Source of the DNA: Fragilaria crotonensis
Lineage: Eukaryota; Bacillariophyta; Fragilariophyceae; Fragilariales; Fragilariaceae
Direction: 5' to 3'
NCBI GenBank assembly: GCA_022925895.1
Contig: JAKSYS010000282.1
Span: 1-64,000, forward strand
DNA length: 64,000 nucleotides
The first letter of the stretch is position 1. Every line of letters starts with the position of its first letter. The notes beneath the pieces are model-generated. The model was not told the origin of the DNA. It ran no database searches and worked only from the letters and a program-made list of their open reading frames with translations. Positions 1-64,000 of this stretch are shown piece by piece. Position numbers and translations under genes: made by a program.

Positions 1-737
1 ACTTGAAACGAGCTTGCCGGAGAAAAGTGCGTTAGAGGTAAGTCTTATTATTGGGCTCATAACCAGTCGAAGTACACGGCGTGATCAAGGCTGCGTACTA
101 GTTCGTAGAAATCCGGGTTGGTCAAACTTAGAGTTTTAATTCAGTGTTGTTTAACTTATGAGCTTATTTCTAGGTTTCACTTTGGAAGGAACCAATTCAA
201 TCCAGGTCGATTGAATCTTGCCGATCTACTTTCGCGAAGTTAGAGGGTTGTGGGAGTGAACATTCAAAGCCTTCATCCCACTGATAAGGGCATTGAAATG
301 TCAGCTCCAACTCCGCCGTCTGGCGAATTGACGATCACAACAACTGTTGCAACATGGCCAGACTTAGCCAACATGATGGGGACACATGTTGGAAATTAGT
401 TCAGCACATGAAGGGAAATTGCAGTTGAATTGCACTGGGTTAATGTGGACAAATTGGTGTTGTAGAAAAGGAGGTTATGAGGGCGGAAAGCAGTCCGGGA
501 CAACTGTAGTTTTCGTACTGGCGAATCGCCGTATACAGTTGGCGTGAGAAACTTCGTATCCAAAGCCGGATGGGACTCAGCTGGCGGGGACGAAAATTCA
601 ACGTCAATAACGGCACAATAACAGCTGTTAGCTGCTGTACCTTGACTCTCCGTCCTTGAGACTGGTAGTGTTGTGTTTTTTGGGGGAAAAATGAATTTTG
701 AACAGGAGTTTAAGAAAATCCCGCAGTTTTAAGTATT
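1..737. other. Intergenic, no gene seen
   Basis: No open frame with recognisable protein sequence on either strand, no RNA gene and no repeat pattern that I can support. Confidence 0.5.
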
Positions 738-2474
738 TTGTTTAGATCATTTTTCCCGAATTCCCCCCACAACGAAAACAAAGCAATTGCGTTGATTGGA
801 TCTGGAGAGATACGAAACTCAACCATGGTGGTGCTCAAAGTTAACCGCTCGCGTCTTTGGTGCCGCGCCGAGCAAGTGGCAACCCTTGACAATTTTGCTT
901 CGACATCCGATGGTTCTTCCACTGGCATTCCGCGGCGCTCGAAAAGTTTGGCCAAATCGTGTGAATGGGTCTGTCTTTATCCATGGTTCTCCCGGTGCCG
1001 ACAGTGGCGTGCGTCTCAAATTCTTCGCTCCGTCGGGATCGAGCTATCGCTTTGCGCGCATGCTGCCATGGGAGCATCGTATGCGATACATAAGAGTGAA
1101 ATTCTTCAACGCCGGCTACCATTTCGTTTCAAACATCTGACGACAGCCATCAGACGGCACACGTCGATGGAGACCAAGTCCTTTTGGACCTTCGAGACGT
1201 CACCTACGAGGAATCGTATCTCCCTTGGTTAATGCGGACTCTCTCCTGGATCAAGTTGGTGTTGAAATGATCCACGTTCTCAGCTTGCCAATTAACCTCG
1301 CAATCGCCGGTCGGCCTAAGTCTGCGATTCAACTCCACTCCAAGTATTGCAAAGTGGTGAAAAACCCGTACGCGCCCAAACTCTTCCAAAACAACTGCAT
1401 GTTCGCGGGAGAAACATCAGGTCTCTACCTATATTCTCCTGTCGGTTCCAATTGGTCTGCCGACGTGGATGAATTGGGCAGATACGAATGTCGCCAATTC
1501 CCCGAAAATCTGGATATCCGGAGGATCCGGCGACAGAATTGCCGCTGCCGCGCTGGCGGTGTACTTGTCACGGCGCCACCATCTCGCGCCCACAAGGCCG
1601 GACGATGGCGTGTGGAAGTTTCGACAGGAACTGCCATGGCACGCCCATCGATTATTACGATTCAGAATATTGATGACGATAAGGAGAACAATACGGTGTC
1701 GTTGCAATGTGGAGCAGAGTCGAAATCGATTCTGAAGAAGAAATGCAGGTTTAGTTCTTGGTTATCTTCCCATGCGAATCTTGGAGCGAACCTCTGTTCG
1801 TCCCCACAATCTACTAACGATTAGACGTAGCTACAATGGCTTTCCACAATTTGACACTTGGCAAAGATCTGTTCGGTACTTCCCGACGTTTGATTCAGTA
1901 AACTCTCCCAACGTCGATCTTCCGGTGGCGCTGGAACGGGCCGGGCCAACGTCGTTACGACAGTCGCCGACGTGGTAAAGGCTGCCACGGCTGGCAATTT
2001 CGGTCTCCACGTGTCAGGGCAACGTTTGTTGCAAATGAGCCAACAGTGCAGCGGCAAACCCCTGATCGTGATAGTACGTTGCTCCTCAGGTTGAACGAAC
2101 CGGAACCATATCACGGCCGGCATTGCTGACAATCAATTCAAGCGCGCAGCTTCTTCGAGCCGTTCTTGCTCTCGACGAACCATTGACAAGGGCGATTGTC
2201 GTCTGAAGTATGCGTTGTCCAGCATAGACACGCCTTCGAGCAAAACGTCATTTTGGTTGGTGGTTGTGAGTGCACCACGTTTGGTGGGTTCTCCTTTTGG
2301 ATCGGTACATATCAGACAGATGCCTCCCATGTTATGATTATAGGAGGAACCACCGAGTTGTCGTTCTTGTGTCTGTGTCGCACGGATAGCCGATTGTCTC
2401 GAGTTTCAAGACGATGGAATAGGAAGCTTTATGGGTCGAGTGGACTGTCAACGATGATAGCGAGATTGATGTAA
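738..2474 (+). pseudogene. Possible decayed or frame-broken protein gene
   Basis: Protein-like stretches occur in all three plus-strand frames and replace one another. One reads FIHGSPGADSGVRLKFFAPS around 975-1040. Another is an acidic stretch reading DGDQVLLDLRDVTYEE around 1164-1215. Others are DRIAAAALAVYLSRRH near 1530-1580 and IDDDKENNTVSLQCG near 1668-1715. No frame stays open for more than about 200 codons, and no family is recognised. It could be a real gene with several indels, a pseudogene or chance open frames. The plus strand is preferred because the acidic and glycine-rich stretches look most protein-like there. Confidence 0.25.
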
Positions 2475-3712
2475 ATACTAATGAGAACCCAGGTCAAGGT
2501 TGTTGTCAACACTCGGTGCTCTGTGAATGAATGAAGGCAAAATGAAGCAGGGATGTTATACTTGGGCTTGCGGCACACGTACATGCATGTCGTGCAGCAT
2601 ACCTTTACAGAGCTTATAGTCTTCTACCGTAGACCTACTTGACGCATTGCTTTCAACAACTGGTGTATGAAATAAAGGTACAAGTACGTTGTACTGTACC
2701 AGCACGTACCATAGTATCACAGTACTGAGTACGAGAACATAGGTAGTAGTACAGCAGCTGTGTTTGTATGGGTACAGATAGTACAGTAGTTTTGCCGTCT
2801 TACCGTCATCCGCGATCAATCGTACTGGTACTGGAGCACAGCACAAGTAAATAACCTACAAACTCCTTATTCCTTGCATTACCTATACAGAGATACAAAT
2901 AGTCCTCGAGACTCGAGACCCGAGACCCGAGTGCTCTAATGAAGGGCGAGCGACTCCAGACTCCAGAGGGATGGTAATTTCGTATGTTAGGTGTATAATG
3001 TGTGATGCACGGACGTCGAGAATGAGGGCAACGCGCAACCAAATTGGAATATCATTCTGGTAGTGATCAGTCGGAAAGTTAGAGGCCCTACTGGACCCTA
3101 CTCTAGCTAGAGGTCTTGTAGTAGTGGGCCACAATCCACAATCCCAATCAACACAGTTATTACGGCAGATATTTTACTTTCATGAGACCCAAGAGGTACT
3201 GTGCGATACCTTTTCAGCAGCAGCAATCTTCTCATCCATTGCGAAGGATTTCCTTCCGCAAGTTTGTTATTTCTGGAATCTTCAAGTATACACAATTAAA
3301 GCTAAAACATGAAATCATCCCTGGCGAACTGTGAGTTCGACCAAAGTTTACGAGAAAGGACATCACAACTTTGTAGCCAGCCAATCCCAGACTACCCAGC
3401 ATGTAAGACGCAGTTTTACTTACTTGTAGACCGGCCATTACGATGAACGTCCCTCACAGCAAGAGTGTTTGCTTCGTCCATGTACATACTCGGAGCTAAT
3501 TCCTTCACCTCATCGAGGCAAACCAAAATTCAACAACAGTACCGGCAACAGTAAAAATTTGAGGATGTTGCGACAGTGAACGCAGCGGTGCTGGTGATAG
3601 TGGTGTTGGTAGTGACTATTATCTTTTGTGAGAGATGCAACGCTGCTTTCATTGACTCTTTTGGTTTAAAGCTATAATGGAACAAACGACTATACTCCAC
3701 GCATCGCAGCGT
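2475..3712. other. Intergenic with GTAC-rich palindromes
   Basis: No supported gene. Between about 2680 and 2790 there is a cluster of GTAC-centred short palindromes (AGTACTG, GTACCA, CGTACC), the same kind found in several other spacers of this window. A CTCGAGACTCGAGACCCGAG run lies at about 2911-2930. Open frames on both strands are short and do not look like protein. Confidence 0.5.
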
Positions 3713-4382
3713 CTAACTCCAAAATGGATCTTCTGTTTCTGACAGCCCTTCCATATTGGCCGAAGCAAAGTCGGGTGTGTTGGGGAGAAGCACATCCGCA
3801 AGATCGACCTCGATGCCACCCTTCTCTCGCCACTGCGCAATTTATGTGTTAGAATATGAGATAGTACATAAAGCATTTATTCTCGTCGAGAAACAACGTA
3901 CCTGTCCCTCAACATTGTAGAATAATCTTGATTTCGGTGTCATCACGTGCACCATAACGCTACCATAGTCTAGGACCATCCATCCAGAATCTGCGGTTCC
4001 TGCGGTTCTAATAATGCCAAACTTCTCTTCGACCTCTTCCATAATTGCTGCAACAATGGCTTGATTTTGCGGTCGAGAGTTACCGCTCAGAAATACCATG
4101 AAGGACGTCAGAGTCGAAATTTGGGCAACTTGGCAGACCAACAATATCTTCCTTTTCTTCCATCGCCCGCCTTGGCGATAGTTCGGACAAGATCCAAATC
4201 GTCGGTCAAATCCGGCATGTCGCCAACGACGCTAGCTGGTCCCTTTTCCATGAATTCGGTTTGTTGCTCGTGGCGCGCTTGTCATGCAATGCCATAACCT
4301 TCCGTTTTGGATAAGAGCATGATGGGACCCACGCAGTTGCAACCCCGAGGATCAGTGCGAGGAAGATTCTTAAAGGTGACAT
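3713..4382 (-). CDS. rsfS: Plastid-targeted RsfS/Iojap ribosome-silencing factor
   Basis: RsfS/Iojap proteins bind ribosomal protein L14 of bacterial-type ribosomes and block subunit joining. The core reads ISTLTSFMVFLSGNSRPQNQ, then GWMVLDYGSVMVHVMTP and FYNVEGQ, as expected for the family (LDYG.VVVHV.TP...FYDLE). The chosen ATG at 4380-4382 opens a signal peptide (MSPLRIFLALILG) ending in VATA-WVP, which resembles the diatom plastid cleavage motif, so import into the plastid is inferred. A GT-AG intron of 69 bp lies at 3833-3901 (phase 0). The last exon encodes WREKGG...DPFWS and stops at 3713-3715. The frame breaks about three times: near 4285, near 4155 (AGAAAAGG) and near 4135 (CTGCCAAG). 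These are probably 1-2 nt assembly indels. Confidence 0.85.
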
Positions 4383-4867
4383 GATAGAACTTTCTATTTC
4401 CTGAGTAAGTCCGAAAGAACTGTCGTATTCGGTTGTTGTTCGATGTGTGTGTGTGATGCAATGCATCATCAAATTGTCGATTGTTCTGCTGAAAGCATGA
4501 ATTCGGGCGGCGGACAGGTGTTTGTGTTGGTGGCTATCCTGATAGCAGATGGCAGTCACTGGTCTACCGGTACCGGTACCTGGTACCTGGTACGAGTAGT
4601 TGCGAATACATGAACTCGGAGTACAGTAGCCATGTCTGCGATCGGCTTAGTCCGACATTACCAACGATACTGGAGTACTACTCTTGAACTCCAGTACTGC
4701 ACTCTAGACTACTGAGTACTTGATACTTGATACAGTTCTAAAAGTACCGGTAGTCCCCAACTTCCGCTCGGATAAAAATGACCCAGTGGTGCAAGCCGAT
4801 ACCCAGCGACACCTCATAACTGTTAGCGCAGCGTTGCGTTTTCTTGTTTCCCTTTACTATATCGACA
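4383..4867. promoter_or_regulatory. Divergent spacer with GTAC/ACCGGT palindromes
   Basis: Shared upstream region of the divergent RsfS (minus) and AP sigma (plus) genes. Positions 4560-4600 hold tandem CCGGTACCGGTACC and CTGGTACC palindromes. Positions 4665-4745 hold repeated GTACT/AGTACT and TGATACTTGATAC motifs. The promoter role is inferred from position only. Confidence 0.35.
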
Positions 4868-5546
4868 ATGAACAATAATAACAACAGCGACGATACCAAA
4901 AAGGGAGCATGCGGGTGGCATTTCATGGTCCTCATGAGCCGTCAGGGCAAGATTCGTTTGAGTGAATTCTTCTCGTCGTTCAGCGAAAGCGAGAGCGACG
5001 CATTCTACGTGACATTGCCGCGGACGTCTTGCCTCAGGCTCCTAAAATGTGCAATATTATTGAGAGGAACCTACAAGTTTGTCTACCGACGATATGCTTC
5101 TCTCTATTTTGTTGCCGGAGTTCCGCTGGAGATGAACGAGTTGCTGGTGTTGGAGCAGATTCACCTCTTTGTGGAAGCCTTGGACGGATACTTCAATTCA
5201 GGTGAGTGAAATACAAAATTAAATTTTGAAATACGGAAATACCATGCTCACCCCAATCCGACAGTTTGTGAACTCGACTTGGTCTTTTCCTACATAAGTC
5301 TCTCCTCATTTTATTCGAAAATGTTTATTGGTGGCATGGTTTGTGAATCCAGCAAGAGAAGTACTGAAGCAAATTGTCGAAGCAGAAGAGTTGGTGGAGG
5401 AAATGACCAAACCGGGTGAAGATACTGCTTCCCAGCTTGACGATGGCCTTTCTTTCCAAGAACAGTTTCAGTTGGGACGCAAGCGGTCGCCGAACCCAGG
5501 GAGGACCAGCCAGATAGGTTTGAGACGGTGCTACTTCCCTGTTTGA
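4868..5546 (+). CDS. Clathrin adaptor complex sigma subunit (AP-1 sigma-like)
   Basis: Small subunit of an AP clathrin adaptor complex, acting in vesicle coat assembly at the trans-Golgi network or endosomes. Diagnostic sequence: HFMVLMSRQGKIRLS at the N-terminus, YKFVYRRYASLYFVAGV, NELLVLEQIHLFVEALDGYF, then CELDLVF and VLKQIVEAEELVEEMTK. This most resembles AP-1 sigma, though the exact AP class is inferred. One GT-AG intron runs from 5211 (gtgagt) to about 5264 (ccgacag) and splits the conserved FNS/VCELD segment. Start ATG 4868-4870 is used; the ATG at 4928-4930 (just before VLMSRQGK) is an alternative. Frame breaks occur around 4990-5060 (an alternative frame reads ILRDIAADVLPQAPKMCNII, the expected sequence), around 5290-5330 (HKSLLILFE) and near 5350. 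The C-terminal end beyond about 5430 is uncertain. Confidence 0.82.
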
Positions 5547-6035
5547 TGTTGATGGTTTCGACAATCGGAAAATCAATGCAGATGCTGATATCTTCTGCAT
5601 CAATGCCAACCAAATACAAGGTGCCGTTTGAGCTCAGGGATGTGACATATACAACTATAGCAATAGCATCTCACTGAAATACGTCATTCTAGTTTAGCAT
5701 ACAACAGTCATGCCAAAATGGCGTTGGTACCGGTTGTATCATACCTTGGTGGCCGACGATCGTCGCCCTAACCCAAGTGGTGCTTGCCGACAGACATTTC
5801 CCGTCACGGAGAGGAGGACCCTTCGCTGTGTGCATTCACTGAACATAGCAAAATCTGTTGTTTGCTGCTAATGTAGTAGCCTTGAAAGCCAAAGGAGCTC
5901 GTTAACTTACGTTGGGCTATGATTCCCTGACTCGTCCGTGATGGCGGCCTCTCAATAGTTCCTTCATCGAGACTTGACTCCGAATGGTGCTTGTTGCGCC
6001 TCCAGATAACTCGGCGCACAGTACAGAGGACGTCC
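5547..6035. other. Intergenic between convergent genes
   Basis: 3' region of the AP sigma gene and of the DUF445 gene, which converge here. No recognised gene. Short antisense open frames do not resemble proteins. Confidence 0.5.
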
Positions 6036-7313
6036 TTACATGCCTGCATCGATCTTTGCATCAACCGTTGAAGCGGAACCAGGAGATTTGTCCAGTCTCA
6101 AGCCCTGTTGAATCAACCCTGCCGCAAATCCGAGTGCAGCACCGGCTAATATCAAGGTAAGCTCATCTTCTTCAAAAATAGGATGCAAAACGCGTTCAAA
6201 CTGCGCACTCGTCATTTGCTCCATTTTCATCCTCAGCGACGATTCCAAGCCGAGAGCTTTGTTCATGTACTCATATAAAACTGGAACATGCAGAGGCAAC
6301 TTGGCGAGCGCTTCCCTTGTTGCCAAAGCAATCGCTTCGGGTTCAGGGGTGTAGTTCAAGACGCCGGTGCTGACTTTGGTCATAAAGGCACCAAAATGCG
6401 AACCAAAGAGAGCTGCGAACTTTGGATCCGACAAGATGCTCTGCCACAATTCATGCGCATTCAGAATTTTGTTGGCAAAGCTCGAAAACTCCTTGGCGAC
6501 TTCCGGTTGCCGACGTAGGAACTGCCCTTGCAGAATGAAAGGTCGAATTTTGTTGGATACACGGGTTCAAAGATCCACTTGAGCGCCAACCAATTCGTCG
6601 CTAGTCCTACGATGGCACCGCCAATCGACAGGGACCACGGATTCTCCCAAACCAAGGCAACAGCCATCTGAATCAACCCTAGCAGAAATCCGAACCAAAG
6701 TCCAGAATTAGTGAGAAAATCCAATTCTTTTTGCCCACATTTACGAAACAATTGTCCCAACAGAGTACGATCGGTCAGCATTTGATCCACGACGCACTTT
6801 TGGATGTCAAAAATAGAATCAATGTTCTTCTGCATAGCCTTGACCAAATTCTGAATGAAATCTCGATTGTACACTTGAAGTATCTCTTGCGACGATTGAG
6901 GCAAACCGCCATAGACAGCTTCTGGCAAGAAGGATACAAACGACGGCAATGGCAAGTCCTGCAGGACTTGTTGCACCACAAGCGGCACGCGTGGTGCGAG
7001 TAAGTTGGCTATTCTCGCTGGCGACAATCGAGCAAACACTTCCTTGACACTCAACAGTTGACTCGTCACCATATTTACCATGACGATGCTCATAGGGCGA
7101 GTTTTGCAAGGAACGATGCCTTGCCATCCCAAAAGGCCTAAGGGAATCTCAGGCCTTCGGTAAAGTGGGATACCCCAAAATTGAATGGGGTAAAAATCAT
7201 TTGCACAGCCATCAATTGGTGATCCATCCCACGAGCGCAGCAACGACCGGAATCATGAGATAGGTTCCAGGACGCGCTTTGAACTTGGCTACGGCTTTTG
7301 TAAATACATTCAT
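6036..7313 (-). CDS. DUF445 family membrane protein
   Basis: DUF445 proteins are membrane proteins of unknown biochemical role, known mainly from bacteria and algae. The product starts with MNVFTKAVAKFKARPGTYL (ATG at 7311-7313), then a membrane segment MIPVVAALVGWITN that matches the family's N-terminal hydrophobic G-W-x-TNW motif. It continues with PLGLLGWQGIVPCKT (family LGWQGIIP), a central helical region, and a second hydrophobic hairpin ending GGAIVGLATNWLALKWIFEPV, a repeat of the TNWLA motif. The C-terminal part (LWQSILSDPKFAALFGSHFGAF, then ILAGAALGFAAGLIQ) is a third hydrophobic segment. At least two frame breaks are visible: near 7215-7190 just after WITN, and near 6550-6460 between the two long open stretches. 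If joined it would be about 425 residues. It diverges from the gene at 8014. Confidence 0.8.
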
Positions 7314-8013
7314 TTTGCGCGGGTGATAACTTTCACTGTTTTTCGAGATAGAAAGCAGAGGATGAGCATCGCGGTGAGTTCGAATTGATTTTGGAGCGGC
7401 TTGTTGTTGATTGGGAGAGCGAGATCACGTGAAGGCAAAGGAGTCATAAAGGCATGGAGGGGTATTGTTGCAGATACCACAGAGCAAGGAATGCCCACAA
7501 TAGCTTCATCGTCAACCAAAGGCCGCTTTTCCGTGTGCAAATGTGATGGACAACCTGAGCTACCGATAGTCGGCACTCGGCACTCGGCACCTTGTGTGAA
7601 GTGCGAAGCATGAAATATGTACATGTACTTCCGTACATGCATCTTGTACGTAGCGTGTACGTTTAACCAGCTCGAATTGGGGTGGGGTATCTGCCCATGC
7701 GCTTTGAAGTTGGAATGTTGGAATCGCAAATCGCAATATCTATCCATATTCCATATATGCATATGCATACGTCGTATATAACTAAAACAACTTGACCAGG
7801 TATTCATACTTGTACTTTACTGGAGTACTGGTAACGAAATAACAACACCTCAATGCAGTACATTTTCAAACGTCAAATCACGGCCCCACCGTGCTTTTTG
7901 GACCCTCGGATCCACCATCGACGTTCACCACAAAACCAACGAACTTGACATCGTCCCTTCGAAATTGTCGCCTTCGCAGACTTCTTCCAAGTCACTCAAC
8001 ACATTAACACAAC
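7314..8013. other. Divergent intergenic spacer
   Basis: Upstream region of the DUF445 gene (minus) and the Nup88-like gene (plus). Contains TGTACATGTACTTCCGTACATG around 7618-7638 and ATATGCATATGCAT around 7753-7768, both palindromic. No gene seen. Confidence 0.4.
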
Positions 8014-10241
8014 ATGCCACGCTTTGGTTTGGATCAGTCACCTCGGGAAGTCGAAAGATACAACCCTGGTACAACTTCGTCGTTGCCGTCACCGTTGCTA
8101 ACCTGTTTGTCACCTGATGGCCGTTCCATCCACCTCCTTCACAACAATCGCATTGAAACGCATGCTTTGCCGCTCGCTGGAACATCAGAAGACGCAACAC
8201 GAGTCCCCGTCATTTCTACCAAACTTCCTCCTTATGTGGATCATGACGGCGTGGTGGAACTTGTCTGCGTCGAAGGAGATTCCATGCCACTTCCAGTAGT
8301 TCGGGAGGGTCATTCCAAGCTGTTGCTTCTACCGTTACTCTGCGTTTATACTCGGCATGCTGTTTTTCTTTTGAAAATCGGTTATAGCGACGATGCTGAT
8401 TCGGAGCGAGACGAAATTGAGGGCGAGATATTGGAACTGAAACAACCCTTTGAGGGTATCTCTACCCTCCAGCAATGTCATTCGAGGTTCGACCAGCACC
8501 ACATCGGCGCCTGGGATATGTTCCATTCGAACATCCTGGAAGTTTGGCAGCCTTGGTGTCTCATGGCGATGGGGAGGCGTGCCTTCTCTTGTATCATGCC
8601 AAATCGCAAGATGTGTCCGAACCACTCACGTTTCCAGCGTCAGAAGCAGTATTTGGGGAACCTGAATATACGGACTTTTGCTTTTGTCAATCAAACGCGC
8701 TGACCCTCCTCGTATCGCTGTCCATTCATCTCGTTAAATCGAACGGTGAAGTTTGGGGTGCATCGCCGATTCTCTTTGACGGGTGTATGGTCCCAACTGA
8801 CTCCTTTGAGAAAGCATATTCGTTGCTGGAGGAATATTCTCTTGAACTTGACGATGCAAAGAAGCGACAGTGCCGTGCCGCGATGTATTTTCTAAATGAA
8901 TCTTTTGTTGAACAGGCTGATGATTACATGGTGGCGCGATTGCATAGTGGAAACCCCAATAGATCAACGCTTTGGCCAGTTCAATTGCAGGGTCCACTAC
9001 TGGAGGGTGGAGAAATGTCTTCCGTCGCAACGTTGGAACCCTTCCTTGCCCGCAATTTGGTGGGGTTCGCCATGGCAGGCGCTGGAGGAGTCAACTCTGT
9101 CACAGCGCCGACCATGCTCCTGCCGCTATTTGCCCTTGAGAGTCGCAACTATGCTCCACCATGCATAAAAGTGGTCGAGCAGATTCCGGATTTGGCTTGC
9201 ACTGCGTTGGTTCGAGATCCAGTTTTGGATACCGTAATTCATTGTATCACGGACCGGGGCGTCGCGACTTTGACCAGTCATGCACTTCGCCATTTTTCAG
9301 AGTCGCTTGAGGACCCAGCGGTGCCACCGCCGCAAGCGACGAAGGGATGGATGACCGTTGAGTTAACCGATGACGTTGGCATACAGGGCGCCGTCGTTAG
9401 CGGTGACGCACATTTGGGGCATGTTTTGGTGGTTTACATGTCCACAGGTCATTTGTCAGCGATAAACCTGACAGAAACAAGAATTCGATTCGAAGATTTG
9501 CTCCAATCCCCACCAACCACCAATCCGCCCAAAAAGGATGAAGCGTTACAGACCATGGAGGCTACGCCCGCCTTTCACGAACAGTTGGGACTTATTGTAG
9601 ACAAGATCGAAGCCGGTCTACTGGGTATGTCGAAAATGGTCGGGAGTGCAACGCATCCCAGAGATTTGGATGCTGGTCTCTTGGCATCTGCGCTGTCGGT
9701 GCGCCAGAGATGTGAACAGGACTTGATTGTTCACCTGAAGTACCTTCGACGAATGAGTGCCATTAGGAAGTCAGAGCTCAAGAATGTCCTGAAATTGCAG
9801 GCCGCGCAACTACAGGCTATTCAAGAATCCCTGAAGGTGGCGAAGTCGAAGCGAAATGCAATTCGGGAAAGAATGGTGCTGAGCGAAGCTAAATCTCGCC
9901 AATTGGCCGCGCGTTGCTCGTCTGTCCTACAAGACAGTATTGACCTTCGTCCAGCCTTGACTCAGGCTGATATGCAATACTTCGCCTCGCTTTATCGAAT
10001 GAAAGCTCAGTGTGACGAATGGGAAAGCAAGGTGGGTCAGCTATCTCACGATGCACACGCGTTGGACGCTGCGGCTGCGTACGATCATGTTGAGTTGGAA
10101 CCCAATCAGGCGCGAAACATACGGACACTACTACGAGGTCAAATGGATTTGATCGCACAAGCCAACGAAAGAGTCCGGGCAACACAAGATTTGCTGGGTG
10201 AACTTGGGCAGCAATCTGGCGTTGCTGGTGGAGGGGAATAG
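8014..10241 (+). CDS. NUP88: Nup88/Nup82-like nucleoporin
   Basis: About 740 residues once a single frame break is allowed. The N-terminal two thirds are beta-strand rich (LLTCLSPDGRSIHLLHNN, then LGYVPFEHPGSLAALVSHG, then ALTLLVSLSIHLVKSNGEVW), consistent with a beta-propeller. The C-terminal third, from about position 9570, is helical and charged with heptad spacing (LKYLRRMSAIRKSELKNVLK; LQAIQESLKVAKSKRNAIRE; ANERVRATQDLLGELG), i.e. coiled coil. A propeller followed by a coiled coil is the layout of Nup88/Nup82, which sits on the cytoplasmic face of the nuclear pore. The family call rests on architecture and weak similarity. The frame changes by 1 nt near 8460-8480 (between GISTLQQ and VRPAPHRRL). 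Stop at 10239-10241. Confidence 0.6.
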
Positions 10242-11341
10242 TAGGACAAAGCTCCAGCGCTGAGAATCTTAATCATTCTAGGCTAGTGATCAGCTGTCAT
10301 GAGGCACCTGTTGCTACGTCGAGCAGGCGAAACGATCCTAATGTCCATCGCTCAGAAGCGAGTAGGTGAACTCCGATTGCATGCACCGTCACCGTGTAGC
10401 TTTGGTCGAATACGGATATGGCATATGCACCGCAAACCTTAGCTCTCCTAATCGGGCATACTACAGTACCTGATAGCTATCGTAGCAAATATCGGTTAGA
10501 GAATAACAAGCAACGTAAAGCGCTGAGATGACAGCGGACGACCCGCAAATGAAGGTTTTTGCGTTAAATGCGGGTACTATAACTCCGATCACTTCCGCTG
10601 CCGCTCGAATACGCGCTTTGCCTTCATGTGTAGTGTGCTGTTCGTTGCCATTCGGTGGTGGTGTATAAAATCACCATGGTTTAGGACATCAATCTAGTTT
10701 TGCCGTGTCGAGGATTCGCAACTTGGCGAGGATGCTGAAGCTTGACGTTCAGAACGCGGATCGTTATCTTGGGATGGATTATGAAATCCAACTCGTCCGA
10801 CACGATACCTTCATGCGCGGTTTGTTGTTCTCCTCATCAATTGTGCAAGACTGTAACAGCATGACATAATTTGGACGTACGATTCTAGAGAACGTCCATG
10901 TCCAAACGACATTTTCCTGCCATTAGTTGGCAGCAATGCAATCCGAGTGAACGTTACTGGAGAGTTGGACAAGGGTGCACCCTAGGCGCATTGCAGGCCC
11001 GGACGCTGATAACATTGCAATCTCAAGGTTGTTCTGTGATCGGTGTCCCACAACCCATTGCTGCTCTAGGACGATGATATACACGTCTTCCGAACTAGAC
11101 CATCTCGCTCATATCTCCAGATCAAAATGCAGTTCTGATGGCAAGGGCAATTTACTGCTTAAAGGACGCCTTCTACCAGTTCTTGCGCAGCACTGTAGCG
11201 TGGATTATCGCTCGGACGAAAAGCTACGCACCGCATACAACCAAGATTTCAAGGAGAATCTCATCATTGATATGGAATCTTACATGCATCTTTGCTACGA
11301 TATGCGAGGAACACACCTACAAAGACTTTCCAAACCACTTC
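10242..11341. other. Intergenic, no gene seen
   Basis: Downstream of two convergent genes. Open frames at 10975-11433 on the plus strand are antisense to, or overlap, the 3' part of the CRAL-TRIO gene and do not look like protein. No repeat or RNA gene supported. Confidence 0.45.
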
Positions 11342-12240
11342 TCAACCGACCACTGGTGGATCAAATTCAACTGGCCATACATCATTCTTGCCTCCAAAAC
11401 GAACGGGTAGGTTTTCCTCAGAGATGTGCTTGAATAATCGCATCCGCTCCTTTTCCTCGTGCGTGGAACAATGAAATCCATTTTGTTCACCACGCTTGGG
11501 TAGCAACGGACGACAAACACGCCAAGGGATTTGTATCCACAACGGTGGATCGCATATGAATATACCCTCCAACATTTGCGGGTAACAATCTTCCATCACA
11601 CCCATGGCAGCTCCGTCACGCTTCAGATTTTCATGAGAAATGCTCGACATCGAAAAACCGCCCATGTCCATAAGACGAACAGACTTGGTCAATCGACCGG
11701 TCGTTCGAGTAACGAAGTCTACCCACTGAAATGACCATTCGCTGATAAAACGATAAGAAGGCAACCAGACAGATTCGTCGACATTCTTGACCAGCGCATG
11801 CTGGTCGATACCAGCATATCGAAGGAAACCGATAACTCCGCGTTTCGCATCAGGTACAACGAACTTTGCCGCATCTTCTGACAGATACTTATTGTACTCC
11901 ACAACATTTTTGTCCTTGCAGCGTTTGCCCATAGGTTCACCGCGAATATCATGCTCATCTAACTTGTGCTCCTTGCGAAAAACAAGCGTCGTCTTTGCTG
12001 CTTTGAGGGCGACCTTTGTATGCTTCTTATGACTCAAAAGAGAAGAAGGATCCAAAGATCATCGTGTTTGTCAGCGACGTAAAGTGGTTCTGACTGCAAC
12101 TCCTGCTTCATTTGATCAATAATTTTGCGGTTTTCACTGATGAGATCCTTAACAGAAGGTCGCTCATCATACTCATTGAGGAGTGGGATGGGATCAGCAA
12201 TGGCGACATCAACGCCTTTCATCCAAGGCCAGCTCGTCAT
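11342..12240 (-). CDS. CRAL-TRIO (Sec14-like) lipid-binding domain protein
   Basis: CRAL-TRIO proteins bind and transfer phospholipids or other small hydrophobic molecules in the cytosol. The likely start is the ATG at 12238-12240 (MTSWPWMKGVDVAIADPIP). An upstream in-frame start at 12387 is possible but its sequence is not conserved-looking. The N-terminal helical CRAL-TRIO-N part reads DDLWIL...SHKKHTKVALKAAKTTLVFRKEH. The lipid-binding domain follows: SEWSFQWVDFVTRTTGRLTK, RLMDMGGFSMSSIS, DCYPQMLEGIFICDPPLW and the end RLFKHISEENLPVRFGG. Frame breaks lie near 12050 (DDLWIL/LLSHKK) and as a compensating pair near 11470-11440, where the alternative frame reads NKMDFIVPRT. Stop at 11342-11344. 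Confidence 0.8.
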
Positions 12241-12636
12241 GGTTCCTGGTAATACCGATTCGTAGTTCCCGCAGGATGAGCATCCTCGGAGGTCGTCCAA
12301 TTCTCGGTTGTACGTCAGGTTGGTATGTAGGACTTGTGAAACGTACGTAGGGCTACCTAAAAATTGTACAGTACCTCGTAGATCCATGGAATCTGCGTAT
12401 GCAATCTTTTCGCCTAAAGATCTGGTAAACGACGGTTTTCAAGCTACCGTAGTGACGGCGGTTAATATGTTGTTCGGCACTTGGCACTTGGCACTCGTTT
12501 CGCCCTTTCATTTTTGCGGGTAGTCCCTTTTAGAGTGTTGTTAGTACAATTTTCCGGACTGCTCTCCAGACCTGCTCGAAAATCCATTTCATGCCCTTGG
12601 CGGAGGAGTGCATCAAAGCTGCGACGAGATACGACG
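12241..12636. other. Divergent spacer
   Basis: Upstream of the CRAL-TRIO gene (minus) and the Lys/Arg-rich gene (plus). Contains GGCACTTGGCACTTGGCACTCG around 12476-12497, a direct repeat of GGCACT(T/C)G. No other signal seen. Confidence 0.35.
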
Positions 12637-13050
12637 ATGGCAAGCCTTGGGTCTGATCATCCGGGAGAAAGGAAACCGGAAGAAGGTAAAATGGGGAGCA
12701 AGCAAAAAGAAGGCTCGAGTGATGACGAAAGTCGCAATGAGCGAGTGAAGCGACGGAAACGAAAGAAGAAACGGAAGCATGATCATAGCAGCGCAAGTGA
12801 CAGTGCTGATACGGACGAGGAGGATAGGAGGATCAAGAAGAGGCGGAAGAAGGACAAGAAGAAAGAAAAGAAGAGGAAAAGGCGGAAAGATAAAAACGCG
12901 AGGATGACAGCAGCAGTGACGAAGTCGGCGTTCGTCGGAGTGTTATTTCTGGAAAGAAAATTCAAATGCACATTGACAAAACAGATGACGATCTGGCCCA
13001 AGATAAAGCACGAAAAGAATTCTGCGATTTATGAACTCGTCTGTGTGAAG
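12637..13050 (+). CDS. Lys/Arg-rich nuclear-type protein, function unknown
   Basis: Start ATG 12637-12639 (MASLGSDHPGERKPEEG). The middle is a very basic, low-complexity segment alternating KRRKRKKKRK blocks with acidic SDSADTDEEDR, which looks like several nuclear localisation signals. After about 12895 the reading shifts by 1 nt to a well-formed stretch, DDSSSDEVGVRRSVISGKKI then QMHIDKTDDDLAQDKARKEF. A further 1-nt shift near 13020 gives the end RFMNSSV and a stop at 13048-13050. The unshifted frame instead runs on to 13089. The conserved-looking C-terminus suggests a small nuclear protein. No family is assigned. Confidence 0.5.
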
Positions 13051-13663
13051 GATCTCATGGATATCATGGATGCCATCAATTCGCTATGATTTCTTGCCTT
13101 CCAGTTCCATCTCTGTACGACTCATACAAAGCCTGATAGGCAAACTTGATTTCAGCCGTTCTGGTCTGTTGCTTTTGTTCTACTAATGCTATGGTCAAGA
13201 TACAACCTGGCACAGTATCGAATTCGGGGCATCTGCACCATGTGAATTTGAATTATTACGAAACCATTTTGAGTGGGATGTTGTAATGTAATGTAGCCTT
13301 GCATTTATTAACAGATCCGGGAAGTGTTTTACTACTCCTATTTACTAATCTATCGTGTCTTAAAGTCATAAGCATTCACCAGGATACCATTTGCCATTTT
13401 CAAGAGACGAAAATCGTCGGCGGGGTTCTGCTGCTGATTATGTTTATCGTACTCAGTACAGTAGTGAGTACCAGGTACTGTACCGATCGTTGGGAGCTCC
13501 AGGTGCCATTGTTCATTTACGTGTGGGAAGTCGAGTTAGCATTATATCCTTACTTTCATTTGCGGCTGCTCCTGCCACCTTGTAGTTTCATTTCACGGAA
13601 TCTGTTTTGTTTGATACTTGTCGCCAATTATCCCAGCGCTAAGGAAGGAACTTACAATTGATC
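13051..13663. other. Intergenic
   Basis: No supported gene. A GTACTCAGTACAGTAGTGAGTACCAGGTACTGTACC palindromic cluster spans about 13448-13484, shortly upstream of LST8. Confidence 0.4.
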
Positions 13664-14566
13664 ATGTCAGTAATTCTTGCAACCGGCGGATACGACCACA
13701 AGATTCGCTTTGGGACGCACCTCTGGGGTCTGTTCCAGAACACTGCGCTTTGCCGATTCCCAAGTCACGCGCTTACACATCACCCTGATCGGCAATTCCT
13801 TGCCGCAGCAGGTAATCCTCACATTCGTCTCTATGAAATTCACAATCCTGACCCAACAATGGAGAATCCAGTCTTGAGCTTGGAGGGGCATACTGCGTCT
13901 GTCACATCAATCGGATTTCAACGCGACGGCCGTTACATGTACTCTGGGAGTGAAGATGGCACTGTCGTTGTGGGACTTGCGGTCACGAAACTATTCTCGT
14001 TCATTCGATTGCAAAGGGCCAGTGAATTCGGTAGCGTTGCAGATCGAACGATCAAATCATTTCTGGCGACCAGAATGGCTACGTCAAGATTTGGGACTTG
14101 ACGAGCGGCAAATGCATCAACGAAGTCAAACCAGATACATGTATTCAAGCAGTTGATATCTCAGAAGATGAAAGTACACTCATTGCGGCTTCCAACCATG
14201 CCATGGTATACGTTTGGGATCCCAAATTGCGACCGATTTGCGCCCGTTGCGAAATTTCGAGCACACCCAGTGGGATCCTACTGTTGCATGCAAAATTCTC
14301 TCCCGATTCTCGCAGCCTTGTCACTACCTCGTCGGACAAGAGTGCGAAACTATGGGACACGACCACATGGGAATTAAAGTCGTGCCTGAGGGCACATACG
14401 AAATGGGTGTGGACGCGGCATTTGTGCCGACTCGAGTTATCTAATAACGGCCAGCTCGGATCGCACAGCGCGTCTCTGGAATCTCAGGACGGGTGAAGTC
14501 GTGCTTCAATACAACGGACATCCCCTAGCAGTGACGTGTGTGGCTCTCAACGATAGTTCCGTATAG
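13664..14566 (+). CDS. LST8: LST8/GbetaL, WD40 subunit of TOR kinase complexes
   Basis: LST8 binds the TOR kinase domain and stabilises TORC1/TORC2. The seven-bladed WD40 protein is recognisable along its length. Blades read [29 protein letters not shown] and [39 protein letters not shown] and [73 protein letters not shown]; and finally [11 protein letters not shown] with TAG at 14564-14566. Order and motifs match LST8 (human: ATAGYDHTIRFW, GICSRT...DSQVN, CVALND). ATG is 13664-13666. There are at least four frame changes (about 13705, 13775, 13970 and 14400-14470). For an essential, normally single-copy gene this points to sequence indels rather than a pseudogene. Confidence 0.88.
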
Positions 14567-14814
14567 AGATAAATCGTACCCAGTCTATTGTAAATTATAA
14601 TGTTAATTGCTACATCGAATTGGGAAAATTCTGAACGATCAAGGACCTCTTGAAATTGATTGAATCTTCTTGACAACACCACTGGCAGTATACTCGAGTA
14701 CGCGATGAACAGGATTGAAACAGCGCTTGACGATGAAGAAAGTGAACGTTGGAAGGTTTTGAGAGGGCGTCGAAGAACCCACAATCAAAGTCTTGCAGCA
14801 CCTTTCAATGCGGT

Positions 14815-15766
14815 TCAGTTTACTCTCTGGTCGACAGATGCCGGAATGATCAGTTGTTCATCGTGATGATAATCGCCGATGCCCGCCATACCCATGACAT
14901 TGCATCGCATCTTGAGAACCGTGCAGCCAACGGCTGTGCTAATGTCCACCCTCGCCCTCTCCAGGCCCTTTTCGTCAATAATGATGGTCTGCATGCCCTT
15001 CTTCACCAAGGATACCGCAACTCCAAGGGGTTCAAACGCGCGAGCTCTTGGTCAAGCTTCGTTCTGATAAAGTCAGTCAATGTTGTCTTCGTGGGATCCA
15101 GTTCTGACGACCACACGCGAATCAACTGCGGTGAAACGCGGTGTTGGGTAAGTTATAACGACTTGCACATCTTCCACTTTGGCACCGCGTGGCAAGGTTT
15201 TTCAGCCACAGGCTCATAACTCGAGGGTCTTGCAAATGAGTTGCATCCTTGGAGGCGATGACAATGCTTTTGCCCGCAGACCACGACTTTTGAGTCTTGT
15301 TCCGATAAAGCTCGAGGATGGCCAACTGGGCCCTGCCATTGACTTTGTCGAATTCGTAGTAGGAAGCGTCATCATTAAGAGTTGAAAAGAGAGGATCAAA
15401 GCTAAAATAGCGAGGCGGCGCGTTGAAATGAATTGCTTTCAGTTCCTCTCGAGTCGGGATCGGGAACGCCCAATTTGGCAGCACCGCGGGAGATCGGGAC
15501 CATTCCAATAGATTTCGTTGGAGTGCGTCATGCTGCCCCAAAACAAGAACGATTCGTTGCTTGGATTCGTCAACATCGAACACACTCGATGCGTTACCAC
15601 TCAATAGTAAGGCAGGGTTTGATGGTGTAAATGCGCCTTGCTCGAACGGTAGCAACGCTACACGAATTGCAAACCAACCAAACAGTGCGATTACTAGCAC
15701 CTTGCAGCAGTTCAGGTCTTGCCGCTCATCATTGTCTGGAGCATGTGGCCTTCTGGGCATGGTCAC
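14815..15766 (-). CDS. Single-pass membrane protein, function unknown
   Basis: Starts MTMPRRPHAPDNDERQD at 15766 and is followed by a hydrophobic segment CCKVLVIALFGWFAIRVALL (about residues 20-39), so a type II membrane anchor or signal anchor. The rest is soluble: RIVLVLGQHDALQRNLLEW, then RYFSFDPLFSTLNDDASYY and SAGKSIVIASKDATHLQDPR. After a frame change near 15125 it continues QLIRVWSSELDPTKTTLTDF and, after another near 15020, GVAVSLVKKGMQTIIIDEKG, ending with a stop at 14815. A joined product would be about 316 residues. I do not recognise the family. It converges with LST8 at about 250 bp. Confidence 0.55.
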
Positions 15767-16911
15767 ATTTACTCAGTGAAGACTATTCAAGTGAGTGGCA
15801 AGGTTTTGCAGACTGATTACAATTAGCGAATACGGATGAAGTAAGTCACAGAACAGTTGGGGACTCTTGGGGACATGCAAACACATGGTACATGTAAAAC
15901 ATGCATTGTTCGTGGTACATTGTAGTCGTACAACTTAAGTTACACGTTATTTCAGACCTTTCAGACTGGCGGCTGGTAGAAACAATCTTTTTGTTTAAAA
16001 CCGTCATTTGCCCAGACTTCCTGCGAAAAACTACGGTACAAGAGCAAGTACCGTGGAAAGCAACACAAAGCATAGACAGCAGAGACGGGAATTTCAAACC
16101 CAGCCCACCCAAACCCACGGCCCACCCAAACCCATTGGGTTAAGGGTGGGTTTTGGGTGAGCTCAGGATTTCATGGGTGGGTCTGGGTGGGCCGGCAAAT
16201 CATAGCAAAAAATGACAGTAGATGTTTGCTACCGGTAGTAGTAGAACCATGTACTCCAGGACTGGCTACTGGGTTTGGGTGGGTTTGGGTTGGTCTTGGT
16301 AGATCGTATGGGTTCTGGGTGGGTTTGGGCTGGTACTTCCGTGAGCGTAGCTTTACGTGGGTACCCATGGGTTTGATGTTTTCAGAAATTCCCGTCTCTG
16401 ATAGACAGTTTGCATACAAACATAAAAACAAAAAAACATACTCAAGTACAAACAACAAACCTGCGCCAGTGCCCCTTGAACTAAGCCACCGGTACCTAAT
16501 GTTTGTTTCCCATTCCTTGTACCTCATACTTCGGTTCAAGATTCATCCTTCGCATGCACGTGTATCCGCCTTGAATGCATGTATTAAGGTGTCTGCTTCT
16601 TTGACTGCAGTTGTGTGACTAGTTGAAACCTACAGTTGTGATGTTAACACTTTTGGAGTACGACTCGTACTGCTAGGTAATACACAGAATGTCAAACAAA
16701 GCTGGAGTACTAGTAGTAGAGGATCAGATTTCTCAGAGCGTACAGTTAGACGTTGTGAACGACTTGTGTCATGCATGGATAAAGTGTTAACCTAGAATCA
16801 CCCGAATGCCGAGAATTAACCGTCGTTTTCCAGACCATTCAGATGCAACATGTATGCTTCTGCAAATCAGTTCCATTGTCAAACGTAATGCTCCTGACGG
16901 AAAGTACTAGC
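15767..16911. repeat. Intergenic with G-rich GGGTTT/GGGTGG tracts
   Basis: At 16096-16160 the plus strand runs from C-rich (CCCACCCAAACCCA repeated) into G-rich (GGGTGGGTTTTGGGTG), forming an imperfect inverted repeat around CCCATTGGG. Further G-rich tracts lie at 16170-16195 (GGGTGGGTCTGGGTGGG) and 16267-16335 (GGGTTTGGGTGGGTTTGGG). Several runs of four or more G3 tracts could form quadruplexes. The rest of the spacer holds no supported gene. Confidence 0.55.
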
Positions 16912-18486
16912 CTATTCGAGTTGTTTCAAGCTTTTCTCGATGATTCCAAGGCACTCATCGATTGCACTCTCAGTAATTGTCAGGGGTGGCGCAAATCGAA
17001 TAATGTTCCCATGAGTCGGCTTGGCCAACAATCCATTTTCCATCATTTTAATGCAAAGTTCCATAGCCTTACCCGCGTCGCCATATCCTCCCTTTGGTTC
17101 ATTAATAACAATTGCATTCAAGAGACCGCGTCCGCGGACCTTCTCAATGACAGAATTATCCATCAAACGAGTAAGGCCAGCGCGCAACTGCTCTCCACGT
17201 TTCACAGCGTTGGCACTCAAGTTTTCATCCCTCAACACCTGAAGGGCAGCCATGGCGACCTTGCAGGCCAACGGATTTCCACCATACGTAGATCCGTGCT
17301 CGCCAGGGTTAAGCGTCATCATGACCTCGTCCGAGGCCAAGACCGCGGATACAGGCAAGACACCGCCCGAAAGAGCCTTGACAGTTGACGATTGACGCGT
17401 GAGTATTCGACAAAACATGCATTTGACACTTGAAACTGCAAACAACCTCGTTCACTGTCGTACCTTTCCAAGAACAACGATATCTGGTTTACAGTCATCA
17501 TGTTGAACAGCAAGTTCATAGCCAGTTCTTCCCAGACCAGTTTGGACTTCATCTGCAATCATCAGCACATTGTGTTTAACGCACAATTCCTTCACCTTAG
17601 CCAGATACCCATCCGTAGGCACCACAACACCTGCTTCGCCTTGAATCGGTTCAACCATGAACGCACAAATGTTCGGACCGTCTAGTTCGAAGGCCATTTC
17701 CAGACTACCCAAATCATTAAACGGCACATGCGCAAATCCGGGCATAAAGGGTCCGAATCCGCGAAAGGCAGTCGGGTCATTGGACGAGGAAATGGCCGCC
17801 AACGTGCGTCCCCAGAAATTGTGATTTGCGAACAAAACCTTGGCTTGGTTGCTGGGGATGCCCTTGACTTCATATCCCCATCGGCGGGCCAATTTGACAG
17901 CCGTCTCGCCACCCTCAACACCCGTGTTCATGGGTAAGACGCGGTCGTATCCAAAGTAGTTGGTGATGAATTCTGAGTAAGGACCCAACGCGTCGTTGTG
18001 GAAGGCGCGAGATGTCAAAGTTAACTTCTGAGCCTGCTCGATCAATGCTCCAATAATTTTTGGATGACAGTGACCCTGGTTGACAGCAGAATAGGCAGAA
18101 AGAAAATCGAAGTACGTGTTGCCATGAACGTCAGTAAGGTGTATTCCTACACAATAGGGCGAGGAAAGGGTAAGCCTAGAGTGATGATACCTCAATGTAC
18201 TGGATTACAATTGTATTGAATTGATGGCATCAAGTACTATGTACTCGTAGCAGTTGAATATCTCGCAGCCCCCCTCCGTGCCAAGTTACTTACCTTTTCC
18301 GCTAGCCAACACAACCGGGAGAGGATGGTAGTTATGGGCGCCATAACGATCTTCCAAATCAATGCATTTGGCCGCTTGGTCCGAGGCCTCGCTGGATGCA
18401 GCGACAGCAGTTGAAAGCGAACGCCGAGCAGCCACTGACACTACCGATGACGACTTCGACACTGATTTGGCGAGAAAGAGACTCAT
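16912..18486 (-). CDS. OAT: Ornithine aminotransferase, mitochondrial
   Basis: PLP-dependent enzyme (EC 2.6.1.13) interconverting ornithine plus 2-oxoglutarate with glutamate semialdehyde plus glutamate, linking the urea cycle to proline and glutamate metabolism. Three exons in one intact frame: 18294-18486, 17464-18146 and 16912-17376, giving 446 residues. Introns are 147 bp (phase 1, after GKG) and 87 bp (phase 0), both GT-AG. ATG at 18484-18486 begins [20 protein letters not shown] with RRSLSTAV, a typical mitochondrial presequence. Key motifs: [56 protein letters not shown] and DIVVLGK|ALSGG. The PLP lysine, about K292, is the last codon before intron 2. [14 protein letters not shown] and the C-terminal IRFAPPLTI are present. 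Divergent from fumarase, 926 bp away. Confidence 0.95.
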
Positions 18487-19412
18487 CTTAAGACAAAGTG
18501 GAAAATAAATGGTCGATCGTTCAAGTGATGAACTTCTGTTGAAATGCGGAAATACGGAAGCACAATTGTGGATGTACCGTGTGCATACCTGGTACACGAG
18601 CGTCGTTATTTGTGAACTGTGAACCGTTCGTGTTGTTGGAACACAAATCACATCACCGTGAAGTTGCCAAGTAATCGGAGTACCAGTACCGTGGCACTGC
18701 GGTACTGCGGTATGCATCAAAGAGACTGGCAGGAGATATTGCGAGTAGCAGATTTCCTACTACCGGTAGTATTGGTACAGTACCTGATATGCAACTAAAA
18801 ATGTCGTACTTGAGGACTGGAGTAATTTAGTTCATACTGTAACTGCGTGTTGGTCGATTGATACAATGGTACAGTACTTGTACATCGTATGCATATGATG
18901 CATACTACTACACCTGATACCTGGTAAAATGGTCACAATAGCTTCTCGTGTATCATTGCACTTGACGACACGAATCGTGAGTGTGACGTGTATCATACTC
19001 GGATTTCTACACTCTCTACTCTACGGTACTTGTACTTGTACTAGTACTAACTACTAATACTAATACATGTACCAGTATTCATAGTACTGGTATAGAGAAT
19101 ATGGGAGTATGGGTCTTCTGAAGCACGAGCACGCGAGAAGCGCAGGGAACGCCGAAGCCGCACCATGGGATTGAATTTCGTCAATGATACCAGGTACAGA
19201 CGAAAACGACCTTCGACACTGGAATACTGGCGTACTGTGGTACTGGAGTAGATGCGCAATTCTCGGAATGCACCCATGCAACTGCAAATATATATGCATA
19301 CAGAAGATACAGACTCACACTTTGCACTCGCGAGGGGTTTGGTAGTACAAGCGGAGTAACAATATGTTCATATCAGATTTTAGAAATAGGAAATTACAGG
19401 ATCTGCGGTGAA
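18487..19412. promoter_or_regulatory. Divergent OAT/fumarase spacer rich in GTAC palindromes
   Basis: Probable shared promoter region of two mitochondrial enzyme genes. GTAC-centred palindromes are dense at 18680-18800 (GGAGTACCAGTACCG, CTACCGGTAGTATTGGTACAGTACC), 18880-18900 and 19025-19095 (GGTACTTGTACTTGTACTAGTAC). Regulatory function is inferred from position. Confidence 0.35.
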
Positions 19413-20945
19413 ATGACGTCAATCAGGATGCTCTCCGCCGCACCAATCAGGATGCTCTCTGTAACTCGACCTGTTTCCCACCTTTCATGGCATACAATAC
19501 GTTCCATGTCGTCGCCTTCTGATATTGCTGCTGCCATCGCCGCTCTTCCGTCCCGCCTCGAATCCGACTCGTTTGGCAAGTTAACTATTGCTCCAGGATG
19601 TTTGTGGGGAGCACAAACGCAGCGATCGCTGGAAAATTTCCCCATTGGCGGTCCAGAATCGAAAATGCCTCTCCCCGTAGTCTACGGGATGGCCCTCGTT
19701 AAGAAGGCCTGCGCTTTGTATCACGCACAAATTGGTCAGATGGATTCAGCGATTGCGACTGCCATCGCCCAGGCCGCGACTGAAGTTTTGGACGGACTGC
19801 ACGATGCTCACTTCCCGCTGGTAACGTTTCAGACTGGTTCAGGAACGCAAACAAATATGAATGTCAACGAAGTACTTGCAAATCGCGCCATTATGATACT
19901 CGGAGGAACTTTGGGAAGCAAGGGTATGGTCCATCCAAACGATCACGTCAATAAAGGACAGTCCAGCAACGATTCATTCCCGACGGCAATGCATATTGCC
20001 TCCACCAAGGTTTTGGTGGAATGTACGATTCCTGGGCTCAAGACATTGCTGGTGTCGCTGGAACGAAAAGTGACAGAATTCGAGTCCATCATCAAAATTG
20101 GACGCACGCATTGTCAAGATGCGACGCCCCTCACCTTGGGACAAGAGTTTAGTGGATACGCCATGCAAGTCCGGTATGCAATTCAACGCATCGAAGCTGT
20201 CTTACCATGCCTCTATCGATTAGCTCTGGGAGGGACGGCGGTAGGCACGGGCCTTAACGCGGCACCTGGATACGACGTTGCCATTGCCGCTGCCATTGCC
20301 CAAGAAACTGGGCTCCCCTTTGTCACGGCACCCAATAAGTTTGAATCGCTGGCCGCACACGATTCCATAGTTGAAGCGTCGGGAGCACTCAACACTGTCG
20401 CCACTTCGCTCAACAAAATTGCAAATGACATTCGACTCCTCGGCTCCGGACCTCGCTGTGGTCTGGGAGAAATCAGTTTACCCGAGAATGAACCGGGCAG
20501 CTCCATCATGCCGGGAAAGGTCAATCCTACACAATGCGAAGCCATGACCATGGTTTGTGCTCAAGTCATGGGCAATCACGTGACCATTACCATTGGTGGG
20601 GCGCAAGGACACTTTGAACTCAACGTATTCAAACCCGTCATGGTGGCGAACTTGTTGCAATCTGCACGATTGGTGGGAGATGCGGCTGCATCATTCGCCG
20701 AACGATGCGTTGATGGGATTGTGGCCAATCATGAGCGCATTCATGATTTATTGCACGGGTCATTAATGCTCGTGACAGCACTAAACCCTCATATTGGATA
20801 CGACAAGGCGTCGGAGATCGCAAAGAATGCGCACAAGAAAGGATGCACTCTCAAAGAGAGTGCTATTGCCAGTGGTTACTTGACGGCTGAGCAATTCGAC
20901 GAATGGATTGTTCCAGAAGATATGATCGGACCACTCAAGGAGTGA
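19413..20945 (+). CDS. FUM: Fumarate hydratase, class II
   Basis: Catalyses fumarate plus water to malate in the TCA cycle. Intact, intron-free, 510 residues. Motifs in order: [59 protein letters not shown] (the fumarase B site), [20 protein letters not shown] and the superfamily signature [11 protein letters not shown] at residues 362-372. The first 31 residues ([20 protein letters not shown] and following) look like a mitochondrial presequence and contain an internal duplication of (S/P)IRMLS. A second ATG at residue 32 ([20 protein letters not shown]) would give a protein starting at the mature domain, so mitochondrial and cytosolic forms from alternative starts are possible (inference). 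Confidence 0.96.
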
Positions 20946-21166
20946 GTAGAAATAGGAGTAATAGTTATCATGGCCATGCATAACCTTTAGTTCTTTTCAA
21001 TCCGTCTGCATCTAATCGATGACGCTTTATGCAACTCAGCAAAACCATGTCTGATGCCTTTAAGAACCGATGCGATACCAAGGTTCGCCCTTGCTTCAAT
21101 ACATCATTAGAGACTTAAATCACTATCCTCCACTGTTGACGTACTGAAACGTTGCCGCTTGTACGC

Positions 21167-22246
21167 CTATGTTTCTTTTTCTGTCCGCTTCCGCCTCTTC
21201 GTTGACGAGATCTCGGTGACCCCATTTTCGCCTTTATCCCCTTTTCTGTCATCAATTTTTCGTTTCTTATCGTCTTCCTCGTTACCATTAGCTGCGTCCT
21301 CAGGTCCATGACGACTTGATCGCTTACTACTACTACCCTTGGAGGATCGAGTGGCATCGTCGGCGTCATTCGGTTTGGAAGGTGTAAAGGCAGACGGTAA
21401 ATTCTTCGAGTCGTCGCCGTCAACGTCAATGTTTCTCGACCGCCCCTCCTTTTCTATCACTTCTGACTCACTTCTTCGATTGACAACAATCATTTGCGTG
21501 GGCGACGTCGCCGCAGGCAAAGGAGCTTGTCGTGCACTTTGATGGACTCGAAAGCCAAACACGCGGGGGGATGTATGCCGAGTCGACGGGAAGGGGATCG
21601 GGCACCAAGTTACTGAAGGTCATGAGGAAGAGATGCGGAAAGGTCGTGCCGAATGAAGCACCATCGACCCCGGCACCGCCACCGGATCCGATATTTCCGT
21701 GGTGGTTGCCCCGAGATCGAACCGGAGGGGGGGGGTGGTAAACACATTGGCATTTGGGGCAGAAGATTTTGACAGTGTGAGCCCCAACCTCATCCTTGAT
21801 CCCCACTGGGAGCACAGGCTGTCCAGCACACTGAACCAGCGGACAAGTTCCAAACTCCTTGGCAGCATACTGTTTAGGAATAGCAAGCTGTCAGTCGCAG
21901 TCGGGGAGGTAAACCATGTTGTGTTCAAGACAATCCTCACCTTATTGTACATTGAGTCCAGGCCATGCGTGGTAATAATATATCTTGCGTGTATAAGACC
22001 ATATAGAGTGCATGCATTTTGCGTCAAGTGGCTGTCGTCAGAATCATCGGGTCCGATCCTGTCCAATATCAGATCCAAACAATCCGAAAAGTTGGAAACG
22101 CACGTTCTTAATCCGTACAAATTAAAACCATCCTCAATGTAGGATCTTTCAACTTCGCAGAACATTTCATGGCCTTTGAGACCACAGAACCATTGAATCC
22201 AGGGCTCGTCGTGCCCCGATGCCGAAGAGTCCTCATTAAACGCCAT
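21167..22246 (-). CDS. CKB: Casein kinase 2 regulatory subunit beta, with long basic tail
   Basis: CK2 beta dimerises through a zinc finger and tunes the CK2 holoenzyme. Exon 1 is 21941-22246 (102 codons): WIQWFCGLKGHEMFCEVERS, an acidic loop GPDDSDDSHLTQ, and LYGLIHARYIITTHGLDSMY. A 71-bp GT-AG intron (21870-21940, phase 0) follows. Exon 2 opens YAAKEFGTCPLVQCAGQPVL and has zinc ligands C111, C116, C139 and C142 (CPLVQC, CPKCQC). It then has a Gly/Ser-rich insertion before ASFGTTFPHLFLM, and VFGFRVHQ. A 1-nt frame change lies in the C run at about 21560. After the core a tail of roughly 120 residues runs acidic then Lys/Arg-rich (KRSSRHG, DDKKRKIDDRKGDKG, KRRKRTEKET), absent from animal CK2 beta and possibly nuclear-targeting. 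Confidence 0.9.
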
Positions 22247-23250
22247 TGTAGTCCTGAAGATGCAGTGGTGGACGCTGGTCCTTAGTAATCAGATGCTCCG
22301 TCAGTCCCTTGGGATGATAATCAACTTTGTGGTATACTTAATGGCTCAGAAGTGACTTCGTTTCGTACAACAACACAATTGGAGTTAGAATGCAGGAAAT
22401 GCGGTCAAAAGCAGCGACAGACTTGCGGATGGGACAGTTTCCTCAAAAAGGGTTTTAAATCGTTCTGAATTCTGGATAAATCAGCGTTTTCAGCCCTTTT
22501 TCAACAATCCGACAATCGCCACCCATTGGCATTCCCTTGATTATTCCTTCCGAAATGCTTCACCTCAGACGTCAATCGCCATGATTAGGATATAACTTAC
22601 CTGAAACAAGGGAGTGGGGTGAAACGTTGGGCAACGAATAGTGGACACGAAGACGGCAACGAGATGCTCGCCTGCGACGCACGGCACCTTCGCCACTGCT
22701 TGACACTGGAAGGTGCTGAGCCCGATGACAGCGGATATATAAATCCGGGTATCTTTAGACTCTCGACTCTCGACAGTCGCGCTGTCGCATACATAAACCG
22801 CGGAATGGGTACAAGTACTCGAGTACCCGTGCATGACTCTGCTCAGTACTGCACAATAGGTACTGGTGTACTGAATGCGTTCTGACCGTGCTTACTTGTC
22901 TTCAGAAATCCACGCCCACCATCTTCGTGTTTCGCTCTTGGCTGATTCCCGAAGGCCAGTATGCATACACACAAATGAACATGAGCGCAAGGCACAGGTG
23001 GAGCTGATCTTGTCAGTCGGCGAGCATGTGGCTCCTAGAGGGCAGTGACAAGTCTCCCGATCGCCGGCGGAAGTTGTGGTTGGATCACATAGCCATGAAT
23101 CGTGGAAAGCTCGTGGCTTCCGGTAGTACGATTTTGAACTCAAGAACGATACGCAACAACTTTCGCATCTTTCAATTCGGAAACATTACTTCTTCTACTT
23201 TTGACATGATGTTCCGCCATGTAATCGCAACACATATTTAAAGGCGTAGC
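22247..23250. other. Intergenic, no gene seen
   Basis: Between the CK2 beta start and the 3' end of the metzincin gene. CGAGTACTCGAGTACCCG-like palindromes occur near 22809-22830. Short open frames do not resemble proteins. Confidence 0.45.
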
Positions 23251-24292
23251 CTACGCCTTTTCATGTAACAGTTTATGCACCACCAGCTGATAGCCGTGTC
23301 CAATGTCTTCAACACATCTTCCACGGGCGCAATCAGGGCGACGTGAAGAAGAAATCTCGTCTGCCTTCTCGTGATACTTGTCGATGACAGCTTGTGGCAC
23401 CTCTTGCCCCCCACGCAATCTTCGACTGGGAGGGACAGTTCCATACACCTTTGCCAGAAGGTCATAGTTGAAACTTCCAGGAGAAAGGTTTCCTGCGACA
23501 TTGAAGGCATAGTCCAAACAATTGCCCAGATTGGCGTTGCTGTAGTTTTCGTCTGTATGCTGAAGACCAAATCCATGGCCGATTTCGTGACACCTGTGGG
23601 AACAGACAGCGAAATAAGATAGGTGTGGGGTGACTGGGATTACATCGTTGACTTCCGACTTACATTGTATACATCTTGTCATTTTCACTCAGGCCGTCAA
23701 GGAAATAATCGTTCATTTTGCTTACAGAACTGACGATGTACCCGTCTATCTGCGTAAGACTAAGATTTATTCCATTCCAATCAGTGTTGCCATAGTTTCC
23801 ATTGCAGACCTTGAGCACTCCCAAAGCAGGTTCACAAGACGAATCTACCGCAACTCGGGACGTCGTCAAGGTAAGGGCGTCAGGGGTTCCATTATCCCAC
23901 TCTGAGACATATTCAGTAAAGTATGGAGTCCACTTGTCCTCAAGTGCGTTCTCTATCATCAGGTTCAGGCCACTAAGCCCAGACGTTTGCCAGCGTTGAG
24001 TTTCATTCACGCTCGGTAGCGTCGGGCGTCCAAATAATTCAAATGGATTGGCCGAGCCTCGGAGCGCGAGCGAGAATCCAGCCAACACACCAACTAGTAG
24101 TAATGCAAAGAAACCACACCTCACCACCCATCGGCCAACGTTGCACGATCTACTCTCAGGTCCAGGACTGCGGTCGACGGCATCCGGTGATACGCTGTTC
24201 GACCCATGGCTGCTGTCGTCAGTTGCTAAGGGACTTGTGCCTAAATCGATCTTTGCTGGATAGGGTCCATCGACAATGTGAACTCTCGACAT
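23251..24292 (-). CDS. Type II membrane metzincin-like metallopeptidase
   Basis: Two exons, 23664-24292 and 23251-23593, joined across a 70-bp GT-AG intron (phase 2), give 323 residues with no frame break. Residues 1-55 are cytosolic. A hydrophobic anchor follows (RCGFFALLLVGVLAGFSLAL, about residues 59-78). The ectodomain ends in the zinc-binding motif HEIGHGFGLQH at residues 212-222 (ligands H212, H216, H222; catalytic E213), the HExxHxxGxxH signature of metzincin peptidases. The intron falls one codon before this motif. NCLDY and YGTVPPSRRLRGG follow. The usual Met-turn methionine is not obvious downstream (NVAGNLSPGSFNYD). Substrate unknown; probably a secretory-pathway or cell-surface peptidase. 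Confidence 0.8.
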
Positions 24293-24850
24293 GATGCTGA
24301 AACAGGGACGGTGTTCAGGGGTACTAAAAGAGGAATAGCGAATTATGAATTTGTGACCTCAAAGAAACATCAAACACGAGCTATTCGAAAAACTGCTTAA
24401 CGGGATTGCAACAGTCAGCCACTGCGCCTCAATCAGGACAGTATGACACTGTCTTCATTTCCGGCACCCTGTGCAGGTTACGTGGTAGCAATTGTAGTGA
24501 CTCGCACTATATACTACCGGTAGTACACCTGGTACCGGTAGTGACCGTACCGACCTGCAGCCTGCGCCTCAGAACCCATGGGTAGACCCGACAGCCGAGA
24601 GGAATCGGGATTTCACTCGTGTTACCATCGATCGTGCCAAAGGTTGTGAACGGCTACTGCAGTGCACCCTGCTACTATTCCGCTGAGAACACAAACAGAG
24701 AAATCCAAGATATCGGAGTGTCATGTGTCACGTGTCACCTGTCGTGTGGCATCACGTCATCTCTCACCCACACGGTCCAGCTGCACACCACGCATCTCGT
24801 CCAGCAATACACAAAACGCACGTACGCCGTAGAGCTAGTACTGTACCACA
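24293..24850. other. Intergenic upstream of LTR element
   Basis: No gene. Contains CTACCGGTAGTACACCTGGTACCGGTAG at about 24513-24540 and a TGTCATGTGTCACGTGTCACCTG cluster of E-box/CACGTG-like repeats at about 24719-24741. Confidence 0.4.
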
Positions 24851-24855
24851 CCGAC

Positions 24856-25169
24856 ACTTGAGACTATCACCGGAGATGATACTCTAATCGTAGAAAATAG
24901 TACGTAGTACCGTAGGAAAATTACTGTAGGAAGGCTTCACACAAAGTACGTTCTGAGAAATTATAAGCTACAGTAAAATTCGGCACTCGATCGTATGAAC
25001 GACAAACTCGTCGAACGTGTCAAGTGGCACTTGACATTTCGGGTAGTTCGTACGAAATTAGTTAGAGACCGGACAGTACAGCGTATCATGTTTCACATTT
25101 CGATGGATGACCTCACAGTAGCACAGTACAACGATGGCATCGCAGTCCAGTGCAGCGTAGGTTTCAATT
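24856..25169 (-). repeat. 3' LTR of the copia-like element
   Basis: 314 bp, one mismatch to the other LTR. Carries a perfect palindrome GTCAAGTGGCACTTGAC at 25019-25035. Confidence 0.9.
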
Positions 25170-25278
25170 CTCCTTTCATCCATAAATGCTGAAACAAAAC
25201 ACAAAACGTCAGTTAAAATAGATACGAGTCAAACGAGGGTTACAGTTTGAACAAGAGACACAAGGGTTTGGGTGGCCG

Positions 25279-26948
25279 TTACCATCCTTGGACCAGTTTG
25301 CGGACGCGTTCGAAACTCTCACGATTTAGTCCTTTCGTAAGAAAATCCGCCCACTGCTCCTGAGTGTCGACCTTCACGATGGCGACCGTGCCATCACGCA
25401 CGTGCTGCCAGAAGAAGTGCCACTTCACCTGGAAGTACTTCGTGCGGTTGGTGATGCGTTGGTTTACGGCGAGAAGAAGGCGCCATTGTTGTCTTCGAAG
25501 ACTTGACACTTGATCGTCGACGTGAACGTGCGAGGAAGTTTGATGCCGGAGGCGACTTCCTGGAGCATGGAACGGAGGGCAAGAGCGTACGCATCGCGGA
25601 GCTGAGAGCGGAGTATTCGGCTTCGAGCGTGGACAAGGAGATCTCACTTTGGAGGTGAGATTTCCACAAAATGGGACATCCTCCGAGCGTGATGATGTAC
25701 CCAGTTCGAGACTTCGCGGAGGTCGGAGAACGATCGGGATCGCGGCCATGAAGGCCTGCGAAGTCGGCGTCGACGTAACAGTCGAGATTCAAGGTGCCGG
25801 TGGGCTTGACAATCATGCCCATGTCGCTTGTGCGATGCAAATATCGAACGAGAGTTTTGACGGCGGACGCGTGGCTTCGTTTCGGACTGTGGCAAAACCT
25901 GGCGACCTGGCTGACGGCGAAAGCGATGTCGGGGCGAGTGTTTGTGGACAAATAAAGGAGCATGCCGACGATTGAACGGTAGCTCCACGTTTCCGTCATA
26001 GGAGGTCCGTCGGGGTCGATTCCAAGTGCGGCCTGAGCGGCTGGCGTCCAATTGTAATTGCTGTCGGACATGCCAGTTGCTTCCTTAATTTTCTGAATGA
26101 GACCCTTCTGAGTGAGAGTCAGGGTCCCATTCGTAGCGTCGCGAGTGAAATTGATGCCGAGGAAGTCGGTGAACGTGCCCTCGCGAGTAAAGTTAAACCT
26201 TTCGCTTCCAGTTGGCGAAGAGCTTGTCGAGGTCGTTTTGGTCGCGATAGGCAATACCTAAGTCATCAACGTATAGAACAACCATAATTGTATCTTTGTA
26301 GAGTAGACACGGGTCGTTAGCGCAGGCTTTAAAGCCTTCCTCGCGCAAGGCCTCCGACAAGTGCTGGTACCAAAGTCTTGGCGCCACACTCAAGCCATAA
26401 AGGCTTTTCAGGAGTCGCAGGCACGTGGCGTGGCCTCTCGGAGAGTGGAATCCACGTGGCAAATGGATCCAGACTGGATCCGAAAGCGGGGCTTGAACGA
26501 ACGCGCTGCTGAAGTCGATTGTGCAAGTTTTCCAGTTCAAAGTTAGAGAAAGAACTAGGAACAACCGTACAGTACTCCAAGCCACGACTGGGGCAAAAGT
26601 CTCCTGAACGTTTTCTTGGAGATCGCCTCTTACACAGTAGCGTGCCTTGTACTTACTGATAGTACCATCGGGAGTACGTTTGCGACGAAACACCCAAGTA
26701 CCGGGCAAAATTCGAGTCTTGGCTTCCGTGATCGGCACTTCGATCCATGTACCGTTTTTCTGCAAACTTTGAATTTCGTCGTTTGCAGCCTTCAGCCATT
26801 TTTCGATGTTGTCGCGATCCGCCATTGCTTCGGCGAAGCTCAGAGTGTCAGGATCGCTGACACTCGCCTTATACGACGAGGGAGGTGGCGAGACACTCGG
26901 CGACTTCATTGTACAGCCATTCGAGGGAGGTTCCATCGAATTCGGCAT
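25279..26948 (-). CDS. Copia-like reverse transcriptase and RNase H part of Pol
   Basis: RT begins around IEKWLKAANDEIQSLQKNGT and TWVFRRKRTPDGTISKYKAR, continues FAPVVAWSTVRLFLVLSL and TIDFSSAFVQAPLSDPVW, and has the catalytic YVDD near 26265-26276. After a frame change near 26200-26250 it continues GTFTDFLGINFTRD, then YRSIVGMLLYLSTNTRPDIA and FAVSQVARFCHSPKRSHA. RNase H follows: CYVDADFAGLHG with the first catalytic Asp, and SEISLSTLEAEYSALSSAM with the Glu. Another frame change near 25600-25560 leads to HVHVDDQVSSL... and the C-terminal VKVDTQEQWADFLTKGL ending at 25279. The order and motifs are those of Ty1/copia Pol. The broken frame means the copy as written could not make one polyprotein. 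Confidence 0.9.
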
Positions 26949-27406
26949 GTAACCATGTCCTTGTTGTCCGTCGTATCCGAGGCGGACAGGTGCCGGCGAT
27001 TGCGAGTGGAGCGACGAGGTTCGTGTTTAACGGGTGTGCTCTTTGCTTTTGTTGCTTTGGGACGACTGGTTGCTCGCTCACTTTGTTGTCGCTTTCGTTC
27101 GCAGGACGAATTGGAGTCGGCGACGATGGAAGAGTTTGACTGGAGTTGGAGTCGGAGTTGCGGCGCAGTCGGCGCAGGCGGTTGCGGAGTCGCCTCCTTG
27201 GAGTCAGCAACGGAGTGGCAGGGGAGGAGGCACAACGACTGGTGGTGGCGTCGCGATTTGCTCCCTTGGAGGCGGCAACGGAGTTGACAGCGGAGGCGGA
27301 GCGACTGGAAGAACCTGAGGAGGAGTCGCGTTGTCGAGAGCGGTTGCGACGCGTTGCATCTGGGAGAGGAGTTCGTTCGCTTGCTCGTAGTCGGTGGACT
27401 CAACAA

Positions 27407-30400
27407 TCAACCTTTCTTCGTCTTCGTCGTCGAGGACGTATTGAAACGTCGAGTCTTGGAACATTCGTTCCAGCAATCATCGTTGAAGTTCGGAAGGTCG
27501 TCGGCGGAAGCGGGAACGGTGGCGAACCAATCGTCGAAGACGATGTGAAACTGTGGGGTAATGTAACCCGTTTGTGGATTGAGAACGAGAGGGACCGAGC
27601 TGGCGTGTTTGTCGGAGAATCCGAGGTTGACGGTGCGAGTTGAGCGAGGAGTCCAACGTGGCAATTTCTTGCCGTCCGAAATCATTTTGTCGAGAACGTA
27701 GACTGGACATCCCCAAACGTGGACGTCCATCAATTTCTTTTGTTCCCAACGAGTCTTTGTGAAGACGTCGTGCGGGGACAGGCCAGTTCGTGGGTCAGGC
27801 ATGTGGTTCACTAGGAACACAGCATGCTTGACGGCGAGGGGCCAAAGTGTGGGATCGGCGACGTCCGGCCAATGGATGGCCGAATGCAACATCATGGTTC
27901 GTGCAATCGCCATGATGGTTCGGATGTTGCGTTCGGCGATCCCGTTGTGATGGTGAGCGCCGACGCCAGCGAATCGGATGACTTGCTGGAAGTCGGAAAG
28001 GTTGCGAGAGAACTCGGAGGACGTAAACGTTTTCGAGTTGTCGGCGAGATACTCTTGCGGCGTCACTCCTGTGTTGCGACACATTCGCTCGAAACTCTCT
28101 TTTGCCTTGAGCGTTTCGTGGAGTTCAAACTGACTTGATGCTCGACAAAAATAAACCCGGAGGCGTGGTCGACGAAGATGCAACCACCGGTATACATGTC
28201 GTCGAGTTTCGTTTTCCAGCGGAGGTAAGTAGACGTCCACGAGTGCTGCAAATAAAATGGTCGACGGAAATGCGTTGACCTGGGAGGAGATTGTCCGTTT
28301 TAAGAGCGTGCGCTCTATCTTTGACAACAGACGAAGGCGTCGTGCCAGGAATTGGACGTCGATGTTGTTTGCCATATTGGCAGGCGGCGCATTTTGGGAA
28401 CGAGGTAAGTCGACATGCGGCGGTTTGTAATCGGCGACTTTCTTCCGTTTTGCTGACGACGCCGGAACGCAGGATGAATTGAACCTTTTTGAAGCCGACG
28501 TGTCCCAAGCGATAATGCCAACGAAGCAATTCTTTCTCTGCTTCGTTAAGGTTGAGGTTCCTTTCGTGGACGGTGTTCACGATCGAAACGAGAGCGTCGG
28601 CGGCCTTGAAAGGATCGGTTGCGTTGTACGCTTCCGAAGTTGGTAAGTTGTTCTGCGGGTTGACGTTTGCCGTGACGGGTCCTCGATTGGCGTCGTTTGG
28701 AACGCCGCTGAGCGTCAGACGATTCGGTTCGATGGTGATCGTTTCGTCGGGATAAGTCTGGAGGAGACTTGACGTCGAGAGGAGGCGAACCTTGATGTTT
28801 GGAACATGAAACGCAGGGACTTTGAGGAGTCGCAAGTTGCCGAGTTGATCGTGGACGGCCCAGGTGACTTCGCCTTGGCCTTTAATCTGTAGACCTTTGG
28901 CGATTCCTTTGAGTTGCGTAATCGTTCCGGGCGACGTGACGGGGCCTTCGAAATCGGAGATGTCGGGAGTGATCGAAATGCTTGCGCCCGAGTCCCAAAT
29001 GATGGGGCTCGTGTTTGCCTTGGGTCCGAGGGCTTCTCGCATGCGAGCGGGAGCCTGAAGAGCCATGCGAAGCGGCGTAGAATGGCACGCCAGATGAACG
29101 TGCGAGAGGATCTTGTTGGCGGCGGCACGTTGGTGGAACGTGAGCGGAGCGATTGCGAACGGGTCGGGCGAGTTGGCGGGTGCCACAGGGCAATACTTCG
29201 CGGTTCGTGGCGACGAACGTGGGCGTTTGGAGCACCAGGAAGGACACGAACGCTTGGTTTTGGTGTATCCCTCTCCCTTTTGGCCTGTGGTAGGCGGCAA
29301 CGGAGCAGGGCGACGAGAATTGCGAAGCGTGTCGGCGCGACGTTGGAGACGGAGTGCGCGTTCTTTGAGAGTCGCGAAGTGACGAAAGTCGTCGCGCTCA
29401 GCAACCGTAGGAGGTCGCGAAGCGACATATCCCTGTTGTCGGAGACGGAGGGGGTACGAACGGTGTAGCTTGTTGACGCGAATGCCTGAATTGAAGCGTG
29501 GCGGAGCGAACGACTTCTTGAGGAGTCGCGAGAAGCGACGACGTTGAAGACGAGTGAGCGGAGGCGAGGAGGGAGCCGTCGAAGCAACGGGAGGTTGCTT
29601 TAGGAGCGTTGACGGGAAGACCGAGAGAAAGAGAAGGATGACCCAAACGGTAGGAGCGAACGCGAGCGTTGGGTGGCGAAGCACAACTTGGTGAAGATTG
29701 TTGGCGACCCAAGCCAAAATGGTCGTCCATGGGATGGCAGACGCAAGATAGATAACCAAAGTAACCAAATTAGGAACAATGGCACAGATAGCCAGGGAAA
29801 GAGCAAAAAGTAGCCATGGGTTCGCACCTCGGATGAGGTTTAAGAGCGAACGAGGAGGAGACGCGATGTTTGGTTTGACTGGAAAGTCAAGCAACCAAAC
29901 GGAGGGATCCGGCGCCAACATGCTGAGATTTGCCCTTGGCGACGGTGCCGGAGCAGGAGGACGACGTTCTCCACCGGTGTGAGTGGCGGTCGTGTGCGTG
30001 ACGGTCCAACGACGACACTTCTCGCACCAGTTGAAGGTTTTATCCTTCACTTTCTTGGAATTGCTAGTTCCGGGAAGTGGTGGAATTGTGCGCCAGGATT
30101 TATGTTTGTTGGTGCGATCCTGGCGGGACCCAGAGGAGGAGGACGATCCGGACTTACGATTGAGCTCCGGACACTTGTTCGCCCAATGACCGGGTTTTCC
30201 ACACTTGTGGCAATTGCCCTTCTTCGTTGGAGTTTCGGTCCCGGATGCCTGGGACTGAATCAACGTAAGTACCTCGGCTCGGGAGATACCTGCGGGGGCA
30301 GTTGCGACATTGCCAAACGTCGCAGACGGAGCTCGGACATCAGGTGCATGACTCGCTGGAGGCCATTCCTTTCTGTCAAATTGCGTACGGTACGCGTCTT

Positions 30401-30446
30401 CAGCTTGGCGACAAATATCTTGGAACGTCAATTTCTCGGCGACCAT
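27407..30446 (-). CDS. Gag zinc knuckle, protease and integrase of the copia-like element
   Basis: Minus-strand frame from 30446: a CCHC knuckle CHKCGKPGHWANKC, then a second Cys/His motif WCEKCRRWTVTHTTATH (about residues 140-156). A hydrophobic Pro-rich stretch of about 100 residues follows, unusual for Gag. The aspartic protease site is IIWDSGASISITPDISDFEG. The integrase zinc domain is WHYRLGHVGFKKV...CAACQYGK. The catalytic core continues after a frame change near 28130-28250: SVDHFICSTRG, FVDHASGFIFVEHQ, and GVGAHHHNGIAERNIRTIMA with the catalytic Glu. The integrase C-terminal part includes DVHVWGCPVYVLD, as in copia integrases. The frame ends at 27407 in a low-complexity acidic stretch before RT. 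Confidence 0.88.
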
Positions 30447-30482
30447 GTGAGCATGGGCGCCTGACTTTCCTTGTATCCAATG

Positions 30483-31357
30483 TCAGGAGCGCCTGATCAA
30501 GTCGCTGCTTCGTCGAACGAAGAGGAAAGCGGAAGTCTTCGTTTCCGGCTCCTCCGGCCAGAAGGTCTTGAGCATCGTGAGCGTGAGGTTGTGGTCGTAC
30601 TGACCTGCCGTCGTGAGCTCACGTGCGTCCTTGCGATAATCGGCGGCGAGGGCTTCAAGGTTTTCGCCGGCGTACTGGGACGGGTGGCGAGCCTTGATCG
30701 CGGCCTTCAGGTCTTCGAAGCGCTCGATCGACGTCGACTGGATCGTCTTGATGAGCTGAAGCCAGACGACGTGAAACGAGTCGTCGTCGTCCATCTTCTC
30801 TTTGATCTTGCTCATGAGAGCGGGATCGAGAGACGAGAGAAGGAACTTGGTGGCGGCGAGGTCGTTCGACTTGTCGTACTTGTCGTAACGAAGAATCTGC
30901 TGGGAGCTGAGAGTCTTTGCTGTCGCGACGGTGTAGCGAGCTCCTGACGACGTTCGTCATCACGGAGGAGCTTTCGGGATCGGGGAGATAGCGATGGTAT
31001 CCATCCCACAATCGACGAGATGGTCCCAAACGGCGTTCTGGAAGTCTACGAGACTGCTCGCTTGGGTAAATAGAGTCGTCATGCCGGTACGACGAAAGTT
31101 GTACCCCTTTTGTGAGGCGGAGGCATGGACAGGGCGGAGTTGATTTGGTGACGTGATGTCGTCGGCGGCGCTCGGATCGAGGCCGACCCAACCAGGAGCT
31201 GGCTTGCCGCCAGTCCAAGCGGACCAATCGTCCCTGGAAAGGGAGACAATGTTGCCCATAATGGGCTTATCGGGCCTATCAGAGGCGACGATAGGGTCGG
31301 AGACAGGTGGCGTCGGGGACGCGGTGACGGGTCAGAAGTTGGAGTCGGAGACGCCAT
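30483..31357 (-). CDS. Gag N-terminal region of the copia-like element
   Basis: Probable start MASPTPTSDPSPRPRRHLSP at 31357, then (other frame) MGNIVSLSRDDWSAWTGGKP and TLFTQASSLVDFQNAVWDHL, then ILRYDKYDKSNDLAATKFLL and SLDPALMSKIKEKMDDDDSF. These are typical helical copia Gag sequences (LW..L...Y....). At least three frame changes occur (near 31270, 30985 and 30930), with another between 30520 and 30446 before the zinc knuckle. It forms the retroviral-like particle in which reverse transcription happens. Confidence 0.75.
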
Positions 31358-31671
31358 CTCGGAGAGATCAGAAGGAATAGCGAACTTGGAAAGGTCTTAG
31401 AAGAGCAAAGCACGGCGTGCTTGTAGATAAAATAGGTAGCCTAGTTGGTAACTTAGGCGCTCGGAGAGACTTGCTTGTAGGTTGGAAACCGTAGAGTAGT
31501 CAACGGCGTTGACTTGGAGCTGCAGCGTAGACGATTGCGGAGCAATCGGGAAACAGATCCTGGAAAGGATCAACCTGAGTCCTTGAAAGGAGACAACAAT
31601 TCCTTTAGAGAGGAATTGGCTTGCCTGGAAGGAAGCGTGAGGGGTTAGCCTATAGATTGGGCAAAATAACC

Positions 31672-31985
31672 ACTTGAGACTATCACCGGAGATGATACTC
31701 TAATCGTAGAAAATAGTACGTAGTACCGTAGGAAAATTACTGTAGGAAGGCTTCACACAAAGTACGTTCTGAGAAATTATAAGCTACAGTAAAATTCGGC
31801 ACTCGATCGTATGAACGACAAACTCGTCGAACGTGTCAAGTGGCACTTGACATTTCGGGTAGTTCGTACGAAATTAATTAGAGACCGGACAGTACAGCGT
31901 ATCATGTTTCACATTTCGATGGATGACCTCACAGTAGCACAGTACAACGATGGCATCGCAGTCCAGTGCAGCGTAGGTTTCAATT
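31672..31985 (-). repeat. 5' LTR of the copia-like element
   Basis: 314 bp, promoter side because the element reads on the minus strand. Same palindrome GTCAAGTGGCACTTGAC at 31835-31851. An untranslated leader of about 310 bp separates it from Gag. Confidence 0.9.
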
Positions 31986-31990
31986 CCGAC

Positions 31991-32291
31991 TAACAGACCC
32001 TGTCTGTAGTCGTTCCCAGTACTAATACTCCAGTAACATGTAGTGTATACAGTATACAACCGTGCATGGGATACGGCTCTGCCCGAACGACTGACCACGA
32101 ACTACCAGGTACAAGTACCAGGTACTAGTATGACATACAAGATCACGACCCGGTATACGCATACATGCTGTATCGGGTACAAGTACTATCAAAGGTTCAA
32201 ATACTGTACAAGTACTGGTACTCCAGTACCTGGTACCAAATATTCCGTGGCACTGCTGTGGGACAAGTAGGCTTCAGGCCCTCTCTACTAC
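31991..32291. repeat. GTAC-rich spacer between two mobile elements
   Basis: No gene. Dense TACAAGTACCAGGTACTAGTA-type palindromes at about 32100-32240. It ends with CTCTACTAC at 32283-32291, the left flank of the Crypton array. Confidence 0.5.
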
Positions 32292-33757
32292 TGTGATAGT
32301 AGTCCGTTTTTATTCCACTCTCTATACCACCCAGTGAAGCCTGCGCTACAAGTGTTCATTTATAGTCGTACTGTACCTGGACTACCGTGCTACGGCTACG
32401 AAAACATCTACAGGATCTGTAGTACATTGAAATCTACTTTAGAGTAGGGCCCCATTTTATGAAGGGCCGACAAGGGACCAAAACGTTCGTTTTGCTTACT
32501 TTGTTGCTAGGCTGCTGATTGCTCACCATGAACACAACACCATCCAACTAAGTAGCTCTCTATGACATTACCTATACGTTTTACATGCATGCTTGCTCCA
32601 AAACTGCTGCAGCCTGTGTGCATTGTAGCTTTCTGCAACAGTGATTTCTGAGCCTGCATGAGATGAAGCCACATTTTATTGACGGCATCCGAATGACAAC
32701 CCCCACCAGTCTGCCCGCCTAATATCCCTATGGACTAGTCCTGACACCATGTCCAAAGACAACAAACATACCATGATTCCCGGACAAAGGTACATCAGAT
32801 ACCTAATCACCACGACATGCCTTTGCCGTCAGCAGCCTCAACGAGCTACTGCACCAACCAGCCCACCAACGGCTGTCACCCATATGGGTCACATGACAGC
32901 TGCTGCTGATTGATATCCATTATTGACTGTCTGAAGTTTGATCCGTGGGTTGGTCCTTGCCACCCACCTGCTTCTCTACTAGTAGGAGCTGGATTGGTTT
33001 ACTTGTTGGTGACGCCCATCGCACACACTTCTCCTGATGACGCACCATCTAAAACCATGACGAAAACAACAATCCCCGCGGTTGATAAGGAGACAGTAAA
33101 GCCCACAGTTTTCCCCGACAAATCCACCGGCATGTGCGTGTTGTCCTTGGGAATGGTGTCGGGACTGCATACTACCCGGTTGGGCTGCTGGTTTGCTTGT
33201 TGGCCGGTTGTTGCAGCCAGCACCAAATTCAATCCCCATTGACCAGCATGCAACTATGATTGCAAACTGGTAAGGCCATGACTTCTCCAACACAAGCCCA
33301 TCAACAGTGCCAGCCATTATGCCGACAGGCCAACCATCGCGTCAACTCACCACTGCGCCAACTTTGATCAGGCACCAACATGTCATTGCCAACTCTCTCA
33401 CCAGCAAACTAGTAAGCAACATCCCAAAATTTCTCCCACCAGATTGTCGGTGCACTCCACAAGATCAGCCATGCTTCATGATGATGATGCAGGAGTCATA
33501 CCTCGTGAATTTCATCGTCCTTGTTAATCGGACTACTAAAAAAAAAAGCGCGTGGGATGCTGACAACCATTCCGAGTGGAATAGTGGAATTTCCGTAGGA
33601 CACTCTACGAAGGAAAAAATCCACTCACAGCGCCACTTGTGCAACAAAAATTACCTAATTTATACCCACCCCAAAATTACAGTACAATAAATTTGCACGG
33701 GGACCCCCGTAACCCCCCGTACATAATACCACGTCGGTGGAATTTCCGTACTTTTGT
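32292..33757 (-). mobile_element. Unit 0: short, diverged Crypton relative, probably non-autonomous
   Basis: It has the same left end as units 1 and 2 and a right end about 80% like theirs (eye estimate, 33570-33757). On the minus strand near 33476-33453 it reads MADLVE, closely matching the recombinase start MTDLVE of the other units, then diverges and stops after about 24 codons. No tyrosine-recombinase catalytic motif is seen in the remaining 1.1 kb. Open frames at 32910-33317 on both strands are unrecognised. Confidence 0.6.
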
Positions 33758-34187
33758 GATAGTAGTCCTTTTTTATTCCACTCTCAATTCCACCCCGTGA
33801 AAAGGGGTCGTGATGGGGGGGGAGTCGCTTGCCGCTCTACCAACCCTGCACTGGCATCTACCTGGTACTACCGGTACCGGTAGGTGCAGTGGTCTACCAG
33901 GTACAGTGGAAACAACACGACACTGTACAGCAGATATCAGAGTAATTGTACTACTGGTAGAGATTTACTTGCTAGTGTACCTGGTGCTGCAGATCCCATC
34001 GCATCACTGCGTTACCAAATCTCAATAAAAATGTGACGAGATTATTGCGGACCATGAACCAAACCGAATAACTATTTAACATCCCACTGTTCCATGACAG
34101 TGCTTACTACTCCAGTAATATTTTTAATAGTAGATGCCTATGTGAAAATATGAATGTTCACTCCGAAGACGCTGCGATTCCATTCGC

Positions 34188-36127
34188 TCAAACATGGTAG
34201 CCAAGGTTATTCCGATCCCGCATGCGATGACGCCTCATATCATTTATAATTTGTGTGACAGGCTTGTCACGACCATACTGATAATACAGGTAGTCTATTG
34301 CTGATTGTGCCGTGTGTCCAGCACGAATCATGCTGGCAATCTGATCCCAAACAACTTTCCGACGATGGTATAAATATTTGCATCGTCCACGTTCTGCTGG
34401 TGTAAACAACCTAGCAGGCTTCCGACCTCCCAACCCAAACTCATACTCATGCCAGAGGATATGAAGATCACGAGGCGTTCGCGACAATGTAGCAGTTCTA
34501 TCCATACCACCAACATTATCCCTGTTCTGCTGCTCCTCCTCCACCACTGCTGCCCCTCCAGCATCAGGGCGCCGCACTCGAGCAGGTTGTATTCCAATTC
34601 GAGTAATGTTTGAATTCATTCGATGCATGAAATCCCTTGTAGAGTTGCGGAAAACCTCAAGACTATCTCGCAATTCCTGCACCTCACGACGCAGGGCCAC
34701 GTTCTGTGCATACAACGCTCGGAAGTGCTGTGCATTCACCATCCCACCACGAGTGCCACCAACAATATGGGTGCCATTTGCATCCTCCTCGCCCAACTCC
34801 TCCCCCACTATTTCATCAATATGCACTTGATTCTCATATCCAGTAACTACCAAAAGCACTCTATCGACCGGATTGACATCAGCCTCTAACACTCGGATAC
34901 CTGCATAGGCCTCACGAATACGAGTGCGAAGTTCAACTGGCATTGCTGACTCCATGCGAGCATCAAAGCATGCCCACAAAATTGGTCTCGCAAGAACAAG
35001 ACTTACACTCCTGTGGATCCTGCGGTGCTCCAAAAGAGAAGGAACAACATGCTCCCCCAGCCATTGATCAGTCACCCCGCTTCCCTCCTTCACGACATAC
35101 TTGCATGGCCCACCAACGCAAAGAATTGATGCAACCTTTGCATCAGGGTAGGGCAAGTTGACATCCATATAGACATCACTTACTCTCTTTCGCCTCCAAC
35201 GCCCACGGGCATCAACGTCATCTTTTGTACACCCATTTCGGCGTGCGTACGTTGCAGGAAACTTACGGAGACTGTGAGTACCAAGTGGACCCATGGCCTC
35301 CGGGACAAAGCCATCTGAATCCCAAAGCTTTCTCAAGACATTGTACATGAACTCCTTTGTCCTTTTAGGCTTGTCAGAAGACCCAAACAGAAAGTTATTT
35401 GTCGCTCCTAGGCCAGAATTACACCAAGTTTCAAGATAAATGCCAAGGGAAAGCAAAACGCAATACCTGATATCCATCGCACCCAGAATAATTTGGTCGG
35501 GAGCGTCACGTTCCTCTCGTACATTCTTTGACCAACACATCCTTGCTTGGAGGGCAAATGGGAACTGAGGGTGCGGTTTCAGGTCGGCTTCATCAAAATG
35601 GCTAGTATCATCAATCCGTGCCATCATGTGAAATTGAAATTTTGCCGCCGCTGGAACCAAGTACTTACGCCGGATGTCACTAAATCGTGACACCAGTGCA
35701 CTCATTGTATACTCAAACTCTCCAGGTTCAAGGGCGTCGTGCCGCTGACTCTTTTCAAGTTTCCTTACCTCTGCCTTTTCACTCGCTTGATCACATCATT
35801 TACAATAGCAGATCGAGTTGGATTTCCATCCTGGATCCTTTCGTTCCACGCCTCGGACTTGATGACTCTCACGTAGTAGGAAATTGCTTTCTTGTATTGC
35901 CCGAGGGAGTTTGCCCTTCCACAATGTGGTTGCATGTCTGGGGTAGGGTCTGCAGTTCCAAATGCCTTCAAACGCAGAAATCGTGCGACATCATTTGGCT
36001 TGACTTCTGCGAGCAAATCGATTCCAATCACCGAATTTGTGTCAAACATCGCGTCTGGGTGTAGAAATGCCATAAATTCAGACAAATAGGGATGATATTG
36101 TTTGTTGTATTCCACAAGATCAGTCAT
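34188..36127 (-). CDS. Crypton tyrosine recombinase, copy 1
   Basis: Start MTDLVEYNKQYHPYLSEFMA at 36127. The frame changes near 35770-35700, where copy 2 reads on without a break (homopolymers CTTTTCAC, TTCAAGGG), and then stays open to 34188. Counted from the methionine at 35705, catalytic residues of the integrase fold are R80 (MDIRYCVLL), H144 and R147 (THSLRKFPATYARRNG), W170 (GRWRRKR) and nucleophile Y179 (DVYMDV). The C-terminal domain ILWHEYEFGLGGRKPARLFT and RRKVVWDQIASMIRAGHTAQ matches GCR1_C, the DNA-binding domain typical of Crypton recombinases. About 645 residues if joined. The enzyme would excise and integrate the element by site-specific recombination. Confidence 0.85.
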
Positions 36128-36837
36128 GATGATGATGTCAATGATGGTGCCTCTAGTAGTTGATTGCTTTGTATTTTATACAACGTTTTAAAGCGAAGTG
36201 CGAAGAATGTCGACAACCAGAACGAGTGGAATAGTGGATTTTCAATAGGGCACCTCTACGTGGGAAAAAATCCACTCTCAGCGCCACTTGTGCAACAAAA
36301 CTTACCCATATTATACTTGCACCAAAATTACAGTATATTATAATTCTACGGGGACCCCTGTTACCCTCTCGTACATAATACCACTTTGGTGGAATTTCCG
36401 TTCTTTTGTGATAGTAGTCCTTTTTTATTCCACTCTCAATTCCACCCCGTGAAAAGGGGTCGTGATGGGGGGAGTCGCTTGCCGCTCTACCAACCCTGCA
36501 CTGGCATCTACCTGGTACTACCGGTACCGGTAGGTGCAGTGGTCTACCAGGTACAGTGGAAACAACACGACACTGTACAGCAGATATCAGAGTAATTGTA
36601 CTACTGGTAGAGATTTACTTGCTAGTGTACCTGGTGCTGCAGATCCCATCGCATCACTGCGTTACCAAATCTCAATAAAAATGTGACGAGATTATTGCGG
36701 ACCATGAACCAAACCGAATAACTATTTAACATCCCACTGTTCCATGACAGTGCTTACTACTCCAGTAATATTTTTAATAGTAGATGCCTATGTGAAAATA
36801 TGAATGTTCACTCCGAAGACGCTGCGATTCCATTCGC

Positions 36838-38780
36838 TCAAACATGGTAGCCAAGGTTATTCCGATCCCGCATGCGATGACGCCTCATATCATTTATAAT
36901 TTGTGTGACAGGCTTGTCACGACCATACTGATAATACAGGTAGTCTATTGCTGATTGTGCCGTGTGTCCAGCACGAATCATGCTGGCAATCTGATCCCAA
37001 ACAACTTTCCGACGATGGTATAAATATTTGCATCGTCCACGTTCTGCTGGTGTAAACAACCTAGCAGGCTTCCGACCTCCCAACCCAAACTCATACTCAT
37101 GCCAGAGGATATGAAGATCACGAGGCGTTCGCGACAATGTAGCAGTTCTATCCATACCACCAACATTATCCCTGTTCTGCTGCTCCTCCTCCACCACTGC
37201 TGCCCCTCCAGCATCAGGGCGCCACACTCGAGCAGGTTGTATTCCAATTCGAGTAATGTTTGAATTCATTCGATGCATGAAATCCCTTGTAGAGTTGCGG
37301 AAAACCTCAAGACTATCTCGCAATTCCTGCACCTCACGACGCAGGGCCACGTTCTGTGCATACAACGCTCGGAAGTGCTGTGCATTCACCATCCCACCAC
37401 GAGTGCCACCAACAATATGGGTGCCATTTGCATCCTCCTCGCCCAACTCCTCCCCCACTATTTCATCAATATGCACTTGATTCTCATATCCAGTAACTAC
37501 CAAAAGCACTCTATCGACCGGATTGACATCAGCCTCTAACACTCGGATACCTGCATAGGCCTCACGAATACGAGTGCGAAGTTCAACTGGCATTGCTGAC
37601 TCCATGCGAGCATCAAAGCATGCCCACAAAATTGGTCTCGCAAGAACAAGACTTACACTCCTGTGGATCCTGCGGTGCTCCAAAAGAGAAGGAACAACAT
37701 GCTCCCCCAGCCATTGATCAGTCACCCCGCTTCCCTCCTTCACGACATACTTGCATGGCCCACCAACGCAAAGAATTGATGCAACCTTTGCATCAGGGTA
37801 GGGCAAGTTGACATCCATATAGACATCACTTACTCTCTTTCGCCTCCAACGCCCACGGGCATCAACGTCATCTTTGTACACCCATTTCGGCGTGCATACG
37901 TTGCAGGAAACTTACGGAGACTGTGAGTACCAAGTGGACCCATGGCCTCCGGGACAAAGCCATCTGAATCCCAAAGCTTTCTCAAGACATTGTACATGAA
38001 CTCCTTTGTCCTTTTAGGCTTGTCAGAAGACCCAAACAGAAAGTTATTTGTCGCTCCTAGGCCAGAATTACACCAAGTTTCAAGATAAATGCCAAGGGAA
38101 AGCAAAACGCAATACCTGATATCCATCGCACCCAGAATAATTTGGTCGGGAGCGTCACGTTCCTCTCGTACATTCTTTGACCAACACATCCTTGCTTGGA
38201 GGGCAAATGGGAACTGAGGGTGCGGTTTCAGGTCGGCTTCATCAAAATGGCTAGTATCATCAATCCGTGCCATCATGTGAAATTGAAATTTTGCCGCCGC
38301 TGGAACCAAGTACTTACGCCGGATGTCACTAAATCGTGACACCAGTGCACTCATTGTATACTCAAACTCTCCAGGTTCCAAGGGGCGTCGTGCCGCTGAC
38401 TCTTTTCCAAGTTTCCTTACCTCTGCCTTTTTCACTCGCTTGATCACATCATTTACAATAGCAGATCGAGTTGGATTTCCATCCTGGATCCTTTCGTTCC
38501 ACGCCTCGGACTTGATGACTCTCACGTAGTAGGAAATTGCTTTCTTGTATTGCCCGAGGGAGTTTGCCCTTCCACAATGTGGTTGCATGTCTGGGGTAGG
38601 GTCTGCAGTTCCAAATGCCTTCAAACGCAGAAATCGTGCGACATCATTTGGCTTGACTTCTGCGAGCAAATCGATTCCAATCACCGAATTTGTGTCAAAC
38701 ATCGCATCTGGGTGTAGAAATGCCATAAATTCAGACAAATAGGGATGATATTGTTTGTTGTATTCCACAAGATCAGTCAT
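36838..38780 (-). CDS. Crypton tyrosine recombinase, copy 2
   Basis: Near-identical to copy 1. The N-terminal half is intact here from MTDLVEYNKQ (38780) through THSLRKFPATYARRNGCTK, but a 1-nt shorter T run at about 37872-37875 (CATCTTTGTAC versus CATCTTTTGTAC) breaks the frame before the catalytic W/Y segment, which continues in the next frame (DDVDARGRWRRKRVSDVYMD) to 36838. The few base differences from copy 1 include one giving RVW in place of RVR. The two copies are thus each broken at different homopolymers. Confidence 0.85.
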
Positions 38781-39062
38781 GATGATGATGTCAATGATGG
38801 TGCCTCTAGTAGTTGATTGCTTTGTATTTTATACAACGTTTTAAAGCGAAGTGCGAAGAATGTCGACAATCAGAACGAGTGGAATAGTGGATTTTCAATA
38901 GGGCACCTCTACGTGGGAAAAAATCCACTCTCAGCGCCACTTGTGCAACAAAACTTACCCATATTATACTTGCACCAAAATTACAGTATATTATAATTCT
39001 ACGGGGACCCCTGTTACCCTCTCGTACATAATACCACTTTGGTGGAATTTCCGTTCTTTTGT

Positions 39063-40504
39063 ACCAGTAGAGTACAATGCCTCAACCCTCAACTTCGCTC
39101 CCACCCCGCACCACATCACCACTCACACAATGTAATACGTTGTCCAGACAAGGTGGACCACCTCGCAAACCATGGCATCCTTCCAGGGTGCGGATTTCAA
39201 TTACTTGCTGGGGTATCAATTGGCTTACTCAGAAGCAAGAGCCAACAGGTAAGATGAGGTTGTTTTGGGGACTACGGACATCACGTGTGCGATGACGAGT
39301 TATTGCCATCATTATTGTAGTAGATAGAGACATCCGACAATTCGTGACGGAGGACCTATGGATTTTTCGGACGCATGCAGAAGGAGCTTTGCGTCTACCA
39401 TTGTCATAAAATCACTTGAGCTTACCTTACTTCATCTTAACAGCATTAATCTTGCTCAAGGAGAAGGCGAAACATGATTGATTTCTCTCGTGTTTCCTTA
39501 GGTGTCGGAGTATACGTTTTCTCTGATCGTGTTCTCTTCGTCGCAGTAGCGCACTCGAGTACGCCAGTACTGTGTTAAAGCTAGCTGGATAGGTTCAGGT
39601 GACTCCTATCTTGAAAGGCACATCGCAGTTCCAGTCTATATTCCTGTTCGCATCCGTCAGATGATCATGCTTCAACGATCTCCAGGACCATGGACCCTTG
39701 TTACACGTGACATCCAAGAGTACCCTGAAAACTCAACAAGATGTGCTTCTTTGATGCCACAACAGAAATTTCGACCTTCTCGATGATTTCCAGCCTGGTG
39801 TGCACAGCATCCAGCCTCTAAGTGCGCATACCTGACGCAGCGATCAAAGATCATGTCGGAATTGACTTGACCACCGACGCCTTCACAAGATACCTTACTG
39901 TAACTAATCGTCTCCGGTTTCGGGCTCATGTTGCCCTGGCTGGAGTGACTGTGGCACGTCCAACATAGTCACCGCATTTAATTAGAACGCCTGGATCAGG
40001 GGACTCAAGAATATGGAAGGAGTAGAGATGGCAACAACTAGCCGACTGAGCTCGCAAGACGATTGAAAATCTATCACACTCGTTCCTCAGCGTCTCATCG
40101 ATCATCGAGCACAACTTACTGGAGTGCGGTGCACGTTCTGAACGAATATAGAGTGCATAGCATTTCCACTTTCCAGATCTACCAGGAGGATCATACGTAC
40201 CAGGTACCATGTTACCATGTTATATACAGTACAAGTACCGGATTAGAAGGACTCTTACAGTAGAGGATGTCCAGTCCTGCAAAGTACTGTGGTACTGGAC
40301 CTGGATTACTAGCAAACACGACTCATTTTCGCTCACATCTATCACAATCAATGAATACTCGCCAAAAGCAACTACCGGTAGCGACACTCCTCGGTTCTCA
40401 TTGACATCTGAACATCATTCGTTTGACTCATCTCGGTGATCGCGGTTAACACGGGGACTGCTTTCGTTTGATATCGCTTCGAGAGAGCGGGTTCGGAGCC
40501 AGTC
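39063..40504. other. Intergenic
   Basis: Begins with ACCAGTAGAG, the right flank of the Crypton array. No supported gene. GTAC palindromes occur at about 40190-40300 (CGTACCAGGTACCATG, GTACTGTGGTACTGG). Confidence 0.45.
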
Positions 40505-41548
40505 ATGATGATATCAAGACCAGAAGTCCGAACGTCGTTGGGTCGAATCGCCTCCAAGAAAAAGAACCGAATAGCTGCGCATGCAATGCAGGCTCCAGTG
40601 TTTGATCGGGGCGAGACAGCAGACATAACTCTCTGGTTTGATGGGTCTGCTGCCTCGCCGTCTGGCTCTGGCGGGTACGGTGGGGTTGCGAATATAAATG
40701 GACATGTGTTTTTAATCACTGGGCGGATAGGACATACAACAAGAGGAGTTGCCGAGTTCATGGGTCTTGTTGGGTGTATGCGAGGGGTTATTCGAACTCT
40801 TCAGTCGCAAGGGTGGAGACACGAGTACTCGAACCTAACTGTTTTTTCAGATAGCGATATGGTCGTCGATCAAATGTTGGGCCAGTACAAGGCAAAGGAT
40901 CCACTCGTACGCATGTTCTCCAACATTGTGAAATCTCTTCAACGAGAATTCAAATTAGTGAACTTCATTAAAATTGGCCGACACGAAAACACACAAGCAC
41001 ACAATTTGGCTCGCCAAGGCAGGGAAGCATTTTCCAGGCCATCAATTGCCGTCTACTACCCAAGTCTCACTGGCTTTGTGGATGTATGGATTGAAGGATG
41101 TCGAACTTTGGCTAGTCACGATATGGATGCCAAGGGAAAGGATCCATCGTTCATGATCGATGCACTTTTCCTCAAATCTATCCCCGGGGGAAATGCTCTA
41201 CTGAGAAACCTGAAAGACCCATATCCACTAAGCGTGATTCGGAGCAAGGTTAACATGACCGTCATTGGGACCATACAACTGCATTGTGGAGTACGATGTA
41301 TTGGGACGCCTTTGCACCTAAAACCGCTGTGTGGTCCCGATACGGAAGGCTGCATTAGTTTTATCGTTGTTCAAGACCTTCCTGTGCCCGTTCATGTATC
41401 ATGGAAGAATGATGCTTTCCCCATGAACACAGAAGCTACAGAAAATGCCACCAAGCTGGTTCAGTTCCATCCTGACGAACTGCCTGAAATGTACGCGCAC
41501 CACAAATACTGGAAAACCGATATCGTATTCAATGGAATGGAGATGTAA
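40505..41548 (+). CDS. RNase H-fold (RVT_3-type) domain protein
   Basis: Intact, 347 residues. Residues about 40-175 form a plant-type RNase H domain: ITLWFDGSAASPSGSGGYGG (D46), GVAEFMGLVGCMRGVIRTLQ (E84), LTVFSDSDMVVDQMLGQYKA (D116) and HENTQAHNLARQG. The last motif normally contains A-D-x-L-A; here it is A-H-N-L-A, so the fourth acidic ligand is replaced by His166 and activity may differ. The C-terminal 170 residues (from SIAVYYPSLTGFVDVWIEGC) are not recognised. Members of this group act on RNA/DNA hybrids or have lost activity. It could be a host gene or a retroelement-derived gene; it lacks RT or integrase neighbours. Confidence 0.7.
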   Translation: MMISRPEVRTSLGRIASKKKNRIAAHAMQAPVFDRGETADITLWFDGSAASPSGSGGYGGVANINGHVFLITGRIGHTTRGVAEFMGLVGCMRGVIRTLQSQGWRHEYSNLTVFSDSDMVVDQMLGQYKAKDPLVRMFSNIVKSLQREFKLVNFIKIGRHENTQAHNLARQGREAFSRPSIAVYYPSLTGFVDVWIEGCRTLASHDMDAKGKDPSFMIDALFLKSIPGGNALLRNLKDPYPLSVIRSKVNMTVIGTIQLHCGVRCIGTPLHLKPLCGPDTEGCISFIVVQDLPVPVHVSWKNDAFPMNTEATENATKLVQFHPDELPEMYAHHKYWKTDIVFNGMEM

Positions 41549-41956
41549 TGAGGAAGCTAGAATACACGGCATACTCAAGGTTGGTGCTTGCATGTACACA
41601 GGCAAAAGAAGTGAAGTAGTACTGAAGGTTTCAACTTCTCCACGACTACATTTGACCGGACGTTTATTCAAAGAACTACTGGTATAGAATACTCTTTGCT
41701 CAGAGATATGTGATCTTTTATTTCAATTCGTTTCCTATACTTTAGAATTAACACCATGTTGTGGAACATGGCGTACTCCAATATTGTTACCATCACGATT
41801 CCCTCAGGCACCTGGACAGTTCTACCATAAAGGGCATACGAAAAGATTCATGGGCACGGAGTACTGATGTAAACCAAGGTCGAACTTCCAAAAGAGCATC
41901 TTTGACAGACACGTTCGATAGAATAGATTGCACGACCATCGATCCATGATGAAATC
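41549..41956. other. Convergent intergenic region
   Basis: 3' ends of the RNase H-fold gene and the SET gene. No gene or repeat supported. Confidence 0.4.
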
Positions 41957-43211
41957 CTACTCTATTTCTATTACCTTTGATAGAGCCTTCTTCACTCCAA
42001 GTCTGTACAGGATTGCTGACTTTACCGCCGGGTCAGTTTCCTTCTCAAGCAGATCCTGATCTTGCAGCATGGAAGTCATCCGAAGCCTTTCGATCGCAAC
42101 ATCTCGATCGACACTAGATATTGTTCGGCCAGCATTGGCCCCTTCCAATATTCTTTTTTTCCCGAGTAACTGCTGCGCGACAATATTGAACGCTACATCC
42201 GAATCCAAAAATCCATAATCTTGAAGGAATCGATCATTTCCAGCGACACCTCCACCGTAACAAATATTGATCTGCTCTCCCGCCTGGACCGGTGCGCCGG
42301 CCACGACCTTGAGTTCTCCACCAGGCACTGCGCGGCCGGTGAGAACGTGCGGACTTGAGCGATCGTGATTGCACATGTCTAAAGGGAATCATAAGTCTGT
42401 ACGACCGATTCTCCTCCTCAGGACCAGCTACTGTTAAAACACGGGAAGTTATGAGCCAAACAGCCCATCTCAGATGCTGTTCAGTCATTGGTTCTCCGTC
42501 TATCCATGTCGTGGCTGGGCCCTCAATACTTTCAAATCCCTTCTTGGTACGCTCTCTTCGTTTCAGCGTTTCAGTAACGACCATTGGAGCTTGTAGTGCC
42601 TCAAGGGCTTCATCACTAAAGAAGTCTGTACTACCGAGACAATCGGATCCCTTATATTCTGGAAGCATACGATAATATGGAGTATGGTCGACGCCGTTTG
42701 GTTCGTCAACACCATTCATGGCATTGCAATACTGCTTGAGTAAGCTGAGACCTGGCATTGTGGGATCTTCCCCTTCCAGCCCCAGATTAATGGCGATTTC
42801 ATATGGAATCCGGATCATAACATCACCCTTCTTCATATCTCTCAAAGCGACGACACCTCGCAACTGCGTGCCATCTGGCAAAGGGAAGTATCCGAGAGCT
42901 GCTCGCTTCAGGTTGTCACCTGCCCCATTCTTTTCCAGAAAGTCATAAAAGGCGAGAGCATCCTTTGAGCGATCCATGTTAACATCCTTCCCACTAGAAG
43001 GCGTTGACATTCCACCAAAGCCCTTGACGCCTGCAATCGAGGCAGCGCTCTTTTTCTTTGGTTTTGTCGACTTCGCATACAGGGCAGCACCGTCGACGGT
43101 GGCAATCACGTGCCGAATCCTTTGCAAGGAATGATGCACAAAAGCTTCCCCGTGGCATACAAACATGATCAAATAGATGGCAACACGCGGCAGCTGCACT
43201 AACGACACCAT
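41957..43211 (-). CDS. Plastid-targeted SET-domain protein lysine methyltransferase (Rubisco LSMT-like)
   Basis: SET methyltransferases of this type methylate lysines on plastid proteins. The ATG at 43209-43211 opens a signal peptide (MVSLVQLPRVAIYLIMFVCH) ending GEA-FVHH, which resembles the diatom A/F plastid cleavage site, so plastid import is inferred. The split SET domain reads LPDGTQLRGVVALRDMKKGD and VMIRIPYEIAINLG, then after the insertion SYRLMIPF / DMCNHDRSS (the NH motif) and AGEQINICYGG, DRFLQDYGF. The C-terminal helical part resembles the Rubisco LSMT substrate-binding domain. One frame break near 42375, in CCCTTTAGAC just before DMCNH, is a short T-run difference. About 415 residues when joined. 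Confidence 0.82.
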
Positions 43212-43739
43212 CGTCGTGTGTTTCCCGGTGCCGATTCTCGGAAAACAGTGGAATGTGTCGTGATAACCGCAGCCGAAGCTCAAGACGAGTTCATGCCATC
43301 ACGGACATCAACTTGTACATGTACGGTCTGCGACACCGAACGTGCGTCACTATCGCATTTGGTAAGTACTGACAGTTGACGGACGGACCAGATAAATATA
43401 GTCAAGACAACCTAATCCAAGATCGAAGCAAGCCAGGATCGAGGTTCATACTAACACAAAAGTAGAGAGACCTGCTATTATTGAAGTATTCCATCATCCA
43501 ATTATGCATACCAAGCTTTGGTTGGGAAACTGCGTGCGGAATGGAATCCTTACGTTGATGGTGGTCGGCAAGAATGTCACACCGCCGATTCCCAATCGCC
43601 CGCCGCAACATGCAAGTCAACTCAAATCAGAACAACGGTCTTTACTATTTACTACAGTCTGTTGTTCTATTGGCAAAGGACGTAGTCTTATGATACGCAA
43701 CAACGATAAACTCCAGTTTCTAACCTGAATATTTCCAAA
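43212..43739. other. Intergenic
   Basis: Upstream of the SET gene. Nothing recognised; TTGTACATGTACGG palindrome at about 43312-43325. Confidence 0.4.
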
Positions 43740-44090
43740 CTACTTGGTCGAGTTTCTCACCGCCCAGAAATCGTGCTTGGTCACATCGTGAAACATCCAC
43801 TTATTGCAAGGAACACACCAGCGCCAAGTATTGTTGCCGTGCTTGATAACTGCTTTGCCGTCAATTGGGGCCAGCGTCTTCCATTCTGTATCCGTAATGG
43901 AATACTTCTTGCCATTAATCGTGATGGGTGCTTCGTCCTTCTCGTGCTTGGCAAAAGCATTCAGATTGTCTTTCTTCGCATGGGAATCAGCCTTGGTTTC
44001 GGTACCCGAGAACGGGACAACTTTATTGTCAGAGCCACGGGCCCGCGGGACAATCTTTCCAGGTGATGAAACTCGGTTGGATGGCGCCAT
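43740..44090 (-). CDS. Small Gag-like Cys/His motif protein
   Basis: Intact 116-residue frame with a good ATG (MAPSNRVSSPGKIVPRARGS) and no neighbouring Pol sequence. The N-terminal 60 residues are charged and probably disordered. The C-terminal part has EWKTLAPIDGKAV and then RWCVPCNKWMFHDVTKHDFW, a C-x2-C-x2-W...H...H arrangement like WCEKCRRWTVTHTTATH in the Gag of the copia element at 30029-29978. This looks like a single metal-binding module taken from a copia Gag. It could be a host gene derived from a retrotransposon or a relic that happens to be open. Function unknown; nucleic-acid binding is a guess. Confidence 0.55.
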   Translation of the reverse strand: MAPSNRVSSPGKIVPRARGSDNKVVPFSGTETKADSHAKKDNLNAFAKHEKDEAPITINGKKYSITDTEWKTLAPIDGKAVIKHGNNTWRWCVPCNKWMFHDVTKHDFWAVRNSTK

Positions 44091-44466
44091 GTTTTCTTGT
44101 TCGTTGCTTGTTTCTTTAAACTGTTACTATTGAATCGAAATTGTGAGCCGATTTATCCTCTGACAATGGTTCACCAGAATTTCAGGCAACGTGACTGTTC
44201 GGAAATCAACATCGCAATCACACGATTTCGTTTGCCGTTTCGAATTTTCATTTGGAAACGGATCGTTCGTTCTTGACAGACGCTCAGTCAGCGTGTACTA
44301 CAACTTGACGGTTCGAAACTGGCTAGTGTTGGAGAAATGTGCACGGATTCACGCTGTCCGCGATTTGGCATCATCTGTAATGGGCAGCACATGAGTGACT
44401 GCAACGTGACGCAACGCACTTGAAATACGTCGGTGATAGCATCTTGAGGAGCTGAGTTTGTGCACG
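44091..44466. other. Intergenic
   Basis: Upstream of the small Gag-like gene and left flank of the short LTR element. Nothing recognised. Confidence 0.4.
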
Positions 44467-44472
44467 TTCTGG

Positions 44473-44960
44473 TGTTAAATAATTCCGATACCGTATCTCA
44501 ATAGACAGTATTACCTTTGCCAGTACTACCTTATCACCGTCGTGAATTTCAGTTTCATGTATTGTGAGCTTAGTTTTAATCTCCTACTAAGACTATCATT
44601 CCCACCCTTGTATCTCACTGATCAGGCCTCTGTTCCCTTCTCATTCTGGGAACACCAGGTGGGATTGATGTTGCAGTAAAACCTACTGGAACAACTCCAG
44701 TCCCATAGATCTCATCTTTCACAGGTTCAATCCCATGAATTCTTGTAGAGTCTTTGACCTTCCTAGGCCCCTGACTCATTCCCTTGTTGCCCAAAGGATC
44801 TCCTTCTTTCTTCTTCTTGGTATAGACAGTTATCCAACCATCATCAAAGGTATGATAGGCAGAACAGACATCTACTGTAGCGTCGTAGTCCGAGCACGGA
44901 CAAGCTGACACGACAGTACCGTTCCCATTGTACGGTACAGTAGCACTGTAGATCTTGACA
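44473..44960 (-). repeat. 3' LTR of the Gag-only element
   Basis: 488 bp, TG...CA ends. It carries most of a 149-codon open frame (45064 to 44615) that starts in the internal region just after the Gag stop. Confidence 0.92.
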
Positions 44961-45064
44961 TCCTCCGTGTTCTGAGGATCATACAAAATGCCAATCTTGA
45001 GTCTCGTGACCCACCACTCACGACCAGTAGTAGCAATGCAGTCATCGCAGAACGCGACCACCAT
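44615..45064 (-). CDS. Second open frame of the short LTR element, reaching into the 3' LTR
   Basis: 149 codons starting 5 nt after the Gag stop (MVVAFCDDCIATTGREWWVT) and continuing through the internal/LTR border to end PRMRREQRPDQ inside the LTR. The part inside the LTR (ACPCSDYDATVDVCSAYHTF; WITVYTKKKKEG) is repeated in the 5' LTR as an orphan frame (47288 to 46992). I do not recognise the product. It may be a small accessory protein or simply open by chance. Confidence 0.35.
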   Translation of the reverse strand: MVVAFCDDCIATTGREWWVTRLKIGILYDPQNTEDVKIYSATVPYNGNGTVVSACPCSDYDATVDVCSAYHTFDDGWITVYTKKKKEGDPLGNKGMSQGPRKVKDSTRIHGIEPVKDEIYGTGVVPVGFTATSIPPGVPRMRREQRPDQ

Positions 45065-45069
45065 TGCCT

Positions 45070-46815
45070 CTAAATTTCCGTACCTGTCAAATAGGTAGAA
45101 GAGGCATGGGTCGGTCTTGCATTGAAAAGCCCGAGTGACTTCAGAATTTTCGAAAATGACTCCATCGGTGCGACACCCGTCTCCAACGTTGCAGCACCAG
45201 TAACGACCATAGTAATAGGAATGTCCTCCGCGATCGAAACATGTCCTGGCACATCCAATGGTACATTGTCATCTGGTAGGTCCTTCAACTTGATTGCGTC
45301 ATCTCCCAATGCTGCAAATTTTCCACTATTTCCGATAGTGACTTCACGATTCGAATCCGTCGAATTCGTTGTATGCTTGTTGTCGTATGCGACACCACCA
45401 TTGGCGCCGCTATCATTAAATAGCATTTCCTCCGCAAGTCCCAGCGTAACTGCTGATCCGACAAAAGCGCTTGGTATGACAATGACATTATCATATTCGT
45501 CCGTAGTTTCATTCGTAGCCATGATAGGGGTGTTCATGTCAGTTGCAAGAACGTCCAAGTCACATTTGGATTCCTGTTCTTCAACCAACTCAACCTCAAT
45601 GGCAGATGGTTCGGTCTCCGCCGCAATGTCCTCAATGCGTGCAGTTTTAGTATCGTTCTTAGTACGGCCTCCACTGCCACAGGCCGGGATCAAATGACCA
45701 AACAAAGTGTCTTCATGCTCGCCAAAAGCCACTGAATCGGACATGTTGTCGAAGAAGCTGTCTCCCACATCCGCACAATAGTCATAGCCCTTGTAGACGG
45801 GCATAGTACCCACGCATGACGCTCCGACAAACATTGCCATATCAGCTGTAGGGTCAGACTTGAAGTTCTTTGCGCTCGCACACTCGTTCGCATAATGCCC
45901 CTTCCCTTGACAATTATAGCATGTCACATTTGACTTATCGACGTCGTCGACAGTACTGGCTTCCTTCGTGGGACCCTCCGTAGATTCGACCTTGGCCGAC
46001 CTGCACTCATGTGCCTTATGGCCAATCTTGCCGCAATTCCTGCATGTTCCCTTAAATGTGTTGCTGGAGCTGAGTACCGATTCCGAGCCCCTTCCACAAC
46101 CATCCTTGACAAGGGTCTTGAATTGGAGTACCACTTCCTTTCGCAATTTCGCAAGAGGCGTATCGCTTAGGTCTCCACGGAACTTGACGATGACGCTGTC
46201 ATAGTCCTTCGACATAGCTGTCATTATGTGACTCTTCATTTGCAGATCGTCCTTCTCATACTTCAAGTTGATCCTTGCGAGCCTCATATTCAAGTGGTCC
46301 AAGTCATTGAACCAGAGTTCTGGGTCCTTCTTCGTCCCAACAAGCTTGCAATCGCTAAATGCCTGATCCAGCTCGGGGTAATTCTCTTCCGCGTCCGTTG
46401 CACAGTATTTCTCTTGTAGTATAGACCATGCCTTGTACGGATCCCCTCCGCACCGTTCAATAAGTGCATAGGCCTTGTCGGTGCAACTCGCGACCAAATA
46501 TGTCCACGCTGCTGCCTTTGCCAGGTACTTCCGGTTCTCTGCCGTTGTCGTCGGACGCATGACTGCAGCGGCAGCCGTGCCGCCCGTAGTAGCCGCCATC
46601 GCTGGCGTGACTTCGACCTCTCCATACTCGAACTGTTCAACCGTTAGTGCCGTTCCGGTACTCTCTCTGGTTAGTGCGAGCAAAAATCCTTTCGAGCTGG
46701 CGAGCGCAAGTGTCTTACCCTCCCATGAGCGGTATCTAGCTTCGTCGCCGTCGAACGCAAATGCGCGGACCGTAGTTCCAAACCCTGTCCCGGATTCAGC
46801 CGTTTCGTCCACCAT
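45070..46815 (-). CDS. Gag-protease of the short LTR element
   Basis: Intact, 581 residues, starting MVDETAESGTGFGTTVRAFA about 35 nt inside the 5' LTR. Residues about 10-220 are the copia Gag capsid-like (UBN2-type) domain: KAAAWTYLVASCTDKAYALI, DPYKAWSILQEKY, DPELWFNDLDHLNMRLARIN and KSHIMTAMSKDYDSVIVKFR. Two zinc knuckles follow, CRNCGKIGHKAHEC and CYNCQGKGHYANEC. Further on, LFNDSGANGGVAY...VTIGNSGKFAALGDDAIKLK fits a retropepsin-like D-S-G-A site. The frame ends with THASSTYLTGTEI. Unlike the larger element, the frame has no breaks, consistent with selection or recent spread. Confidence 0.88.
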   Translation of the reverse strand: MVDETAESGTGFGTTVRAFAFDGDEARYRSWEGKTLALASSKGFLLALTRESTGTALTVEQFEYGEVEVTPAMAATTGGTAAAAVMRPTTTAENRKYLAKAAAWTYLVASCTDKAYALIERCGGDPYKAWSILQEKYCATDAEENYPELDQAFSDCKLVGTKKDPELWFNDLDHLNMRLARINLKYEKDDLQMKSHIMTAMSKDYDSVIVKFRGDLSDTPLAKLRKEVVLQFKTLVKDGCGRGSESVLSSSNTFKGTCRNCGKIGHKAHECRSAKVESTEGPTKEASTVDDVDKSNVTCYNCQGKGHYANECASAKNFKSDPTADMAMFVGASCVGTMPVYKGYDYCADVGDSFFDNMSDSVAFGEHEDTLFGHLIPACGSGGRTKNDTKTARIEDIAAETEPSAIEVELVEEQESKCDLDVLATDMNTPIMATNETTDEYDNVIVIPSAFVGSAVTLGLAEEMLFNDSGANGGVAYDNKHTTNSTDSNREVTIGNSGKFAALGDDAIKLKDLPDDNVPLDVPGHVSIAEDIPITMVVTGAATLETGVAPMESFSKILKSLGLFNARPTHASSTYLTGTEI

Positions 46816-46849
46816 CTTGACTTGGATATAAACTGACCGTTTATAAACG

Positions 46850-47337
46850 TGTTAAATAATTCCGATACCGTATCTCAATAGACAGTATTACCTTTGCCAG
46901 TACTACCTTATCACCGTCGTGAATTTCAGTTTCATGTATTGTGAGCTTAGTTTTAATCTCCTACTAAGACTATCATTCCCACCCTTGTATCTCACTGATC
47001 AGGCCTCTGTTCCCTTCTCATTCTGGGAACACCAGGTGGGATTGATGTTGCAGTAAAACCTACTGGAACAACTCCAGTCCCATAGATCTCATCTTTCACA
47101 GGTTCAATCCCATGAATTCTTGTAGAGTCTTTGACCTTCCTAGGCCCCTGACTCATTCCCTTGTTGCCCAAAGGATCTCCTTCTTTCTTCTTCTTGGTAT
47201 AGACAGTTATCCAACCATCATCAAAGGTATGATAGGCAGAACAGACATCTACTGTAGCGTCGTAGTCCGAGCACGGACAAGCTGACACGACAGTACCGTT
47301 CCCATTGTACGGTACAGTAGCACTGTAGATCTTGACA
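46850..47337 (-). repeat. 5' LTR of the Gag-only element
   Basis: 488 bp, same sequence as the 3' LTR by eye. Promoter side for the minus-strand transcript. Confidence 0.92.
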
Positions 47338-47343
47338 TTCTGG

Positions 47344-49151
47344 TTCGTTGAGAGAGGGAGGGGGATCTCCTGCAGTATTACGAATGTATCAGGATTTCAT
47401 GCACCAAGGCATACCACTGGATAAGGCGTCCAACGTGAGGGCTACTGTATGTAAAAAGAATACTAATTTCCACCGTATGCGTATTGTTATACCTTGTTGT
47501 GTATCGCAAAAAATCTTCAAGTCCACAGCTACTGTACGAAGCAGACTACTCTGAGTAGTTCATGCTGAGATGTACATACTCTGGAGCTCTGGAGCATTAA
47601 AGTACATTGCTTTTGAGAAGATTGGGATACAATCTAATATAAGTACAAGTCTCTGGCTGCCATTGGAATCTTTGACATCAGTCGGACTGGAAAAGCCATA
47701 GATGTCGTTTCCATTGTCAAGATTTTCACGAGGCCCATCTTCCATTTTTGTATCATCAGAGCACAATGGATTGTGTCAATGAGATGCTCTCTTTGTAGTA
47801 TGATGAACAATACTTGCAGCACCCCTGGGAATACTTGCAAGTGACGCCACCAACTCGGTCCAAATCAAGTTGCACTCCAGCTCCATGGCTAAATCATGCA
47901 CTCCTGTTAATTGTTGATTGCATACCCCATCAATTCAAACTCCAGAATGAAGGTTGCTTGCGCCTTGCAAAATGTCGTGGAGCAAAGCGGGAAGGGGGTC
48001 AATGAGAAGGATCCAGGAGGGAAGGTTGATGAGAAGAAGACCTTGTTGTCTATTGAGAAACAAGGACCCATTGGGGAGACCCTTCCAACCAAGTGTGCCG
48101 GTAATGTGTTGTGCAAGTAAGCCAACTTCTCCACGACCATGACCCTTCAGTTTGAAGAGAAGAATGAGTGCCATTGTGACTGGCAACGTTGAAGGCAACG
48201 TTGAAGGCATCGTCGAAGGACAGAACAATCCACCTGGTCGCTTCATTCGTGAGGGAGATCAAGCTCCTTTGTCCCGCGGACAAGTTAGTCGGAAGGTGGC
48301 TCGCGCATTGCAAGTGAGTAAACAAGATGAAGAAGTCAAGGTTGACTAGGAAAAGATCAAAGCCCAGCCATATCCCTGTCGCAGATGAGAAGTTGCCAAC
48401 ACATGACATAATTGCCACCGTTTGTATGCTGCAGAGACACCTGCAAGCTACTTGGACAACCACCAATACGGAAAGTGCCTTTCATCATGATCCGAACATA
48501 GACCAAGCGGGTAGTGTCCTCCAAGGACATGACAATTGGACCGCCATTGCCACTTCTCATCTTGTATTTTTTATGAAGAACAAATTATCATAGGCGGACT
48601 CATTTGTACCCTCATACCAACTATTTTACCTCTCCACGAGGATTCCAGTACACGTTCTACGCATGGTACAAATGACGCCAGTGCCAACTTTACGCAAATC
48701 GGGATCGGAATATGCAATACTGGATGCGCTGATGTTGCATTCTGATATTATTGCGAGGCTGGTAAAGGTTACACAAATGTACGTTCAAGACATTATACAG
48801 TACTACAGTATTAATTTTCTCGCATCCGTGAGAATCCATGCAAGCATACCACTTCGGTGGTATTTTCCGGATAATACTACAGTAGTGGCATGTACGCCAC
48901 TCGTACGTTACTCGGAGTACCAGCTACTGTGAACGTACGCTGCCGCAAGTAGGTATGTTCATACTAGTACCTACCAGTCTTGCACCTCCGCCTCACAGTG
49001 GTATATCAAGCCATCACCATCATCCCTGTTCATGATCGATAAACAAGGTCCATCCTATTCTGTCGTTCCTCTTTCTTCAAGACGTTTCCTTCGATAAGAT
49101 CATCTTCTCTCTCAACTGGATCACCCCTTCTCACCCAGACTGCATCACATC
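47344..49151. other. Intergenic, no supported gene
   Basis: Open frames on both strands between 47560 and 48470 are short and overlap each other. The plus strand has a small tandem repeat, GGCAACGTTGAAGGC then GGCATCGTCGAAGG, at about 48181-48218. No family recognised. Confidence 0.4.
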
Positions 49152-49500
49152 ATGGCACCAAAATTTCAGAAAGGACCCGATCTCAAACGATTCATGGTAT
49201 GTTCGCCTTTTGAGACTCCAAGGGACCAATTTTTTTAATGCAAGGACTGATCATTCCAACTCATATGTGATTTCTCTCTCCCCCGGTTTTCAGGACAAGA
49301 AGCTAAAGTTCAGCATGAATGGGAATCGTCAAATTGTGGGGACTCTGCGAGGATACGATGCCTTCCTCAATGTCGTCCTGGAAGAAGCTGAGCATGACGG
49401 CACTTTTTTGGGAACGATTGTCATTCGTGGCAACTCAATCATCAAATTTGAAGGTTTGGAACGAATTACAGCGGCAGCGGCAGAAGTGCCAATATCATAA
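49152..49500 (+). CDS. SNRPG: Small nuclear ribonucleoprotein G (SmG)
   Basis: Core Sm-ring subunit of spliceosomal snRNPs. Exon 1 is 49152-49196 (MAPKFQKGPDLKRFM), a 97-bp GT-AG intron runs 49197-49293 (phase 0), and exon 2 is 49294-49500. The 83-residue product reads DKKLKFSMNGNRQIVGTLRG, YDAFLNVVLEEA (Sm1) and LGTIVIRGNSIIKFEGLERI (Sm2, with the IRGNSI signature), the usual SmG length. Frame intact. Convergent with the reductase gene 150 bp away. Confidence 0.95.
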
Positions 49501-49651
49501 GACTGGGGAAAGTGGATGCTATGTTGTTTTTTGTGAACGTCTGACGATTCTATGGCAATTGACAGATGCTACGTGCAGGCCGACATTTTGTTCAAGAAAC
49601 GCTCTACCCATGGCAACAATGAAATAGTTTCGTACGGCGTTAACTTAACTG

Positions 49652-50608
49652 TTAGTACTTAAACACCTGCGATTCATCATAGCCGGCCTCCTTCAGTATT
49701 CCCAGCAGAGGTCCTTGAATTTTGGGTCCCTTGGACCCATCTGGCGCACGAGGTGCCCGACCAACGGGACCGCCCCAGAAGGACACAAACCCATCTTTGC
49801 CACACACAAAAATCATTGTGTCTGGTGAAGAGGGAGGAGGCAGAGCCTTGATCGCCAAATCGACGCCGCATCGACCATTAATATACCCCTCCTCCGCCTC
49901 GTTCCCCGTCAAACTATATGTGACTCGAATGCGATCGGGGTATGTTTTGGCCATTTGGTCTAGTTCCTCCTTCATTAGTATATCGTGCTCATAGCGGTTG
50001 ATGCTCAGCAGATAAATCTTGGCAATATCCTCTGGGTCGTCCAAAAGAATCTTGACAATCTGGAACAGGGGAGCAATGCCAGTTCCTCCAGCGACAAGGC
50101 CCACATGTTTCCATCTCCTGGCCACAACAGGACTTCCATGCATAATGCGTTGTTTCTTCACCTTACCGATTATTTCGTCTCCTGCTTGTAATCCACATAA
50201 ATACGCCCCGACGCCTCCGCCAGGGCGTGGTTCGTATCCTTTCACCAACAAGTCAAAGGTTTCTGGAGTTGCTGGATGCGAAATGGGAGAGTAGGACTTG
50301 GACAGCGTTTTGGGTTCGCCATTTTCATCTGTACCATCGTAGTTTACAGAAATGCAAGTGGGAATGTTGGCCTCCCATCCCAAATAGGCTCGTCCCGGAG
50401 GGAGTGCGAACTTGAGGACGCAACTGTCTGGACTCACGGATCTTCGTTCCAACACTCGATACGTTTGCTTCGTCTCAGGAGGCAAACATGCGCTTCGATC
50501 GGGTGTGGCGTAGCTAGAGGCGACCATTGTCGTAAACGTTGTCTTGACTAAATTGCTATACTTCATCAGCGTGACGGATCGATGACAAGACGTGATGACA
50601 AGATTCAT
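49652..50608 (-). CDS. NADH-cytochrome b5 reductase-like flavoprotein
   Basis: Intact, 318 residues. The N-terminal 27 residues before a second Met (MVASSYATPDRSACLPPETK) may be a presequence. The FAD domain contains LSKSYSPISHP, where the family's R-x-Y-[ST] has Lys in place of the first Arg, and GGVGAYLCGLQAGDEI. The NAD domain contains KHVGLVAGGTGIAPLFQIVK, IYLLSINRYEHDILMKEELD and MIFVCGKDGFVSFWGG. These are the ferredoxin-reductase-type modules of cytochrome b5 reductase, which passes electrons from NADH to cytochrome b5 in lipid desaturation and related reactions. The exact acceptor is not certain. Confidence 0.88.
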   Translation of the reverse strand: MNLVITSCHRSVTLMKYSNLVKTTFTTMVASSYATPDRSACLPPETKQTYRVLERRSVSPDSCVLKFALPPGRAYLGWEANIPTCISVNYDGTDENGEPKTLSKSYSPISHPATPETFDLLVKGYEPRPGGGVGAYLCGLQAGDEIIGKVKKQRIMHGSPVVARRWKHVGLVAGGTGIAPLFQIVKILLDDPEDIAKIYLLSINRYEHDILMKEELDQMAKTYPDRIRVTYSLTGNEAEEGYINGRCGVDLAIKALPPPSSPDTMIFVCGKDGFVSFWGGPVGRAPRAPDGSKGPKIQGPLLGILKEAGYDESQVFKY

Positions 50609-52199
50609 CAGTTCAATGTTCTACGGAAGGTATCTTCAATGCGATCAGCTCTTCGTGGGGGCGCCAATCACATCTGGCCATCACCAATGAATCGCCGCCT
50701 GGCAGTGGCAGCTGGAGGGACGCAAGACCGAAGATTGGAGGGCCGACGGCCGACAACGACAGTAGCAATAGCAAAAACTAACGCACATTCTACCGGTACT
50801 TTCTAGCATACACTTGTGTGCATACTCGTACCAGGCGGAACGCTGACGAGCAGTGGAGACATGGCAGCACTTGTATTGCGTCTACTGTAGCATTCGAGCA
50901 CTCCAGTACAGTACTTCAACTCCTAGTAGCGGTAGTCGTACTACGAAAAGACGAGAACGACCATGAAATGCAACCGGGGCAAGATAAGGATGACGGCGCG
51001 ACTTAACCCTTGTTAAAGATAGACAAGGCCTATGTTCGCTTGGTTCAAGATGAAGAATCAACACAACTATAGAGGAGTGGAACACAACACAATAATGAAA
51101 TGCAGTTATAACAGGATACACTGGCCTGCGAGACAACGGCTGCAATAATTCTTTATAAGGCAATCTGTCGCGACATTTTTATTGTGGAGCGTTGTTCTGG
51201 GAAGCGCATGAAGTCATGTACAGCGTGAAAGCCATCAGTACATTGGAGGGAAGATTGGTTCGAGCTGAATACTTACTGTAGTTATTCATCTTTCAATATA
51301 GGATGTACTCCACCTAGTACTATCCAAGCAGGGCAGTCAGCAATGTAGGCAGGATATGAGAAGTTCATCTGGCATGGCAAAGATTGGTCGTGAAACAAAG
51401 ACTTTGTATGCATGTCATAAGAGTCACCTTCCCACTGACCTTGCATTACGTCAGCATGAAACACAATGCAAATACCATATATTACCGTTGCGGAGGGTTG
51501 GCGCAACAGTGGTTCGTGATAGGGCAAGGACAGTTCTGACAGCAAATCCCAATGCTCCTATGGGCTGTCTCGTTAGGTCATGAAGAACTTTACTCGTGTC
51601 TGTCGCTACCACATAATCTAGACAAAGGAACAATTCTCGATGCCATGTTGATACTTCTGAACCCGGGACTATGTATCATGTATTATCATATGTCTGTGAA
51701 CTGTGAACTGCTTGGAGACGTGACCTGATTATCCAACATCATGCCTGAAAATGTGTTTCCGTCTGCATGCCTCGTATTTTGTATGTATCGCACAGTATCG
51801 TACTCGGGAATTGATGTGTAAGACTGAAGTCTATGTGTATTCATAAATGTATCTAAGAGCTATATTGTTAGAAATGTAAATCATAAAGGTGAACAGGGCG
51901 AAGGTAAAAACGACAAAATAACCATCATGCCCTTTTGTTAGTGGTTCGAAGGGTATCTTCAGCAAAATATATGTTAACAACTACGTATACTAATCAAATA
52001 ATCATTTTTGAATTTGCTCGTCCCACACTCGTACTGATCAACGCAGTCCTGTTTCATTCATACGTTGCGGAAGCAAGTGACAAATCAAATTTCATGCGAC
52101 AGCTACGACCGCAAGAGATAAATAAACGAAAACAACAACACAAAAGAGAAGCAAGCTCGGAAGCAAGCAATTCGAAGCACCATACTTGTTCACAGCACT
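50609..52199. other. Intergenic, no gene seen
   Basis: 1.6 kb without supported coding sequence. GTAC and AGTACT motifs lie at about 50880-50945. Short open frames on both strands overlap and are unrecognised. Confidence 0.4.
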
Positions 52200-52871
52200 A
52201 TGAAGGGCGAAAATGGCAATTGCACGCAGGTGGCCCCAAACCGAGCAGGCTTCCCACGAGATGGAAAGGCAGAAGAGCGTCATGAGCATGAAGTCATCTG
52301 GGGCAGCAACCCCAATCACCACTACTTTGCTTATTTCATTGAGAACCGACGCAACTTGACGGGTAAAGTAGACGATGGTAGTACACTGGAGGAAATTCTT
52401 GCAGGTCCTCGGAAGGCATTGGCCAGGTATCACAACTCGTCGAGTCTGGCTTCGGAGCCGATTGCCGGGAGCGTTCAGTCAACTGTGCCATCAGAGACGT
52501 CTGTATCCTCCGAGGCGCAAACGGACGTCGATCCAGAGCTGGCGCCTGTATCATCTCCAAGGCTGTCTACTCCACCCCCAAAGACGCCACCGGTTCGTTC
52601 TCCTCCCATCCCGGGTGATGCCAATGGATCTGGAAGCCATCAACCCGAAGTACCTCCTTTCATCTACGTTGGGGATTCGCCTCTAACAGTGCGCGTCCAA
52701 TCCGAGGACTCAGAGCCCGACGCTTCAGTTTCCAACAAGACAAGAGACACTTGGGTTCCTGGGCGGTATAGCCAATACACGGTAATGATACTGCTCGTGA
52801 TTCTTGTTTTCTGTCTGATGGGTATTGCTGTAGGGGTGGTTGTATTCCTTCGAGCACAAGAGCAGGAATGA
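52200..52871 (+). CDS. Single-pass membrane protein, paralogue of the LRR protein downstream but lacking an ectodomain
   Basis: 223 residues, intact. An N-terminal cytosolic-type region contains EVIWGSNPNHHYFAYFIENR (residues 31-50) and, after a Ser/Pro-rich linker, PPFIYVGDSPLTVRV. A hydrophobic segment VMILLVILVFCLMGIAVGVV (about residues 195-214) is followed by only a few residues. The protein at 54431 has the same two motifs in the same order (LLWGDDPNKHYFEYIMNKHE; IPSVIYVENSAQKI) before its membrane segment, so the two genes are related. This one stops right after the membrane span. It could be a tail-anchored protein or a duplicate cut short. Function unknown. Confidence 0.65.
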   Translation: MKGENGNCTQVAPNRAGFPRDGKAEERHEHEVIWGSNPNHHYFAYFIENRRNLTGKVDDGSTLEEILAGPRKALARYHNSSSLASEPIAGSVQSTVPSETSVSSEAQTDVDPELAPVSSPRLSTPPPKTPPVRSPPIPGDANGSGSHQPEVPPFIYVGDSPLTVRVQSEDSEPDASVSNKTRDTWVPGRYSQYTVMILLVILVFCLMGIAVGVVVFLRAQEQE

Positions 52872-54430
52872 AAACGTATCCAGGAACGCCAGTGAGGAAA
52901 TCTGGACTCGTCTATTGATAATGTAAACAACGCAAAATTTGCTGTTAGCTTTGTGTGGTGGACGCATGTGAATCGACCGTTGCCCGGGGATTATTCACAT
53001 CTAGTGAAAATGCAGCTGGAGAAGTGTTTTACGCTTATTGCACATGCAGTGTAGGTATTGGGTAGCACCAGGCACCTATGGATAAATCTCACAATCAGTA
53101 CAGCATGTTTCCTTTCTGTGTTTTAAGAAGGTTGTATGCTTGTATGATATGGATACGGAGGAATGTTGCCGCAAATCGCTTCATGTGCTACTCGGGCTCT
53201 TGATTCTTCATATGAAGAGCGATGTTCATGGGTTTTTTTTGTCCTCCACCCTATGACTTGGGACTTTCTCGCAACACTGGTGGAGGCGGACTTCACTTCA
53301 GTAAGAGGTGCAAGTACTCCAACCCTGGTAGGCCTCACACTATACCGGCCCTCTATGCAGGTTTCGATTCATTCATGTAAGGCAGACGACATCAAGTCTC
53401 TCTACGCCTCCCATCTCTCCCCTATGCCACTTTTTTATGTTATATGTGCCAAATGCCAAGTGAAGCGTGGGTGTCGTATCATAGGCATCAGTCACGCCAA
53501 ATTCCAATAAATACTGTGTACAGTATCATACAACCGTCTTGTGGAACGCGTTCTCGGTACTGGAAGGTCCGCTGCAAAATGTTTGCTTCAGAATCGACAG
53601 TAGCCAGCTAAATTTCTCTCTCGCCTCACCTTCTACGCTTCTTCGATACGGGTATTAATGCAGGATGGTGCCGGAATATTCAATTCCGAATTCCAAGTAT
53701 CCGAATGTGGTACCAGTACGCAAGTACGACTCCCTTACGGGTTTTCGGGTTTCGCGAAGTTTCAAGTTTAAACACACAGGCGCACTTTCAGCTGACGACC
53801 GCTCGCGTGTTGGTTAGACGTTCCAAACGTGAATATAACGCTATTTTGGAGTATCTTGTAAATACATTCAAAAAGGTATCTTTTCGGAATCTGTTCTGAT
53901 GTCGATCATATCTATTTCTACAGCGGCGCTGGCCAGCAGTTACGTTGGTTGCAGGGATTCGAAAGGATCTGCGGGATTTCAAATTAATCCCTGCATGTGC
54001 CGCCCCCACGACCTACCGTGAAACGGGTGTTGATCCGTGCTTAACAAGATTTAAAGCGATGTTTCACGCTTGCCATCCAGAGATTTAGCTGCCAGCCAAT
54101 CCCTCCGTGTGACAAGTTGCAAGCAGGCAACAAGGAAAATCTATGGTGTTCAGTGCTGAGTGCGTTGCCCTGAAGCACTATCATAACAGTAATACTGTGA
54201 AGAGCCAATTTTGGCAATCAGAGTACATTTGCATACAATTCTGCAGCCCATTCGAGTATATCGTTTTCGTGTTCCTCATACTGTATCATACCTCACATAT
54301 TTGCTGAGAACCAGAGATTAGATACATACATTGTACAAGTACTCCGTACTCCAGCTCTCCAGCACAGCGCTCCGAAGAGGAGAACGAAATCTGACCTGAA
54401 GCGCAAATTAAAAGATAAGAAGGTTGTACC
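52872..54430. other. Intergenic between two related membrane-protein genes
   Basis: 1.56 kb, no supported gene on either strand. The region immediately downstream of the shorter gene shows no recognisable LRR-coding remnant. Confidence 0.4.
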
Positions 54431-56961
54431 ATGTCTGAAGACGGGACGATTTCAGAACAAGGAGGCTCAGCCGATATGAGCCGAAGAAAATGGCGAGCAC
54501 CATCTTCAGGAGCAGGCAGCATTAACTTATCATTGGAAGAACCAACCAACGGTCTTTTGTACGAAGACGAGCTCTTATGGGGCGACGACCCCAACAAGCA
54601 CTACTTCGAGTACATCATGAACAAACATGAGCGGAACTCGTCGGAGGGAGCAAGTTCTGGGAACTTAGGGCAGGCTGTATTCGCACCTCCGCTGCTAATC
54701 GACAATGCCACACCTCTGGATGCGTCATCTGCCCACCCAACACCAGCTCCTGCAGATCCAGCCACAGGATCATCCCATCCCCGTCAAACGCGGAAAGACG
54801 CCGAACAGCTGAAGAACGATCCATCTCCGCTTGCAATTGACACCAACAATGGTGAGCCAGATGGACTCCTTCGGGTCCGACAAGCTGATATTCCTTCCGT
54901 CATTTACGTGGAGAATTCAGCCCAGAAAATAATTCCAAACGGTGATGCTGCCTCGACATTTTCAAACCCTCGGCTACAACCGGTTTGCCGCAGCAAGAGA
55001 AACCTTATCATCATGTTACTCATTGTCGGAACTCTTGGAATTGTCACTTCTGTTGCCATGATCCTCGCCAAGCAGCTTCCATCGAAGGGATCCCAGCAAC
55101 AAGCTGTCGATCCCACTAGTAGTATTTCTGCAAGTGTCGCATCGGGATCTGAGAGCCCCTCGTCAATTCCGGCCGTTCTGCCATCCGAATCTCCGTCAAT
55201 TCCGGCCGTTCTGCCATCCGAATCTCCGTCAATTCCGGCCGTTCTGCCACCCGAATCTCCGTCAATTCCGGCTGTTCTGCCATCCGAATCTCCGTCAATT
55301 GTTGCTTCCTGGCAACCTTCCGCAGTGGAAAGCAAAGGGCCGTCCGAGTCTCCTACGGAAGAGCCAACAGTGCAACCTGCAACGCCGACGCGAGATCCGA
55401 CTCCAACACCGAACAACACAACCGCAGCTCCATCTTTGCCGAAAACCGCCTCGCCAACTGCGAAGGACGACACCTCGGTGCCATCATCGTCGCCCTCAAC
55501 CGACATGCCTTTCATTGCTACACCAAACGAAACCACCTCGCCAACAGTGACGAACAACACGGTGATGCCACCATCGTCGCCCCCAACCGACATGCCTTTC
55601 AATGCTTCACCAAGTGAAACCACTTCGCCAACAACAACTACACCTTCGGCCCCAGTAGCGCTCACCGACGATACAGTGGGTTTACAGACACCGTTGCCAT
55701 CGCAACAAGAAACAGTCACAGCTCCGAGCGCATCCCTGGGCCCAGAGGCGTTCGGCACTCCGTCTCCAACGCAACGAGACACAGTTATTACTCCGAGTCC
55801 CTCCCAGGCCCCTATGACATTCGACACTCCGCCCCCATCGCAAGAAGACACCGTTTTAACCCCGAGCCCCTCCGAGGCCCCTATGAAACTTGAGTCTCCG
55901 TCGCCATCGCAACGAGAAACAGTTAAAACCCTGAGCCCATCCGTTGCCCCTGTGATACACGAGACTCCATCGCCAACTGATTTTCCTTCCGAAATGCCAC
56001 TATCTACGCCGGCCCCCTCCGAGGCTGGGGATGCTACCTCTGGGATCGACCCAACCCTGGTTAGCCTGTTTGTTGATCTGTCTACCCACGACGATGGAGC
56101 TGCCCTCAAATCGTCTTCGACACCGCAGAATGATGCCCTGCATTGGCTAGCACAGGATCCGTCGCTTGATTCCTACTCCGACGAGCAAAAGGTGCAGCGT
56201 TTCGTCCTGGCCACCTTGTTTTACAGCACTGACGGCCCTGATTGGGTCAATTCGGATGGTTGGATATCTGACAGTAACGAATGTACGTGGTTCAGCTACA
56301 CTGAGTTGTGCGATGGGAGTGGGAACTTGCTTCAAGTCGATTTGCGTGAAAACTCTCTATTGGGGACACTGCCAGTGGAACTATCGTGGCTCGAATCGCT
56401 GGAAAAACTAAATTTGAAGGACAATAGTCTTTACGGGCAAATTCCGAGGGAGTTTGGCGAATTCAAGTCACTTGCGTACCTGCAATTCGCCAGGAATGAC
56501 TTAACTGGAACATTGCCGACAGAATTGGCTAGAGTTACAAACCTAGGTACGTTGGTGGTGGAACTGTCTCCAATCACATGTGCAATGGCCTTACGTTCTT
56601 TTCTCACTACTACTCCAGAGACCATCGGCCTAAGTGGCAACGCATTGGAAGGTGAAATTCCGACACAGTACGCGGCATTGACGCTTCTCGCCAGGTTACG
56701 ACTGGATGCGAACAATTTTTCCGGCAATATTCCAACTGAATTCGGCAGCATGACCAGCCTCAATTGGTCGACTTATTCGGCAATAGTTTGAAGGGAACGA
56801 TACCAACAGAATTGGGAGGTTTGCCGCGTTTGGCGAACCTCACGGTCAGTGACAACTCCTTGTCGGGCACCATGCCAGACGAACTCTGTTCGCAGGCAGA
56901 TGCTATTTACATTGCCGCAGATTGCGATGAAGTCGACTGCCCTTGCTGTAGTGAGTGTTGA
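54431..56961 (+). CDS. LRR membrane protein with Ser/Thr/Pro-rich stalk
   Basis: ATG 54431 (MSEDGTISEQGGSADMSRRK). Residues 1-190 are the cytosolic side with LLWGDDPNKHYFEY, and residues 191-213 are a membrane span (NLIIMLLIVGTLGIVTSVAM). A stalk of about 340 residues rich in Ser, Thr and Pro includes four copies of the 11-residue unit SPSIPAVLPSE and many N-glycosylation-like sites (NNTT, NETT). The C-terminal ectodomain has an LRR cap (TLFYSTDGPDWVNSDGWISD) and plant-type LRRs: LLQVDLRENSLLGTLPVELS, LNLKDNSLYGQIPREFG, LQFARNDLTGTLPTELA, LRLDANNFSGNIPTEFG. A frame change near 56765 leads to VDLFGNSLKGTIPTELGG and the Cys-rich end CDEVDCPCCSEC. Orientation N-in is inferred. Likely a surface adhesion or recognition protein. 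Confidence 0.8.
55158..55300 (+). repeat. 33-bp tandem repeat, four copies, in the LRR protein stalk
   Basis: The unit begins CCGTCAATTCCGGCCGTTCT and encodes SPSIPAVLPSE. Copies differ by single bases (CCATCC/CCACCC, GGCC/GGCT). In frame, so copy-number change alters stalk length without breaking the gene. Confidence 0.9.
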
Positions 56962-57245
56962 ATTTGTGAATGAACGTTAACAATATGTGTCATAAAATAG
57001 AACAGTAAGGGATTTCGCCATTTTGAATCACAAGTTAGTCTGCAAGGAGCAAGAATAGGATGTATCAGAAAAAATGTCAGAAGCACAAATCAATGGAATA
57101 ACTCCACTGCTTTCTTGATCCGAGTTAGGTGAAGTAGTCCGCTGGGACTCTCAAGTTCGGAGAAAGTGCGCCACCGGAAAGTTGTTGTTGCGCAATCATG
57201 GAAGGCAAGGCTCGTGAACATTTGAGCAACGTGCCAAATGAAATA

Positions 57246-58528
57246 TTACGCACACCGATTGATCGTTCTTTCGCGGTCATGGAGCTCACCTTGTTGGCAA
57301 CTGCCTTTTTCGCCGCAATCGCAACTTCGATCTTTTGTATCCTTGTGATAGTTACTCCAAGGCCCTCCTTCTGTAGAGTAGAAATCCATGGGATAGGTTG
57401 ACATGAAATCACTCTCCTCCAGGGCAACATGCAACTCGTAGGGGGACAAGACCGGTACGGCAAAGTGATGACCCCAGTCAACAGAGAGCCGTGGACAGGC
57501 AATTTGCACCCATGCGTCAAGCTGTGGTAACAAGGACAATTTCTGAGGGGATATCTCTGACAGGAGCATGACAATCGACTGTTTCTTATGTTTGATGAGT
57601 AACTGACGGATTCCTTGCAAAATGGCCGGATTCCCCTGCCGACCAAGAGTGCCTAGTATGATACAAATCTAGATCCATGAACGGCTTTCTGAATCGCACT
57701 TCGCCTCATTTCGTGCATCATGCTGTTGTCGTAAACTTCATGTGACAGGACTTTGGCATATGGATCATAACGCAGAAATTGCTTAACTTGTGGATTGGCA
57801 ATCATGCAAGCTTCCAAATGGAATCGTCCATCGGCACAAAAGACCACAATCTCTTCCTCAATATTCTTTGGAGATGTACATCCAAGAACTTCCCCAGGTG
57901 ACAAAGGCTTCACTTGGGGCAGCTTGCTCTTATACCCACGATTCTCCAAGAGCTGACGAGCCTGAACTAGGCCCTGGCGAAATTGAACAGTTCCGAGCAA
58001 AGCCAAAGGTTGTGGATGAGGGAGTGTTGCGCAGACACAGTCCACCATATGATGGACATCTATTTGCAGTTCCACAAAGACATACAGGCATGGTACGACC
58101 GTGTGCTGAATCGGTACGAGGCACGAATGGCCATAGTGGATCAGCAGCGAAGCTCCCAACGCCTTGGCGTCTAAATCTCCGACGCAACAAGCACCGTAGG
58201 TGACATCGCCGAGTATGCTGATTTGGGACAGGAACGGAGCGCATCGTTTCAAAATGTCCGCAAGTATCGTTGCGTACATCAGCAATCCTTCCGGCATTTG
58301 GAGAGCAACATGACTAGCCTGATCCTTATAGATGCGATCAAGAGATTTTGAGAGTTCAAAGTTATAAGCCGCAGGCAGGGATGATTCCTTGCAAATCTTC
58401 TCGAGAAAAACCGTGTCGACAGAAGGCGTTTCTTCAACTCGACGGCGTCGAATGATGCGACGACGAATCATGTTCGTTTCTTTTTGCAATCCTTCGGTCA
58501 CATCCGCAGGAGCGACTTCGATCGTCAT
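57246..58528 (-). CDS. DPH1: Diphthamide synthesis enzyme DPH1
   Basis: DPH1 (with DPH2) is the radical-SAM-type 4Fe-4S enzyme that starts diphthamide synthesis on elongation factor 2. Start MTIEVAPADVTEGLQKETNM at 58528. Motifs: YNFELSKSLDRIYKDQASHV, ALQMPEGLLMYATILADIL, the first cluster ligand region GDVTYGACCVGD (C114 or C115), the second VLGCTSPK (C217), and the third QIACPRLSVDWG near 57500. The C-terminus DFMSTYPMDFYSTEGGPWSN and SCDCGEKGSC fits eukaryotic DPH1 (YPMDFYA...GPW). One frame change near 57655-57635, between KAVHGS and IILGTLGRQGNPAIL, is a 1-nt difference. About 425 residues. Convergent with the LRR gene. Confidence 0.9.
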
Positions 58529-58851
58529 TTATCGAAGGGTCGCAGTCCCAAGGCTCTGCCAAGTAAATGATGCACTTGACTACTGAGGGAGTCGGGATGT
58601 TAGATAAAGATTGTCAGGGAATGTGGGCGGCTGGTGGCTGGTGGCTGGTGGCTGGTGGCTGGTGGGTGGGTGATTGGCTGGTTGGCTACTTGTACATACT
58701 CTTCTAGTAGTAGTGGTACTTGTACTGATGGTGCGAGCATGCTGATGTGTACACATGTAGATTGTAGATTGTATGATCCTCCGCACTCCGGACATTTTTT
58801 CGTTTATACTGTATACTGTATATACTACAGTATAGGGGGATTTCGTTATTA
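58529..58851. repeat. Spacer with GGCTGGT microsatellite
   Basis: Five perfect copies of the 7-mer GGCTGGT at 58629-58663, continuing as GGGTGGGTGATTGGCTGGTT. A GTATACTGTATATACTACAGTATA AT-rich palindromic run lies at 58810-58833. No gene. Confidence 0.8.
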
Positions 58852-59801
58852 GTGATGTACAGGCATGTTTATTTAAGTCAGTAGCCTTTATTATATATAC
58901 CTAAAATAACTCAGATATTGTCGTACTGTATTTTCAAAAGTAATCGTATATATTTATTTTTCAATGCACGTACTGACGTAGCATTTGCAGTAGAAAAGTA
59001 CATGGTACAAAATTTTCAGTAGAAACCTACACGGAAGAAATGTTTCACTGTGTCCGGCAATGTATATTGTATAACGTGGTACGAATCGTTGTGTAGAAAG
59101 GACAACAATTTTATGTACAAGTACTCCGTTAATGCCATATCCAGTTTGTTCGATCTGTCTAGAAATACTGGAAAATGTATTTTGAATTCCAGATTCCGTG
59201 GTACAAATTTTGCAGTAGAAAACTACATATCACTGTCGCGACGTAGTCGTGACGTAGTCTACGTGTCAGAAGTCAGAACCATGAAGTCGCCGTCAAAAAA
59301 AACGTACAACATACGCTACATGTACTATCAGCAGATCCTGGGAAGGTCCGCCAGAATCAGATTTTGTCTCGTAGCTTCTACAAGCCAAAACATACCGAAC
59401 AAAGGTGCGTTGCCAGGCCTCCCTACTCTACGACAGTACAACACTACGACATACTACATAAAACATACAATACGCGGCCAACGGCCGCCCGACAGACTGG
59501 TATTTTCCTAGAATAAGCTATTTAAGGCGCCGAATAAGAATATGACCGCCTATTTTAGACACTTTACAAATTGAAACCATTTCTACGTAGAAATTATACA
59601 TAGACTGTCTACCATGTTACTGTCGAGCTGTACAGAGGGGAAATTTAACCAAATAAAAGTGCTTATTTTAGGCAAAACTCAAGCTCCGATCAGGCACACG
59701 GGCAGAAAAACGCTTATTTTAGGCGCCGTGTCAACCTTAATTTTAGGAAGTTGAGGCGGGAACCCGGGAGATCGCCTTAAATAAACATGCCTGGTGATGT
59801 A
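58852..59801. mobile_element. hAT-like non-autonomous DNA transposon
   Basis: Perfect 18-bp terminal inverted repeats CAGGCATGTTTATTTAAG (58860-58877 and complement 59776-59793) are flanked by an exact 8-bp target duplication GTGATGTA (58852-58859, 59794-59801). The 934-bp element is AT-rich and has several subterminal copies of CTTATTTTAGGC or its complement (near 58899, 59541-59565, 59661, 59711, 59738). An 8-bp duplication with CAGG ends is the hAT hallmark. The one longer open frame inside (59050-59511) shows no transposase motif, so the element looks non-autonomous. Confidence 0.9.
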
Positions 59802-60344
59802 TGATAGTGCTGCGTGCTGCGAGTAGATGGGCTCAAATGAAGGTATGAGGCAGTAATGAATTATTAGGTAACGTATATTCATATTCGCACTGGAGATTCA
59901 GTTGCTCTCGCGGCAAATGGCGAGTGCCCAGTGCCAAGTGCGTGTATTCACTATGCACAGTGCACCGTACAAGTACTCAGGCCTCAGGCCTCAGGACAGT
60001 GCTCTACAGTCCTACGTCGTACGAGGTACTCAGTACTCAAGCATGTCATACAGTATGCAAACGATGTATGTGCTCGGAGTTGTATGCATACGATTGCATC
60101 ATACCAGCTGTACAGTTATATGCATATAGTCATGTAGACCTTTTTCACATCGCATTCATTCATTTTTTTACCTGAGAATCCATCTAGACTAAACTGAAAC
60201 ACAACCCTGCAACGGTTTTTCCAACCGTCACATTTTGGACCGGCGATAAAGGCATTCTGCATATGCATACATACCACTTGAAGAAACAACGGCCCATCAA
60301 CATAGAGCTTCTCTCTATGCGTATTCGATCCCTGCGTCGCCGCC
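59802..60344. other. Intergenic, upstream of the Trp-Arg repeat gene
   Basis: No gene. AGGCCTCAGGCCTCAGG direct repeat at about 59980-59996 and repeated GTACT/TATGCATA palindromes at 60005-60130 and 60258-60270. Confidence 0.4.
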
Positions 60345-63300
60345 ATGATCGCGTCCAGTCACATTGACGAGGAGGAGGACTCAATGAAAGATGAAGACTT
60401 CCTCTTTCACGCCAACGACGCCGAGAATGCTCTCGATGCGCTGAACAAGTTAAAGGACTTCATAGAAAAACTTGATGCAGACGCTGAACGCGTTCAGCAA
60501 GAGATCGCAAATGCAATAAAAGACTACAACAATGATTCGGACGATGACAGCGATGTAAGCGCACTTGATTTGTATGGCATCACAACAAACTTTCTGGTCG
60601 CACTTCAAGACAAGGAGAACGAAGGCATGGGAAATCCTTCGCTGCAGCAAAACACAGGAGTTTACCAGGACGCGATCCTATCACCCTTGACGCCTGCTAT
60701 TGTGTCAAAGACGCCATCTCACCGTCGTACACCATTAGCTTCTAGAGAGCAAGGTGGAAACATATCAGGTACCAGAAGGAGCCGGTTTTCGTTCAACTTC
60801 GAGCCCAGCCCCACATTGGTAACAACGCCTGCAACGACATTCCGGTATAAGCATATTTCTCTTAAAGGCGACTCTCGTCCGGATAAAAGTCTCGATCATC
60901 CGGAAATTCAGAAGGATCATCAGCTCAGTCCGAGTAGTATCAGGGTCGAATCTCCTGTCAAAGCAAATGACCCATACGAATGGGCATACGCCGTCTGGAG
61001 GGCACACGGATTAATGGGAAGGACTAGCGAGACACCCTATCGCAAGCTCGAGATCGATGTGACCGATTCTACTCCGATATCGTCGTTTCAAGTGGCAGAT
61101 ACCTCGGAATGGGATCTCTCGCCACTAGCCGCTTTTTTGCTCGACAAACGAAAGAGCAGTGCTACCAAGGGCGCGGACCGAGCCAAAGAATTCGCGAGGG
61201 AATCGACTGGGAACTTTCAAAATGTCCTTTCCACCTGGAGGAAGGGACACATGGAGGACACACCTTCTAGGACTCACGCCCCAGACTTTGCACGCCTACG
61301 AAAGCCTGACGAATTTCAAGAATTGTTGCGGAAGTGGAGAGAGGCGAGACAGGAACAGGCAGCAAGTGGCCAACAACGAGCTATGACTTACGCCTCCGAA
61401 GCCAAAACTAATCTTCAAGGCATATTGAAGATCTGGCATGATTCGCAAGCAGCCGAGTTTGAGCATTGGGCTCAAGCGCATGCAAGATCTGCGGACGAGT
61501 TTCAGGAATTATTGTCGAAGTGGAGAGAGGCAAGAGTGGATAAACGACCTGGAGATGCTGAAAGTGAACGCAAAGAGTCACTCGGCAGCATTGACGAGGT
61601 TATGGAACAATGGCGAGAGTCACATCAGACCGAGTTCGAAGACTGGGCACGCGAGCAATCGCATACATCCGACGAGTTTCAGGAGTTGCTGCGGCACTGG
61701 CGTGAAGCCTTGCCTGGCTATGAATCATCGACTCGAGACGAGCAGGATGTTATGCTGAAAGGAGCGATATCAACTTCTGGTCATGCTCTTCGAGAGGTAC
61801 ACAGCTCCCAAGACTTGGAATCAAGTACAAGCAGGAAATCGAAGAAGTTCTGGCATGATTCAAAAGAACAGGAAGTTCTGGAATCATCCACACCTCGTGT
61901 CAGTTCTCCTATCGAGTTTCAAGAACACGTGAAAACTAGCAAGGAGGAGTCGCGTGATAAGATTATTTGCACTGAAAAACTTTCAGGTATCGCGATTGAA
62001 AAATTTGATCGCCTCCTATCGAGATGGCGCGTGGCGGAAGCTAGTTCGTTTCACGAATGGGCTCGACAGCAATCATGTTGTCAATCGGAGTTCCAATCCC
62101 TTCTTCGAAAGTGGCGTGACGGAAACCCCTACGTCGGGCAAAGGAGAGAAGTGTTGCCGCCATCATCTGCATGCGAAAGCTTTGAAAGCGCTTTGGCAAT
62201 GTGGCGTCAATCTGAAACGTACGATTTTGAGGAATGGGCTAAAATGAATTCTGCTTCCTCCGATGCGTTCGATTTTCTTGTCCAACAATGGAAAGCAGCG
62301 GGAAAAGAGACGTGCGGTAAACAGGAGGACAATCGTGTTGTCAATCGGGATTTTGACATTTTGCTTTCGCAATGGCGTGCTGCAGAAGGTCCGAAGTTCC
62401 GCAAGTGGGCACGTCAAAATACTTGTTCCAGCGAAGATTTTCATACGCTATTGAAAAAGTGGCGTGATATCAGCTCAGTCATGGCGTCTGATCAGCAGAC
62501 AACCAGTGGTCGGGGTCTGTCAGACGGAACAAATGAAAAAATCGCACAGATTAGGGCTCTATGGAATGCGTCGGAAGCGTACAGCGTCGAAGATTGGGTT
62601 CAACAGCACGTATCGTCAAAGTCAGCTTTTCAGCACCTCACGAAGCAGTTTGGACACAAACATGAGGAGCAGAGTTCTGATGTAGAATTCGATGGTACCG
62701 CGTCGCGATGGCGGTCATGTATACTAAACAACTCGGGTTTCCACATGCAAACGAGTATGAGGTGCCCGTTCCAATCTCACTCAATGACTGAATGTGGCTG
62801 TGGGTATTACTTTTCGTCAAAGGGATTGAGAGCCCTAGATCTTGCTCACCTTCAGAGATCATACGGAAACTCACAGCATGTCTTGGTCGAGGGAACTCAA
62901 GAGAGAAAGCACGTTCGTTTTGCGAAGTTTACCCCCGTTCACAAAGAAGGCTCAGTAATACACATACACTCTCTCAGACTCGAAGCCCTTGATCTTGCAG
63001 TGATGCCATTATCGCTTGAATGTCTCCACAAAATCAAAACGGCAGTGCATACAAATATTATCGATGGTCAAGATAAAGAGGCTAGGCTTCGGCAGAGATC
63101 AGCAATGCAGCAGGTATTGCGTCGATGGCGTGAGGATGGACCTGATTTCGCTCGTCACAACTCTGGCAAAAATCCGAATGTGGAGATGCAGTTCCAGGCG
63201 CATCAGACCCGAAATACCCCGGAGGCTGAATCGCTTTCGACACATAGACCTTGCATCCTTGTCGATATTGAAACCGTTAGCGAAAGGGAAGAATCTGACT

Positions 63301-64000
63301 GCCAAACCCAGTTGACAAACGAGGAGAACAAACAAGACAGTGGAATCTTCGCCCAGACATGGACAACACCGAATCCAAGTGTGCATACAGGGAAGCAACG
63401 AGCCGAGGAATTTGCTCGCGATTCAAGTGGTAACTTCATGCAGCTCGTTTCAAATTGGCGGGAACCCCAAAGCACTCCACGTTGTGGCAATTCCGACGGA
63501 AAGAAACGTGCTCAAGAGTGTTCGAGACACTCGACAGGGAAATTCAGCCATCTAATTTCAACGTGGAAGTCTCGTCCTTCTAATCTTGAAGGCTCTCACA
63601 GCGACATCGGAATCGGCGTGTGCAAGAGCACTACCAGGAATACGAAAGAGCGCCAACTAGTAGACGATTGCGGCTTGAACCTCGTCAATGACGAACTAGA
63701 ACCCGTCGATGCGACCCTAGGCGAAAGCAGCGCTGTGTCTATTCACCGTTTTGCCGGATCATGCTTGAATCCTGCTGATACAATGAGCGAGAACGCCCTG
63801 ACGACCAACAATGAAAACCATGCAGGCGGCGATTGTGATCAAGCCGCGTTGTACCCATCTCGTCAAGAGGAGGCTACGTATCCCGAAAACGACGATGAGC
63901 TCCTCACTTATTGGAAGTCCAAAGTGAATCGCTATGAAGATGACCTCGAACAACGATGGGACAATGGAGAAAGCCCGTACATCAGCGAGCGTTCCGTTGC
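60345..64000 (+). CDS. Very large Trp-Arg-rich repeat protein, family unknown (runs off the window)
   Basis: An unbroken frame of 1,218 codons from the ATG at 60345-60347 (context gccgccATGa) to the window end. Residues 1-60 are acidic with a likely coiled coil (NALDALNKLKDFIEKLDADA). Residues about 110-155 are Ser/Thr-Pro-rich (LSPLTPAIVSKTPSHRRTPL), like proline-directed kinase sites. Residues about 320-775 hold eight units of a roughly 58-residue repeat with F-x2-L-L-x-K-W-R-E (DEFQELLRKWREAR at 322, also 384, 443, 524 degenerate, 582, 641, 698, 761 degenerate), each preceded by W-x-E/S...F-x2-W-A (FEHWAQ, FEDWAR, FHEWAR, FEEWAK, FRKWAR). A second motif, RAKEFARESTGNF...STWR, appears at 279, 1019 and 1055. 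No catalytic motif or membrane span seen. Possibly a structural or cytoskeletal protein. Confidence 0.85.
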   Translation, partial: MIASSHIDEEEDSMKDEDFLFHANDAENALDALNKLKDFIEKLDADAERVQQEIANAIKDYNNDSDDDSDVSALDLYGITTNFLVALQDKENEGMGNPSLQQNTGVYQDAILSPLTPAIVSKTPSHRRTPLASREQGGNISGTRRSRFSFNFEPSPTLVTTPATTFRYKHISLKGDSRPDKSLDHPEIQKDHQLSPSSIRVESPVKANDPYEWAYAVWRAHGLMGRTSETPYRKLEIDVTDSTPISSFQVADTSEWDLSPLAAFLLDKRKSSATKGADRAKEFARESTGNFQNVLSTWRKGHMEDTPSRTHAPDFARLRKPDEFQELLRKWREARQEQAASGQQRAMTYASEAKTNLQGILKIWHDSQAAEFEHWAQAHARSADEFQELLSKWREARVDKRPGDAESERKESLGSIDEVMEQWRESHQTEFEDWAREQSHTSDEFQELLRHWREALPGYESSTRDEQDVMLKGAISTSGHALREVHSSQDLESSTSRKSKKFWHDSKEQEVLESSTPRVSSPIEFQEHVKTSKEESRDKIICTEKLSGIAIEKFDRLLSRWRVAEASSFHEWARQQSCCQSEFQSLLRKWRDGNPYVGQRREVLPPSSACESFESALAMWRQSETYDFEEWAKMNSASSDAFDFLVQQWKAAGKETCGKQEDNRVVNRDFDILLSQWRAAEGPKFRKWARQNTCSSEDFHTLLKKWRDISSVMASDQQTTSGRGLSDGTNEKIAQIRALWNASEAYSVEDWVQQHVSSKSAFQHLTKQFGHKHEEQSSDVEFDGTASRWRSCILNNSGFHMQTSMRCPFQSHSMTECGCGYYFSSKGLRALDLAHLQRSYGNSQHVLVEGTQERKHVRFAKFTPVHKEGSVIHIHSLRLEALDLAVMPLSLECLHKIKTAVHTNIIDGQDKEARLRQRSAMQQVLRRWREDGPDFARHNSGKNPNVEMQFQAHQTRNTPEAESLSTHRPCILVDIETVSEREESDCQTQLTNEENKQDSGIFAQTWTTPNPSVHTGKQRAEEFARDSSGNFMQLVSNWREPQSTPRCGNSDGKKRAQECSRHSTGKFSHLISTWKSRPSNLEGSHSDIGIGVCKSTTRNTKERQLVDDCGLNLVNDELEPVDATLGESSAVSIHRFAGSCLNPADTMSENALTTNNENHAGGDCDQAALYPSRQEEATYPENDDELLTYWKSKVNRYEDDLEQRWDNGESPYISERSV

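Follow-up and report, generated by a model that had tools for sequence, protein, structure and literature searches.

The window, that is, the whole 64,000-nucleotide stretch of diatom DNA analyzed here, ends inside a long forward-strand frame encoding a protein built on a repeated Trp-Arg (W-R) motif. An ATG at 60345 (+) opens this frame, which runs for 1218 codons without a break up to the window end, as a preliminary description of this DNA had reported; on the contig it continues to a stop at 65355–65357, giving 1670 aa in total, so that the protein extends past the window. Its N terminus is acidic, with Asp and Glu making up 32% of residues 1–75 compared with 16% overall. Silicon transporters, together with relatives bearing the names Amphora and Nitzschia, mark the host as a diatom and hence a stramenopile. 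The main elements of the locus are as follows.

60345..64000, + strand: repeat-protein open frame, residues 1–1218 of 1670
Contig 64830–65246, + strand, past the window end: C-terminal domain (~140 residues), residues 1496–1634, CxC...CxC and then three helices predicted with confidence
Contig 66539–69972, − strand: convergent neighbor gene, a kinesin, the C-terminal piece of which has the same domain, 47% identical

The W-R Repeat and the Tri-Trp Module

The basic unit of the array spans ~29 residues and comprises one amphipathic helix, F-x2-L-L-x2-W-R. Strict F-x2-[LIVM]-[LIVMTS]-x2-W-[RK] motifs occur 11 times, against a mean of 0.010 and a maximum of 1 in 2000 shuffles, and an iterated profile retrieves 18 units, every one of which scores at least 1 bit over the best of 117 shuffled sequences. 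Ten of the 18 units pair up, forming five modules of ~45 residues whose Trp lie at 0, +11, and +29 (five modules vs. 0.05 on average and at most 2 in 500 shuffles). The protein thus has periods of 29 and 57–59 residues: the regular W-R repeat recognized in the preliminary description is real, but its "~58-residue unit" is 29 + 29, and 57–59 aa is the spacing of neighboring paired modules. Four close relatives, P0002 to P0005, are likewise repeat rich, with 19, 23, 21, and 31 units and identities to the repeat protein, in a single alignment, of 78%, 61%, 49%, and 38%, respectively. The array features within the window, all on the + strand, are listed below.

60969..61022: WAY box DPYEWAYAVWRAHGLMGR, residues 209–226
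61173..61259: WR unit W298, flavor ADRAKEFARESTGNFQNVLSTWRKG, highly conserved in the five repeat-rich proteins
61272..61358: WR unit W331
61410..61544: tri-Trp module 1 (W364, W375, W393)
61587..61721: tri-Trp module 2 (W423, W434, W452)
62001..62135: tri-Trp module 3 (W561, W572, W590)
62178..62312: tri-Trp module 4 (W620, W631, W649)
62349..62483: tri-Trp module 5 (W677, W688, W706)
62538..62672: degenerate module (W740, W751, and F769 for the third Trp); the profile scores its second half only (residues 749–765, 5.3 bits)
63063..63149: WR unit W928
63393..63479: WR unit W1038, flavor KQRAEEFARDSSGNF
63501..63587: WR unit W1074, flavor as W1038 (KQRAEEFARDSSGNF)

Six of the eight W-R sites originally proposed are present (F324/W331, F386/W393, F445/W452, F583/W590, F642/W649, and F699/W706), but the two near 524 and 761 are not. 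At these sites, F525 and F762, S532 and F769 replace the Trp, and both W and R are missing; Trp is kept at the aligned places in P0004 (EFQELLQKW) and P0003 (FQHILKLW). The array also contains a second unit flavor absent from that account, GKxRAxEFARxSxGNF, and extends further toward the C terminus, through W928, W1038, and W1074 and, past the window, W1371 and W1412.

Several features of the units suggest discrete amphipathic helices. Among 97 W-R units there are only 7 Pro/Gly in total over positions −8 to +2, with Pro/Gly peaks at −10/−9 and +3 to +6, and the hydrophobic moment of the W-R helices is 0.384, whereas 200 shuffles reach at most 0.302. Positions −7, −4, −3, 0, and +1 are invariant across the five repeat-rich proteins in 41/90 cases vs. 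133/1060 elsewhere, counted over 18 Trp sites, namely 17 units found by profile and W740, with the other positions of residues 270–1419 as background. The Trp itself is invariant at 14 of the 18 sites.

Relation to Known Repeat Families

Searches of the repeat protein against Pfam, NCBIfam, and PDB sequences gave no match for the W-R repeat, in agreement with the initial statement that no named family has this pattern. Nor did a paper on such a protein appear, as judged by titles and the beginnings of abstracts, among those on diatoms and Sfi1, centrin, or kinesin in an open-access subset of the literature. Residues 267–720 gave a poor AlphaFold model (mean pLDDT 51.6, pTM 0.26), and fold matches are within noise. 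Because the model is of low confidence, the folded module rests on the sequence pattern.

The array was originally read as a helical solenoid or spectrin-like rod, which would make it a rigid spacer. Spectrin repeats are helical and contain a conserved Trp, a likeness that the W-R repeats share. However, the spectrin repeat is a three-helix fold of ~106 residues, unlike the 29-residue period (module ~45) seen here, and the spectrin profile (PF00435) found nothing in the repeat protein at E ≤ 1; a spectrin-like rod is not supported. A conserved and probably helical repeat is present, but a continuous solenoid is unproven, the model of the region being poor. We regard a rigid spacer as improbable.

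The array also resembles Sfi1. As set out in two earlier papers, Sfi1 sites have an 8-4-1 orientation and the consensus AX7LLX3F/LX2WK/R (PMC8622359, PMC9406199). The W-R helices fit the reversed 8-4-1 centrin-binding triad of Sfi1. By convergence on this design, every W-R helix would dock an EF-hand protein resembling centrin or calmodulin in reversed 8-4-1 orientation, with hydrophobic residues at −7 and −3, Trp at 0, and K/R at +1, making the repeat protein an EF-hand array on a diatom microtubule-organizing structure. Indeed, 8-4-1 triads followed by K/R number 15, vs. a shuffle mean of 0.24 and maximum of 3 (300 shuffles), and minimal [FLW]xxW[KR] motifs number 11, vs. a mean of 0.57 and maximum of 3; the runner-up among 60 six-frame open stretches of at least 150 codons in the window has 1. 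According to PMC10180636, this minimal motif is, among all P. falciparum proteins, most frequent in PfSlp, a protein from centrin coimmunoprecipitation for which the authors report no sequence homology to Sfi1. The commonest W-R spacings, 29–33 aa, are near the ~33-residue length given for an Sfi1 site in PMC8622359. Overall, the array shares with Sfi1 and the Sfi1-like proteins (including PfSlp of Plasmodium and TgSFI1) many Trp-anchored amphipathic sites, the 8-4-1 triad, K/R after Trp, and a spacing of ~30.

However, there are differences. The W-R helices appear discrete and are capped by Pro/Gly at −10/−9 and +3 to +6, whereas Sfi1 sites lie on one long helix, as stated in PMC9406199. The units fit the Sfi1 consensus at −3, 0, and +1, but −7 is predominantly Phe instead of Leu, Asn/Glu/Asp prevail at −8, and the consensus Ala (−16) is out of place: Glu is commonest at −16, and Ala at −17/−18. 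A second conserved Trp, at +11, and a rigid spacing of 0/+11/+29 resemble a folded core, and at E ≤ 1 the Sfi1 profile (PF08457) did not hit the repeat protein. The triad is also unspecific, as one is present in 19/20 diatom kinesins, placed in their C-terminal domain, and repeat-rich P0004 has just 5 minimal motifs vs. a shuffle maximum of 4. As to a partner, the genome encodes a divergent centrin-like protein at C501:4404-4820, but a search of it gave only divergent centrin-like proteins, on C501 and C545, and no canonical centrin. Convergence on Sfi1 is a rather unlikely explanation.

A C-Terminal Domain Shared with Diatom Kinesins

The strongest clue to function is the C-terminal domain, which lies outside the window and so beyond the reach of the preliminary description. 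In a 201-residue model it forms three helices, with block mean pLDDT of 90–97 over model residues 71–160. Sequence alignment shows homology between the domain and the tail ends of a family of diatom kinesins (P0006–P0025, with P0012 from Chaetoceros sp. GSL56); the motifs CxC...CxC, L-R-x-W-Q, A-M-x-x-W-R, and T-x-x-C...I-W are common to both. The neighbor gene, itself a member of this family, carries a motor domain (PF00225, E 1.6e-78), and the motor profile is found in 19/20 of the family kinesins, none of which (0/20) has a W-R unit by profile. In contrast, the repeat protein has W-R units and no match to PF00225 at E ≤ 1, and thus lacks the motor domain expected of the kinesin superfamily. 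Homology to a kinesin tail in this single domain is no proof that either protein resides on microtubules.

Probable Growth of the Array Within One Family

The C-terminal domain aligns in 39/39 rows of a set chosen mostly by this domain, and in all 19 nonkinesin family members (the repeat protein, P0002–P0005, and P0026–P0039), 14 of which were found by it. Relatives include Amphora and Nitzschia proteins. By profile, 6 of the 14 distant relatives have one unit and 8 have none; a looser pattern finds one W-R motif in 13/14. A form of the WAY box is present in 11/14, in P0030 only via the looser alternative of the box pattern, and the repeat protein itself contains a WAY box along with one or more F-type W-[RK] sites. 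In a tree of the domain, the kinesins all fall on one side of a branch with support of 100/99 (99/94 after adding the neighbor kinesin). The five repeat-rich proteins group (99/97) within the nonkinesin side, beside P0027 and P0028, each of which has a single RDRAG..G.FGNLIQ.WK unit. Because close relatives have 19–31 units and the 14 distant ones about one, the array, judged from these sequences, probably arose within a single diatom lineage by expansion of one ancestral W-R site. P0025 carries a long-branch warning with or without the neighbor kinesin and the root is unknown, so that one-to-many growth is the simplest reading only.

The W-R units might instead be diverged copies of the C-terminal domain's own W-R helix (RSAGILAKAMKKWRKK), the array then offering many weak versions of one domain–domain contact, for example to a kinesin tail. 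Profile alignment does set W-R on W-R with a probability of 41%, compared with 0.4% for the reversed domain. However, 1 of 60 column-shuffled domains scored equally well, so the match is suggestive only, and most low-repeat relatives already possess both a W-R site and the domain. Such an origin for the array seems to us quite doubtful.

A Possible Scaffold of the Diatom Microtubule System

The combination of an array with a C-terminal domain common to diatom kinesins suggests a diatom cytoskeletal scaffold. Our leading, though tentative, reading is that the repeat protein may be a nonmotor, multivalent scaffold of the microtubule system, linked to kinesin. The C-terminal domain would bring it to the structure or partner used by the sister kinesin's tail, and the W-R modules could serve as small binding surfaces, repeated so as to collect many partner copies or to tie the protein to itself. 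We propose that, with the modules as repeated surfaces, copy number would set how long or how multivalent the scaffold is. A bolder and unlikely version is that one diatom lineage built a large multivalent scaffold from a single ancestral W-R helix, combining an undescribed tri-Trp helical module with the kinesin-shared tail domain at an acentriolar microtubule-organizing structure, as a convergent counterpart of centrin–Sfi1. A family defined by the kinesin-tail domain would give a handle on microtubule organization in diatoms, and the presence of about one vs. 18–31 repeats inside one family is a natural experiment on repeat gain in scaffolds.

Adjacency of the repeat gene and the kinesin was seen only in this genome, where a duplicated block carries it in both of its copies. 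The second genomic copy of the repeat gene (C190) has eight frame-changing indels, which points to damage in one of the copies or in its assembly. Comparing the two copies, nonsynonymous change exceeds synonymous change over residues 736–1480.

Open Frame and Host

The reading frame at 60345–64000, described preliminarily as unbroken, is indeed open to the window end and continues on contig C205 (72,266 bases) to a stop codon at 65355–65357, giving a protein of 1670 residues. An upstream in-frame stop ends at 60305, and the ATG at 60345 is the first start codon thereafter; judged from the open frame alone, the gene would be without introns. The host is a diatom, as indicated by 19 silicon transporter family matches in a profile search of the 62.1-Mb assembly (18 above cut-off, best E 4e-193) and by two relatives of the protein, which are named as Amphora coffeaeformis and Nitzschia sp. 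Fused multi-domain silicon transporters were also observed at C97:29749-33762 and C771:21664-24330, one open frame of 1456 aa holding three transporter domains and one of 1008 aa holding two.

The Basic Repeat Is a 29-Residue Trp-Arg Unit

The window protein contains 11 strict F-x2-[LIVM]-[LIVMTS]-x2-W-[RK] motifs (2000 shuffles: mean 0.010, maximum 1), and 18 units are recovered by iterating a 29-residue unit profile, with hits kept from 4.4 bits; the best of 117 shuffled sequences, three per protein for 39 proteins, reached 3.4 bits. When only unit spacings up to 45 residues are counted, this protein and its four repeat-rich relatives (P0002–P0005) together have 57, of which 27 are exactly 29. 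Two units pair into a module whose Trp residues lie at 0, +11, and +29, counted from the first Trp. When the +29 Trp was tolerated one residue either way, the window protein had five such modules (500 shuffles: mean 0.05, maximum 2) and P0002–P0005 had 5, 6, 5, and 8, respectively; the same search found none in 14 low-repeat non-kinesin relatives or in 20 kinesins. The 58-residue repeat unit that had been proposed does not hold, the basic unit being 29 residues and 58 the interval between neighboring modules (59, 59, and 57, with wider gaps also present in the array). Six of the eight W-R sites first listed stand, while those near 524 and 761 carry S532 and F769 in place of the Trp, which is kept in P0004 and P0003 at the places aligned to these residues.

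Conservation scored on 18 Trp sites (17 Trp-bearing profile units and W740) peaks in the five repeat-rich proteins at −18, −7, −4, −3, and 0, with mean identities to the other four of 0.81, 0.79, 0.79, 0.74, and 0.94. In 97 units, Pro and Gly total only 7 from −8 to +2 and peak at −10/−9 (38) and +3 to +6 (76), and residues −9 to +5 make up an amphipathic segment (mean hydrophobic moment 0.384 vs. at most 0.302 in 200 shuffles). Because of this pattern, the W-R motif is probably a discrete helix of ∼12–14 residues. The stretch N terminal to it comes in two flavors, RAxEFA or FxxWA. AlphaFold, run on five sequences, places helices at these sites, with low confidence (mean pLDDT 51.6, pTM 0.26).

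The C-Terminal Domain Is Shared with Kinesins

The next gene on the contig encodes a kinesin:
∼1.2 kb beyond the window gene's stop, minus strand, convergent: kinesin (PF00225, E 1.6e-78)

This kinesin carries a C-terminal domain 47% identical to that of the window protein. In the latter, four Cys are arranged as CxC + CxC (C1498, C1500, C1523, C1525), followed by L-R-x-W-Q, A-M-x-x-W-R, and T-x-x-C...I-W. The Cys are conserved in at least 90% of domain rows, with P0014 lacking them, and are predicted to form a zinc site. The domain model has three confident helices (block mean pLDDT 90–97, residues 71–160 of a 201-residue model), and fold searches with it gave no trustworthy match.

A whole-length search returned five proteins, the four repeat-rich relatives and kinesin P0006 (7% query coverage). 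Searching with the C-terminal domain of that kinesin gave 21 proteins including the query (20 of kinesin type and the non-kinesin P0026), and searching with the window protein's domain gave 18 (17 non-kinesins and one kinesin). The resulting domain alignment has 39 rows, window protein included, comprising 20 kinesin-type proteins and 19 non-kinesins. The Pfam motor is present in 19 of the 20 kinesin-type proteins; the exception, P0015, looks like a fragment beginning past the motor. Kinesins P0006–P0025 end in E-[IV] in 20/20 and E-x-E-[IV] in 19/20 cases, compared with 12/19 and 6/19 non-kinesins, a pattern suggestive of a conserved peptide signal at the extreme C terminus; the kinesin next to the window gene departs from it, ending in FLEL.

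In the domain tree, kinesins fall on one side (support 100/99; 99/94 once the window's own kinesin was added), and the five repeat-rich proteins group together (99/97), adjoining P0027 and P0028 (95/87 and 99/86). These two each have a single unit, RDRAG..G.FGNLIQ.WK, similar to the window protein's first. By pattern, a single W-R motif is present in 13 of the 14 low-repeat non-kinesins; 11 of the 14 have the conserved WAY box in some form, and 6 are scored by the unit profile. Long branches were flagged by the tool and the tree is unrooted, so it does not give the order of architectures; the simplest reading of the sequences would be a single ancestral W-R site with later array growth.

Searches of Pfam, NCBIfam, and the PDB found neither the repeat nor the domain named, and the literature searched, judged mainly from titles and abstract openings, yielded no account of either. 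A kinesin survey across photosynthetic eukaryotes reports one diatom with 25 kinesins, four of them unresolved (PMC1434745). Tandem-repeat scaffolds are a known kind; what looks new is this module and its combination with the domain.

Possible Folded Modules or EF-Hand Docking

The window protein joins a conserved helix in many copies to a domain found elsewhere at kinesin tails, from which we infer that it may serve the microtubule system as a multivalent scaffold. In one version, the W-R helices would fold into small Trp-cored modules, a reading favored by the constant 0/+11/+29 spacing and by the helix-breaking residues. In the other, they may dock EF-hand proteins in the manner of Sfi1. 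The window protein has 15 reversed 8-4-1 triads with K/R vs. a shuffle mean of 0.24 (Sfi1 consensus and orientation from PMC9406199 and PMC8622359), but one triad was also scored in 19 of 20 kinesins. The minimal motif [FLW]xxW[KR] ranked PfSlp first among P. falciparum proteins (PMC10180636), yet repeat-rich P0004 has only 5. A further point against docking comes from the host genome, where a centrin query gave 11 matches, the best of them calmodulin-like. No canonical centrin was seen with it, though an exon-split or unassembled one could escape; this absence from the matches is perhaps a consequence of centriole loss. The query drew only divergent centrin-like or calmodulin-like proteins. 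For C501:4404-4820 the top PDB match by E-value is a calmodulin fusion and the best full-length ones are caltractin and centrin-2; C545:22887-23306 has calmodulins as top matches and a C-terminal half that is centrin-like by eye.

Second Copy, Gene Fragments, and Other Window Elements

A second gene copy with a kinesin neighbor lies on the minus strand at C190:6653-11650. Its DNA is 98.1% identical over 8,043 aligned columns, extending into the kinesin. The frame of this copy is altered by eight indels, six of which delete a single base. It may represent either an allele containing errors of sequencing or assembly or a duplicate in decay. The non-synonymous/synonymous ratio between the copies is 0.357 overall (48 changes) and uneven along the gene: 0.19 (residues 1–735), 0.525 (277–713), and ∼2 (736–1480).

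A 364-bp piece of the window gene (residues ∼1197–1318, 86–90% identical) lies within a segment found at four places, 98–99.7% identical:
C302:1-7000
C592:102000-109500
C481:6000-13000
C210:24000-31500

By eye, the segment contains a ∼107-bp direct repeat and pieces of other genes, which we take to be a Prp16-like helicase and a KH-domain protein. It is a mosaic of gene fragments that spread recently.

The window also holds two near-identical gene copies:
34188-35705, minus strand: first copy
36838-38780, minus strand: second copy, split in two frames

A weak match to GCR1_C (E 3e-4, under the curated cut-off) was obtained for the first, and the gene resembles Crypton-type recombinases. At 25394-30446 and 45070-46815 lie Copia-like retrotransposon pieces on the minus strand and a separate zinc-knuckle gag-like frame; in the Copia-like pieces, the gag pre-integrase and zinc knuckle were identified by profile and the reverse transcriptase by eye.
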